From assembly GCA_009838635.1 (NCBI GenBank), contig VXRE01000135.1, forward strand, positions 1 through 48,744: a stretch of 48,744 nt of DNA, written 5' to 3'. The stretch's first letter is position 1. Each line of letters begins with the position of its first letter. The position numbers were made by a program, and so were the translations under genes. This document shows positions 1 to 48,744 of the stretch, in pieces. The stretch is from Acidimicrobiia bacterium (GTDB taxonomy: Bacteria > Actinomycetota > Acidimicrobiia > Spongiisociales > Spongiisociaceae). Below the pieces are notes generated by a model. It was not told the DNA's origin and made no database searches. It saw nothing but the letters and a program-made list of their open reading frames with translations.

Positions 1-849
1 TACCCCCATCAAGCCCACGCCCACCCCGACGCCCAGGGCGGTGACCAGCACCCCGAACCCGGTGTCGCCTCCTCGCAGGACGGTACTGGCGAACGACTGG
101 CCCAGGGGCAGGAGGGCGCTCCCCCCGAACAGGGCCACCGCCATCCCGAACACCACCCGGCGGACGGTACGGGTCCGGGTGACGAAGGCGAATCCCTCGA
201 CCATGTCGCGCAGGGGTTGTGACCAGTCCCTCCCGGCCCGGTCCGGGGCGCCGCTCGTATCGGCCAACGTCGGCTTGGGGATGGCGATGGTCGCCACGAT
301 CGCCCCGGAGACCAGGAAGGTCACAGAGTCCAGGACGAAGGCCAGGTCGGGGGCCCGGTCGATCGGACCCAGCGAACCCACCAGGGCGTAAAGAGCGGCC
401 ACGCCCGACCAGGTGGCCGCTCCGATCGGAGCGGTACCGTAGGCGGCGGCGGCCGAGAAGCTATTTGCCTTCACCAACTGTTCCGTGTCGACCAGGGTGG
501 GGACGGCCGCCTCGCGCGCCGGTTGGCGAACCATGGTCAGGATCTCGAGGATCGAGGAGATGACGGCGATCGTGACCAGATCGTTGGCCAGCACCAGCCA
601 GAGCACCACTACCGCGCGCCCGACATCGGATGCCACCATCGTCCACTTGCGATCGAACCGATCGGCCAGCACGCCCGCCAGCGAGCCCAACAGCAGGCTG
701 GGGATGATCCGGCTCACCAGGGGGACCAGGACCGCGGTGCTGCCGCCGATGCGATCGGCCAGGGCAAGCGTGGCGAAGAACGTGATCCAGTCGCCCCACG
801 AGGAAGCGGCGCTCGCCCACCAGAGCCTGGCGAAAGCACCTCTACGCAA
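1..849 (-). CDS. MFS exporter, EntS-like (partial, C-terminus beyond window)
   Basis: This frame reads through to the window edge without a stop and gives about 283 residues of a polytopic membrane protein. The N-terminus reads LRRGAFARLWWASAASSWGD and is followed by alternating hydrophobic segments. The loop GVLADRFDRKW is the classic MFS motif-A loop between helices 2 and 3. The Q-P-A-R-E-A-A-V-P-T-LV segment is typical of the MFS_3/EntS-like exporter group. No ATG is available: the frame opens after a stop, and the first usable codon is TTG at 849, which lies downstream of GAGGGA, so the start is uncertain. The gene diverges from topA. The substrate cannot be told; this family exports siderophores, drugs or metabolites. 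The family call is firm and the function is not. Confidence 0.8.
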   Translation of the reverse strand, partial: MRRGAFARLWWASAASSWGDWITFFATLALADRIGGSTAVLVPLVSRIIPSLLLGSLAGVLADRFDRKWTMVASDVGRAVVVLWLVLANDLVTIAVISSILEILTMVRQPAREAAVPTLVDTEQLVKANSFSAAAAYGTAPIGAATWSGVAALYALVGSLGPIDRAPDLAFVLDSVTFLVSGAIVATIAIPKPTLADTSGAPDRAGRDWSQPLRDMVEGFAFVTRTRTVRRVVFGMAVALFGGSALLPLGQSFASTVLRGGDTGFGVLVTALGVGVGVGLMGV

Positions 850-925
850 TAGTTCTATGGTCGTCCCTCAAATCGTGTCAGACCCTCCGAGTACGCTCGT
901 AGCCGGTGGGCTCGGGCACTATCAC

Positions 926-957
926 CGGGCCAACCGGCCGTAGGGACGACCGGCCCG
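926..957. promoter_or_regulatory. Inverted repeat upstream of topA promoter
   Basis: CGGGCC at 926-931 pairs with GGCCCG at 952-957, with further CCGG complementarity inside, and is followed by TTTT that runs into the topA -35 box. It could be a weak terminator or a protein-binding site in the MFS/topA divergent gap. Nothing decides between these. Confidence 0.3.
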
Positions 958-959
958 TT

Positions 960-989
960 TTGACAAGCTCGACAGAATGAGGATATTAA
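960..989 (+). promoter_or_regulatory. topA promoter, probably giving a leaderless mRNA
   Basis: A consensus -35 TTGACA (960-965) is followed after 18 bases by TATTAA (984-989). The topA ATG begins only 6 bases after the -10 box, which puts the transcription start at or next to the A of the ATG. No Shine-Dalgarno sequence fits in between. Leaderless transcripts of this kind are common in Actinomycetota. Confidence 0.65.
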
Positions 990-995
990 GACCTC

Positions 996-3566
996 ATGGC
1001 CAAGCCGCTCATCATCGTCGAATCCAACGCCAAGGCCAAGACCATCGGGGGCTACCTGGGGAGGGGCTTCCGGGTGGAATCCTGCCAGGGTCACATCCGC
1101 GACCTACCCGACCGCGCCCAGCAGATCCCTGCCAAGTACCGCGACCAGGCCTGGGCCAAGAACTGGGGAGTTGACGTAAACAACGATTTCGAGCCTCTGT
1201 ACATCGTTCCCAGCGACCGGCGTCGGATCGTGACCAAACTGAGGCAGGCCGCCAAGGAGGCGTCCGAGCTGTACCTGGCGACCGACGAGGACCGCGAGGG
1301 AGAAGCCATCGCCTGGCACCTCACCGAGGTCCTGAAACCCAAGGTCCCAACCCACCGGATGGTGTTCCACGAGATCACGCCGGGTGCGATCAGGGATGCC
1401 CTGGCCAACCCCCGCACCATCGACAGTTCTCGGGTCGACGCCCAGGAAGCCCGGCGGACCCTGGACCGGCTGGTCGGCTACGGCGTATCGCCCGTGCTGT
1501 GGCGCAAGGTCAGGAGGGGTCTCTCCGCGGGTCGGGTCCAGAGCGTGGCGGTGCGCCTGCTGGTGGAGCGGGAGCGCCGGCGGATCGCGTTCCGGTCGGC
1601 GAGCTTCTGGAACGTGGAGGCCCGGCTCGTCACCCGCGGGGACGAGGGTTTCCAAGCCCAGCTGGTGGCCGTTGACGGCGTGCGTCCGGCCGGCAGCAAG
1701 GACTTCGACTCCGGTGGCAACCTCAAGTCCGCCCGGGTCGTGCTGCTCGATGAAGACCGGTCGGCCCGGCTCGCCGAGGCGGCCGAGGGCTCCCGGTTGC
1801 GGATCCGGTCGGTGGACCGCAAGCCCTATACCCGCAAACCCCAGGCGCCCTTCCGGACCTCCACCCTCCAGCGAGAGGCCTCCACCAGGCTGCGGTTCGA
1901 GCCCGGCCGGACCATGCGAGCCGCCCAATCCCTCTACGAGAGCGGCTACATCACCTACATGCGGACCGACAGCATCACCCTGTCCGAGACCGCTCTGACG
2001 GCGGCCCGCTCCGAGATCGCGAAGCGGTTCGGCAATGAATACCTGGCCACCGGACCCGTCCGGTACACCGGCAAGGTGGCCAACGCCCAGGAGGCGCACG
2101 AGGCCATCCGGCCCGCCGGTGACCGGTGGAGGACGCCCGAGGAGGTGGCGGCGCTGGTGTCCGACCGCGACCAGCACCTGATCTACCAACTGGTATGGGC
2201 CCGCACCCTGGCCTCGCAGATGGCCCCGGCGCGGGGCGAGTCCACAAGGGTCCGGGCGGGAGCCACGCTCGATGACGGAACGGACGTCGAGTTCGAGGCA
2301 TCGGGCCTCACCATCCGGTTCCCCGGCTTCCTGAAGGTCTATGCCCACGCTGACCGGGAACGGCACCTGCCCCGGGTCGAGGTGGGCGACCAGGTCACCG
2401 CCCGGGACGCTCGCGCCAAGGAACACCGCACGGAGCCGCCGAGCCGGTACAGCGAGGCCTCCCTCATCAAGGAACTCGAGGAGCGAGGGATCGGCAGGCC
2501 GTCCACCTACGCCTCCACCATATCCACGATCATCGAACGCGACTACGTGTTCAAGAAGAGGACCGCGCTGGTCCCGTCGGTGACGGCCTTCGCCACCACG
2601 GCGTTACTGGAACGCCACTTCGACCACCTGGTCGACTACGGCTTCACCTCCCGCATGGAGGGAGACCTCGACAAGATCGCCCGGGGCGAGGAGCGAAAGG
2701 TCCCCTGGCTGAGCCGCTTCTTCCACGGGAACGGATCCCCCGGCCTGCTCGAATTGATCGCCTCGGACCGCGTCAAGGAAATCGACCCCCGCAGCCTCTT
2801 CATACCCGTAGGGGAGGACTCCACCGGCGCCGAGGTGGTGGCGCGGGTGGGGAGGTATGGCCCGTACCTCGCGAGGGGCGAGGACCGAGCCTCGATACCC
2901 GAGGACCTGCCGCCGGACGAGCTGACCCTCGAGAAGGCCCTCAGCCTCCTGGATGCTCCTTCAGGCGACAAGATCCTGGGCACCGATCCTGAGTCCGGCC
3001 TGACCGTCCTGGCCCGCAGCGGACGCTACGGGCCGTACGTGCAGCTCGGTAAGCAGGTCACCGGATCCCGCCAGAAGCCCAAGCGGACTTCCCTGCTGTC
3101 CGGCATGGAGCTGGACTCGCTGAGCCTGGAGGACGCCCTGCGCCTGCTCTCCCTGCCCCGCACGGTGGGGGTGCATCCCGACAACGGCCAGACCATCGTG
3201 GCGGGTCTGGGACGCTACGGGCCCTATCTCAAGATGGGGACCGAGTACCGGAATCTGGCTGACCAGGAACTGCTCTTCGGAATCACCCTGGAAGAGGCGG
3301 TCACGGTGATGAACCAGCCGAAGGCCCGCCGGGGCCGTCGGGCCGCGCCTCCACTGAAGGAGCTGGGCAAGGACCCTGAGTCCGGGGGCGAGATGGTGCT
3401 CAGGACCGGGCGGTACGGGCCGTACCTTACGGATGGGATCGTGAACGCCTCGGTTCGAGAGAATGCCGTGGCCGGCCTGGGCGCCGAAGAGGCCGCCGGG
3501 CTTCTCGCCGCCAAGCGGGAGAAGCTGAAGAGCCAGGGCAAGTGGCCGCCCAAGAAGAAGCGCTAG
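996..3566 (+). CDS. topA: DNA topoisomerase I (type IA)
   Basis: This 856-residue enzyme relaxes negatively supercoiled DNA by cutting and rejoining one strand. The Toprim domain is at the N-terminus (MAKPLIIVESNAKAKTIGGY), with the metal-binding acidic motif TDEDREGE at residues 96-103. The catalytic tyrosine is Tyr321 in the motif ITYMRTDS. The C-terminal part has four copies of a GRYGPY repeat (starting around residues 620, 675, 740 and 805), then a Lys-rich tail ending KKKR. Zinc-ribbon cysteines of the E. coli type are absent, as is normal in actinobacterial TopA, where the repeats and basic tail bind DNA. The ATG at 996 sits right after the promoter. The stop codon overlaps the stop of the convergent gene. 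Confidence 0.97.
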   Translation: MAKPLIIVESNAKAKTIGGYLGRGFRVESCQGHIRDLPDRAQQIPAKYRDQAWAKNWGVDVNNDFEPLYIVPSDRRRIVTKLRQAAKEASELYLATDEDREGEAIAWHLTEVLKPKVPTHRMVFHEITPGAIRDALANPRTIDSSRVDAQEARRTLDRLVGYGVSPVLWRKVRRGLSAGRVQSVAVRLLVERERRRIAFRSASFWNVEARLVTRGDEGFQAQLVAVDGVRPAGSKDFDSGGNLKSARVVLLDEDRSARLAEAAEGSRLRIRSVDRKPYTRKPQAPFRTSTLQREASTRLRFEPGRTMRAAQSLYESGYITYMRTDSITLSETALTAARSEIAKRFGNEYLATGPVRYTGKVANAQEAHEAIRPAGDRWRTPEEVAALVSDRDQHLIYQLVWARTLASQMAPARGESTRVRAGATLDDGTDVEFEASGLTIRFPGFLKVYAHADRERHLPRVEVGDQVTARDARAKEHRTEPPSRYSEASLIKELEERGIGRPSTYASTISTIIERDYVFKKRTALVPSVTAFATTALLERHFDHLVDYGFTSRMEGDLDKIARGEERKVPWLSRFFHGNGSPGLLELIASDRVKEIDPRSLFIPVGEDSTGAEVVARVGRYGPYLARGEDRASIPEDLPPDELTLEKALSLLDAPSGDKILGTDPESGLTVLARSGRYGPYVQLGKQVTGSRQKPKRTSLLSGMELDSLSLEDALRLLSLPRTVGVHPDNGQTIVAGLGRYGPYLKMGTEYRNLADQELLFGITLEEAVTVMNQPKARRGRRAAPPLKELGKDPESGGEMVLRTGRYGPYLTDGIVNASVRENAVAGLGAEEAAGLLAAKREKLKSQGKWPPKKKR

Positions 3567-4720
3567 ACGCGTCGCCACCGTTGTGGCAGGTTGCGGAAGG
3601 CGACGCCGAGCGCTAGGACCGGCAGCACCGTCGCCAGGACACCTCCCACGTACGGAACCTGAAGGAGGATCACGAACACCAGCGCGGCCGCCACGAAAGA
3701 CCCGTACGGTCCCATCCGGAACCTGGTCACCAGACCCCACGCCCACACGATCACCGGCACCGACCCTGAGATGAACGCGAGCAGGAACGCCAGGAACGCC
3801 GGAATGAGGCACACCAGACCCGCAATTACGGCAGCCATCACCACTCGGGGCGGCCCGGCCCAGATGGCCAGGGCGGGGACGGTCACCGGCAGGGTCAGGA
3901 TCAAGAGGGCCACCACCCCTCGGACCACGATCCCGGCGGGGCGCCTGCGCACGCGTTCGACGCAGGCATGGAGCCATCCCGGCCGGAAACGGATCGCCAG
4001 CAACCCCATGGCCATGAACAGCAGGAAGATCACCAGACCTCCCAGGAGGCGTCCCGCCCGTAGCCAGATGTCCGGTGATAGGGGTGCCCGGCGCACCAGC
4101 GTGCCACCGATGGTGGCTCCGGGATCGATGTCTGCATCGTCGGCACTTCGATAGCCCAGGTCTCCGCCCACCACGGCGCCCGGCCCGACCCTGAGGTGGT
4201 CGATGGTCATCTCCACGTCCTGGCCCACCCGGCCGTCGATCGTGGCGTGGAGGGTACGGCCGCCCAAGTCGCGACCCAGCCCTCCGTCGGTCAGCAACCG
4301 TATCGCCCAGACCAGCGCATCGCCACCGATCTCGCCCCCCAGCACCGCATCCCGGGCCAGGACGGCCACCTCCCCTCCCACCTTGCCGGAAACCTCGAGG
4401 TCGACACCGGCCAGCCGGACCGCGCCCTCCACTGTGCCCTCGATCGAAGCCGCCCGGGCAAATCCGACCACGTCCCCCTCGACCGAGCCCGTGACGTGGA
4501 AGCGGCTGGTGGCCAGGACCACCAGGTCGCCCTCGATGGTCCCGTGGACCCGGACCACCGACGCCGAGACGTACAGGTTCTCCCCCACCACCTCATTCTC
4601 CGGCAGGATGTAGATGTCCCCGCTGACGGTCTGGAGGGCCTCGGGGGCGGCGGCAGCCGTCAGGAGTAACGCCGCCACGCCGAGCCCGAGCAGCCTTGAA
4701 GCCAGATTCCTAGACACCAA
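3563..4720 (-). CDS. Bactofilin-like (polymer-forming) domain protein with signal peptide and C-terminal membrane helices
   Basis: This is a 385-residue protein. The first ~25 residues are a signal peptide or membrane anchor. Residues ~30-215 form a repetitive Gly/Val/Asp-rich stretch (GTIEGDLVV, GSVEGDVVG, GTVEGAVRL, GKVGGEVAV), which is the right-handed beta-helix pattern of the bactofilin/DUF583 group. About four hydrophobic segments follow (roughly residues 225-370). Classical bactofilins are short and cytosolic, so here the beta-helix would lie outside the membrane. The gene is the last of the nuo run: its ATG lies inside the end of nuoN (11-base overlap), so it is very likely cotranscribed and coupled. 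The function is unknown; scaffolding or anchoring at the membrane is inference. Confidence 0.75.
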   Translation of the reverse strand: MVSRNLASRLLGLGVAALLLTAAAAPEALQTVSGDIYILPENEVVGENLYVSASVVRVHGTIEGDLVVLATSRFHVTGSVEGDVVGFARAASIEGTVEGAVRLAGVDLEVSGKVGGEVAVLARDAVLGGEIGGDALVWAIRLLTDGGLGRDLGGRTLHATIDGRVGQDVEMTIDHLRVGPGAVVGGDLGYRSADDADIDPGATIGGTLVRRAPLSPDIWLRAGRLLGGLVIFLLFMAMGLLAIRFRPGWLHACVERVRRRPAGIVVRGVVALLILTLPVTVPALAIWAGPPRVVMAAVIAGLVCLIPAFLAFLLAFISGSVPVIVWAWGLVTRFRMGPYGSFVAAALVFVILLQVPYVGGVLATVLPVLALGVAFRNLPQRWRRV

Positions 4721-6152
4721 CCCGGTTCAATACGTCGAGCAAGGGGCCGGGGAAGACCCCTAGAACCACGGACACGCCCGCCGATGCGACCAGCACCCAC
4801 CGGATGCTCCGGGCCACGACGAGAGTCGCTCCCTCGCCCTCGTCCCCACGGAAGTACATCACCACCACCAACCGCAGGTAGAAGAAGAAGGCCGCCACGG
4901 ATGCCAGCAGCCCGGTGATCACCAGCCACTCGTAGCCGCCGTCCCAAGCGGACGTGAACACCTGGAACTTGCCGATGAACCCGGTGGTGAGGGGCATGCC
5001 GGACATGGCGATCATCAGGGTGGCCAGAACCGCCGCCACCACCGGCGACCGCCTGGCCAGACCCCGGTACTCCTCGAAGGTACTGCCGGTGTTGGCCTCG
5101 CCGCTGACCGCCGTAACCGCCGCGAAGGCTCCCACCAGCATCACCGAATAGGTAGCCAGGTAGAACAGGACGCCGGAACTGGCCACCAGTCCCGCCGCCA
5201 GCCCGGTCAGTATGAAGCCGGCATGGGCCACTCCGGAGTACGCCAGCATCCTCCGCACGTCGGATTGCTGGATCGCCAGCAGGGTGCCCAGTATCACGGA
5301 CACCGCCGCTACCAGCGCCAGACCGTCCCCCCACGCCCCGGAGTAGCGCTCGAAGCCTCCGGTCAGGATGTTGATCAGGGCGGCGAAGCCTCCGATCTTG
5401 GCCACAGCCGCCATGAACCCCACCACTCCCGATGGAGCTCCCTGGTAGACATCCGGCGCCCAGGAATGGAACGGCGCCGCGGTGACCTTGAAGCCCAGGC
5501 CGACCACGATTAGGCCGACCCCGATGAGCAGGACCGCCGGACGGGCCACGTGGACCGCCGACAGGAAGGCTGCTATCTCGCCGAGGTTGGTGCTGCCCGT
5601 GGCCGCGTAGACCAGGGCGCCGCCGTAGATGAAGATGGCGGAGGCGAACGCACCCAGCAGGAAGTACTTCATGGCCGCCTCGTCACCGGCCGGGGAGCTA
5701 CGCATGATCCCGGCCAGCACGTATAGGGCGATGGAGCCCACCTCCAGCGCCACGAAGGTCATCACCAGGTCGGCCGAGGCGCCCATGAGCATGAAGCCGA
5801 CGGTCGCCACCATGACCAGGGCGATCCCCTCGGCGGCGCGGCGGCGAAGCCCGACCAGCATCCGCCAGGCCGCGGCCGTCCCCAGCACGGCTGCCACCAG
5901 CAGGATGGCCCGAACCGTCACCGATAGGTGGTTGAGAAGGAGCGTTCCCCCGAAGGACACGCCGGCCCCGTCGATGCCGACCCGGCGCCATTGGAACCCG
6001 ATCGCGATCGCCACCAGTGCGTAGGTCGTCGAGACCAACCATCCGTGCACCCGGGCCGAGGGTCGGGCGAACACGTCCACCATCAGCACCACCACCGCCC
6101 CCGCGGTGAGGATGATCTCCGGCGCTATCGCCAGGTAGGAGACGCCGGTCAT
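4710..6152 (-). CDS. nuoN: NADH-quinone oxidoreductase subunit N
   Basis: This 480-residue antiporter-like membrane subunit of complex I is one of the three proton-pumping modules. The start is the ATG at 6152 (MTGVSYLAIAPEIILTAGA), which shares ATGA with the nuoM stop. The open frame continues upstream, but that part is only nuoM antisense-frame noise. Conserved features include the lysine/histidine-bearing helices (GLGFKVTAAPFHSWAPDVYQ region) and the LLAIQQSDVRRMLAYSGVAHAG helix typical of NuoN. Its 3' end overlaps the bactofilin-like gene by 11 bases. Confidence 0.95.
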   Translation of the reverse strand: MTGVSYLAIAPEIILTAGAVVVLMVDVFARPSARVHGWLVSTTYALVAIAIGFQWRRVGIDGAGVSFGGTLLLNHLSVTVRAILLVAAVLGTAAAWRMLVGLRRRAAEGIALVMVATVGFMLMGASADLVMTFVALEVGSIALYVLAGIMRSSPAGDEAAMKYFLLGAFASAIFIYGGALVYAATGSTNLGEIAAFLSAVHVARPAVLLIGVGLIVVGLGFKVTAAPFHSWAPDVYQGAPSGVVGFMAAVAKIGGFAALINILTGGFERYSGAWGDGLALVAAVSVILGTLLAIQQSDVRRMLAYSGVAHAGFILTGLAAGLVASSGVLFYLATYSVMLVGAFAAVTAVSGEANTGSTFEEYRGLARRSPVVAAVLATLMIAMSGMPLTTGFIGKFQVFTSAWDGGYEWLVITGLLASVAAFFFYLRLVVVMYFRGDEGEGATLVVARSIRWVLVASAGVSVVLGVFPGPLLDVLNRVGV

Positions 6153-7693
6153 TCCCCGCCCCCCGACGCCATGACGTTTGTACCGCCCGGTTGGGGCGCC
6201 GTGTACGCGGTGGTGGCTTCGACCCGTTCCAGGACCGCGTCCGTGGACGGACCGATCACATCGAGTGCCACCTTCGGATAGACGCCCAGCACGATTATGA
6301 GAGCGACCAGCGGTACGAAGACCAGGGTCTCCCCGATGGAGAGGTCCGAGACCTGCCGGTTGGCCGGATCCGTGATCTCGCCGGTGAAGACCCGCTCGTA
6401 CGCCCACAGGAGGTAGACCGCCGCCAGGATGACGCCCGTGGCGGACAGCACCGTGTACACGGGGAGCGTCGGGTAACTCCCCACGAGGATCAGGAACTCG
6501 CCCACGAACCCGTTCAGGCCCGGCAGCCCGATCGAGGCGAAGGCGATGAACAGGAACATGCCCGCGAAGACGGGCATTGACGAGGCGAGACCCCCGAAGT
6601 CGGCGATGGCCTTGGTGTGGCGGCGCTCGTAGAGGATCCCGACCAGGAGGAACAGCGCCCCGGTCGTGAGACCGTGGTTGATCATCTGGACCACGCTTCC
6701 CTCCAGGCTCTGGGAGGTGAGGGCGAAGGTCCCGAGGACGATGAAGCCCAGGTGGCTGACCGACGAGTAGGCCACCAGCTTCTTCAGGTCGGGCTGGACG
6801 ATGGCCACCACAGCCCCGTAGATCACCCCGACCACCGCCAGGGTGGCCAGTAGGGGCACGAAGTCGAGGGTGGCCTCTGGGAACAGCGGCAGGTTGAACC
6901 GGAGGAGCCCGTAGGTGCCGAGCTTCAGAAGGACTCCGGCCAGCAGCACCGATCCGGCGGTGGGCGCCTCCACGTGGGCGTCGGGCAACCAGGTATGGAG
7001 CGGGAACACCGGGACCTTGATGGCGAACGCGACCACGAATGCCCCGAACAACCACCGCTGGGTATTGAGACCGAGATCGAGGTCCAGCATTCCGAGGTAC
7101 GAGAAGCTGATCTCGCCCACCTGCTCCCGGTGAATGAGCGCCAGAGCGATTATGCCCGCCAGCATCAGGGCCGAGCCCAGCGCCGTGTAGAGGAAGAACT
7201 TGACCGCCGCGTAGATGCGGTTCTCGCTCCCCCAGATGCCGATTATGAAGGCCATCGGGATCAGGATCGCCTCGAAGAACACGAAGAACAGGAACAGGTC
7301 GAGCGACAGGAACACCCCGATGAGGCCGGCCTCCAGCAGCAGGTTCATCGCGATGAACAGCCGGACCCGGTGATCGATCCCGCCGGACGCGGCCAGGGCG
7401 ACCGGGACCAGGACGGTGGTCAGCAGGACCAGCAGCAGCGAGATGCCGTCCACACCCAGGTGCCAGCCGACCCCGAGGCCTTCGATCCATACGGCCCGCT
7501 CGACGAACTGGAAGCCCGCCTCACCCCGTTCGAAGGCCAGGAACAGCCCGCCGGCGAGCGGGACCGGGAGCAGGCTGAGCACCACCCCCAGGGGCCGCAC
7601 CAACTCCCGGCGGCGTTCCGGGATGAGCATCACGACGACCGCGCCGACCACGGGCACGAGGATTAGGGCTGTGAGGGTGGAGAAGCCGCTCAT
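6149..7693 (-). CDS. nuoM: NADH-quinone oxidoreductase subunit M
   Basis: This 514-residue antiporter-like proton-channel subunit of complex I has about 14 membrane helices. The sequence GVDGISLLLVLLTTVLVP and the motif VPVFPLHTWLPDAHVEAPT are diagnostic of NuoM, as is the later PDLKKLVAYSSVSHLG segment with its channel lysines. Length and ends match the family. It starts one base after the nuoL stop and overlaps nuoN by four bases (ATGA). Confidence 0.96.
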   Translation of the reverse strand: MSGFSTLTALILVPVVGAVVVMLIPERRRELVRPLGVVLSLLPVPLAGGLFLAFERGEAGFQFVERAVWIEGLGVGWHLGVDGISLLLVLLTTVLVPVALAASGGIDHRVRLFIAMNLLLEAGLIGVFLSLDLFLFFVFFEAILIPMAFIIGIWGSENRIYAAVKFFLYTALGSALMLAGIIALALIHREQVGEISFSYLGMLDLDLGLNTQRWLFGAFVVAFAIKVPVFPLHTWLPDAHVEAPTAGSVLLAGVLLKLGTYGLLRFNLPLFPEATLDFVPLLATLAVVGVIYGAVVAIVQPDLKKLVAYSSVSHLGFIVLGTFALTSQSLEGSVVQMINHGLTTGALFLLVGILYERRHTKAIADFGGLASSMPVFAGMFLFIAFASIGLPGLNGFVGEFLILVGSYPTLPVYTVLSATGVILAAVYLLWAYERVFTGEITDPANRQVSDLSIGETLVFVPLVALIIVLGVYPKVALDVIGPSTDAVLERVEATTAYTAPQPGGTNVMASGGGE

Positions 7694-7694
7694 G

Positions 7695-9596
7695 TCAGAG
7701 GCCCCTCACCACGATCCAGCCGACCACCACCAGCGCGCCCACCGCCAGCAGCGAGCCGTAGGTGCGCACGAACCCCGACTGGAGGGGCCGGAGCCGGGCA
7801 CCGAGCCGGCGAACCGCGATCCCCACCCCGTTGACCAGCCCGTCGATGGCGCGCTGGTCCAGGGCGCCGGCGCTCCACTCGGCGATCCGCGATCCCGGCT
7901 TGACGATCAGGTTCCCGTACACGTCATCGATCCAGTAGCCGTGCTCCCACGCCATGAGGGGCCGGCGGACCCTGCCCAGCAGGCGCTCCCGGACCTCCTC
8001 CGATGCCCGCCCGTAGACCAGGTAGGCGATGAGGATGCCCACCAGGCCGGCGGCCACCGAGACCAGCGCCAGCGCGGCCAGCAGGAAACCGTCCCCGGGG
8101 GCGTGAGCCACCGGTACGGAGTGGAACACAGGATCCAGGAAGTGCTCGAAGCTCAGCCGGAACGGGGTGTTGACGAAACCGATCACCAGCGTCAGCGCGC
8201 CCAGGATCACCAGCGGGATGGTCATGACGCGGGGCGACTCGTGCGGCTCCACCCCCTCCCCCCATCGGCCCTCACCCGAGAAGACCATGAAGTACTGGCG
8301 GGCCATGTAGAAGGCTGTCAGCAGGGCGGTCACCAGGCCCACCGCCCACAGCACGGTGTAGTACCCGCCCTTATAGAACATCACCGCCAGGATCTCGTCC
8401 TTCGACCAGAACCCGGCCAGCGGGGGGATGCCGGCTATCGACAGGGTGGCGATCAGCATGGTGGCGTGGGTGAGCGGCAGCTTCCTGCGCAGGCCACCCA
8501 TCCTGGTCATGTCCTGCCGGCCTGCCATGGCATGGATGACCGACCCGGCCCCGAGGAAGAGAAGCGCCTTGAAGACCGCGTGCGTGACGAGGTGGAACAG
8601 GCCCGCCACGTAACCTGCCACGCCGACCGCCATGAACATGTAGCCCAGCTGGCTGATGGTCGAGAAGGCCAGCACCCGCTTGATGTCGCGCTGGGCGATG
8701 GCGATGGTGGCCGCCATCAGCGCCGTGAGCGCTCCCACCGTGGCCACTACCCCACCGGCCACGTCGGACAGTCCGAAGATGGCCGCGCAGCGCGCCACCA
8801 TGTAGACACCCGCCGTGACCATGGTGGCGGCATGGATCAGGGCCGACACCGGAGTGGGGCCCTCCATGGCGTCGGGCAGCCAGACGTGAAGGGGGAGCTG
8901 GGCCGACTTACCGGCCGCACCCACCAGCAGCAGCAGGCCGATGGCGGTGGCGGTGCCGGCGCCGATCACCATTCCGGGGTCGTGGAGCACCTCCGTGTAG
9001 GAGAGGGTGCCGAACGAGAGGAAGATGATCATCAGGGCCACCATGAAACCGAAGTCCCCGATCCGGTTCACCACGAACGCCTTCTTGCCGGCCGCGGCGG
9101 CCGAGGGGCGGGTGTACCAGAAGGAGATCAGGAGGTAGGAGCAGAGGCCCACCAGCTCCCAGCCCACGAACAGGAGGGCGAAGTTGTTGGCAAGCACCAG
9201 GATCAGCATCGAGGCGATGAACAGGTTCAGGTAGGTGAAGAAGCGGCCGAACCGGGGATCGCCGTGCATGTACCCCACCGAGTAGATGTGGATGAGGGCG
9301 CCCACGCCGGTGACGACCAGGGTCATGGTGGCCGAGAGGGGATCCCACAGCAGCTCGGCCCTGGCCCCCAGGCCCGGTATCCAATCGAACAGGTGCACCA
9401 CCGCCACCGCATCTTGGGAGGCGTCGGCCGAGATGAAGAAGTCGCGGGCCGCCACTGCCGCGTAGGCGAAGGATCCGAGCACCGCCAGGATGGCCGGGCC
9501 GGCCGCGCGGGGCTCCCCGATCCGGCGTCCCAGGAAGTGGTTGAACAGGGCGCCGGCCAGCGGCAGGGCGATGACGATCCAGAGGTCGCCGGTCAC
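7695..9596 (-). CDS. nuoL: NADH-quinone oxidoreductase subunit L
   Basis: This 633-residue subunit is the largest antiporter-like complex I subunit, with the long lateral helix near its C-terminus. The start is taken as GTG at 9596 (TGDLWIVIALPLAGALFNHF), because no ATG or GTG lies between it and the nuoK stop at 9670, and the length then fits the family. The longer open frame upstream runs antisense-style through nuoK. Motifs seen: HIYSVGYMHGDPRFGRFFTY, GWELVGLCSYLLI, LPLHVWLPDAMEGPTPVSAL and the channel segment RDIKRVLAFSTISQLGYM. No strong Shine-Dalgarno is visible; translation probably depends on coupling. Confidence 0.94.
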   Translation of the reverse strand: MTGDLWIVIALPLAGALFNHFLGRRIGEPRAAGPAILAVLGSFAYAAVAARDFFISADASQDAVAVVHLFDWIPGLGARAELLWDPLSATMTLVVTGVGALIHIYSVGYMHGDPRFGRFFTYLNLFIASMLILVLANNFALLFVGWELVGLCSYLLISFWYTRPSAAAAGKKAFVVNRIGDFGFMVALMIIFLSFGTLSYTEVLHDPGMVIGAGTATAIGLLLLVGAAGKSAQLPLHVWLPDAMEGPTPVSALIHAATMVTAGVYMVARCAAIFGLSDVAGGVVATVGALTALMAATIAIAQRDIKRVLAFSTISQLGYMFMAVGVAGYVAGLFHLVTHAVFKALLFLGAGSVIHAMAGRQDMTRMGGLRRKLPLTHATMLIATLSIAGIPPLAGFWSKDEILAVMFYKGGYYTVLWAVGLVTALLTAFYMARQYFMVFSGEGRWGEGVEPHESPRVMTIPLVILGALTLVIGFVNTPFRLSFEHFLDPVFHSVPVAHAPGDGFLLAALALVSVAAGLVGILIAYLVYGRASEEVRERLLGRVRRPLMAWEHGYWIDDVYGNLIVKPGSRIAEWSAGALDQRAIDGLVNGVGIAVRRLGARLRPLQSGFVRTYGSLLAVGALVVVGWIVVRGL

Positions 9597-9669
9597 GGCG
9601 CCGCCCGCACCGACCGCCGCGCCGGAGGCCTGGAGCAGCCGGCCGGACCACCCTCTCCGCGGGCGCGGG

Positions 9670-9975
9670 TCATCCCGACAGCTCCGAGAGCTCGTCCACC
9701 GAGGCGGTTCGGCGGGATCGGAAGATCGACACGATGATGGCCAGGCCGACCGCCACCTCGGCCGCCGCCACCACCAGCACGAACAGCACGGCCATCTGCC
9801 CCCCGATGTCACCGTGGGCGCGGGCCGCCGCCACGAAGGTCAGGTTGACCGCGTTGAGCATCAACTCCACCGACATGAACATGACGAGGGCGTTGTTGCG
9901 GAGCAGCAGCCCCCCCGCCCCGATGAGGAACAGGACTGCGGCGAGGGTCATGTACCAGCCGGCGGTGACGATCAT
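9670..9975 (-). CDS. nuoK: NADH-quinone oxidoreductase subunit K
   Basis: This 101-residue, three-helix membrane subunit of complex I is the usual size. The sequence [20 protein letters not shown] carries the conserved glutamate of helix 2 ([13 protein letters not shown]), and a second glutamate lies in [11 protein letters not shown]; both belong to the proton path. The ATG at 9975 overlaps the nuoJ stop (ATGA). The continuous frame upstream to 10836 is not part of the protein. Confidence 0.95.
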
Positions 9976-10568
9976 GGACCCGATCCTGACCCGGGGCCGG
10001 CGTCCCGGCGGCCGGATGCCTCGTCCTTGCGTCGCGGGCGGTAGAAGGCCAGCGCGATCGCCCCCACGGCCGCGACGATAAGCAACAGCGACGTGGCCTC
10101 GAACGGCAGCAGCCACCTCGAAGCCTCGCGGCCGGACGGCGGGCCGACCGAGATGAGGTTCTCGCCGATCTCCTCGATGGTCCCCGTGACCACCTGAGGC
10201 TCGCCCGAGGTGATGACCCAGTCGAAGTTGCCGGTGACCACCAGCGCGCCGGCCGCCACCACCACCCCCACCAGGACGATCAGCGCCACCGGTCGCTGCA
10301 CAGCCAGCTTCTCGGTGAGGTCCTCGGCCCGGTCCACGCCCACGAACATGATCACGAAGAGGAACAGGGTGATGACCGCTCCGGCGTACACGATCACCTG
10401 CACCACCGCCACGAAGTGCGCCAGGTGGACCACGTAGAAGACCGCCAGGGCGAAGAGCGTGGCCATCAGGCCCATCGCCCCGTACACGGGGTTGCGGGCC
10501 CGGACCACACCGATGGCGCCTGCCAACGCCACCGCCCCCATGAGCGCGAAGATGACCAGCTCCACCAT
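9972..10568 (-). CDS. nuoJ: NADH-quinone oxidoreductase subunit J
   Basis: This 198-residue complex I membrane subunit has five helices and a C-terminal soluble tail. The N-terminal half matches NuoJ well: [20 protein letters not shown], then [20 protein letters not shown] with the flexible pi-bulge helix region and conserved tyrosine. After the helices there is a charged, Gly/Ser-rich tail. The start ATG shares one base with the nuoI stop (TGATG) and the stop overlaps nuoK by four bases. Confidence 0.94.
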
Positions 10569-11230
10569 CAGCCGTCAGCGTCCTCTGAGTCCGCACGGTC
10601 CTCGTCGGAAAGCTCGGACTGGCCACGCTCCGGCGGGCGGACACCCACGCCCGCCGATCCGGACCAGGCCACCCGGCCCTCGTACGAGGCCCGGCCCTGG
10701 GGCGCCGTGGCCCGCAGCCATCCGTCCGCCTTGGCCAACTCGCCGAAGTCGGCGAACCGGTCGGAGTCGAACATGTGGTTGGGTTGGCCGTCTTCGTCCA
10801 CCAGCAGCTCGGTCTTGGTGTATATGGCGTCGTCACGGTTGGTGGTCGACATCTCGAACAGCTGGGTGTGGGTGATGGCCTCGGTGGGGCAGGCCTCGAC
10901 GCACAGGCCGCAGAAGATGCAGCGCAGCATGTTGATCTCGTACACGAACCCGAAGCGCTCGCCGGGGCTCACAGGGTCGTCCGGCGGGTTGTCGGCTCCC
11001 CGGACGTAGATGCACCGGGCCGGACACGCCCCGGCGCACAGCTCGCAACCGATGCACTTCTCCATGCCGTCCTCGTAGCGGTTGAGGACGTGCCGGCCGT
11101 GGAAGCGCTGCGGTTTCTCCCGCATCACCTTCGGGTACTGGGTGGTCACCAGACCCCTGCCGGTGATCGTGGCGATGAACTGGCGGCCGGTCACCGCCAT
11201 TCCTCGCAGGAAAGCCTCTACCGGTCCCAT
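10568..11230 (-). CDS. nuoI: NADH-quinone oxidoreductase subunit I (2 x [4Fe-4S])
   Basis: This 220-residue ferredoxin-like subunit carries clusters N6a and N6b that hand electrons toward NuoB. Both cluster motifs are intact: [15 protein letters not shown] and [12 protein letters not shown]. The first ~45 residues hold the amphipathic membrane-contact segment ([20 protein letters not shown]). The C-terminal ~60 residues are an acidic, Gly/Ser/Glu-rich tail longer than in E. coli NuoI. It starts one base after the nuoH stop. Confidence 0.96.
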
Positions 11231-11231
11231 A

Positions 11232-12317
11232 TCACCCCCATGGAAGCCCGAACTGGCGGACAGCCATCGCTCCCCCGATGAAGAACAGCCACACCAGCGA
11301 GGCCGGTATGAGCCGTTTCCAGCCGAGGGTCATCAGCTGGTCGTAACGGAGGCGCGGGAGCGTGGCCCGCAGCCATACGAAAATGAACAGGAACACCACC
11401 ACCTTCAAGAAGAACCAGACGGTCGGGAGGACGGCACTCACCAGCAGCGGCACCGAGCCGTCCCAGGTGGGCCCGGCCCAGCCCCCCAGGAACAGGGTCA
11501 CGGCCAGGCCCGACATGGTGAAGATGTTGATGTACTCGGCCAGGAAGAACAGCGCGAAGCGCAACCCGGAGTACTCCGTGTGGAACCCGCCCACGATCTC
11601 CTGCTCCGCCTCGACCAGGTCGAAGGGCGCCCGATTGGTCTCGGCAACCGCGGCGATGAAGAAGATCAGGAAGGAGGGAGCGAGAACGATCACGTTCCAG
11701 GCCGGGAGGGCGATCGCCCTGTCGAAGAAGGTCAGGCTCCCCGACTGGGCGGTCACGATCTCGGAGAGCTGGAGCGAGCCGGTGAAGAGCACCACCGGCA
11801 CCAGCGACAGGCCCATGGCCGCCTCGTAGGAGATGGCCTGGGCAGTGGCCCGCACCCCGCCGAGCAAGGGGTACTTGGAGCCCGAGGACCAGCCGGCCAG
11901 CACCACCGCGTAGACGGCCACAGACGACATGGCCAGCACGTAGAGCAGCCCGATGTTGAGGTCGGCGCCCTGGATGGGGATGAGCCGGTCCTCACCGCCC
12001 AGGTTGATCCGGACGGGACGGCCGAATGGCACCACCATGAACATCAGGAAGGCGGGGACGGCAGCCAGCATGGGCGCGGCCAGGTAGAGGCCGAGCTCGA
12101 CCTTGCGGGGCGTCACCTGCTCCTTGAAGAACAGCTTCACACCGTCCGCCACGGTCTGGAGGATCCCGAACGGACCGGCCCGGTCAGGGCCGACCCGGTT
12201 CTGCATGTCGGCCACCACCTTGCGCTCGAACCAGATGAGGAGGATGGTCACGACCTGGAGCAGCCCGAAGATGACCACCACGCGCAGCGCTACCAGACCC
12301 AGATCGATCCAGTCCAT
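11232..12317 (-). CDS. nuoH: NADH-quinone oxidoreductase subunit H
   Basis: This 361-residue membrane subunit of complex I lines the quinone-binding chamber at the junction of arm and membrane. Clear family motifs: [20 protein letters not shown], the loop [40 protein letters not shown] and [17 protein letters not shown]. The ATG at 12317 shares a base with the nuoG stop. Confidence 0.96.
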
Positions 12318-14752
12318 CAGGACGGCTCCCTCACCGAGACGCTGACGCCGAGCGAGTTGTCCACAGCTCCCATGCCGGGCTGGTTGAAGGGAATGTAGAC
12401 CGAGCCCTCCGCCAGGCTCTGATCGATCCGCGCCGGCAACCGCACCGTCTGGCCGCCGATCCGGACCACCACCTCGTCGCCCTCCGCTACCGCCAGCGAG
12501 GCGGCGTGGGCAGGGGTCAGGTAGGCGCCCGCCCCGGGCGCCAGGGGCGCCAGGGAGGGGCAGGGCCGCAACAGCACGCCGTCGTCATAGAGGGTGCGGG
12601 CCAGATGGAGAGTGTGGCCGTCGAGCCGGCCGTTGAGCTCCTGGTGACGGGGCTCGTGGACGAACGGCTGGTCGGCGGGGTCAATCGGGGCCACCTCGCC
12701 TTCCCGCGCATCCCACTCGAGGTGGTCCCAGGTAATGCCGGCGTAGGCAGGCGCCAGCCGGGAGACCTCGTCGGCGATATCCCGCTCGGAGCCCAGGTCG
12801 AGCGGGCGGCCGAGGCGACCAGCCAGATCGTCCAGGACCGACCAGTCGGCTCGCGCCTGTCCGGGCCCGGGCACCAACCGGTTGACCATCTGGACCCGAC
12901 CCTCCAGGTTGGTCACCGTGCCCTTCTTCTCCCCGAAGCCCAGAGCGGGGAGCACCACATCGGCCCGGCGGGAGGAGTCGGTGAGGAAGAGGTCCATCGC
13001 CACCACGAAGCCTGCTCCCGACAGGGCGGCGGATCCGTCGAAGCCCACCAGGTCGCGGACCGGATCGGCGCCGTACAGGAGGAGCACCTCGATCTCCCCT
13101 GCGCCGCAGGCGGCCGCTATCCCTACGGCATCGAGGCCGGGACCCGGCGGAATGGCGCCCCAGGCATCGACCAGGGGTCCCGCCGCGCCCTCGACCGGTA
13201 GGCGGCCCGGGAGCAGGTCGGGGGCCACCCCCATGTCGAACGCTCCGAACGTGTTGCCGCGGTGGACCAGCGGGAGCATGGACGCGTCGAGGGACCGGGC
13301 GAACGCTGCCACCGACTCGGCCAGGCGGGGATCCTCGGCCAGCCCGGGACGCCCCACCAGCGCTACCAGGGGACCCCGGTCCAGCGCCTCCCGCACGGCC
13401 TGGAACTCCCCGCTGCCGGCCTTCAGCTGCTCCAGGAGCTGCGCACCCTCCCCGGGCCGGTAGGTCAGCTTGTGGTCGGCCCGGTCGTCCAGCCCCGTCC
13501 GGCGGGGATGGACCACGATCAGCGTGGCGCCCAATTCCTGGGCGGCGCGCCGGACCCGCAGGTAGAGGATGGGGTGGGTCTCCTTGAGGTCGGGACCCCA
13601 CAACAGGATGGTCCGGGCGGTCTCGAGGTCATCGATCCGGCCCCGACCTGCCAGTCCGGTGAGAAAACGGGCGGGGAGGCCGTCGCCGAGCCCGGCGTCG
13701 AGGTGGTTGGACCCCACCGCCACCCGCATGAACTTGGACAGAGCGTAGGCGTCCTCGTTGGTGCCCCGAGCCCCACCCAATGCCGCCACTGACGCACCGC
13801 CGCCGTTCGTGATCGCCGCCCGGAGCCGCTCCGACACCAGATCGAGGGCTTCGCCCCACCCGGCATCGCGGAAGCCGTCGCCGTCCTTGATCAGCGGGGT
13901 GCGGAGCCGCTCCGGAGAACCGATGAACTCGAAGCCGAAACGCTCCTTGTCGGACAGCCATCCCTGGTTTGTGGCGTCGATGTCGAGACCCAGGAAGCGG
14001 AGCACGCGGTTCTGGGACACGTGTACCGAGATACCGGCGCCCTCGGTGTGCACGGTCCCGGTGCTCTCACCGACGGTGAGGTCCCACGGCCGGGCCCGGA
14101 AGCGGTAGGGAACGGCGGTCAGAGCCCCCACCGGGCAGATCTCCACGGTGTTGCCGGAGAAGTAGGAATTGAACGGCTCGTCCGGGAAGGTGAGTACCTG
14201 GGTATGGCCGCTGCGGCCCTGGAACTCGATCAGCGGATCCCCGGAGATCTCATCCGAGAACCTGGTGCAGCGGGCGCAGAGGATGCAGCGTTCCCGGTCG
14301 AGCAGGACCAGGTCGCTGATCGGCACCGGCTTGGCGAAATGGCGCTTCTCCTCGACGAAACGGCTCTCTCCGGGTCCGTAGGACATGGTCTGGTCCTGGA
14401 GCGGGCACTCACCGCCCTTGTCGCACACCGGACAGTCGAGCGGATGGTTGGCCAGGAGGAACTCGAGCACTCCTTCCTGAGCCTTCTTGGCAGGGGCCGA
14501 CTCGGTGTAAGCCACCATCCCGTCGTTGACCGGCTGCACGCACGAGGGAACGATGATCCTGCCCCGGGGGGTCTCGATCTCGACCAGGCACATCCGGCAC
14601 ATTCCCACCGGGTTCATCCGTGGGTGCCAGCAGAAGCGCGGGATGTAGACGCCGTTGTCCTCGGCAGCCTTGATCAGCAGCTCTCCGGCGGGCGCCTCCA
14701 CCTCAACGCCGTCGATCGTCAGGCCGACCATCGTCCGGTCGTCCCCGCTCAT
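12317..14752 (-). CDS. nuoG: NADH-quinone oxidoreductase subunit G
   Basis: This 811-residue iron-sulfur subunit of the NADH-oxidising arm starts at ATG 14752 (MSGDDRTMVGLTIDGVEVEA), overlapping the nuoEF stop by ATGA. The open frame upstream is shadow. The N-terminal ferredoxin fold has C-WHPRMNPVGM-C-RM-C for [2Fe-2S]. The H-x3-C-x2-C-x5-C motif is HPLDCPVCDKGGEC, and CILCARC plus VEICPVGAL supply the 4Fe-4S clusters. The remaining ~550 residues are a molybdopterin-oxidoreductase-like domain, which in complex I is structural. It is longer than minimal NuoG proteins, as usual in Actinomycetota. Confidence 0.95.
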   Translation of the reverse strand: MSGDDRTMVGLTIDGVEVEAPAGELLIKAAEDNGVYIPRFCWHPRMNPVGMCRMCLVEIETPRGRIIVPSCVQPVNDGMVAYTESAPAKKAQEGVLEFLLANHPLDCPVCDKGGECPLQDQTMSYGPGESRFVEEKRHFAKPVPISDLVLLDRERCILCARCTRFSDEISGDPLIEFQGRSGHTQVLTFPDEPFNSYFSGNTVEICPVGALTAVPYRFRARPWDLTVGESTGTVHTEGAGISVHVSQNRVLRFLGLDIDATNQGWLSDKERFGFEFIGSPERLRTPLIKDGDGFRDAGWGEALDLVSERLRAAITNGGGASVAALGGARGTNEDAYALSKFMRVAVGSNHLDAGLGDGLPARFLTGLAGRGRIDDLETARTILLWGPDLKETHPILYLRVRRAAQELGATLIVVHPRRTGLDDRADHKLTYRPGEGAQLLEQLKAGSGEFQAVREALDRGPLVALVGRPGLAEDPRLAESVAAFARSLDASMLPLVHRGNTFGAFDMGVAPDLLPGRLPVEGAAGPLVDAWGAIPPGPGLDAVGIAAACGAGEIEVLLLYGADPVRDLVGFDGSAALSGAGFVVAMDLFLTDSSRRADVVLPALGFGEKKGTVTNLEGRVQMVNRLVPGPGQARADWSVLDDLAGRLGRPLDLGSERDIADEVSRLAPAYAGITWDHLEWDAREGEVAPIDPADQPFVHEPRHQELNGRLDGHTLHLARTLYDDGVLLRPCPSLAPLAPGAGAYLTPAHAASLAVAEGDEVVVRIGGQTVRLPARIDQSLAEGSVYIPFNQPGMGAVDNSLGVSVSVREPS

Positions 14753-16764
14753 CTCACGCCACCGATCGACACGGGCACCAGGTTGGCCTGCGCCAGCAGG
14801 TCGGCCTGCGCCAGGTAACTGTCCACCTCGTCGCGGAAGTACTGGAGGAGGGACACGACCGGAGAGACCGCCGAGGGCCCGAGCGGGCAGATGGTGGTCA
14901 TGGCGGGGGGCCATTGGAGCCCGGGCGAGATGTTGTCGGACACGTCCAGCAGCAGGTCGGCGTCCACCGGGCGGCCTTGGCGGTCCATGATGCGCCGCAG
15001 GATCAGGTCGATCCAGACGGTTCCCTCGCGGCACGGGGTGCACTGCCCGCAGGACTCGTGGGCGAAGAACCGCACCAGGCGTTCGGCGGCCGCCACCATG
15101 TCGGTGGTGTGGTCCATCACGATGACCGCTCCGGAGCCGGTCATCGATCCGTTCCCGTCGATCGCCTCCTTGGTCACCTCGGTATCGAGGTGAAGCTCGG
15201 GGACGAACCAGGGAGCGGAGGCCCCGCCCGGCACCCAGGCCTTGAGCCGGTTGCCGTCGCGGATGCCACCCGCCAGGTCGAAGATCAGCTCCCGCCAGGT
15301 CAGACCCTCCACGATCTCGTAGTTGCCCGGACGGTTGACATGGCCGGAGATGGAGCACATCCGCTTGCCGGGCGAGCCTCCGGGGCCGATGGCGGCATAG
15401 GCGGCGCCGCCCTCCATGATGATCCAGGGAACGTTGGACAGGGTCTCCACGTTGTTCACGATGGTGGGCATCATGTAGAGCCCCTTGGCGGCGGGGAAGT
15501 AGGGCGGCTTGATCCGGGGCTCGCCCCGCTTGCCCTCCAGGCTGTTGAGCAGGGCGGTCTCCTCCCCGCAGATGTAGGCGCCGGCGCCCAGGTGGACGGT
15601 CAGCTCGAGGTCGTAACCGGATCCGAGAATGTCCCGGCCGAGATACCCGGCCCGGTAGGCCTCCTCGACCGCGGCCTCTACCCGCCGGGCAGCCTTCGGG
15701 TACTCGCCCCGGATGTACACGAAGGCGTGGTTCACGTCGGTCGCGTAGGAGGAGATCACGATGCCCTCGATCATCTGGTGCGGATCACGCTCCATGAGCT
15801 GGCGGTCCTTGAAGGTGCCGGGCTCCGACTCGTCGGCGTTGACAACCAGGTAGGACGGGCGGGCCGGCGCCAGGAAACTCCACTTGACACCGGCCGGGAA
15901 CCCGGCCCCGCCCCGGCCCCGCAACATGGAGGCCTTGATGTCGTCGGTGATCTCGGCAGGGGTCATGCCCGGGTCGCCGAGCACCCTGCGGAGCGCGGAG
16001 TAACCCCCGGTGGCCTCGTAGGTGGACAGCGCGTGGCTGTCGAGCGGGTGGCGGTTCATCCGGTCGGTGAGGATCATCGGGATCTCGCCGTTCCCCACCG
16101 TGCTCGACGTGTCCAGGTCGGGAACGTGGCCGTTGGACGGAACCGCCGTTCCCAGGGACGCGCAGGCCGGGACAGGTCCGGCGACACCCGCCGGTTCGGG
16201 TATGGCCCAGGGGAACGCAGTCCGCCCGCCGAACCTGTCCTGGAGCTCGTCGCCGGTCACCGCGTCGGGCTCCTCGGACCGGAGCCACCGCACCATCTCC
16301 CTCGCCTTGGCGGGCGTGACCCCCTCCACGAACTCGTAGTTGACCTGGACCGCGGGAGCCCCTCCGCAGGCGCCGATGCACTCGACGTGCTCGGGGGTGA
16401 TCGCTCCGTCGCGGTCGGTGTGGCCGGACGGGACCCCGGCCTCGGACTCGACCGCATGGAGCACCGCGTCGGCGCCGTCGAGCCAGCACGAGATGGAAGT
16501 GCAGACCGACACCAGGTACTTGCCGACCCGGTCCCGCTTGTACATCGTGTAGAAGCTGGCCACCGCCACCACCTGGGCGGGGGTCACACCCACCAACTCC
16601 GCCACCCGGCGCATGCCGTCCTCGGTGAGCCGGTCCGCGCCCCGGTCCAGATCCTCCTTCATGGCGATGTAGAGAAGAGGCATGATCGCGGAGCGGCGCC
16701 GGGGGTAGCCGGCGATGACCTGCCGGGCCCGTTCCTCGGCGGCTTCCGACCAGGCGTACGTCAT
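14749..16764 (-). CDS. nuoEF: Fused NADH-quinone oxidoreductase subunits E and F
   Basis: One uninterrupted 671-residue frame contains both NADH-dehydrogenase-module subunits. Residues 1-~180 are NuoE, a thioredoxin-like [2Fe-2S] N1a domain with Cys88, Cys93, Cys129 and Cys133 (VCTSISC and CIGAC). Residues ~185-229 form a Pro/Gly/Ser/Thr-rich linker. From Met230 (MILTDRMNRHPL) to the end is a full NuoF: the NADH/FMN-binding region (RGRGGAGFPAG; NADESEPGTFKDR) and the N3 [4Fe-4S] ligands Cys572, Cys575, Cys578 and Cys626. The E part has no stop of its own. An internal start at 16077, with GGCGAG a few bases upstream, could also give free NuoF. It lies between nuoD (6-base gap) and nuoG (ATGA overlap). 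Confidence 0.92.
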   Translation of the reverse strand: MTYAWSEAAEERARQVIAGYPRRRSAIMPLLYIAMKEDLDRGADRLTEDGMRRVAELVGVTPAQVVAVASFYTMYKRDRVGKYLVSVCTSISCWLDGADAVLHAVESEAGVPSGHTDRDGAITPEHVECIGACGGAPAVQVNYEFVEGVTPAKAREMVRWLRSEEPDAVTGDELQDRFGGRTAFPWAIPEPAGVAGPVPACASLGTAVPSNGHVPDLDTSSTVGNGEIPMILTDRMNRHPLDSHALSTYEATGGYSALRRVLGDPGMTPAEITDDIKASMLRGRGGAGFPAGVKWSFLAPARPSYLVVNADESEPGTFKDRQLMERDPHQMIEGIVISSYATDVNHAFVYIRGEYPKAARRVEAAVEEAYRAGYLGRDILGSGYDLELTVHLGAGAYICGEETALLNSLEGKRGEPRIKPPYFPAAKGLYMMPTIVNNVETLSNVPWIIMEGGAAYAAIGPGGSPGKRMCSISGHVNRPGNYEIVEGLTWRELIFDLAGGIRDGNRLKAWVPGGASAPWFVPELHLDTEVTKEAIDGNGSMTGSGAVIVMDHTTDMVAAAERLVRFFAHESCGQCTPCREGTVWIDLILRRIMDRQGRPVDADLLLDVSDNISPGLQWPPAMTTICPLGPSAVSPVVSLLQYFRDEVDSYLAQADLLAQANLVPVSIGGVR

Positions 16765-16770
16765 CTCCGC

Positions 16771-18129
16771 CTACCGGTCCACATCGCCCATCACCGGGTC
16801 CAGCGACGCGATGCAGGCCACGGTGTCGGCCACCAACGAGTCCGCCATCATGATCGGAAGAGCCTGGAGGTTGGAGAAGGAGGGCGCCCGGGTGTGCATG
16901 CGCAACGGCGCGCCGCTCCCGTCGGACACCAGGTAGCAGCCCAGTTCCCCCCTCGGCGCCTCGATCGCCACATAGGTCTCCCCGGCGGGGACCTTGAACC
17001 CTTCGGTGTATATCTTGAAGTGATGGATGAGGGCCTCCATCGACTCGTCGATGCGCTGCCTCGGAGGGGGTGACACCTTGCGGTCGGTGGTCTTGTAGTC
17101 ACCGCGCGGCATGGTGTCGACCACCTGTTCGATGATGCGCAACGACTGGTGCATCTCGCCGATCCGGACCCGGTAGCGGTCGTAGACATCCCCGCGGCTC
17201 CCGGTCACCACGTCGAATTCGTAGGCTTCGATGCCCGAATAGGGCTGGGACTTGCGCAGATCCCACGGCACTCCCGCCGCCCGTAGGGTCGGGCCGGTGA
17301 CGCCGTAGGCCAGGCACTCGTCCGCCGTGATAATCCCGACTCCGCGGGTACGGCCCAACCAGATCGGGTTCTCCTTCAGGAGATCCTCGTAGTCCCGCAT
17401 GGCCAGCGGGATCCTCTCCAGGATCTCGGCCACGTCCTCCTCCCACCCGTCCGGCAGGTCGGCCGCCACGCCGCCCGGACGGATGTAGTTGTGGTTCATC
17501 CGCAGGCCGGTGGTCTTCTCGAAGAAGGCCAGGATCAGCTCCCGTTCCCGGAAGCCGTACATCATCATCGAGAGCGCGCCGATGTCCATACCGTTGGTGG
17601 CGGTGGCGACCAGGTGTGAGGACACCCGGTTCAGCTCGGTCATCAGGATCCGGATGGCCTGGGCGCGCGGGGGGATCTCCACGCCCAACAGCTTCTCTGT
17701 CGCCAGCGAGTAGCAGAGTTCGTTGTGGAGAGGCGCCAGATAGTCCATGCGGGTGACGTTGGTGCCGCCCTGGAGGAAGGTCAGGGTCTCGGCGGTCTTC
17801 TCCATACCGGTGTGGAGGTAGCCGATGATCGGCTTGACCCTACGGACGATCTCACCTTCCAACTCGATGTTGAGCCTCAACACCCCATGGGTGGACGGAT
17901 GCTGGGGCCCCATGTTGACGATCATCCGCTCGTCGTCATCGACGCTGTCGTCGACCACCCAGTCGTCGACGACGCGGGATCCCCGCTGCTCGACGCTCCT
18001 CTCGACCGTCTCGTCGCGCTCCATCTCCTGAGCGCCCTCGTCGGTCCCGGCCACCATCCACTCCGACACGTCCGGGGCTTCGGTCCCGGACACCCAGATG
18101 TCGGTGGTGGCGGTCGGCTCAGCCATCAT
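16771..18129 (-). CDS. nuoD: NADH-quinone oxidoreductase subunit D
   Basis: This 452-residue, 49-kDa-type subunit is derived from NiFe-hydrogenase and helps form the quinone site. The core starts at MIVNMGPQHPSTHGVLRL (about residue 69) and carries the conserved HPSTHG loop, GYLHTGMEKTAE, RMDYLAPLHNELCYS and the final arginine-rich quinone-site region. The first ~68 residues are an unusually acidic extension (many Asp and Glu) with no similarity I recognise. The chosen ATG at 18129 overlaps the nuoC stop by four bases like the neighbouring junctions, which argues that the extension is translated. A start at Met69 is the alternative. Confidence 0.94.
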   Translation of the reverse strand: MMAEPTATTDIWVSGTEAPDVSEWMVAGTDEGAQEMERDETVERSVEQRGSRVVDDWVVDDSVDDDERMIVNMGPQHPSTHGVLRLNIELEGEIVRRVKPIIGYLHTGMEKTAETLTFLQGGTNVTRMDYLAPLHNELCYSLATEKLLGVEIPPRAQAIRILMTELNRVSSHLVATATNGMDIGALSMMMYGFRERELILAFFEKTTGLRMNHNYIRPGGVAADLPDGWEEDVAEILERIPLAMRDYEDLLKENPIWLGRTRGVGIITADECLAYGVTGPTLRAAGVPWDLRKSQPYSGIEAYEFDVVTGSRGDVYDRYRVRIGEMHQSLRIIEQVVDTMPRGDYKTTDRKVSPPPRQRIDESMEALIHHFKIYTEGFKVPAGETYVAIEAPRGELGCYLVSDGSGAPLRMHTRAPSFSNLQALPIMMADSLVADTVACIASLDPVMGDVDR

Positions 18130-18635
18130 GTCACCCGGGGCGAGGCTTTGAACTGGACGGGGACGGCGCCCACCTCGAAGTCGCGGCGGAGGGGATGGCC
18201 CATCCAGTCGTCGGGCATCAGGATGCGGGTGAGATCGGGATGGCCGGCGAAGCGGATGCCGAACATGTCGTACGCCTCACGCTCGAGGAAGTTGGCGCCG
18301 GGATAGACCGGAACCAGGGACGGCACTTCGGGATCACCTTCCGGGACCGGCACGAGTATGCGGAGGCGGCGGTTGTGCTGCACGGACAGCAGGTTGACCA
18401 CCACCTCGAACCGGACCCTCCGCTTTCCCAGATAATCGACGACGGTGATGTCCGAACACATCTCGAATCCGTGGTCGCGGGCGGCCCCGGCGAGCCTGGC
18501 CAGATCCTCGGCCGGCACGCGGATGACATGATCGCCCACGGAGTGGCCGGCCTCGGCGGAGGGAACCGCTTCGCTGAGGCTCGCCAACACCTCGTCGGCG
18601 GCGGCTGGAGGACCGGGCGAGCTGTCGCCGGACAT
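18126..18635 (-). CDS. nuoC: NADH-quinone oxidoreductase subunit C
   Basis: This 169-residue, 30-kDa-type peripheral subunit of complex I packs against NuoD. Start ATG 18635 ([17 protein letters not shown]) shares one base with the nuoB stop. The longer open frame upstream is shadow. Diagnostic C-terminal motif: VYPGANFLEREAYDMFGIRF, followed by HPDLTRILMPDDWMGHPLRR. It is separate from NuoD rather than fused as in E. coli. The N-terminal ~25 residues are low-complexity. Confidence 0.95.
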   Translation of the reverse strand: MSGDSSPGPPAAADEVLASLSEAVPSAEAGHSVGDHVIRVPAEDLARLAGAARDHGFEMCSDITVVDYLGKRRVRFEVVVNLLSVQHNRRLRILVPVPEGDPEVPSLVPVYPGANFLEREAYDMFGIRFAGHPDLTRILMPDDWMGHPLRRDFEVGAVPVQFKASPRVT

Positions 18636-19105
18636 CAACGAGCCAACTCCCCCGACACCACCTTGTCCTGCAGGGTGAGTATCCCGTGCATCAGCGACTG
18701 GGGGCCCGGCGGGCATCCCGGTACGTACACGTCGACGGGGACGATCTGATCGACGCCCTGCACCAGGGCATAGTTGTTGAACATGCCTCCGGTCGAGGCG
18801 CAGGCGCCCATCGAGATCACCCATTTGGGATCCGCCATCTGGTCGTACACCTGGCGCAGGACCGGGGCCATCTTCTGGGACACGCGGCCGGCCACCACCA
18901 TCAGGTCGGCCTGGCGGGGAGACGCCCGGAACACCTCCATGCCGAATCGGGCCAGGTCGTTGTGGGCGGTGCCGGTGGCCATCATCTCGATGGCGCAGCA
19001 GGCCAGGCCGAACGTGGCGGGCCACATCGACTGCTGCTGAGACCACCGGATGGCCTTCCCCAGAGTGGTGGTCAGGAGCTGCGGAGGAGCGGTCAGTTGA
19101 GCCAT
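18635..19105 (-). CDS. nuoB: NADH-quinone oxidoreductase subunit B
   Basis: This 156-residue subunit carries the terminal [4Fe-4S] cluster N2, which passes electrons to quinone. The cluster ligands are visible as the tandem cysteines in [11 protein letters not shown], the cysteine in [13 protein letters not shown] and the cysteine in [11 protein letters not shown]. The start is ATG 19105, whose A-T-G overlaps the nuoA stop. The frame is open further upstream, but that region is nuoA in another frame. Confidence 0.96.
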
Positions 19106-19524
19106 CAGGCCGCCGGCTCGCCCGCCGGGGCATCCGCGGACGGCCGGTACCGGGCGCGCCGCGACACGTTCCAGTCCAGCGCGCCGCGCTTCCACACGTA
19201 GCCGAGGGTCTCGACTATCAGCAGGGTGAAGATGGCGATCGCGGCCACCCCGCCCCAGCCCAGCGTCCCGAACACCGACGCCCAGGCGAACAGGAAGATT
19301 ATCTCGACATCGAAGATGACGAAGAGGATGGCTACGAGGTAGAACTTGACCGGGAAGCGCTGGATCGGCTCGGCCTCGGTGACGATGCCGCACTCGTAGG
19401 GCTCAAGCTTCTCAGCAGTCGGACGCTTGTACGAGATGAGGTAGGAAACGATCAGTGACACGCCGGCGAACAGCAGCGCCAGCACCAGCATGAGTGCTAT
19501 TGGGAGATAATCGGAAAGATCCAC
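19105..19524 (-). CDS. nuoA: NADH-quinone oxidoreductase subunit A
   Basis: This 139-residue, three-helix membrane subunit is the first gene of the operon. The start is GTG 19524 ([20 protein letters not shown]), with GGAGG just upstream. An ATG at 19587 in the same frame is rejected because it would lie upstream of the promoter at 19545-19573. Conserved core: [31 protein letters not shown] (with the charged loop and helix-2 acidic residues) and [14 protein letters not shown] near the end. A C-terminal Ala/Pro tail follows. Confidence 0.94.
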
Positions 19525-19544
19525 GCCACCTCCGCGAGAAGCCA

Positions 19545-19573
19545 ATCCTACGAACAGCCGCGATGATCGCCAA
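19545..19573 (-). promoter_or_regulatory. Promoter of the nuo operon
   Basis: Read on the minus strand, TTGGCG (19573-19568) and TAGGAT (19550-19545) are separated by exactly 17 bases. This places the transcription start about a dozen bases before the nuoA GGAGG and GTG. It fits a sigma-70-type housekeeping promoter for the whole nuoA-N run. Confidence 0.6.
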
Positions 19574-19713
19574 AACGGAGCCGCCATACCGCAGCCGAGC
19601 GAACGGCCGACGCTCCGCAGCGGTGACCTGGTGGCGTCCGATGCCCGTCCGTGTCATCCGGGAACATGGAGAACCGGCTCAAATACCGGGTTCTGTCACA
19701 GCCTCGTGGCACG

Positions 19714-20064
19714 ATGGTGATGATGTGCGGTACCCATGACACCACCCCGGTGATCCGCCACGGCGTGGCGGTCGCCACCTGCCGGAAATGCGGGACGGTG
19801 ACCTTCCGCAACCGGGACTCCTTCGGGGGCATGGCGGCGCTCTTCGCCGACTACCGCCTGGTCGGCCGGGTGGAGGCGATCGGCGCTCCGGCCGGCGAGG
19901 TCATGGCCTTCCGGCCCCCCGACTCCTCCGACCGATCCACTATGGACGCCATACCGCCGCACCGCTGGTTCAGGGCGAACGAGCACCTGTGGGTGTGCCA
20001 GGACGGCTCGGTCCTGCTTCTCGCCCACCGTTTCCCGCTGGTGTCCCGAATGCTGGGGGCCTGA
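19714..20064 (+). CDS. Small unrecognised protein with N-terminal cysteines
   Basis: I do not recognise a family. From ATG 19714 the product is about 116 residues; in-frame ATGs at 19651, 19720 and 19723 are alternatives. I trust the reading frame because the third codon positions are almost all G or C from about 19723 to the stop, as in neighbouring genes, and much less so before that. The first 30 residues contain MCGTHD and TCRKCGT, which could form a small zinc site. The rest has a mixed alpha/beta look (HRWFRANEHLWVCQDGSVLL). It diverges from nuoA and converges on the ABC exporter, whose 3' end overlaps it by about 95 bases. Confidence 0.5.
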   Translation: MVMMCGTHDTTPVIRHGVAVATCRKCGTVTFRNRDSFGGMAALFADYRLVGRVEAIGAPAGEVMAFRPPDSSDRSTMDAIPPHRWFRANEHLWVCQDGSVLLLAHRFPLVSRMLGA

Positions 20065-21925
20065 CCCGCTCTCCCGATCCCTTGCCGCGGAACTGGGTGC
20101 GGTACATCCGGGCGTAGAGGCCGTCCTTCTCCAGCAGGACCTCGTGGGTGCCCTGCTCGACCAACCGGCCACCGTCGAGCACCAGGATCCGGTCGGCGGC
20201 GCGGATCGTCGACAGGCGGTGGGCGATGACGAGCGAGGTGCGGCCCACCATCACCCGCTCCAGAGCCTCCTGGATCAGGGCCTCGGACTCCGAGTCGAGA
20301 TGAGCGGTGGCCTCGTCGAGGATGAGGATGCGCGGGTCCTCGAGTATCGCCCTTGCCAGGGCGATCCGTTGCTTCTCCCCGCCGGAGAGGCGGTAGCCCC
20401 GCTCCCCCACGACCGTCTCGTAGCCATCCGGCAAGCCGGCCACGAAGTCGTGGATGTTGGCGGCCCGGGCTGCCGTTACGAGTTCTTCCTCCGTGGCGTC
20501 CGGCTTGGCATACCTCAGGTTGGCTGCGATCGAGTCGTGGAACAGGAAGGTCTCCTGGGTGACCACGCCCACGGAGCGCTCAAGCGACTCGGTGGTGGCG
20601 TCCCGGACATCCACCCCGTCGATCCGCACCGATCCCCGGCTCACGTCGTACAGCCTGGGGATGAGGTAGCTCACCGTGGTCTTTCCGGCCCCCGACGGCC
20701 CGACCAGCGCCGCAACCTCGCCCGCCTCGATCCGGAAGTCGGCATCCTCCAGCGCCCAGCGCCGGGTGGGAGACGGCGGGGACGGGGATGGCTCGTCCGG
20801 CCCGCCGGATCCGGCTATGGCCGTCAACCCGGCCGCTTCGGTCTGCGCGTAGCGGAAGTACACCTCGTCGAACTCCACCGTCCCGCTCACGGGCCGGAGG
20901 TCGGTGGCGTCCTGACGCTCCACTATCTCCTGGCGGAGGTCCAGCACCTCGAAGACCCGCTCGAACGAGACCAGGGAGGTGGCGAACTCCACCCGGGCGT
21001 TGGACATGGCCGACAGCGGCCCGTAGAGCTGTACCAGGAGGGTCGAGAACATGATGACCGTGCCCAGGCTCATGGTGCCCTGGATGACCAGGTAACCGCC
21101 CACCCAGAACACGGCGGCGGTGCCGATGGCGCCGACCAACCCGAGGGCGGCGAAGAACCATCTTCCCACCACCGCGGACCGGACGCCGAGGTCGCGGACC
21201 ATGCGGGCCTCGGCGGAGAAGCGGGCCATCTCCTGGTTGCGGCGGCCGAACAGCTTGACCAGCAAGGCCCCGCTCACGTTGAAGGTCTCGTTGAGGATGG
21301 TCGACATCACCCCGTTGTGCCGCATCTGGCGCCGGGTGATGGCGCGGAGCATCTGCCCGACCCGGCGGGCCGGATAGACGAACAGCGGCAGCGCGGCCAC
21401 AGCCAGGAGGGTGAGGCGCCACTCCGCCTGGATCATCACCGCCAGGATGGCCACCACTGAGACCACGTTCGACACGATGGTGACGAAGGTGCCGGTGATG
21501 GCGGTCTGGGCGCCGACCACGTCGTTGTTGAGGCGGGACACCAGCTCTCCGGTCTTGGTCTCGGTGAAGAACCGAAGCGACATGCCCTGCAGGTGGGTGT
21601 ACAGGGCCCGCCGCAGGTCGTAGATGATCCCCTCCCCCGCCTTGGCGCTCATCCACCGCTGGAGCGCGCCCACCGACACGCTGATGAGCGGCACGACCAC
21701 CATGGCGCCACCCAGCAGGGTCAGCCGCCGCACATCGGCGGCCGGGATGGCGTTGTCGACCAGGTCGCGGATCAGGAGCGGCGGCACCACCGTAAGGCCC
21801 GATACCAGGAGGATGGTGACCAGGACCCCGGCCAGCAACATCCGGTAGGGCTGACCGTAGGCGAAGACCCGTCGTAGTAACGCCCGATCGATCTCGGGAC
21901 CGCGCTGGTCCCGGTCGTGGCGCAC
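19970..21925 (-). CDS. ABC exporter, fused membrane and ATPase domains (multidrug/lipid type)
   Basis: This is a 651-residue half-transporter. Residues ~15-320 hold six membrane helices with the type-1 exporter core (for example RRALYTHLQGMSLRFFTETKTGELVSRL, split around position 100). The ATPase follows with Walker A GPSGAGKTT, the Q-loop GVVTQETFLFHDS, signature LSGGEKQR, Walker B ILILDEATAHLD and the switch histidine in VIAHRLSTIRAAD. An unusual Gly/Ser/Pro-rich insert precedes Walker A (GSGGPDEPSPSPPSPTRR). The annotated start is GTG 21925, but the frame continues in-phase through FHDFGGGWWSYV, a sequence typical of the N-terminus of this family, up to an ATC at 21961 that has AGGAGG 5 bases upstream. 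The last ~35 residues are low-complexity. The substrate is unknown. Confidence 0.9.
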   Translation of the reverse strand: MRHDRDQRGPEIDRALLRRVFAYGQPYRMLLAGVLVTILLVSGLTVVPPLLIRDLVDNAIPAADVRRLTLLGGAMVVVPLISVSVGALQRWMSAKAGEGIIYDLRRALYTHLQGMSLRFFTETKTGELVSRLNNDVVGAQTAITGTFVTIVSNVVSVVAILAVMIQAEWRLTLLAVAALPLFVYPARRVGQMLRAITRRQMRHNGVMSTILNETFNVSGALLVKLFGRRNQEMARFSAEARMVRDLGVRSAVVGRWFFAALGLVGAIGTAAVFWVGGYLVIQGTMSLGTVIMFSTLLVQLYGPLSAMSNARVEFATSLVSFERVFEVLDLRQEIVERQDATDLRPVSGTVEFDEVYFRYAQTEAAGLTAIAGSGGPDEPSPSPPSPTRRWALEDADFRIEAGEVAALVGPSGAGKTTVSYLIPRLYDVSRGSVRIDGVDVRDATTESLERSVGVVTQETFLFHDSIAANLRYAKPDATEEELVTAARAANIHDFVAGLPDGYETVVGERGYRLSGGEKQRIALARAILEDPRILILDEATAHLDSESEALIQEALERVMVGRTSLVIAHRLSTIRAADRILVLDGGRLVEQGTHEVLLEKDGLYARMYRTQFRGKGSGERVRPPAFGTPAGNGGREAGPSRPGTPTGARSP

Positions 21926-22071
21926 GTACGACCACCATCCCCCACCGAAGTCGTGAAAGATCGGGACCTCCTGCTGTACACGTCGATCTTAAGAGCGACG
22001 CCGATCTAACGTGCTGAGCCGCTCACTTCCCCCCTCGGCTATTCGTACCAGCTACACGGCAGCCGGCGGGG

Positions 22072-22485
22072 TCAGGCGCGGGCGTCGATGACCCGCAAGG
22101 GGCCGTTCCAGTCAATCACTTCCCGGTCCATCGTGATGAGGTCGCATCCGGCGAGTATCGCTGTGGCGACGATCATGCGGTCGGCGGGGTCGCGGCCTGC
22201 ATATCCCTCTCCGGACAATCGCCCGGCGCGCATGGCCATACGTGCGTCCAGCGGGATCACCCGGATTCCGTTCTGAATGACATACCGGTACAACTCTTCG
22301 GCGTCAACGCTGATTCTGCCTCTCTCTGCGAGCGTGGCGACTTCCAAGAAGGTTATGGAACTGAGGGCTGCCTCTCCATTAGCGGCGGCGGCGTCGATCA
22401 GCGTTGTTGCCGCCCGGCTCACCTCGTGCTTACGATGCTGGTCCGATCGGAGGACAACGTTGGTGTCCAGCAGCAGGGCCGGCAT
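22072..22485 (-). CDS. PIN-domain ribonuclease toxin (VapC family)
   Basis: This 137-residue protein has the PIN fold. The acidic active-site residues are in place: Asp7 (LLLDTNVV), Glu48 (TFLEVA), Asp99 (GRDPADRMI) and Asp120 (LITMDREV). VapC toxins are Mg-dependent endoribonucleases that usually cut tRNA or rRNA. The ATG shares its last base with the stop of the upstream antitoxin gene, the usual toxin-antitoxin layout. It is the last gene of a two-gene unit. Confidence 0.88.
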   Translation of the reverse strand: MPALLLDTNVVLRSDQHRKHEVSRAATTLIDAAAANGEAALSSITFLEVATLAERGRISVDAEELYRYVIQNGIRVIPLDARMAMRAGRLSGEGYAGRDPADRMIVATAILAGCDLITMDREVIDWNGPLRVIDARA

Positions 22486-22772
22486 CAGCCGGTCACCTCA
22501 TTGGTGGGGCACCAATCGGCACCCCATTCTGCTTCGCCGATGTTGTCGATATCTGCGCCCGGCTCTACTTTGATGATCTCACCAAGCCGGTCCCAAAACC
22601 TCGTGGGCTGCTTCGGGCAGGGCGTTATCGAGGCCACCGGACGTCCGTTCTTTGTGACGGTGATGGGGTTGCCGGTTTCCTCTACTTGGTCCAAGATTCG
22701 AGAGCAGTTCGCCCGAAACTCCGAGAATGGGATCGAATCGGGCACCGCTGAGGACTTGGCGGCGGTTGACAC
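22485..22772 (-). CDS. Phd/YefM-type antitoxin
   Basis: This 95-residue protein has the N-terminal DNA-binding fold of the Phd/YefM group: IPFSEFRANCSRILDQVEET, then NPITVTKNGRPVASITP. The C-terminal half is acidic and Trp-rich and would wrap the toxin. The start is GTG 22772, preceded by GGGAGG at good spacing. The product should neutralise the PIN toxin and repress their shared promoter. A 7-base direct repeat just upstream is a likely operator. Confidence 0.88.
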   Translation of the reverse strand: MSTAAKSSAVPDSIPFSEFRANCSRILDQVEETGNPITVTKNGRPVASITPCPKQPTRFWDRLGEIIKVEPGADIDNIGEAEWGADWCPTNEVTG

Positions 22773-22792
22773 GGGACGCCTCCCTGCTGATC

Positions 22793-22814
22793 TGTACTAC
22801 TCGATTGTACTATA
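22793..22814 (-). promoter_or_regulatory. Toxin-antitoxin promoter/operator with direct repeats
   Basis: On the plus strand TGTACTA occurs at 22793-22799 and again at 22806-22812, a 13-base period. On the minus strand this overlaps two -10-like hexamers, TATAGT and TACAAT. The layout fits autorepression by the antitoxin. No good -35 is visible. Confidence 0.45.
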
Positions 22815-22823
22815 TCGCCAGGG

Positions 22824-22898
22824 TCGGGCTAGCCGGATTCGAACCGGCGGCCTCCTGCTCCCAAAGCAGGCGCGCTGACCGAACTGCGCCACAGCTCC
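22824..22898 (-). tRNA. tRNA-Pro (anticodon UGG), acceptor stem mismatched
   Basis: On the minus strand the D-arm (GCGC/GCGC), anticodon arm (CCTGC-TTTGGGA-GCAGG, anticodon TGG), variable loop and T-arm (GCCGG-TTCGAAT-CCGGC) are all perfect. G72 and A73, which are proline identity elements, are kept on the 3' side. The acceptor 5' strand is GGAGCTG while the 3' strand is TAGCCCG, leaving mismatches at 1-72 (G-G) and 3-70 (A-C). A normal copy would begin CGGGCT. CCA is not encoded (CCC instead). It may be a functional variant, a decayed copy or an integration scar. Confidence 0.7.
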
Positions 22899-23022
22899 TC
22901 AAGTCCATCAGGGCCCAGAACCGGGTCGGCTCAGCGCCGCCTTCGAAGTGTCGTCACTTGAATAACCAGCGAGGGCATCGCTCCGGTCGCGGCTTTCGGT
23001 CGGACCGCATCGGGTCCCGTCA

Positions 23023-25281
23023 CTACTGTTCGGCGAGTGCGGCCTCGAGGATCTTGGCTCTGTCCAGGCTACCCTGTTCCCCGACGGTGACGGAGACTCT
23101 GTCTATCCGGCCGGTGAAGGCGAAGGGGGCTTCGTAGTCCGGGCAGACCGACAGGCCTCTGTCCAAGCCGCAGTTGAGACTGCCGTGGGCGGGGAAGACC
23201 CAGGGGATGGTCATGCCGATGCGTCCCTTGACGGGTTCGGCCTCCCCGACGATCAACCGCACGTTGCCTCGATGGTCCGCTTCTCTCCTGTAGATGACCG
23301 ACACCCTCACCGGGCCATCGCCCTCCGGCAGTGGGGCGGTCACCCGGTATTCCCGAAGGCCGCACAGGTTGTAGACGAAACGCACCTCGCCGTCCTTGAC
23401 GAAGAGGGTATAGCCGCCGAATCGGTTGCCGTGGGCGAATATGACGCCCTCGGTCAGTCCAGAGGGACAGGGAGAAACCGTGGTGACGATGTCAAAGTCC
23501 CGGTTGAGGGTGTTGACCGCTCCCCGCGCGAAGACTGGTTGGGTGTTGGGCAGGTACTCGAACGTGTCCCGGTCGGGGCCGACCGAGGGCCGGGGATCGG
23601 GCCAGCGCTCGTGACCGCGGTCGTCGATGGGGAGAACGTTGTACCGGCCGGCCTCCACCCACCATCGGTCAACCAGGTCCTGGACCATGTCAGGATGCTC
23701 AGCGGACAGATCGGTGGTCTCGTTGGGGTCGGCCTCCATGTCGTAGAGGAACCAGCGGTCCTGGTCGAAGTCGCCCCGGCTGCTCATGGGAGGATGATCG
23801 GCCACCGCTTTCCAGCCGTCGTAGTAGATGGCGCGATGTCCCAGCATCTCGTAGTACTGCACCAGCTTGCGGGACCGGGCGTCGGGCTCCAGGACGCTGT
23901 ACCACATGCTCACGCCCTCGATCTCGGATTGGGGTACGCCATCGATACTTGACGGAGGCTCGATGTCCAGTGCCTCGAGGATGGTGGGCATCACGTCGGT
24001 CACGTGGTGGTACTGGCGCCGGATCTGACCGGCGGTCCGGATCCGGTCCGGCCACCGGACGATGAAGGGATCGGCGATCCCACCCTGCCATACGGACCGC
24101 TTCCACTCCCGGAATGGCGTGTTGCCGGCCATCGACCAGCCCCGCGGGTAGTGATTCATGTAGCCGGGCCCGCCGATCCGCTCGATGTGTTCCAGGAGCT
24201 CGGGGAACTCCGGGAACAAGGCGTTGTACATGGCGTACTCGTTGATGATCCCGTGCTCCTGGCCCTCGAGGCTGGCGCCGTTGTCGGACAGGAACACGAT
24301 CATCGTGTCGTCAAGGCGGCCGATGCGACGCAGGAACTCCACCACCCGCCCGATCTGGCGGTCGGTGTGGGTGATGAAGCCGGCGTAGACCTCCTGCATA
24401 CGCGTGTACAGTCGTCTGTGGTCGTCCGACAGCGTATCCCAGGCCGCCACTCCCCAGTTTCGCTCGGGGAGCTCCACCGACTCCGCCATCAGCCCCAGCT
24501 CCTTCTGGCGGTCCAGCACCCGCTGCCGTTCCACGTCCCAGCCTTCGTCGAAGACACCCCGGTAGGCGTCGGCGTACTCCAGCGGTACGTGGTGCGGAGA
24601 GTGGCCCGCTCCGTAGGCCAGGTAAAGGAAGAACGGCTTGGCGGGGTTGGCCGAGTGGGCGCCCGCCAAGTAGTCGATCGCCCGGTCGGTCAGGTCGACG
24701 CTCAGGTGGTAGCCGTTTCCGCCGGGACGGTCGACGAACTGGTTGTCCTGGGCGAGGGCGCCCGGGTGCCAGTGGTCGATCATCCCCATCAGGAACCCGT
24801 AGAAACGCTCGAAGCCCCGCCCTAGGGGCCAGCGGTCGAACGGGCCGGCCGCGGTCTGCTCGTAGTCAGGGGTCAGGTGCCACTTGCCCACCGCGAAGGT
24901 GTTGTATCCGCGATCCCGCAGGATCTCCGAGAGCATCCCGTGCGTGGGGGGCATCACCGCGTTGTGGCCTGGATATCCCAAGGCGAGCTGCGGGATGCTG
25001 GCCATGCCGCAGCTGTGGTGGTTCCGCCCGGTCAGCAACGCCGCCCGCGTCGGTGAGCACAAGGCGGTGGTGTGGAAAGCCGAGTAGCGGATCCCGTCGG
25101 CCGCCAGCGCGTCAATGTTGGGCGTGCGGATCGACGACCCGTAGCACCCGATCTGCCCGAAGCCGACGTCGTCCAGGAGGATCACCACCACGTTGGTCCG
25201 GCCGTCGGCAACGGGCGAGGATTGCGGCCAGCGGACCTCAGACTCTTCTCTCGTCTTTCCGATTCTCTGAGGACCGCCCAT
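23023..25281 (-). CDS. Type I sulfatase (formylglycine-dependent), long AtsD-like form
   Basis: This 752-residue enzyme hydrolyses sulfate esters. The maturation motif is CSPTRAALLTGR with Cys75 as the predicted formylglycine. Metal and active-site residues are present: ILLDDVGFG, GKWHLTP, the histidine in GAGHSPHH, FLSDNGAS and the lysine in REWKRSVWQGG. The last ~170 residues (from about residue 580) form a beta-rich C-terminal domain typical of the long actinobacterial sulfatases. Start ATG 25281 follows GGAG at good spacing; a TTG 12 bases upstream is less likely. No signal peptide is evident, so it probably acts in the cytosol. It follows the transporter ATPase gene by 39 bases, so it is probably the last gene of the uptake operon. 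The substrate is unknown. Confidence 0.93.
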   Translation of the reverse strand: MGGPQRIGKTREESEVRWPQSSPVADGRTNVVVILLDDVGFGQIGCYGSSIRTPNIDALAADGIRYSAFHTTALCSPTRAALLTGRNHHSCGMASIPQLALGYPGHNAVMPPTHGMLSEILRDRGYNTFAVGKWHLTPDYEQTAAGPFDRWPLGRGFERFYGFLMGMIDHWHPGALAQDNQFVDRPGGNGYHLSVDLTDRAIDYLAGAHSANPAKPFFLYLAYGAGHSPHHVPLEYADAYRGVFDEGWDVERQRVLDRQKELGLMAESVELPERNWGVAAWDTLSDDHRRLYTRMQEVYAGFITHTDRQIGRVVEFLRRIGRLDDTMIVFLSDNGASLEGQEHGIINEYAMYNALFPEFPELLEHIERIGGPGYMNHYPRGWSMAGNTPFREWKRSVWQGGIADPFIVRWPDRIRTAGQIRRQYHHVTDVMPTILEALDIEPPSSIDGVPQSEIEGVSMWYSVLEPDARSRKLVQYYEMLGHRAIYYDGWKAVADHPPMSSRGDFDQDRWFLYDMEADPNETTDLSAEHPDMVQDLVDRWWVEAGRYNVLPIDDRGHERWPDPRPSVGPDRDTFEYLPNTQPVFARGAVNTLNRDFDIVTTVSPCPSGLTEGVIFAHGNRFGGYTLFVKDGEVRFVYNLCGLREYRVTAPLPEGDGPVRVSVIYRREADHRGNVRLIVGEAEPVKGRIGMTIPWVFPAHGSLNCGLDRGLSVCPDYEAPFAFTGRIDRVSVTVGEQGSLDRAKILEAALAEQ

Positions 25282-25320
25282 CACCTGCTCCAATCAAGCC
25301 TCGCCGGGGTCGGGGGGTTC

Positions 25321-26385
25321 CTACCGGCCGTCCTGGGCTGCCGAGTCATCTTCGAGTATCCAGATGTGCTCCTTGGGCAACTCGACGAACACCTGGTCGC
25401 CCGGGTTGAGAGTGACGGACGGCGGGGCGTGGACCGTCCATGTGGTCTCCGCCAGCTGCACGAAGACCTGGGTATGGGTACCCATGTATATCGCCGAGGT
25501 CACCGTCGCCGGGAGGCCGTTCTCACCACCTGCCCGGTTGGACAGCGTCAGGGTCTCCGGCCGCGCCGTGACGACGACCGGCCCATCGCCGGTGTCGGCC
25601 ACGTTGTGACCCACTGCGAGGTCGCCCGCGCCTGTGCTGACCACGTCGCCGTGGCGAGTCCCAGGCAGGAAGTTCTGGCTGCGGAAGAAGCTGGCGATGC
25701 CGGCCGTGCGGGGATGGCGATAGAACTCGTCCGGCCGGCCGACCTGCTGCAGGGTCCCGTCGAACATCAGGGCGATCCGGTCGGCGAGCATAACCGCCTC
25801 CTCCTGGTCGTGGGTAACGAAGATGGCGGTGATTCCGAGATCTCGTTGGATCGAGCGGATCAGGTGGCGCATGGTGATGCGCAGGTTCGCGTCGAGGTTG
25901 GCGAGCGGCTCGTCGAGCAACAGGACCTTGGGATGGGTGACCAGGCCTCTCGCCAGCGCCACCCGCTGCTGCTGGCCTCCGGACAGTTGGTGCGCCTTGC
26001 GGGTGCCGAAGCCGGACAACTCGACCCGTTCCAGCATCTCCTCCACCCTCCGGTTGATCTCGTCCTTGCCCATGCCGGCCATCTTGAGGCCGAAGCCGAC
26101 GTTCTGGGCCACGGTCATGGTGGGGAACAGGAGATGCTGCTGGAAGATGAGCACCGCACCGCGCCGTTCGGTTGGGACCTCCACCACCGATGACCCGTCG
26201 AACAGCACATCCCCCGTGGTGGGGCGGGCCAGCCCGGTGATCATTCGCAGGGTGGTGGTCTTGCCACACCCGGAAGGACCGAGCAGGGCAACCATCTCCC
26301 CCGAGGCGATTTCCAGGTTCAGGTCCTTGACCGCCCACTTGTCACCGAAGGCCCGTCCGAGATGGACGAGAGACACATCCGTCAT
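25321..26385 (-). CDS. ABC importer ATPase with C-terminal TOBE domain
   Basis: This 354-residue nucleotide-binding subunit powers the importer encoded just upstream. Walker A is GPSGCGKTT (near residue 40), the Q-loop is FQQHLLFPTMT, the signature is LSGGQQQR, Walker B is VLLLDEPLANLD and the switch is FVTHDQEEA. Residues ~235-345 are the TOBE regulatory domain found in the sugar/polyamine/iron CUT1-like ATPases. The ATG overlaps the permease stop by four bases. E. coli YnjD lacks the TOBE part, so this system is not a simple copy of YnjBCD. Confidence 0.95.
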   Translation of the reverse strand: MTDVSLVHLGRAFGDKWAVKDLNLEIASGEMVALLGPSGCGKTTTLRMITGLARPTTGDVLFDGSSVVEVPTERRGAVLIFQQHLLFPTMTVAQNVGFGLKMAGMGKDEINRRVEEMLERVELSGFGTRKAHQLSGGQQQRVALARGLVTHPKVLLLDEPLANLDANLRITMRHLIRSIQRDLGITAIFVTHDQEEAVMLADRIALMFDGTLQQVGRPDEFYRHPRTAGIASFFRSQNFLPGTRHGDVVSTGAGDLAVGHNVADTGDGPVVVTARPETLTLSNRAGGENGLPATVTSAIYMGTHTQVFVQLAETTWTVHAPPSVTLNPGDQVFVELPKEHIWILEDDSAAQDGR

Positions 26386-27263
26386 ACCTTGCCGAAACCT
26401 CCCATCACGGTCGAGCCGCGCCCCAACGACCTAGATGTCAGGATCAACACCATGACCGCGGGTGCGACGAAGATCAATGTAATCGAGGCCGCCACCGCGG
26501 CATTGCCCTGCCCGAGGAACGGGAAGAGCACCATCGGCAGGGTGATCAGTATTCCGCTACCGATCAGAACCGTGGTCACGTACTGCGACCACGAGATCAG
26601 GAACGTGAAGAGGCAGGCCACGAGTAGTCCCGACGAGATGGCGGGCAGGGTGACGTACCGGAACACTCGTATCTTGCTGGCGCCGAGGGTCCGGGCCGTC
26701 TCCTCCAGGGCTGGGCTGTAGTTGGCGAACACGCTGGACATCACCAGGACGAAATAGGGTGTGGCCGGTATCAGGTGGACCAGCGACACGCCCAGGACGG
26801 TCGCGGTGAGGCCTAGCCTGATGAACACGATGTGGATCCCCATGGCGGCTACCAGCGAAGGCACGATGATCGGCATCATCAGAATCCACTCGACCATCCG
26901 CTTGCCGCGGAACTGGTGCTGGCCCAGCGCTCGGGCTGCCGGCATACCGACCAGGAGCGCCAGAGTGGTGGTCAGCAGCGCGATGCGTAGGCTGTTCCCG
27001 AGCGATTCGAACACACGTGACGTGTCGTCGATGGTGTAGGCCCACGCGTCGAGGCCCCACTCGCCGGGTAAGACGTCGGGATAGTGCCAGCGGAAGGCGA
27101 AGGACCTGAGCAGCAGCGACACCCCCGGTAGGACCACCGACACCACGATGACGGTTACGGTGGCCCAACGCAACCAGTTGATCTGCCGCCGCCCGGCTAG
27201 CCGTCGTTCGCTCACTGCCTGGTCCGGACCCGGGGCAGGCCCGGGAGTAGATGTCGAGGTCAT
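26382..27263 (-). CDS. ABC importer permease 2
   Basis: This 293-residue inner-membrane permease has about six helices. The EAA loop, which docks on the ATPase, is EETARTLGASKIRVFRYVTL with the usual ...LP-A following. The N-terminal ~30 residues are a Pro/Gly-rich cytosolic extension (TPGPAPGPDQAVSE). It is paired with the next permease, 19 bases upstream. In E. coli the corresponding YnjC is a single protein with both permease halves; here they are two genes. Confidence 0.92.
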   Translation of the reverse strand: MTSTSTPGPAPGPDQAVSERRLAGRRQINWLRWATVTVIVVSVVLPGVSLLLRSFAFRWHYPDVLPGEWGLDAWAYTIDDTSRVFESLGNSLRIALLTTTLALLVGMPAARALGQHQFRGKRMVEWILMMPIIVPSLVAAMGIHIVFIRLGLTATVLGVSLVHLIPATPYFVLVMSSVFANYSPALEETARTLGASKIRVFRYVTLPAISSGLLVACLFTFLISWSQYVTTVLIGSGILITLPMVLFPFLGQGNAAVAASITLIFVAPAVMVLILTSRSLGRGSTVMGGFGKV

Positions 27264-27282
27264 CGGATCCCGACCGCCCGTC

Positions 27283-28167
27283 TCACGTCGACCTCGAGTA
27301 GCGGGCCAGCCGCCTGTACGCGATCAGCAGGAGGACCGTGATGACGGCCAGCACGATGGCAATGGCCATCCCCTTGGGCCGCGATGTCAGTTCGGGACGC
27401 TGAAACTCTCGGAAGGCTTGAACCGGAAGGGTGGTCGGGAAACTCCGTCCGAGCAGGAGCGGGATCTCGAAGTTCGCGAACGTGAAGGCAAACACGATGA
27501 TCCACGTGGAGACCACCCCGGGCATGATGAGAGGCAGCAAGACGTGCACGAGCCGCTGCCGCTTGGTAGCTCCCAGGGTCTGGGCCAGCTCCTCGTACTG
27601 GGGACCGACGCTCTGGAGGATGGCGAGCACCACCAGGCCTACGAACGGTATCTCTTTCCACATGAACGACAGCATCACTCCGATGCTGGCGTTGTCGTAC
27701 AGGATCGCCGGGAAGTCACCCGGAGCGTCGACCAGTCCTAGTGCAGCGCCTATGCGAGACAGGAGACCGCTCTGGGCGAACAGCAGGATGACGGCGCTGG
27801 CGGCCACCAGGTGCGGCACCGGGAGAGGAATCTGGAATAGGAACGTCGCCAGACGGCTACCCGGGAAGCGCTGCCTCAGGACGAGAGCCGCGCCGACGGC
27901 GAAGACGGTCGACAGCAGCGTGACCGAGAAGGCGATGCGGAATGTGGTCCATAGCGAGACGAGGAAGTTCCGGTCGGCGACCGCGTCCACGTAATGACGG
28001 AAGGTGAACTCGGTGAGGCCGGCGGCCGGGAAGTAGCCGAGGCTCTGCATGAGACCCGCGACCAATCCCCCGAGGAACAGCAGGAGGATCACCGCCAGCG
28101 CCGGTGTCAGCATCAGCGGGATTTTCAGCCGCTCCCTCAGCGGAGTCTGGCGTCGTTCAAGCGTCAT
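27283..28167 (-). CDS. ABC importer permease 1
   Basis: This 294-residue permease has about six membrane helices, with the EAA loop EELAQTLGATKRQRLVHVLL. It heads the permease-permease-ATPase part of the operon and sits 84 bases after the lipoprotein gene. That gap holds a strong stem-loop (28197-28233), which may set the ratio of binding protein to permease. It probably forms a heterodimeric channel with permease 2. Confidence 0.92.
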   Translation of the reverse strand: MTLERRQTPLRERLKIPLMLTPALAVILLLFLGGLVAGLMQSLGYFPAAGLTEFTFRHYVDAVADRNFLVSLWTTFRIAFSVTLLSTVFAVGAALVLRQRFPGSRLATFLFQIPLPVPHLVAASAVILLFAQSGLLSRIGAALGLVDAPGDFPAILYDNASIGVMLSFMWKEIPFVGLVVLAILQSVGPQYEELAQTLGATKRQRLVHVLLPLIMPGVVSTWIIVFAFTFANFEIPLLLGRSFPTTLPVQAFREFQRPELTSRPKGMAIAIVLAVITVLLLIAYRRLARYSRST

Positions 28168-28196
28168 GGCACGAGTGCGTTCCCTACCGAAGGTGG

Positions 28197-28233
28197 GGTG
28201 GGGCCGGTTGCTTGATCGGGCGCCGGCCCCACC
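28197..28233 (-). terminator. Stem-loop between binding-protein and permease genes
   Basis: GGTGGGGCCGG (28197-28207) is perfectly complementary to CCGGCCCCACC (28223-28233), an 11-bp GC stem with a 15-base loop. No T-run follows on the minus strand. It is more likely an attenuator or an mRNA-stabilising hairpin than a full terminator, as often found between solute-binding-protein and permease genes. Confidence 0.6.
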
Positions 28234-28251
28234 GTGCTCCTCACCTCTTGA

Positions 28252-29670
28252 CTAGGCCTCGAGGACGTTCTCGATCCAGCCCGCCTCCATCTGCGTCGGC
28301 CATGAGGCGTGCGGCTCGGGCAGTCCGGCCGCGGCAAGGACGTCGAAGGGAAGGGTTGCCACTCCCCGGTCGTACGAGTTGAGGATGTCACGCTCTTCCT
28401 GCGTCCAGGTGCTGGTATCGGTGGGGAGTCCCCATCCCCACTGTTCCGGATTGGCCTGGATCAGCTGGTTCTCGGTGCTGAGTATGTGGTTGGCGACGAT
28501 CATCGCGCCCGCCGGGTTGGAGGCGTTCTTCGGGATCGTCACGTAGTTCTTGTTGGTGAGCGTTCCGGTGTCCAATACCCATGTGCGGATGGTGTCCGGA
28601 TACGTACCGTTGTTGATCAAGGTCGAGGGTCGCCGCGGGTTCAGCGACATGCCGAAGTAGACCTCGCTGTTGGCCAGCAGGTCCTGCAGGGCTCCGATAC
28701 TGGTCGGATAGGTGTCGCCACCGCGCCACAGGTCCGGCTCGATGTCGTTCATGTATTCCCACACCTTCGGGGCGATGCTGTCGAACACCGCCTGGTCGAA
28801 GGGTTGCTGGAACACCGAGTAGTCGTCGGCCGCCCAGTAGAACATGTGCTTCACGAAGCTCAGGCCGTGGAAGTCCGGCGGGGCCGGGTAGGTGAACAGG
28901 CCCGGGTTGGCGTGGACCCACTCCGCCAAGGCTTCGAAGGTCCTGGGCGGTTCCGGCACGAAGGCCGAGTTGTACACGAAGACCATCTGCGCCGATCCCC
29001 ACGGCGATTCGAGGCCGTCGACCGAGACGCCGAAGTCGTAGGAAATAGACGGATCGTCCCAGTTGACATGCGCCGCGTTGGGGATACCCTCCGACCACGG
29101 TCCGAACAGGAGATCGGCTTCCTTCAGGGTCTTGAAGTTGTCACCGTTTATCCAGATCATGTCGACGCTGCCGCCTTCGGTCACACCGGCCTGGTGCTCG
29201 TTGAGGACCAGGTTGACGGCTTCGACGGTGTCGCCGAGCGGGACCCGGTTGAGCGTTACGTTGTAACGCTCCTTCACGACATCGCCGATATATGTGTCGA
29301 CCCAGGAGTTGAGGTTTTCGTTGCCGCCCCACATGTGCCAGTTGACCGTGGTGCCGTCGGCAGCAGCGAGCACGTCATCCCAAGTGTCGTACATGGGAAC
29401 GTCAGCCATGGTTCCCATCATCTCTTGTTCCATCGCCTCGGTGGTGGTCGGAGCTTCCTCTTCCATCGCCTCGGTGGTGGCGGGAGCCTCTTCCATCGCT
29501 TCGGTGGTGGTCGGAGCTTCCTCCGCCATGGCTGCCGTGGTGGTTGTCGCTTGGGTCGCGGCGGCGGTAGCCGGTGTGCTGTCTTCGTCGGACCCGCACG
29601 CGGCCGCTACTAGCGCCAAGACTGTGAAAAGTAGTAGAACGGAAAAGTGTTTCCGGTTTCGGGCAATCAT
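28252..29670 (-). CDS. ABC importer solute-binding lipoprotein, YnjB-like
   Basis: This is a 472-residue lipoprotein. The signal peptide ends in LVAAAC with lipidated Cys25. A ~70-residue linker rich in Thr/Glu/Ala/Met follows, including three EAPTTTEAME-type repeats, then the binding domain. The domain closely matches the E. coli YnjB family: VNWHMWGGNENLNSWVDTYI near its start, the GGSVDMIWINGDNFKTLKEA stretch, ESPWGSAQ, NPGLFTYPAPPDFHG, VTIPKNASNP and PEPHASW near the end. YnjB is annotated as a putative thiamine-type transporter component, but its ligand is not established. Start ATG 29670 follows GGAGGGAGGA; an upstream in-frame ATG is rejected for lack of a site. The gene heads the operon. 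Confidence 0.92.
   Translation of the reverse strand: MIARNRKHFSVLLLFTVLALVAAACGSDEDSTPATAAATQATTTTAAMAEEAPTTTEAMEEAPATTEAMEEEAPTTTEAMEQEMMGTMADVPMYDTWDDVLAAADGTTVNWHMWGGNENLNSWVDTYIGDVVKERYNVTLNRVPLGDTVEAVNLVLNEHQAGVTEGGSVDMIWINGDNFKTLKEADLLFGPWSEGIPNAAHVNWDDPSISYDFGVSVDGLESPWGSAQMVFVYNSAFVPEPPRTFEALAEWVHANPGLFTYPAPPDFHGLSFVKHMFYWAADDYSVFQQPFDQAVFDSIAPKVWEYMNDIEPDLWRGGDTYPTSIGALQDLLANSEVYFGMSLNPRRPSTLINNGTYPDTIRTWVLDTGTLTNKNYVTIPKNASNPAGAMIVANHILSTENQLIQANPEQWGWGLPTDTSTWTQEERDILNSYDRGVATLPFDVLAAAGLPEPHASWPTQMEAGWIENVLEA
29428..29523 (-). repeat. In-frame 30-33 bp tandem repeat in the lipoprotein linker
   Basis: Three head-to-tail units occupy 29428-29460 (33 bases), 29461-29490 (30) and 29491-29523 (33). 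The two 33-base units differ by one base; the middle one lacks a codon. Each encodes E-(E)-A-P-T/A-T-T-E-A-M-E. Confidence 0.9.
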
Positions 29671-29691
29671 CAGATCCTCCCTCCGAAGTGA

Positions 29692-29707
29692 TTGCACATG
29701 GGTGCAA
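29692..29707. promoter_or_regulatory. Perfect palindrome in the 5' leader of the lipoprotein gene
   Basis: TTGCAC-ATGG-GTGCAA: two perfect 6-base arms around 4 bases, ending 22 bases upstream of the ATG. The shape suits a dimeric repressor (LacI-like or GntR-like) acting downstream of the promoter. No regulator gene is present in the window. Confidence 0.5.
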
Positions 29708-29748
29708 GCCTGAGCGGGGATCCAGACCCCCTGAGCCTGTCCCCAAGG

Positions 29749-29777
29749 ACCGTAGATACACCTGTCATTGGTGTCAA
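29749..29777 (-). promoter_or_regulatory. Promoter of the transporter-sulfatase operon with overlapping inverted repeat
   Basis: On the minus strand a perfect -35 TTGACA (29777-29772) is followed after 17 bases by TACGGT (29754-29749). The inverted repeat ACACC (29758-29762) / GGTGT (29770-29774), with 7 bases between arms, lies across the -35 and spacer, where a bound repressor would block polymerase. Confidence 0.5.
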
Positions 29778-29900
29778 AGGGGCAGCGACCAGGTGACGAC
29801 CTCTCGGCTCGGGATTGCCCACCGAGGGAGGAGGTCTTGAGTCCGCGAGCCCTGAGCTGAGCGGCGCCATACGCGGGCGGCGGAGTAGGCTCGCCGAGTA

Positions 29901-32099
29901 ATGAACGGCGGTGGAACAGAACGGAAGCCGCGCACGGGCGGTGCGACCGAAGGTAACGGCCGCAGGCCGGACGTGCTGCTCATCATGTTCGACGACATCG
30001 GCTTCTCGGACCTGGCGTGCTACGGATCCGAGATCGCCACGCCCAACCTCGACGCACTGGCCGCGGGCGGCCACCGCTACAACAACTTCCACGCCACCAC
30101 GCTGTGCTCGCCGTCGCGGGCCTGCCTGCTGAGCGGCCGAAACCACCATGCGGTGGGCATGCGGATGCTCACCGGGACCCGTTACGACTACCCCAGCGGC
30201 CAGGAACGGGTCACCAGGAGGGCAGCGCTCGTCTCCGAGGTGCTGCGCGAGTCCGGGTGGAACACATTCGCGGCGGGGAAGTGGCACCTACTCCCGGCCG
30301 ACAGCCAGGGACCGGCCGGGCCCTACGGCGACTGGCCGCTGGCCCGGGGTTTCAACGGTTTCTACGGGTTTCTGGGGGGCGCGGCCGACCATTACTACCC
30401 CGAACTCGTGCGCGACAACCACCACATCGAGCCTCCGGCCAGGCCGGAGGACGGCTACCACCTGACCGATGACCTGATAGACCGTTCCTCACGGTTCGTC
30501 TCCGACCATATCGCCCACCGCCCTTGGGATCCGTTGTTTCTCTACCTTCCTCTCGGCGCTGCCCACGCACCGCACCATGCGCCCCCCGAGTACATGGAGA
30601 GGGTCCGCGGTCGATTCGACTCCGGCTGGGACCGGATCCGTGAGGACAGGTACGAGCGGCAGTTGGAAGCAGGCATCATCCCGCCCGGTACCGAGCTGCC
30701 CCCGAGCAATCCCGATGTTCGCCCGTGGGCGAGCCTCACCGCGGAGGAGCGTCTGGTGTCGGCGCGCCTCCAGGAGGCCTACGCCGCCTTCATCGAGCAC
30801 ACCGACACGGCGCTCGGACGCCTGTTCGACCACCTGAAGCGGGTGGGCCGCTGGGACAACACGCTCATCTTCGTGTGCTCGGACAACGGGGCGGCCATGG
30901 ACGGCCGGGATATCGGGGCCTTCGGGCGCATCTACTTCTTCAACGACATCGAGCCCGGTGCAGCGGACATCATCGATCGGATCGACGAGATCGGAGGTCC
31001 CACCGCCGACTCGCAATACGCTCGGGGCTGGGCACAAGCCTCGAACACGCCTCTCAAGTGGTACAAGCGCTACACCCACGGCGGAGGCATCAGGGTTCCG
31101 TTGATCGTCAAGTGGGGGGACCGTATGGCCTCCCCCGGCGCCGTGCTTGATCAGTTTCACCACATGATCGACATCGCACCCACCATCTACGAGGTGGCGG
31201 GAGTGGAGCCGCCCACCGAGTACCTGGGGCGTTCCCAGTTGCCGATCCACGGCAAGAGCATGGCCTACACGTTCGGTGATCCGACCGTGCCGAGCCGCAA
31301 GGGCCCGCAGTACTTCGAGATGACCGGTCACCGGGGGATCTGGGCGGACGGATGGAAGGCGGTCACTCGCCACACGCCCGGCGATCCCTATGCGACGGAG
31401 GAGTGGGAGCTCTACCACCTGGAGGAGGACTTCTCCGAGTCCAATGACCTCGCCGCCTCCGAGCCCGAGAGGCTGGCTGAACTGGACCGCCTGTTCTGGC
31501 ACGAGGCGGAGGCGAACGATGTGCTGCCGCTGGACGACCGCTACATGGAGCTGTTCTGGTCCTACAGCATGGACGAGCGCTCTCCGCTCTACCGGCGGCG
31601 GGTCGACTACTACCCACCCCTCAGCCACGTCGAGCGGGCCGCTACACCCCCGATCGAGCATTGTTCCTACAAGATCGAGGCTGTCGCTTCCGGTGAGATG
31701 GAGGGTGTGATCGTCGCCTACGGCCACCCGACATCCGGCTTCGTGCTGTACATGAAGGACGGGCGCCTCCACTACGAGTACAACGCGGCGGGCCCGGTCA
31801 TAGCCCACAGCATCTCCGTGCCGGACGGCGACCCCCTGACGTTAGGGTTCGACTTCGACCTTGTCGGCGAGAGGGCCGGCCGGGGTCGTCTGACCGCCGG
31901 TGACCACCAAGGGGAGTGGTTCGACTTCGACCGCGTACTGATCTGGATCTCCCTGGCCGGTATGGACGTGGGCCGTGACGAGTACGGTCCCATCAGCACT
32001 CGCTATGAAGCGCCCTTCCCGTTCCAGGGTGAGCTCCGGCGCGTGACCTTCCACCTCGGAAGCGAGATCAACGCACCCCGCCGGCGCGATGACTACTAG
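29901..32099 (+). CDS. Type I sulfatase, long AtsD-like form (second copy)
   Basis: This is a 732-residue formylglycine-dependent sulfatase. The maturation motif is CSPSRACLLSGR with Cys69 as the modified residue. Other catalytic features: IMFDDIGFS, AGKWHLLP, AAHAPHH, VCSDNGAAMDG and the lysine in LKWYKRYTHGGG. It shares architecture with the other sulfatase, including a beta-rich C-terminal domain (from about residue 590: VASGEMEGVIVAYGHPTSGF onward), but the two differ widely, so they are not a recent duplication. No signal peptide is seen. It diverges from the transporter operon. A TAGGCT -10-like box 9 bases before the ATG suggests a leaderless mRNA. It ends 15 bases from the convergent oxidoreductase gene. 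Confidence 0.93.
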   Translation: MNGGGTERKPRTGGATEGNGRRPDVLLIMFDDIGFSDLACYGSEIATPNLDALAAGGHRYNNFHATTLCSPSRACLLSGRNHHAVGMRMLTGTRYDYPSGQERVTRRAALVSEVLRESGWNTFAAGKWHLLPADSQGPAGPYGDWPLARGFNGFYGFLGGAADHYYPELVRDNHHIEPPARPEDGYHLTDDLIDRSSRFVSDHIAHRPWDPLFLYLPLGAAHAPHHAPPEYMERVRGRFDSGWDRIREDRYERQLEAGIIPPGTELPPSNPDVRPWASLTAEERLVSARLQEAYAAFIEHTDTALGRLFDHLKRVGRWDNTLIFVCSDNGAAMDGRDIGAFGRIYFFNDIEPGAADIIDRIDEIGGPTADSQYARGWAQASNTPLKWYKRYTHGGGIRVPLIVKWGDRMASPGAVLDQFHHMIDIAPTIYEVAGVEPPTEYLGRSQLPIHGKSMAYTFGDPTVPSRKGPQYFEMTGHRGIWADGWKAVTRHTPGDPYATEEWELYHLEEDFSESNDLAASEPERLAELDRLFWHEAEANDVLPLDDRYMELFWSYSMDERSPLYRRRVDYYPPLSHVERAATPPIEHCSYKIEAVASGEMEGVIVAYGHPTSGFVLYMKDGRLHYEYNAAGPVIAHSISVPDGDPLTLGFDFDLVGERAGRGRLTAGDHQGEWFDFDRVLIWISLAGMDVGRDEYGPISTRYEAPFPFQGELRRVTFHLGSEINAPRRRDDY

Positions 32100-32114
32100 C
32101 GACCCCACCCGGAC

Positions 32115-33182
32115 TCAGGGGACGGGGTTCCCCGGCCGGTAGGCATCGAGGAAGACCTCCCTCCCCAGCCGGGAGGACTCGTAGATGGCCGCGATTATGG
32201 CCAGCGACACCCGGGCGTCCTCACCGGTTAGCACCGGATCACGATCCTCCCGGATGGCGTCGACCATGTCCTGGAGCTGGATCCGGTGGCGGGTCTGCGG
32301 GTAGGCCCAGGGATCGTCGATGTCGGTCAACCCGAAGTCCGGGTCCACCTCCACCCGATCCTCGTCACCCTCCACATCCCAGACAAGGAACCTGTCGTAC
32401 TGGGCGTTGGCGACCACGGTGCCCAGTTCGCCGTGCAGCTCGATCCGGGACTTGAGAGCGGTCCGGACCGAGGAAGTGCTCTCGAGGATCCCCATGGCGC
32501 CGTTGGTGAAGCTGACCACCGCGGTAGCGGTGTCCTCCACCTCGATGTCGTGGAACTGGGTAGCCACCCGGCCCATCACAGACCGCACCGGTCCCATCAG
32601 ATGCTGGAGCAGGTCGATTATGTGGATGGACTGGGTCATCAGGCAGCCCCCGCCCTCGAGCGCCTCGGTTCCGCGCCAGGCGGCAGAGTCGTAATAAGCG
32701 GCCGTCCGGCTCGACTTGTCGACCGCGTCGCTCAGGAACACCCGCCCCAGACGACCCGAGTCGACCGCCTCCTTGAGGGTGCGGGCCACCACGCCGAAGC
32801 GCATCTGGAAGACCACCCCGAGCTTGGTGTTGTTCGCCCGGCAGACGGCGATCATCCGATCAGCCCTCTCCAGCGTGGTGTCAAGGGGCTTCTCCACCAA
32901 GGCATGCTTGCCGGAGTCCGAGGCGGCGATCGTCACCTCGGCGTGCAGACCGGTGGGAACCGATACGACCACCACATCGACATCATCGTGTTCCACCAAC
33001 CGCCGGTAATCGGTGAACCAGTGCCTGGCGTCGTGGGCCTCGGCGAATCCCCGGACGTTGGACTCGTTCCGGCTGCACACCGCCACCAGTTCGCCGCCAT
33101 CGACGAAATCGAGCTCCTGGGCCATGAACCCACCCGACATACCGGTCCCGACCAGGCCGAAGCCTATGCTGCCATCTCTCAC
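32115..33182 (-). CDS. Gfo/Idh/MocA-family NAD(P)-dependent oxidoreductase
   Basis: This is a 355-residue cytosolic enzyme. The N-terminal Rossmann fold has GLVGTGMSGGFMAQEL. The family signature lysine is in ALVEKPLDTT (around residue 98). A C-terminal alpha/beta domain follows, with the substrate-side segment GGGCLMTQSIHIIDLLQHLM and its conserved histidines. Members oxidise or epimerise sugars, inositols and related polyols; the substrate cannot be read from sequence. It is convergent with the second sulfatase and divergent from the AroQ-hydrolase fusion. Confidence 0.9.
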   Translation of the reverse strand: MRDGSIGFGLVGTGMSGGFMAQELDFVDGGELVAVCSRNESNVRGFAEAHDARHWFTDYRRLVEHDDVDVVVVSVPTGLHAEVTIAASDSGKHALVEKPLDTTLERADRMIAVCRANNTKLGVVFQMRFGVVARTLKEAVDSGRLGRVFLSDAVDKSSRTAAYYDSAAWRGTEALEGGGCLMTQSIHIIDLLQHLMGPVRSVMGRVATQFHDIEVEDTATAVVSFTNGAMGILESTSSVRTALKSRIELHGELGTVVANAQYDRFLVWDVEGDEDRVEVDPDFGLTDIDDPWAYPQTRHRIQLQDMVDAIREDRDPVLTGEDARVSLAIIAAIYESSRLGREVFLDAYRPGNPVP

Positions 33183-33234
33183 CGCATCGCCTCCCCGGCC
33201 CGAGTGTACCGTCCGGGCCGTACCGCTCCCGGTC

Positions 33235-33262
33235 GGCCGGGTGGTGTGGTGATCACCCGGCC
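33235..33262. promoter_or_regulatory. Inverted repeat in the oxidoreductase/aroQ divergent gap
   Basis: GGCCGGGTG (33235-33243) pairs perfectly with CACCCGGCC (33254-33262) around a 10-base loop. A smaller pair, CGGCCCG/CGGGCCG, lies at 33196-33220. These could be operators or hairpins. A -10-like TACGCT at 33309-33314 lies 9 bases before the aroQ ATG, which suggests a leaderless transcript. Confidence 0.4.
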
Positions 33263-33323
33263 CGCGGCGTCGGGGGACTAATCATCCCAACTGGCGCCCA
33301 GACCCGCCTACGCTCTGGTAACC

Positions 33324-34466
33324 ATGCGAATCCTCTTGCTGAACGGCCCCAACCTCAACCTCCTGGGCACGCGCGCCCCGGAGGTCTACGGCTCGGACAC
33401 GCTCGAAGACGTGGCCGAGCAGTGCCACGCGCACGCCGCCCGGCTCGGTCATCGCCTAGAGGACTTCCAGTCCAATCACGAGGGAGAGTTGATCGACGCC
33501 ATCCACACCGCGCGGGAGACCGCTGACGGGATCGTGTTCAACCCCGGCGCCTTCTCCCACACCAGCTATGCCCTCCATGACGCCATAGAGGCGGTCGGGA
33601 TTCCTACTGTCGAGATCCATATCTCCAACGTCCGGGAACGCGAGCCGTGGCGGCGCATCTCGGTGACCGAGCCGGGCTGCGCGTACCAGGTCTTCGGCCG
33701 GGGCGTCACCGGCTACCTGGACGCCATCTCCCACCTCCACTACCGGGATCTCCATCCGCCTCTCACCCTGTCGTACGGGCCGCACGCGGACCAGGTAGCG
33801 GATCTGCGCCTCCCCGATGCTCCCGGACCCCACCCGGTGGCGGTCCTGGTCCACGGTGGCGGGTGGACCGACCCCTACACCCGCGACCTGATGGACGGGG
33901 CCGCGGTCGACCTGACCGCGAGGGGAACGGCCACCTGGAGTGTCGAGTACCGGCGGATCCCGCCGGTGGGAGGTTGGCGTGACTCCATGGCGGACGTCTC
34001 CGCCGCGGTCGGCGCCCTGTCCTCCATCTCCGGCGACCATGGGCTCGACCTGGGCCGGGTGACGGTGATCGGGCACTCCGCCGGCGCCCAGTTGGGGTTC
34101 TTCGCCGCCAAGAACGCCTCAGTGCGTCCGGCCGGCTTCGTCGCGCTGGCGGGGATGCTCGACCTGGGGAACGCCGGTTCGGGCTTCGACGAGATCATCT
34201 CGGCCTTTTTGGGTGATGACCGCCACGCTCGCCTCCCGATGGTCGACCCCATCCGCGCAATTCCCTCCGGAGTTCCGACGGTGGCGGTGCACGGCCTCCT
34301 GGACCGATCAGTGCCCCCGGATCAGAGCCGCCGGTTCGTCGAGGCGGCCCGAGCGGCCGGCGACCGATCCCGCCTGGTCGAGGTGCTGGAGGCCGACCAC
34401 ATGGACGTGATCTCGCCCCTCGCCGCCGGATGGGAGGAGGTGGCGCGCGCCTGCCTGGGCCCCTAG
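33324..34466 (+). CDS. aroQ: Type II 3-dehydroquinate dehydratase fused to an alpha/beta-hydrolase (esterase-like)
   Basis: This is a 380-residue two-domain protein. Residues 1-~142 are a complete AroQ, which converts 3-dehydroquinate to 3-dehydroshikimate. Present are NGPNLNLLGTR (Arg17), the catalytic Tyr22 (EVYG), QSNHEGELIDAI, Asn73 and His79 (FNPGAFSHTSYALHD), VEIHISNV with Glu97 and His99, and Arg110. Residues ~148-380 are an esterase-type alpha/beta-hydrolase of the Aes/kynurenine-formamidase-like group. Its oxyanion motif is HGGGW (177-181), the nucleophile is Ser252 in GHSAG, and the likely acid and base are Asp327 (HGLLDRSVP) and His359 (ADHMDV). Both active sites look intact. Ordinary AroQ is about 145-150 residues, so the second half is an addition. 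Confidence 0.92.
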   Translation: MRILLLNGPNLNLLGTRAPEVYGSDTLEDVAEQCHAHAARLGHRLEDFQSNHEGELIDAIHTARETADGIVFNPGAFSHTSYALHDAIEAVGIPTVEIHISNVREREPWRRISVTEPGCAYQVFGRGVTGYLDAISHLHYRDLHPPLTLSYGPHADQVADLRLPDAPGPHPVAVLVHGGGWTDPYTRDLMDGAAVDLTARGTATWSVEYRRIPPVGGWRDSMADVSAAVGALSSISGDHGLDLGRVTVIGHSAGAQLGFFAAKNASVRPAGFVALAGMLDLGNAGSGFDEIISAFLGDDRHARLPMVDPIRAIPSGVPTVAVHGLLDRSVPPDQSRRFVEAARAAGDRSRLVEVLEADHMDVISPLAAGWEEVARACLGP

Positions 34467-34470
34467 CCGG

Positions 34471-35760
34471 CTACGGGCCGAGCGCCGTGATAGGCGTCAC
34501 CTGGACATCGTCTGACCGGCGGTAGGCGGGGCCGGTGGAGGTGACCACCATCAGGAGGGCCAAGTCCTCCACGCGATCCGCGGCCACTTTGTCCCGTAAA
34601 CGCCGTAGGGACTTGGCAGCTTCGTCCACTACGTCGGGCGCCGGGCTCAGCTTGACCTCGACCGCTATCCATCTGCCGTCGTCTCGCTCGATGACAGCGT
34701 CCACCTCGAGGCCGGTGTCGTCGCGGTAGTGGAACACCTCGCCGCGATCCGGCTGGCTGTAGATGCGGAGGTCGCGCACGACCAGCGACTCGAACAGCAG
34801 ACCGAACGTCCCTGGATCGGCCAGCAACCTCTGGGGCGTAGCACGCAGCATGGAGGCAGCCAGCGAAGGGTCGACGAAGTGGCGCTTTGGCGCCCTTCTC
34901 AAGGTGGCCCGTGAACGAAGGCCTACCGACCAGGCAGGCTGATTCTCCACCAGGAAGACGCGCTCCAGAGCCTCCAGGTAGGCGTTGACGGAGGAACGGC
35001 TGGCGACACTCTTGCCGCCCATGTCCGAGATGATGGTGGTCGCCTTCGCTTCCGTGGCAACGTGACGCGCCAGCGATCGCATCAGCCTTCTCACCGCCGC
35101 CGGTCGGTGCCTGACACCGCTCGCCGACGGGATGTCCAGCCGGACGACCTCGCTTACGTAATCGGCCACCGCCAAGCGAGCATCGGCTTCCTCGAGTGCC
35201 AGGCTCCCGGGCCATCCTCCGACGCAAATGGACGACGCCACCTCGCGCAGCCCGACGACCGACGGCAGGGCGAACATGGCCTCGCCATCGAACAGGCGCC
35301 GCAGCGACAACAAGCCGGTGGACCCTCCCGACTCGTAGAGTGACATCGGCCGCATCAACACCCGGGCGATACGACCCACTCCGGTATGCCGGGTGATGTC
35401 GTCGTGAGGAGCCGCGGAGCCGGTGAGGACGAACTGCCCGAACCGCGCCCGGTCGTCGCACTCCCGGCGCACCCTGTTCCATATCCGGGGCGCGTTCTGC
35501 CACTCGTCGAGCAAACGGGGTGTGGCGCCCTGCAACACGGCTGACGGGTCTGCCTCGGCCATCAGCAGCGTTGCTTCATCGTCAAGGCGAGCCTCGCTGC
35601 GGGCGACATGGCGCGCCGCCCAGGTCTTGCCGCATGCTCGGCAACCCTCGACAAGCACGGCCCCACGCCGCCGGAGCGCGCTCCCGATCTCGTTGTCGGC
35701 AAGACGCGGGAGGTACCCGGGCATGGTGAGCGTCCGTGAGTTGCGTTGCTCGGGTCCCAT
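34471..35760 (-). CDS. DUF4143/AAA_14-type ATP-binding protein
   Basis: This is a 429-residue protein. The N-terminal P-loop ATPase (AAA_14) has Walker A GCRACGKT at residues 39-46 and Walker B LLDEWQ, followed by FVLTGSAAP. The C-terminal half is the DUF4143 domain with a nuclease-like core (FGLLFESLVVRDLRIY, then HYRDDTGLEVDAVIE and WIAVEVKLS, the D-(E/D)-x-K pattern of PD-(D/E)XK folds). The family is widespread, often laterally transferred, and has no firm function. The start is ATG 35760 with AAAGGAG upstream at long spacing; ATG 35724 is possible. Two kinds of tandem repeat lie upstream. Confidence 0.9.
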   Translation of the reverse strand: MGPEQRNSRTLTMPGYLPRLADNEIGSALRRRGAVLVEGCRACGKTWAARHVARSEARLDDEATLLMAEADPSAVLQGATPRLLDEWQNAPRIWNRVRRECDDRARFGQFVLTGSAAPHDDITRHTGVGRIARVLMRPMSLYESGGSTGLLSLRRLFDGEAMFALPSVVGLREVASSICVGGWPGSLALEEADARLAVADYVSEVVRLDIPSASGVRHRPAAVRRLMRSLARHVATEAKATTIISDMGGKSVASRSSVNAYLEALERVFLVENQPAWSVGLRSRATLRRAPKRHFVDPSLAASMLRATPQRLLADPGTFGLLFESLVVRDLRIYSQPDRGEVFHYRDDTGLEVDAVIERDDGRWIAVEVKLSPAPDVVDEAAKSLRRLRDKVAADRVEDLALLMVVTSTGPAYRRSDDVQVTPITALGP

Positions 35761-35840
35761 GAACTCATGGTCTCCTTTGTTGTTTCCTGCGTTACGATCG
35801 TCGCGCCCAGGACAACGATTGTGCTGTCAGGAGGTTTTCA

Positions 35841-35932
35841 CACTACATTTTAGGAACAAACTATACTACATTCTAGGAATACAATGCACTGCACTTAGGG
35901 AGTCTGTTGCACTACATTCTGGGAGTCACAGC
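35841..35932. repeat. Four tandem copies of a 23-bp repeat
   Basis: Units at 35841-35863, 35864-35886, 35887-35909 and 35910-35932 share the pattern (C/T)ACTACATTCTAGGAA followed by a less conserved tail. All four have exactly the same 23-base length. The stretch is AT-rich against a GC-rich background and lies 80-170 bases upstream of the ATPase gene. There are no unique spacers, so it is not a CRISPR. Confidence 0.8.
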
Positions 35933-35978
35933 CTACGGATGCTGGATCAATCTCGCCTAAGACAATCTATCGCAGACC

Positions 35979-36013
35979 ACTAGTGACTAGCAACTAACAA
36001 CTAGAAACTAGTC
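35979..36013. repeat. Five tandem heptamers (ACTAGNN)
   Basis: ACTAGTG, ACTAGCA, ACTAACA, ACTAGAA and ACTAGTC follow one another without gaps from 35979 to 36013, ending two bases from the dnaE1 stop. The seven-base period is exact. It could be a repeat-based binding site or a mobile-type short repeat. Confidence 0.85.
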
Positions 36014-36015
36014 GT

Positions 36016-39000
36016 CTATGCGAGGGCCGCCTCCCCGAAAATGCCCCTTACCTCGGCGTAGAGCGAGGACGAAAGTTCCACTTTCTCGTCGAGCTGGAAG
36101 ACCTTCCGACTCTCCCCGGCGGTGAGGTCGATGTAGACCGGCGCCGGCCCCGGATGGTTGGACACCACCTGCTTGAGCTCGCGCAGCGACGCCATGAAGG
36201 CAGCCTGATCCGTTAGCGCCCGGCGGGGCTCCAGGCGCAGCCTGAGGTCGCTGTCGGGGACGAGCTTGGGTCTGGTGATCCGGAAGGCCCGGACCTTCAC
36301 CTCATCCCGGTTGCTCAGCCTGCCCTCCACCACCATGATGGCGTCCTCCTCCAGAATCTCGTCGGCCGAGGCCAGGGTCTTCGCAAACACCACCACCTCG
36401 ACCGAGCTGTCGAGGTCCTCGATGTTGAAGTAGGCCATCTGCTCCCCCGAGCTGGTGTAACGGCGGGTGATTCCGCTGACGATCCCGCCGACCCTCACCC
36501 GCTCCCCGTCCGCCAGCGCCGCCAGCCCGGACACGGTCGCGTTGGTGTGCTGCGCCAGGGCTCGGCCCAGGCCGTTCAGCGGATGGTCCGATACGTAGAG
36601 GCCCAGCATCTCCTTCTCGTGGGCCAGCAGGACGAACTTGTTCCACTCATCCTCCGGAATCGCCACCTCGTCGAACTCCGGAACCTCGGCTTCCCCGCCG
36701 AACAAGCTGAACTGACCCGCCTCCTCGTGCCGCCTCCGGGCCAGCGTACGCTCGATCATCAACTCCGCCACCTCGTTCAGGCCCCTTCGGGTGTGCCCCA
36801 GGTCTTCGAAGGCGCCCGCCCTGATCAGCGAGGCCACCACCCGCTTGTTGAGGGCCGTGGCCTCCACCCGGTTGGCGAAGTCCTGGAAGTCCGCGAAGGC
36901 GCCCCCGGCGTGGCGGGCCTCGATGATCTTCTCCACCACCGCCGACCCGACGTTCCGCACCCCGGAGAGTCCGAACACGATCCTGCCGTCCCGGACGGTG
37001 AAGTCGCTCTCGGAGGCGTTGACCGATGGCGCCGACACCTCCAGCCCCATCACTCGGCACTCGCTCAGGTACAGGCGGTTGCGGTCCTTCTCCCGGTGCG
37101 ACGACGTGAGCAGGGCGGCCATGTACTCGGCCGGGAAGTGAACCTTGAGGTAGGCGGTCTGGTAAGCCAGCAGGCCGTAGGCGGCGCTGTGCGACTTGTT
37201 GAAGCCGTAACCGGCGAAGCCTTCGATCGAGTCGAACAGCTCACCCCCGAACGCCGGCGTGTTGCCGCCCGCCACCACGCCGGCAACGAACTTGTCCCGT
37301 TCCTGCTCCATGATGGCGGGGATCTTCTTGCCCATGGCCTTGCGCAGGGCGTCGGCGTCGGCCATCGAGTACCCCGCGATGTCGCGGGCGATCTGCATGA
37401 CCTGTTCCTGGTAGATCATGAGGCCGTAGGTCTCCCTCAGCACGCCCTCGGTGGCCGGATGGGGGTAATCCACCTTGCTGCGCCGGTTCTTGCGGTTGGC
37501 ATAGGCGTTGTGCCAGTCGTTCGACATCGGCCCGGGCCGGTACAGGGCCACGAGGGCGATCATGTCCTGGAAGCGGTCCGGCCGCAGGCTCCTGATCAGG
37601 GAGCGCATGGCGGTACCCTCCAGCTGGAAGACCCCGATGGTGTCGCCTCTACAGAGCATCTCGTAGGTGTCGGCATCGTCCAGGGGGACCCGGTCGATGT
37701 CGGGCCGGGCCCCGGTACTCCGTTCGATCAGATCCAGCGTCCGGTCGATGGTCGACAGCGTGCGCAGGCCGAGAATGTCCATCTTGAGCAGGCCCAGCTT
37801 CTCGATGGCATGCATCTCGTACTGGGTGACGACCTCGGCGTCCTCGCCCTTGCGCTGCACCGGCACCAGGTCGGTGAGCGGCCGGGGAGCGATCACCACC
37901 GCCGCGGCGTGGATCGAGTCCTGGCGGCGGAGTCCCTCCAGACCCCGCGCGGTGTCCAGAACCAGGCGGGCGTCCTCCTTATCCCGGTAGTCCTCCCGCA
38001 GCCCGGCGGCGTTGGCATACCACTCCTTGGTGATCCCATCGGCATCGTGGGCCGGGGGGTTGAAGCAGATGTCGAGCGATGCCTCCCGTCCCAGGACCGG
38101 ATCCGGCATCAGCTTGGCCAGGCGGTCCCCCATCGCGTACGGGAAACCCTGGACCCGGGCCGAGTCGCGGATAGCCTGCTTCCCCTTGATCGTGGAGAAG
38201 GTGACGATCTGGGCCACGTGGTCGGATCCGTACTTGTCGGCCGCGTACCGGATGATGTCGCCCCGGAAACGCTCGTCGAAGTCCATGTCGATGTCCGGCA
38301 TCTCCCGCCGGCCGGGGTTCAGGAAGCGCTCGAAGATCAGGCCGTACCCGATCGGGTCCAGATCGGTGATGCCCAGCGAGTAGGCCACGATCGACCCGGC
38401 CGCCGAGCCCCGCCCCGGGCCGACCCTGATCCGGCGCGACCTCGCGTAGCGCACCAGGTCCCACACGATCAGGAAGTAGTCGGGGAAGCCCATGTCCTCG
38501 ATGATCCGCATCTCGTGCTCTATGCGCTGCCCGACCTCGCCGCCGGTCTTGCCCTCGTAGCGGCGGCGAGCGCCCTCGGTCACCAACTCCCGCAGGTAGG
38601 ACATGGCCGTGTGGCCGTCCGGGACCGGAAAGTGGGGCAGGAGCAACTGGTCGAAGTCCAGATCCACGTTCACGCGCTCGGCGATCAGGAGCGTGTTGTC
38701 GCACGCATCGGGATAAGTGTCCTCCGGGAACCGGTCCCGCATCTCCCGAGGGGTCTTCAGATAGAACTCCTCGCCCTCGAAACGAAGGCTCCGGTCCGGG
38801 TCCCCCATGGTCGACCCCGTCTGGATGCAGAGCAGGACATCGTGGGCGGCCGCCTCGTCCTGGCGGGTGTAGTGGGCATCGTTGGTGGCCAGGAGCGGAG
38901 CGCCGACTCGCTGCGAGATCTCTACCAGGTCGGGGAGGATGCGCTGCTGGCTCTCCAGGCCGAGGTCGTGGAGCTCGATGAAGAACCGGTCCCGGCCGAA

Positions 39001-39537
39001 GATGTCCTGGTAGAGGCCGGCTGCCTCCACGGCTTTCTCCAAGTCCCGCCGGCCGCCGCCGTACCCGTCCTCTCGCGGCGCGTCCGGGGCCAACAGCGTT
39101 GGCACATGACCGGACAGGCAGCCACTGGTGGCGATGATCCCCTCGGCATACTCGGCCAGCAGCTCGTGGTCCATGCGGGGCTTGTAGTAGTAACCCTCCA
39201 GGAAGGCCCTGCTGACCAGCTTGACCAGGTTGGAGTAGCCGGTCTGCGTCTCGGCCAGCAGGGTGATGTGATGGCGGACGTTGTCGCGGCCGGTGGGCCG
39301 ATCGAAGCGGGAGCCGGTGGTCAGGTAGCCCTCCACGCCGAGAATCGGCTTGATGCCCGCCGCGGTGGCAGCCCGGTAGAAGTCGACCGCGCCGTAGAGC
39401 ACGCCGTGATCAGTCAGGCCCAGCGCCTGCTGGCCGTCTGATACGACCGCCGCTACGGCGTCTTCGATCCGCGCTGCGCCGTCCAGCATCGAGAACTCGC
39501 TGTGCACGTGGAGGTGGACGAAACCGTTTCTCGCCAT
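36016..39537 (-). CDS. dnaE1: DNA polymerase III subunit alpha
   Basis: This 1173-residue replicative polymerase is a typical DnaE1. The N-terminal PHP domain has FVHLHVHSEFSMLDGA and LTDHGVLYGAVDFY with intact histidine/acid metal ligands, so proofreading by PHP is plausible, as in mycobacterial DnaE1. The polymerase active site includes GPGRGSAAGS and the aspartates in MPDIDMDFDE (around residue 420). Also present are FVALYRPGPM-like ALYRPGPMSNDW, GYGFNKSHSAAYG, a clamp-binding motif QFSLF and a C-terminal OB domain. ATG 39537 has AGGA upstream. It is the last gene of the lspA-rluD-dnaE1 run. Confidence 0.97.
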   Translation of the reverse strand: MARNGFVHLHVHSEFSMLDGAARIEDAVAAVVSDGQQALGLTDHGVLYGAVDFYRAATAAGIKPILGVEGYLTTGSRFDRPTGRDNVRHHITLLAETQTGYSNLVKLVSRAFLEGYYYKPRMDHELLAEYAEGIIATSGCLSGHVPTLLAPDAPREDGYGGGRRDLEKAVEAAGLYQDIFGRDRFFIELHDLGLESQQRILPDLVEISQRVGAPLLATNDAHYTRQDEAAAHDVLLCIQTGSTMGDPDRSLRFEGEEFYLKTPREMRDRFPEDTYPDACDNTLLIAERVNVDLDFDQLLLPHFPVPDGHTAMSYLRELVTEGARRRYEGKTGGEVGQRIEHEMRIIEDMGFPDYFLIVWDLVRYARSRRIRVGPGRGSAAGSIVAYSLGITDLDPIGYGLIFERFLNPGRREMPDIDMDFDERFRGDIIRYAADKYGSDHVAQIVTFSTIKGKQAIRDSARVQGFPYAMGDRLAKLMPDPVLGREASLDICFNPPAHDADGITKEWYANAAGLREDYRDKEDARLVLDTARGLEGLRRQDSIHAAAVVIAPRPLTDLVPVQRKGEDAEVVTQYEMHAIEKLGLLKMDILGLRTLSTIDRTLDLIERSTGARPDIDRVPLDDADTYEMLCRGDTIGVFQLEGTAMRSLIRSLRPDRFQDMIALVALYRPGPMSNDWHNAYANRKNRRSKVDYPHPATEGVLRETYGLMIYQEQVMQIARDIAGYSMADADALRKAMGKKIPAIMEQERDKFVAGVVAGGNTPAFGGELFDSIEGFAGYGFNKSHSAAYGLLAYQTAYLKVHFPAEYMAALLTSSHREKDRNRLYLSECRVMGLEVSAPSVNASESDFTVRDGRIVFGLSGVRNVGSAVVEKIIEARHAGGAFADFQDFANRVEATALNKRVVASLIRAGAFEDLGHTRRGLNEVAELMIERTLARRRHEEAGQFSLFGGEAEVPEFDEVAIPEDEWNKFVLLAHEKEMLGLYVSDHPLNGLGRALAQHTNATVSGLAALADGERVRVGGIVSGITRRYTSSGEQMAYFNIEDLDSSVEVVVFAKTLASADEILEEDAIMVVEGRLSNRDEVKVRAFRITRPKLVPDSDLRLRLEPRRALTDQAAFMASLRELKQVVSNHPGPAPVYIDLTAGESRKVFQLDEKVELSSSLYAEVRGIFGEAALA

Positions 39538-39632
39538 GCCCCATCCTTGACCGCTACCCGTCGACCGGTCAGGGGCACCCAGCGATCCGAAACACTAGCG
39601 AACTCCGGCGCGTCAACCGGGCTTGTTCGGGA

Positions 39633-40574
39633 TTATTCCCGCGGCACCTCTCCGTCGGCGGGCCTACCGAGGGCTTCGAGGCTCGACCGGAGATCGGAGG
39701 TAAGGGGCACCTCCACGTCGAGGTCCCGGCGGGTGACCGGGTGGACGAGACCGAGCCGGTGGGCATGGAGCCATACGCGCCCCGGATCGACGCCGGCCCG
39801 GGCGGGCCGCCCGTAGACCCGATCCCCCACCACCGGCCGGTCGATCGAGCCCAGATGCACCCGGATCTGGTGGGTACGCCCCGTCTCGAGCGTCACATCC
39901 AGCAGGCTCAGCACGGGACGGTCCCACGTGGCCAACCAGCGGTAGTGCGTGACGGCGGGCTTGCCGCCGGGACCCACGAACCGTCTCGTCCGCCGCCGAT
40001 CGATCGGCGCCTCGATCGTCCCGGAGGCGACGGCGAAGCCGCCGTGGGTAAGCGTGAGGTAGCGGCGGCGCACCTCCCTGGCGGCCATAGCCTCGGTCAG
40101 GCGACGGTGCGCGAGCGGGTGCCGGGCGATGAGGATGGCCCCCGAGGTCTCCATGTCAAGGCGGTGAACTATCCCCCACCGCGGGTACTCACCCACCCCC
40201 TCGACCTCAGGCCACCGATGGAGAAGCGCCGAGACCAGCGTCGCCTCGACGTGTCCGGGCCCCGGATGGGTGACCATCCCCGCGGGCTTGCCGATCACCG
40301 CCAGGTAGCGGTCCTCGTAGCGGACGTCCAACTCGACAGGATGCGGTCGCAGCGGGGCGGTCTCGAGAGGCACGAACCAGAGGCCGTCACCGGCGCCGAG
40401 CCGGGTGCTGGGCCGGCCTCCACCGGCCGGCCCGCGTGCTGTCAGCCCCGCTCCGCCGGACTCGATCATCCGCCTGGCTCTCGCCCTGCTCACCCCGGCC
40501 AGCCGGGCCAGGATCAGGTCGAAGCGGGCGCCGTCCAGGGACTGGGGGACGGTCAGATGCGTCTGGCCGCCCAT
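39633..40574 (-). CDS. rluD: RluA/RluD-family 23S rRNA pseudouridine synthase
   Basis: This 313-residue enzyme isomerises uridines in large-subunit rRNA. The N-terminal S4 RNA-binding domain (GARFDLILARLAGVSRARARR) is followed by the synthase domain with the catalytic aspartate in HRLDMETSG and the motifs GRTHQIRVHL and LHAHRLGLVHP. Start ATG 40574 lies inside the end of lspA (22-base overlap). The longer open frame upstream is lspA in another frame. The exact target uridines are inferred from the family. Confidence 0.92.
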   Translation of the reverse strand: MGGQTHLTVPQSLDGARFDLILARLAGVSRARARRMIESGGAGLTARGPAGGGRPSTRLGAGDGLWFVPLETAPLRPHPVELDVRYEDRYLAVIGKPAGMVTHPGPGHVEATLVSALLHRWPEVEGVGEYPRWGIVHRLDMETSGAILIARHPLAHRRLTEAMAAREVRRRYLTLTHGGFAVASGTIEAPIDRRRTRRFVGPGGKPAVTHYRWLATWDRPVLSLLDVTLETGRTHQIRVHLGSIDRPVVGDRVYGRPARAGVDPGRVWLHAHRLGLVHPVTRRDLDVEVPLTSDLRSSLEALGRPADGEVPRE

Positions 40575-41020
40575 ACGAGGATCACCACGCCCACCGTGAT
40601 GGAGGAGTCGGCAACGTTGAAGGTGGGCCAGAAGCTGAAGTCGATGAAGTCTGTGACCGCGCCGGACATCCATGGTCCGCCCAGGAGCCGATCGACGAGG
40701 TTTCCGGTCGCCCCGCCGAGCACCAGGCCCAACCCCACCAACTCGGTGGTGCTCCTGGTGCGCTCCACCATTACCAGGATCAGGAACGCCACCACGACGG
40801 CGGCCAACCCCAACCAGGACCCGTAACCCTGGAACAGGGAGAAGGCCGCCCCCGAGTTCTCGGTGACCGCGAGCCGGAACCAGCCGGGAATGATCACGAG
40901 GTTCTGGTCGGCCAGTGCCGTTCGCGCCCAGAGCTTGCTGATCTGATCGGCTACCAGAACGGCCCCGCCCAGGAGGCCGGCATTGATGCGTCGGCTGGTC
41001 AGCGCCGCCGCGACGCGCAC
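40553..41020 (-). CDS. lspA: Lipoprotein signal peptidase II
   Basis: This 155-residue, four-helix membrane aspartyl protease cleaves prolipoprotein signal peptides after lipidation; the YnjB-like lipoprotein in this window is a plausible client. The catalytic aspartates are in GNLVDRLL and FNVADSSI, and VTENSGAAFS carries the conserved asparagine and glycine. I chose GTG 41020, which overlaps the upstream zinc-finger gene by 22 bases. The frame stays open to 41092, so the start is uncertain. Confidence 0.93.
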   Translation of the reverse strand: MRVAAALTSRRINAGLLGGAVLVADQISKLWARTALADQNLVIIPGWFRLAVTENSGAAFSLFQGYGSWLGLAAVVVAFLILVMVERTRSTTELVGLGLVLGGATGNLVDRLLGGPWMSGAVTDFIDFSFWPTFNVADSSITVGVVILVWAARRI

Positions 41021-41379
41021 TTCACGCACAGGCTGGTCTGCGGAAGGGCCCGCAGGCGCGCCACCGGGATGGTGCCTCCACAGACTCGACACTCGCCGTA
41101 GGTACCGTCCTCCAGTGCCTGCAGCGCGCTGCGGACCTGGCCGAGCAGGTCACGGCTGTTGCGGTCCACCGACAACTCCTTCTCGAACTCGAAGGCCATC
41201 GAGCCGCCATCGGCCGAGTCCGGATCGGGTCTGCGCTCGGCCGCAGTCTCGGCCATCCTGACCTCGCTCCGCTCGGCTTCGTGGTCGGCGATCACCGAGA
41301 CGAGGCTCCGCTCCTTCTCCTCGAGGAGCCTCTTGAAACGTGCGAGTGTGGACTCGGCCAGCTTGCGGCGAGATGCCAT
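40999..41379 (-). CDS. DksA/TraR-type zinc-finger protein
   Basis: This is a 126-residue protein. Residues 1-~80 are a charged, probably coiled-coil segment. The C-terminus has a four-cysteine zinc finger (CRVCGG, then CVKCA 20 residues later). Family members bind RNA polymerase through the secondary channel or act as general regulators. The small actinobacterial type next to lspA is conserved in gene order but poorly characterised. ATG 41379 follows GGAGG. Confidence 0.88.
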   Translation of the reverse strand: MASRRKLAESTLARFKRLLEEKERSLVSVIADHEAERSEVRMAETAAERRPDPDSADGGSMAFEFEKELSVDRNSRDLLGQVRSALQALEDGTYGECRVCGGTIPVARLRALPQTSLCVKCASRRR

Positions 41380-41432
41380 ACCGCTCTTCCTCCGGGCGCG
41401 ACTGTGGGGCCGACTGAAGGTAGCAGGTCCGT

Positions 41433-41472
41433 AACCCGGCCGCAGGCATCGCTCCGGCCCGCCGGCCGGGTT
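41433..41472. promoter_or_regulatory. 10-bp perfect hairpin in the ileS / zinc-finger divergent gap
   Basis: AACCCGGCCG (41433-41442) is complementary to CGGCCGGGTT (41463-41472) with a 20-base loop. It lies upstream of a weak -10 (TACGAT, 41496-41501) for ileS. It could act on either divergent gene. No T-box consensus is present. Confidence 0.4.
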
Positions 41473-41527
41473 CCGTCACCACCAGCAGCTACGGGTACGA
41501 TGGCGCCCGCCAGCCACTCCCAGGATC

Positions 41528-44500
41528 ATGCCAGGTAGCCAACCCGCCTCCCCGCCGGTTTCCGACTTCACCCGGGTGCCTCCCGGTCTCGACCTCCCGG
41601 CCCTCGACGCGCGCATCCTGGAGCGTTGGGACGAGACCGGCGCATTCCACGCCTCCGTCGAGATGCGACCGCGTGAGCACGAGTACACGTTCTACGACGG
41701 ACCCCCGTTCGCCTCCGGGAGCCCCCATTACGGCCACATCCTGGCCGGGATCATCAAGGACATCGTCCCCCGCTACTGGACCATGCGAGGGCACCGGGTG
41801 GAGCGCCGCTTCGGCTGGGACACCCACGGCCTGCCGGTCGAGATGGAGGTCGAGCAGCAGCTCGGCATCTCGGGCCCCCGCCAGATCGAGGAGCTGGGCG
41901 TGACCGTCTTCAACGACGCCTGCCGCCGGATGGTCGAGGTCACCACGGCTGACTGGGACGGCATAACCCGCCGCATCGGCCGCTGGGTCGACTTCAAGGA
42001 CGACTACAAGACCATGGACCCCGAGTTCATGGAGAGCGTCTGGTGGGTATTCCGGGCCCTGTGGGACAAGGGCCTGGTCTACCGGGCCTTCAAGGTACTT
42101 CCCTACTCTTGGGCCGCCGGGACCACCCTGTCCAACTTCGAGGTGAGCCTGGGCGGCTATCGCGACCACCCCGATCCCGCCATCACGGTCCGCCTGGAGA
42201 TCCTCGAGGCCCCTGACCCGAGCGCGCCGGCCCGCCCCGGCGACTACCTGACCATCTGGACCACCACTCCCTGGACGCTTCCCGGCAACCTGGCGGTCGC
42301 GGTCGGCCCGGACATCGAGTACGTGGCGGTCGAGGACCGCGGTAACCGCTACTGGGTGGCTGCCCGCCGGGTGGAGGAGGTCTTCGGCGAGGCCCGCCGG
42401 CCGGCTGCGGTCGCCTCCGGCACCGAGCTGCTCGGCGTGCGTTACCGGCCGCCCTTCGCCTACTTCGAGGATCGGCACGCCCGCGGGGCCTTCCGGGTCA
42501 TTCGCAGCCCCTCGGTGACCACCGACGAGGGGACCGGCCTGGTCCACATGGCGCCCGCCTACGGCGAGGAGGACCTCTACGCGCTGGCGGACGCAGGCCT
42601 GGATGTGATCGTCGATCCCGTCGACCTCGAGGCGAGGTTCACCGCCGCCACCCCCGACCTGGCCGGGGTTCATGTGTTCGAAGCGGCCGACGCCATCATC
42701 GGCCTGCTTCAGGAATCGGGAGCGCTCTTGAAGAACGAGCGGATCGTCCACTCCTACCCCTTCTGCTACCGCACCGATCAGCCGCTCATCTACAAGGCCA
42801 TCCCGACCTGGTTCGTCCGCGTCGAGGCGATCCGCGACCGGATGGTGGAGCTGAACGGGTCGATCCACTGGGTGCCGGGGCCGGTGGGGGCCAACCGGTT
42901 CGGGAACTGGCTGGAGGACGCCCGGGACTGGGCGGTCTCCCGCAACCGGTTCTGGGGAAGCTGCATCCCGGTGTGGGAATGCGATTCCTGCGGCTACCAG
43001 GAATGCATGGGCAGCCGGGAAGATCTGGCCGAACGGACCGGCGTCTGGCTGGAGGACCTCCACAAGCACGTGGTGGATGAGGTGACCTATCCGTGCCCGT
43101 CATGCTCGAACGGGGGCGTCATGGTCCGCGTGCCTGAAGTCCTGGACTGCTGGTTCGAGTCCGGGTCGATGCCCTACGCCCAGTATCACTATCCCTTCGA
43201 GAACGAGGAACGCTTCCCGCGGACCTTCCCCGCCGACTTCATCGCCGAGGGTCTCGACCAGACGCGGGGATGGTTCTACACCCTTCACGTGCTGGCCGCC
43301 GCCCTGTTCGACGAGGTGGCTTTCCGCAACTGCGTTGTCAACGGCATGATCCTGGCCGAGGACGGGCGGAAGATGTCGAAGCGCCTGAAGAACTACCCCG
43401 AGCCCTCAGCGGTTCTGGACCGGTACGGGGGAGACGCCGTCCGGGCCTACCTGATCGACTCGCCGGTGCTCCGCGCCGAGCCACTCCGCTTCTCCGAGGC
43501 GGGGGTACGCGAGGTGGTGCGGACCGTGATACTGCCGTTCTGGAACGCCTTCTCCTTCTTCACCACCTATGCCGAGGCGGACGGTATCCGGTTCCAAGAC
43601 CTCCGGTCGGCGCCCGCCCCCGCCGACCGGCCCGAGATCGACCGCTGGATACTGAGCGTCCTGCAGTCGCTGATCCGGCGGACCAACGAGTTGATGGAGG
43701 GCTACTACCTGTACGCCGTGGTGGGCCCGGCTCTCGGCTTCGTCAACGACCTGACCAACTGGTACGTCCGAAGGTCCAGGCGCCGGTTCTGGCGGGCTCG
43801 TGAGGGCAACGAGGCCGACAAGCAAGCCGCCTTCGCCACCCTCTACGAGGTGCTGGTGACCTTCAGCCGCCTGCTGGCGCCCGTCCTGCCCTTCATAACC
43901 GAGGAGATCCACACCGGCCTGGTCCCGGAAGCCTCCAGCGTCCATCACACCGACTACCCGGTGGTGGACGAGGGCACGATCGACGAGGACCTCGAGCGGA
44001 CGATGGATGTGGCCCGCACAGTGGTGACGCTTGGGCGGTCGCTCCGGTCGGATCACTCGATCGGCGTTCGCCAGCCCCTGGCGCGGCTGGCGGTCATCAC
44101 GCGCGATCCGGAGGTGACGGCCGCGGTTCGTCGTCACGGCGCGGTGATCGCCGAGGAGCTGAACGTCAAGGAGATCGGCACCCGTGATGACGAGCTGTCG
44201 GTGGTCGAGCTGGCGGCCAAGGCCAATTACAAGCGCCTCGGTCCCCGCCTCGGCGCCGCGGTCCGGGAGGTCGCCGCCGCGCTGGCCGCCCTGCCCTCGG
44301 AACAGGTGGCGTCCCTGCTCGAGGCCGGCGGGATGACCGTCGCCGGCCACGAGTTGAGCGCCGACGACGTGGTAATCAGCAGGAAGCCCCGTCCGGGATT
44401 GGCGGTGGCATCGGATGGCTCGCTGTCGGTGGCGCTCGACACGGTGCTGACCGGCGAGCTACGGAGCGAGGGCCTGGCCCGCGAGGTGGTGTCACGGATC

Positions 44501-44719
44501 CAGCGCGCCCGGCGCGACCTCGGGCTCGAGGTGACCGATCGGATCCGGCTCCGGTACCACACAGAGGACGACCTCCTCTACGAGGCCGTCGACACCCATG
44601 CGGACTTCATCGCCGGCGAGGTGCTGGCTGTGGCGATCCTCTCCGGACCCATGGAGGGCGGGACCAGATTCGAGATCGGCCAGAGCGTCCTGTCGGTGCG
44701 CCTCGAGAAGGCCGGCTAG
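41528..44719 (+). CDS. ileS: Isoleucyl-tRNA synthetase
   Basis: This 1063-residue class I synthetase charges tRNA-Ile and edits valine. The HIGH motif is HYGH (67-70) within DGPPFASGSPHYGHILAG, and KMSKR is at 615-619. The CP1 editing domain has WTTTPWTLPGNLA and the GTGLVHMAPAYGEED segment. Zinc-site cysteines occur around CDSCGYQEC and YPCPSC. The overall length and sequence style resemble the longer, eukaryote-like group (IleRS2), often linked to mupirocin insensitivity; that assignment is inference. ATG 41528 follows AGGA. It stands on the strand opposite its neighbours. Confidence 0.97.
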   Translation: MPGSQPASPPVSDFTRVPPGLDLPALDARILERWDETGAFHASVEMRPREHEYTFYDGPPFASGSPHYGHILAGIIKDIVPRYWTMRGHRVERRFGWDTHGLPVEMEVEQQLGISGPRQIEELGVTVFNDACRRMVEVTTADWDGITRRIGRWVDFKDDYKTMDPEFMESVWWVFRALWDKGLVYRAFKVLPYSWAAGTTLSNFEVSLGGYRDHPDPAITVRLEILEAPDPSAPARPGDYLTIWTTTPWTLPGNLAVAVGPDIEYVAVEDRGNRYWVAARRVEEVFGEARRPAAVASGTELLGVRYRPPFAYFEDRHARGAFRVIRSPSVTTDEGTGLVHMAPAYGEEDLYALADAGLDVIVDPVDLEARFTAATPDLAGVHVFEAADAIIGLLQESGALLKNERIVHSYPFCYRTDQPLIYKAIPTWFVRVEAIRDRMVELNGSIHWVPGPVGANRFGNWLEDARDWAVSRNRFWGSCIPVWECDSCGYQECMGSREDLAERTGVWLEDLHKHVVDEVTYPCPSCSNGGVMVRVPEVLDCWFESGSMPYAQYHYPFENEERFPRTFPADFIAEGLDQTRGWFYTLHVLAAALFDEVAFRNCVVNGMILAEDGRKMSKRLKNYPEPSAVLDRYGGDAVRAYLIDSPVLRAEPLRFSEAGVREVVRTVILPFWNAFSFFTTYAEADGIRFQDLRSAPAPADRPEIDRWILSVLQSLIRRTNELMEGYYLYAVVGPALGFVNDLTNWYVRRSRRRFWRAREGNEADKQAAFATLYEVLVTFSRLLAPVLPFITEEIHTGLVPEASSVHHTDYPVVDEGTIDEDLERTMDVARTVVTLGRSLRSDHSIGVRQPLARLAVITRDPEVTAAVRRHGAVIAEELNVKEIGTRDDELSVVELAAKANYKRLGPRLGAAVREVAAALAALPSEQVASLLEAGGMTVAGHELSADDVVISRKPRPGLAVASDGSLSVALDTVLTGELRSEGLAREVVSRIQRARRDLGLEVTDRIRLRYHTEDDLLYEAVDTHADFIAGEVLAVAILSGPMEGGTRFEIGQSVLSVRLEKAG

Positions 44720-44722
44720 CCC

Positions 44723-46015
44723 TCAGCGGAATCGGCGGGGCGAGAAAGGATCCAGCTCGAGGTCGGTGGGTCGGTCGCAGACGATCTGGGCCACAAGCCG
44801 GCCGGTCACCGGTCCGAGCGACAGGCCGAGCTTGCCGTGCCCGACGGCGTAGGTGACGTTGCGCCAGCCGGGCGACCGACCGATTATGGGAAGCCCGTCG
44901 GGCGTAACCGGTCGCAGACCGGCCCATCTCTCCAGCACGGTGAGCTCGGGATCGAGCCGCACGCGGGATCGGACGTTCGCCTCTATCTGCGCCAGCCGCC
45001 GGAGCGAGGGCCGGGTGTCGAGGCGCCCCAGTTCCAGCCAGCCGCTCATCCTCAGCAGGTCTCCCATCGGGTTCACCGCCACCCACCTGTCTCCTATCAG
45101 GAGGTTGGTGCGAGGGCCCTGGCGGGGCGCCGCCACCGTCATGCTGTATCCCTTGCCGGCCTGTATGGGTACCGACTCGCCGAGCAGCGTGGCCACCCCG
45201 GGGGTCCACGCGCCGGTGGCTATCACGACCTCGTCAGCCGCCAGGTCGCCCCGCGAGGTCACCAGCCTGTCCACCGCTCCGTCCGAGGTCCGGAAGTCCA
45301 GCAACCTCGTCCGGGGGACGAACACCACCCCGCGTCCCGACAGCACCGACACGATCCCGGCCATGAAGCGGGCGGGATCGAGACCGGCGTCGTCCACGCA
45401 CCGGAACCCCCCGATGATGCCCTCGTCCAGCGCCGGCTCCCGCTCGCGGAGTTCGGCGGCGCCGTATCTCTCGATGGCCACGCCGTGACGCTCCATCGTG
45501 TCGGCCTCGTGCCGCGCCGCGGCGAAGGCCCCGGGGTCTCCGTAGACGTAATAGAGCCCGAGCCGGCGGTAGCCGCACTCGATCCCGTCCCGTTCGATCC
45601 ACTCCACCGCCAGGTCAGCGCTCAAGAACCCGAGGGCGCGCAGGGCGACAGCCCCGGCCTCGGCTGCGCGGGAAGTGCATTTGAGCGCGAACCGGACCAT
45701 CCAGCGCAGGTACGACGGGTCGATGGACGGACGCACCGTCACCGGCCCGGTGCGCCGGATCATCCCCCGCACCACACCGGACAGCACGCCGGGGGCGGCC
45801 ATGGGGATCAGATGGCTCGGGGTGATCAGCCCGGCGTTGCCCGCGGCGCTACCGCGTGCGATCGGTCCTCCGTCGATCACGACCACCTGGCGGCCGTGCG
45901 CCGCCAACTCGTACGCTACGCATAACCCGACCACGCCGCCCCCGATCACCGCCACGTCGGCGCGCCGGGGCAGGGATGTCACGGGAGGCGACCCCTCGGA
46001 GGACGGAAACGGCAT
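44723..46015 (-). CDS. FAD-dependent D-amino-acid dehydrogenase-like oxidoreductase (DadA/DAO family)
   Basis: This 430-residue flavoprotein starts at ATG 46015, preceded by GAGGGG. The FAD-binding GxGxxG is in VAVIGGGVVGLCVAYELA, followed by VVVIDGG. The C-terminal part has GLRPVTPDGLPIIGRSPGW and the final VGHGKLGLSLGPVTGRLVAQ, all typical of DadA-like enzymes that oxidise D-amino acids or glycine-type amines. It converges on ileS with 3 bases between. It lies 25 bases after divIVA and could be the last gene of the ftsZ-to-divIVA run. Confidence 0.9.
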   Translation of the reverse strand: MPFPSSEGSPPVTSLPRRADVAVIGGGVVGLCVAYELAAHGRQVVVIDGGPIARGSAAGNAGLITPSHLIPMAAPGVLSGVVRGMIRRTGPVTVRPSIDPSYLRWMVRFALKCTSRAAEAGAVALRALGFLSADLAVEWIERDGIECGYRRLGLYYVYGDPGAFAAARHEADTMERHGVAIERYGAAELREREPALDEGIIGGFRCVDDAGLDPARFMAGIVSVLSGRGVVFVPRTRLLDFRTSDGAVDRLVTSRGDLAADEVVIATGAWTPGVATLLGESVPIQAGKGYSMTVAAPRQGPRTNLLIGDRWVAVNPMGDLLRMSGWLELGRLDTRPSLRRLAQIEANVRSRVRLDPELTVLERWAGLRPVTPDGLPIIGRSPGWRNVTYAVGHGKLGLSLGPVTGRLVAQIVCDRPTDLELDPFSPRRFR

Positions 46016-46040
46016 CTGGAACCCCTCGGCGGACCGCTGT

Positions 46041-46439
46041 TCAACGCGCGGCAGGACCGTCCTGCTGCGCTCCGGGGGTCATTGCGGCGCGGAATTGGTC
46101 CAGCAGGTGCTCACCCGCCTCCAGCACGTTCTCGACCATCTGCTCCGATGTCCGGGCGGCCTCGTCGATCATGTCCCGTACCCGGGCCACCGCCTCGTCG
46201 GCCTGGACGGTCACCACGGTCCGGGCCTTGCCGGAACCCTCGGCGATCCGGTTCTCCCGGCATTCGTCGAGCGCCGTCCGCAACCGGCCGACCTCACGCT
46301 GCAGCCGATCATGCTGGCCCTCGTACTCGGAGATCGTCTTGACCACGATCTCGAGAAAGGCGTCCACCTCGTCGGCGGCGTACCCGCGCAGGGCGACCGA
46401 GAACTTGACCGCCTGGACCTCGTTCGAAGTTATCCGCAT
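46041..46439 (-). CDS. divIVA: DivIVA-domain protein
   Basis: This is a 132-residue coiled-coil protein. The N-terminal lipid-binding motif reads VKFSVALRGYAADEVDAFLE, the classic DivIVA start, and is followed by about 100 residues of heptad-rich helix. Actinobacterial DivIVA (Wag31) marks poles and drives tip growth. This one is short, closer to a minimal DivIVA than to full-length Wag31. ATG 46439 follows GAGG. Confidence 0.9.
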   Translation of the reverse strand: MRITSNEVQAVKFSVALRGYAADEVDAFLEIVVKTISEYEGQHDRLQREVGRLRTALDECRENRIAEGSGKARTVVTVQADEAVARVRDMIDEAARTSEQMVENVLEAGEHLLDQFRAAMTPGAQQDGPAAR

Positions 46440-46449
46440 ACCAGCCTCG

Positions 46450-46707
46450 TCATCTGCATATGATCCTCGCCACGATCATTATCGCCACTATCAGGATGAT
46501 CGGCGACAGGTCCAACCTGACCCCACCCACCGGAATGGCGGGAAGGGACCGCCGGAGCGGCCGGAGCGGCGGATCCACGATCCGCGAGAGCACCGCCACG
46601 GCGCGGCCGACCGGGTGATCACCGGGAACCTCGACCCAACTCAGGACGGCCCGGGCGACGATCGCAACCACGTAGAGCTGCAGCAGATTGCAGATCAGCC
46701 GGATCAA
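46450..46707 (-). CDS. yggT: YggT-family membrane protein
   Basis: This 85-residue protein has two hydrophobic helices separated by the loop SRIVDPPLRPLRRSLP, the YggT signature. The function is poorly defined (membrane or osmotic homeostasis, division-linked context). The start is TTG 46707, the only codon at the right distance (5-6 bases) from GAGG, in the 7-base gap after sepF. Confidence 0.88.
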   Translation of the reverse strand: MIRLICNLLQLYVVAIVARAVLSWVEVPGDHPVGRAVAVLSRIVDPPLRPLRRSLPAIPVGGVRLDLSPIILIVAIMIVARIICR

Positions 46708-46714
46708 GCCCGCC

Positions 46715-47269
46715 TCAGACGTCGATGTCGTACAGGCCCAGGGAGGCCAGGCGCTGCAGCTCCTGCCGGGTGATCGTCACCCTCGGAGGGCGGACCAGCA
46801 AGACTCCCGCGGCCGGTTTCTGGATGGTCCCCTCCAGCGCGTACACCAATCCGCACAGGAAGTCGACCAGCCTCCGTACCGTCGGAGGATCGAGGCTCTT
46901 CAGGTTCACCACCACCGGAACCTGTTCCCGGAGTACGTCGGCGACCTTCCTCACGTCATCGAAGCCGCGAGCCTCGAGTATCTCGGTGTAGCTGGCCGAG
47001 ATGACAGCAGACTCCGGGCCTCGCACGATTACATCCGAGTCACCCCGTGCGGAGACCACCGCAGGCCGCTGGTAGGGGGGGACCGGCTCGGCGATCCGTG
47101 AGCTCCGGTCTCCCGATGTGGGTGGCTGGTCGTCCACTATGCGGAACTGGCTCCGCGGCGGAGGCCGGCGGCCGGGCATATCGGGCCGGGTTCCATAACC
47201 GGGGTTCAGGGCTGGCTCTCCTTCGTCCACGAGACCCATCCATGTCAGCAATTTGTTCATGGCGCTCAT
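46715..47269 (-). CDS. sepF: Cell division protein SepF
   Basis: This 184-residue FtsZ-anchoring protein has an N-terminal amphipathic membrane helix (MSAMNKLLTWMGLVDEGE), a Pro/Arg-rich linker, then the SepF core from about residue 95. The core includes FDDVRKVADVLREQVPVVVN and RRLVDFLCGLVYALEGTIQK, which carries the polymerising and FtsZ-binding surface. ATG 47269 is chosen; ATG 47260 is an alternative. In Actinomycetota, SepF tethers FtsZ in place of FtsA, which is consistent with the partial ftsZ at the window edge. Confidence 0.94.
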   Translation of the reverse strand: MSAMNKLLTWMGLVDEGEPALNPGYGTRPDMPGRRPPPRSQFRIVDDQPPTSGDRSSRIAEPVPPYQRPAVVSARGDSDVIVRGPESAVISASYTEILEARGFDDVRKVADVLREQVPVVVNLKSLDPPTVRRLVDFLCGLVYALEGTIQKPAAGVLLVRPPRVTITRQELQRLASLGLYDIDV

Positions 47270-47286
47270 TTCTGTACCGCGACGGC

Positions 47287-47955
47287 TCAGACCCCAAAGA
47301 TAGCCCGTCCGATGCGGACGATGGTGGATCCTTCCTCGATCGCCACCTCGAAATCGTCCGTCATGCCCATGCTAAGGGCCATCGGCCGCTCCAACCGGGC
47401 GGACAACTCGTCCCTGATCTCACGCATACGGACGAAGTAGGGCCGGGAATCCTCTGGTATGGCACCCATCGGAGGTATCGCCATCACCCCGGTCAGCGGG
47501 ACCCCCGCCGACTCCCACCGCTCGAAAGTCTCGACCACGAGTCGGGGGTCGACTCCCGACTTCTGGGGCTCCTGCCCGATATTGACCTGGAGCAGGGTCG
47601 GTGGGGGCCGGTCCTCTCCCCGCAGCCACGGCTTCACCAGGCGGTCCCGGTCGAAGGAATGTAAGAGCGACACCAAGGGCCGGACGACCCGCACCTTGTT
47701 GGTCTGGAGCGGACCCACGAAGTGCCACTCGAGGTTGCTCGGGAGCCGGCCGGCCTTCGACGCCAGCTCCTGTCCCCGGTTCTCCCCGAACACCCGATGC
47801 CCGGCGGCGACGGCTTCCTCCAGTACGGCGGGTGGGCGGCCCTTGCCGATCGCCACGATCTTCACGTCGTCGCGGTCCCTGCCCGAGCGGCGCGCAGCCT
47901 CATCGACACGCCGGACGACCTCGTGGAGACGGGCGGCAACGCTCACGGAATCCAT
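47287..47955 (-). CDS. yggS: YggS/PLPBP family pyridoxal-phosphate homeostasis protein
   Basis: This 222-residue single-domain TIM-barrel PLP protein shows VKIVAIGKGRP with the PLP lysine, FGENRGQE, EWHFVGPLQTNKV and the C-terminal SMGMTDDFEVAIEEGSTIVR segment that binds phosphate. It has no enzymatic activity in known homologues and buffers PLP. Start ATG 47955 overlaps pgeF by 13 bases; GTG 47946, giving a GTGA overlap, is equally possible. Confidence 0.93.
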   Translation of the reverse strand: MDSVSVAARLHEVVRRVDEAARRSGRDRDDVKIVAIGKGRPPAVLEEAVAAGHRVFGENRGQELASKAGRLPSNLEWHFVGPLQTNKVRVVRPLVSLLHSFDRDRLVKPWLRGEDRPPPTLLQVNIGQEPQKSGVDPRLVVETFERWESAGVPLTGVMAIPPMGAIPEDSRPYFVRMREIRDELSARLERPMALSMGMTDDFEVAIEEGSTIVRIGRAIFGV

Positions 47956-48572
47956 CCCAGGGCCGCCAGCCGGTGCTCGGTGCGGTCGGCCCGGAACGAG
48001 AACCAGCCCTCCTCGCAGCGAGTACACGCCTCGACCGACCACCAGTCGGCCTCCGGGACCTGGTCCCGGACGGCGGTCGCCAGGTCCACGGTCGTCATGC
48101 CGCCGATGGACTTGACGTGGCGGTCATGGAACAACCCGGCCACCTCCGGCCCGACCTCGAAGCAGCAGGGCCCGATCAACGGACCCATGGCAGCCCTCAA
48201 TACCGGACCGGGCCGCCTGCCCAGGCCCTCCAGACGGCGGGCTGCCGCAGCCACCACGCCTGCCACCACCCCCCTCCATCCGGCGTGAGCGACACCCACG
48301 GCATCCTCGGTCTCGAGGACCACGCCCACACAGTCGGCGGTCATCACAGCCAGCGGGAGATACCGGGTACCGGTGACCAGGGCATCGCCCGGGCCGGCCC
48401 GGCCCGGTTCGGTAGCGGCCAGGACGTCCGATCCATGAACCTGCCGGAGCGAAGCCCACTCCGCCCGGATCCCGAGCGTCCCCGACACTTCCCCGCGATC
48501 GCCGGACGACATGTCGCCCGCCACCGCCGTGGTGAAAGCGGCGCCGCGGAACCCGGGAGGCCGGATCAGCAT
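47943..48572 (-). CDS. pgeF: Peptidoglycan editing factor PgeF (laccase-like, YfiH family)
   Basis: This 209-residue protein has the zinc-binding catalytic residues of the family: QVHGSDV (His), TADCVGVVL (Cys) and VGVAHAGWRGVVAG (His), plus GPCCFEVG. Homologues remove L-Ser from misassembled muropeptide precursors and also show purine-nucleoside activity. The start is ATG 48572, with GGCGGG upstream; TTG 48578 is the alternative. It lies directly after ftsZ, a common arrangement. Confidence 0.93.
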   Translation of the reverse strand: MLIRPPGFRGAAFTTAVAGDMSSGDRGEVSGTLGIRAEWASLRQVHGSDVLAATEPGRAGPGDALVTGTRYLPLAVMTADCVGVVLETEDAVGVAHAGWRGVVAGVVAAAARRLEGLGRRPGPVLRAAMGPLIGPCCFEVGPEVAGLFHDRHVKSIGGMTTVDLATAVRDQVPEADWWSVEACTRCEEGWFSFRADRTEHRLAALGWIP

Positions 48573-48611
48573 GGTCAACCCGCCGGGCCTCCCGGCGTCT
48601 CCGAGTGCCCT

Positions 48612-48744
48612 CTATTCCCGGAGCCAGTCGGGAATGTCCAGCGGATCTTCCTCATCCGAGCGGAAGACGGTCTCCGATCGGTCGGAGTACCGGGCGCGCG
48701 CGCCCGGCCCGGACGGACCGGCGGAAGGCGACCCCACGCCGGCG
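48612..48744 (-). CDS. ftsZ: Cell division GTPase FtsZ (partial, C-terminal tail only)
   Basis: The last 44 codons of a minus-strand gene that enters from the right edge. They read as a Gly/Ser/Pro/Arg-rich linker ending in EEDPLDIPDWLRE followed by TAG. This matches the conserved C-terminal peptide of FtsZ (D-(L/I)-(D/E)-(I/V)-P-x-(F/W)-(L/M)-R) that binds SepF and FtsA. The position just before pgeF-yggS-sepF supports the call. No start codon or GTPase domain is in the window. Confidence 0.85.
   Translation of the reverse strand, partial: AGVGSPSAGPSGPGARARYSDRSETVFRSDEEDPLDIPDWLRE

Follow-up and report, generated by a model that had tools for sequence, protein, structure and literature searches.

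In the window analysed here, that is the whole stretch of 48,744 nucleotides of contig VXRE01000135.1 from an Acidimicrobiia bacterium, a type II 3-dehydroquinate dehydratase (AroQ) and an alpha/beta-hydrolase seem to be encoded by a single gene. The locus raises the question of whether such a fusion is real and, if so, which reaction a hydrolase may carry out in permanent association with an enzyme of the shikimate pathway.

The Fusion Gene and Its Product

The fusion, proposed in an earlier sequence-only reading, is real: one frame from ATG to TAG, with 0 internal stops, fills exactly the interval reported in Table 1, both Pfam domains are recognized in its product, and the junction is conserved in relatives. 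The AroQ half reaches 180.3 bits with DHquinase_II (cut-off 23.3) and 175 with NCBIfam NF003807 (cut-off 130), while its score of 167.5 with TIGR01088 is slightly under the cut-off of 169.85. The hydrolase half spans approximately residues 148–376, and residues 163–340 are assigned to the BD-FAE/alpha-beta hydrolase type (E 1.9e-14), with 54.1 bits for PF20434 (cut-off 26.8) and 31.2 bits for PF07859 (cut-off 25). The residues cited in the earlier reading (R17, Y22, H99, and R110; HGGGW, S252, D327, and H359) are all found at the positions given there and, together with N73, H79, and R106 of AroQ, complete both catalytic sets; judged by sequence, both active sites appear intact, as had been claimed.

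Table 1. Features of the fusion gene and of its product (window positions).
Feature	Position	Strand	Remarks
aroQ-hydrolase fusion gene	33324..34466	+	380 aa, coordinates include the stop codon; same junction in congeners
AroQ (type II 3-dehydroquinate dehydratase) domain, residues 2-138	33327..33737	+	PF01220, 1.9e-53
Arg126 codon, GRG motif of AroQ	33699..33701	+	Fixed in fused proteins, variable in stand-alone AroQ
Inter-domain linker, residues 139-150	33738..33773	+	End of helix 128-143 into strand 147-150
Alpha/beta serine hydrolase domain (BD-FAE/Abhydrolase_3 type), residues 151-380	33774..34463	+	Pfam, AlphaFold, PDB profile
Oxyanion-hole motif HGGGW, H177-W181	33852..33866	+	HGGFW in most other fused proteins
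Nucleophile elbow GHSAG, Ser252	34071..34085	+	Motif and alignment
Catalytic Asp327	34302..34304	+	97/97 fused proteins with letters there
Catalytic His359	34398..34400	+	97/97 fused proteins with letters there

The source is a metagenome-assembled genome (MAG), so that a spurious joining of two genes by misassembly or a frameshift has to be considered; it was rejected and can practically be dismissed, because ten genomes of a single genus and 101 across the order share the junction, in G021 on a contig of 3.0 Mb. In particular, nine congeneric genomes have it intact (67–93% identical), as do, at lower identity (about 39–68%), further genera and families, which is far more than chance would give; the full-length proteins of the nearest relatives, Acidimicrobiia bacterium MAGs, are 84–93% identical. 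A conserved stop between the domains, named earlier as a possible refutation, does not occur in the relatives.

The AlphaFold model of the window protein as a monomer (pLDDT 96.4, pTM 0.94) has a well-defined linker, and on these grounds the two domains probably pack rigidly as one body. It is plausible that hydrolases decorate the AroQ dodecamer, the model being that of a monomer.

The genes surrounding the fusion in the window (oxidoreductase, AAA protein, DnaE, arylsulfatase) offer no clue to its function. The AAA/ATPase-like gene (34471–35760, reverse strand) is convergent with the fusion gene and is present at that spot in some congeners, while in others it is absent and DnaE lies directly downstream; it is probably a recent insertion or loss.

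Distribution in the Order

The order was sampled with 138 genomes, from which 101 fused proteins were aligned, a few of which are truncated at contig ends. It may correspond to UBA5794, a sister of Actinomarinales with a sponge-associated group among its members (PMC12008989). The fusion occurs in 101 of these genomes, in six families and mostly at the native aroQ locus, while a stand-alone AroQ is found in families f4 and f5, in genus g25, and in two genomes of g42. AroQ is single-copy in each of the 138 genomes with few exceptions, type I dehydroquinase was found in none of them, and no second stand-alone aroQ, the presence of which the sequence-only reading had proposed to check, is found in the window's genome. 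The fusion is thus the sole dehydroquinase and hence biosynthetic; a takeover by a second AroQ or by a type I enzyme was rejected, since none was found.

The preceding enzyme, 3-dehydroquinate (DHQ) synthase (AroB), is encoded in 129 of the 138 genomes but was not found in the window's MAG (G000). A broken shikimate pathway in this organism was rejected given that all nine congeners have the enzyme; the absence is most likely an assembly gap, which would mislead automatic pathway calls. The DHQ synthase frames of family f1 are about 510–530 aa long in most genomes, and one of 517 aa (L178, G026:C28) has a shikimate-kinase-like start, an apparent AroK-AroB fusion; two fused shikimate pathway enzymes, AroK-AroB and AroQ-hydrolase, thus seem to exist in the window's lineage. 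In G121, a stand-alone AroQ lies beside a second DHQ synthase (L071, G121:C44; L072, G121:C103) and the fused gene carries an in-frame TAA inside its AroQ half, which may be due to a secondary aminoshikimate-type cluster accompanied by decay or to a sequencing error.

Conservation and Origin of the Fusion

R17 and Y22 are invariant in the 99 fused proteins with letters at these positions, and the other AroQ catalytic residues in 101/101; on the hydrolase side, Asp and His are present wherever the alignment has letters, and Ser252 in 91 of 100. The spacing from Y131 to Y151 is 20–21 residues in all 101 fused proteins. Residue 126 is arginine in all 99 motif-matched fused rows, as well as in two g42 proteins that were apparently once fused, and can be H, R, E, K, M, L, Q, or F in other stand-alone AroQs. 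Both halves are under purifying selection; the dN/dS of the hydrolase half ranges from 0.07 to 0.42 and is 0.25 in the window's genus.

Fused and stand-alone aroQ genes share synteny in much of the order, being placed between a lipoate-ligase-like and an aspartate-aminotransferase-like gene; the wider shared neighbourhood consists of ABC transporter, lipoprotein, lipoate-ligase-like, aroQ, aspartate aminotransferase, and SerC-like genes, where the names of the neighbours were assigned by reading their sequences. This common neighbourhood indicates that fusion or loss took place in situ. Family f1, which includes the window, has neighbours different from those typical of the order. Four changes between the fused and the stand-alone state are required by the AroQ tree, and the hydrolase tree follows the same family divisions; the trees are unrooted and therefore, in general, gain is indistinguishable from loss. 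In genus g42, G101 and G102 encode the fusion, while G099 and G100 encode stand-alone AroQs that retain Arg126, most simply explained by a recent loss of the hydrolase domain. Elsewhere in the phylum, a fused protein with an intact AroQ half, again the sole AroQ, occurs in family f84; a horizontal transfer is suggested by its hydrolase, which clusters with genus g53 of family f8 (96/97 support).

Reciprocal Decay of the Two Halves

The hydrolase half has decayed in some genera of the order. Six genomes of g35 have Gly in place of Ser252, with purifying selection still acting there (dN/dS 0.22); g34 has Glu at this position, and the whole domain is wrecked in g58. In all three genera the AroQ half is intact. 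Elsewhere in the phylum, nine proteins of four families (f46, f91, f98, and f69) show the opposite condition: they have the same architecture and have lost the AroQ active site, with deletion of the catalytic lid in f46. The degenerate half of these pseudo-AroQ proteins is not recognized by Pfam; it is detected by a profile of the fused AroQs in seven of the nine, and profile-profile comparison assigns it to AroQ with 96–99% probability in all four families. When the f46 protein is modelled by AlphaFold from an alignment that includes fused relatives, its N-terminal half is still AroQ-like (pLDDT 93.8 for the model). The hydrolase serine is kept in all nine proteins, and the whole triad in the eight that are not truncated at a contig end. 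A separate AroQ is encoded in every pseudo-AroQ genome except G301, which is 89% complete and in which none was found.

A Probable Link of the Hydrolase to Kynurenine Metabolism

The strongest clue to the hydrolase comes from the genomic setting of its relatives. In four genomes of f91 and in f98, the pseudo-AroQ-hydrolase gene, which often overlaps a neighbouring gene, clusters with those of a salicylyl-CoA 5-hydroxylase-family flavoenzyme (NF006101), an acyl-CoA dehydrogenase, an SDR, an LLM oxidoreductase, an enoyl-CoA hydratase (NF006107), and a Rid protein, a set which we take to be typical of aerobic anthraniloyl-CoA degradation. In G649 (f98), genes for tryptophan 2,3-dioxygenase, a kynureninase-like protein, and a member of the benzoate-CoA-ligase family also belong to the cluster, all of them within 10 kb of the hydrolase. 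The f46 gene adjoins acyl-CoA dehydrogenase and LLM genes of the same type of cluster, and that of f69 a TrpB-like gene.

The pathway from tryptophan to anthraniloyl-CoA in these clusters requires a formamidase. In bacteria this can be KynB, a Zn-dependent kynurenine formamidase of the cyclase type with the motif HxGTHxDxPxH; neither this motif nor another HGGxW hydrolase was found in the pseudo-AroQ cluster loci examined, and KynB was rejected as the alternative enzyme.

Within the order, the native locus of genus g25 encodes AroQ, a separate alpha/beta hydrolase (HGGYW, GHSAGG), and a kynureninase-like protein, the last two genes being about 3 nt apart (L060:5001-8264, where an SDR gene intervenes, and L061:3033-5417). 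These genomes have no tryptophan dioxygenase, and the operon suggests a salvage of formylkynurenine to anthranilate. Many f8 genomes carry a dioxygenase-kynureninase gene pair with no formamidase adjacent to it. A profile of the hydrolase has Drosophila kynurenine formamidase (4e11) as its third distinct PDB hit (4.3e-15).

The recurrence of kynurenine and anthraniloyl-CoA genes around the relatives argues for descent from formamidases, and the window protein is read here, with a probability of roughly 0.55, as a dehydroquinase joined to a hydrolase of kynurenine-formamidase descent. We infer a formamidase activity for the hydrolase half; that it persists in the window's own lineage is above all presumptive. 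The N-terminal AroQ is the only 3-dehydroquinate dehydratase of the organism and would catalyse the third step of the shikimate pathway, and a short linker, constant in length, would fix the orientation of the C-terminal serine hydrolase. This hydrolase would derive from an alpha/beta-hydrolase kynurenine formamidase, converting N-formylkynurenine to kynurenine and formate. The AroQ side would then contribute to the supply of chorismate for anthranilate, formamidase and kynureninase would release anthranilate from formylkynurenine, and both halves would serve tryptophan/anthranilate metabolism. More tentatively, an AroQ fold could be the standing N-terminal partner of a kynurenine formamidase lineage across Actinomycetota, active where it is the sole dehydroquinase, with anthranilate and tryptophan fed from the shikimate and kynurenine sides, and, where another AroQ exists, decaying to a dead scaffold that family profiles do not see.

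Alternative Explanations

The hydrolase could instead be a carboxylesterase/lipase-like enzyme acting, at least in the window's lineage, on a substrate unrelated to aromatic metabolism, in an old accidental fusion that was kept because AroQ lends the hydrolase a stable oligomeric form and because the gene cannot be dispensed with. By Pfam and PDB comparison the domain belongs with BD-FAE/HSL-type esterases; esterases and lipases are among the hits of the PDB profile as well, and two of these enzymes score better than 4e11, the best being the 'carboxylesterase' 9x6a (1.5e-50). Moreover, no tryptophan dioxygenase (PF03301) is found in G000, its nine congeners, or genera g2–g3 of the family, and a sample of G021 (1.2 Mb, 40%), from another genus of the same family, yielded neither kynureninase nor dioxygenase. 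In the order, the dioxygenase is present in 36 of 138 genomes, 14 of which give only partial or short matches, the search being confined to dioxygenases of the PF03301 type, as distinct from the IDO type; seven genomes (G017, G019, G024, G025, G077, G125, and G126) encode dioxygenase-like proteins of ~240 aa in which only the ends of PF03301 match and the middle is missing. Most genomes lacking the dioxygenase nevertheless have a complete hydrolase triad, and the hydrolase domain is wrecked in G131, where the dioxygenase is present; an association of the dioxygenase with an intact hydrolase (18/87 versus 1/34, Fisher p 0.013) is uncorrected for relatedness and comes mostly from one family. The motif is HGGGW in genera g1–g3 and g45, all without dioxygenase, a larger residue replacing its third G in nearly all others and in every dioxygenase-bearing genome. 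Given the missing dioxygenase and the HGGGW motif, the ancestral role may be that of a formamidase while the present substrate may differ in the window's lineage, where a shift to another arylformamide or to an ester is quite possible. Four other families in which an intact hydrolase is accompanied by an AroQ that is catalytically dead but retained as a fold likewise agree with an accidental fusion. However, the tryptophan/kynurenine setting is specific and recurs in f91, f98, and f46, and a separate hydrolase lies beside aroQ in g25, which makes the esterase explanation possible but rather doubtful.

The sequence-only reading had suggested that quinate or shikimate esters might be cleaved by the hydrolase and the product channelled to the dehydroquinase, as a fusion with both sites complete would allow. 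This idea did not hold up and is very unlikely: AroQ is the sole, biosynthetic dehydroquinase, the neighbours in relatives are kynurenine and anthraniloyl-CoA genes and not quinate genes, and the existence of hydrolases without a working AroQ and of AroQs without a working hydrolase, the halves being lost or inactivated independently, is a poor fit to obligate channelling. Equally improbable is a mainly structural or regulatory hydrolase half whose chemistry is dispensable in the order; the substitutions of Ser252 in g35, under continuing selection, and in g34, the wrecked domain of g58, and its absence in f4, f5, g25, and part of g42 are in line with it, but the full triad is present in most fused genomes, including the window's, and the hydrolase serine in all pseudo-AroQ relatives.

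Significance and Comparison with Known Systems

In most of an order there is no dehydroquinase other than the fusion, and so it is not the curiosity of one genome. Three features are unusual: an essential gene is affected throughout the order, the two halves decay reciprocally, and there is a link with tryptophan metabolism. The decay is a natural experiment on enzyme fusion in which catalytic linkage is separated from structural support, and it brings to light a degenerate AroQ domain that escapes Pfam. A function, arylformamidase, is predicted for a group of uncharacterised actinobacterial hydrolases. No characterised example was known to the earlier reading, and none was found in the literature searched; a dehydroquinase-hydrolase fusion is not described in those papers, and Foldseek retrieved no solved structure joining both domains in its top 50 matches. 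The architecture appears to be an undescribed combination of known enzyme families.

Its AroQ half has the full domain (PF01220, NF003807) with all catalytic residues, and the model superposes on the crystal structures of the Corynebacterium glutamicum enzyme (8idr/8idu) at about 1 Å (TM by target 0.90–0.95). In contrast to AroQ, which normally consists of about 145–150 residues alone, the fusion adds a hydrolase, has Arg126 fixed, and has homologues in which AroQ is dead. The hydrolase half shares the HGGG and GHSAG motifs of BD-FAE/HSL-like esterases (PF20434), the GHSAG family of EstDZ2 (PMC5171882), with a domain above the Pfam cut-off; unlike these, the fusion is cytoplasmic and joined to AroQ, and its relatives have a different genomic context. 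With the alpha/beta-hydrolase kynurenine formamidases (Drosophila 4e11–4e15, yeast Bna7) it has in common the fold, the HGG oxyanion motif, and the Ser-Asp-His triad, as well as relatives in kynurenine gene clusters; as far as sequence comparison can tell, it differs in being bacterial and AroQ-fused, in matching esterases about as well or better, and in the absence of the dioxygenase. From KynB it is distinguished as a serine hydrolase in which the Zn-type motif was not found. Fungal AROM and plant DHQ-SDH likewise join a dehydroquinase to another enzyme, but they use a type I dehydroquinase and join steps of one pathway, whereas the fusion of the window joins a type II AroQ to a hydrolase outside the shikimate pathway.
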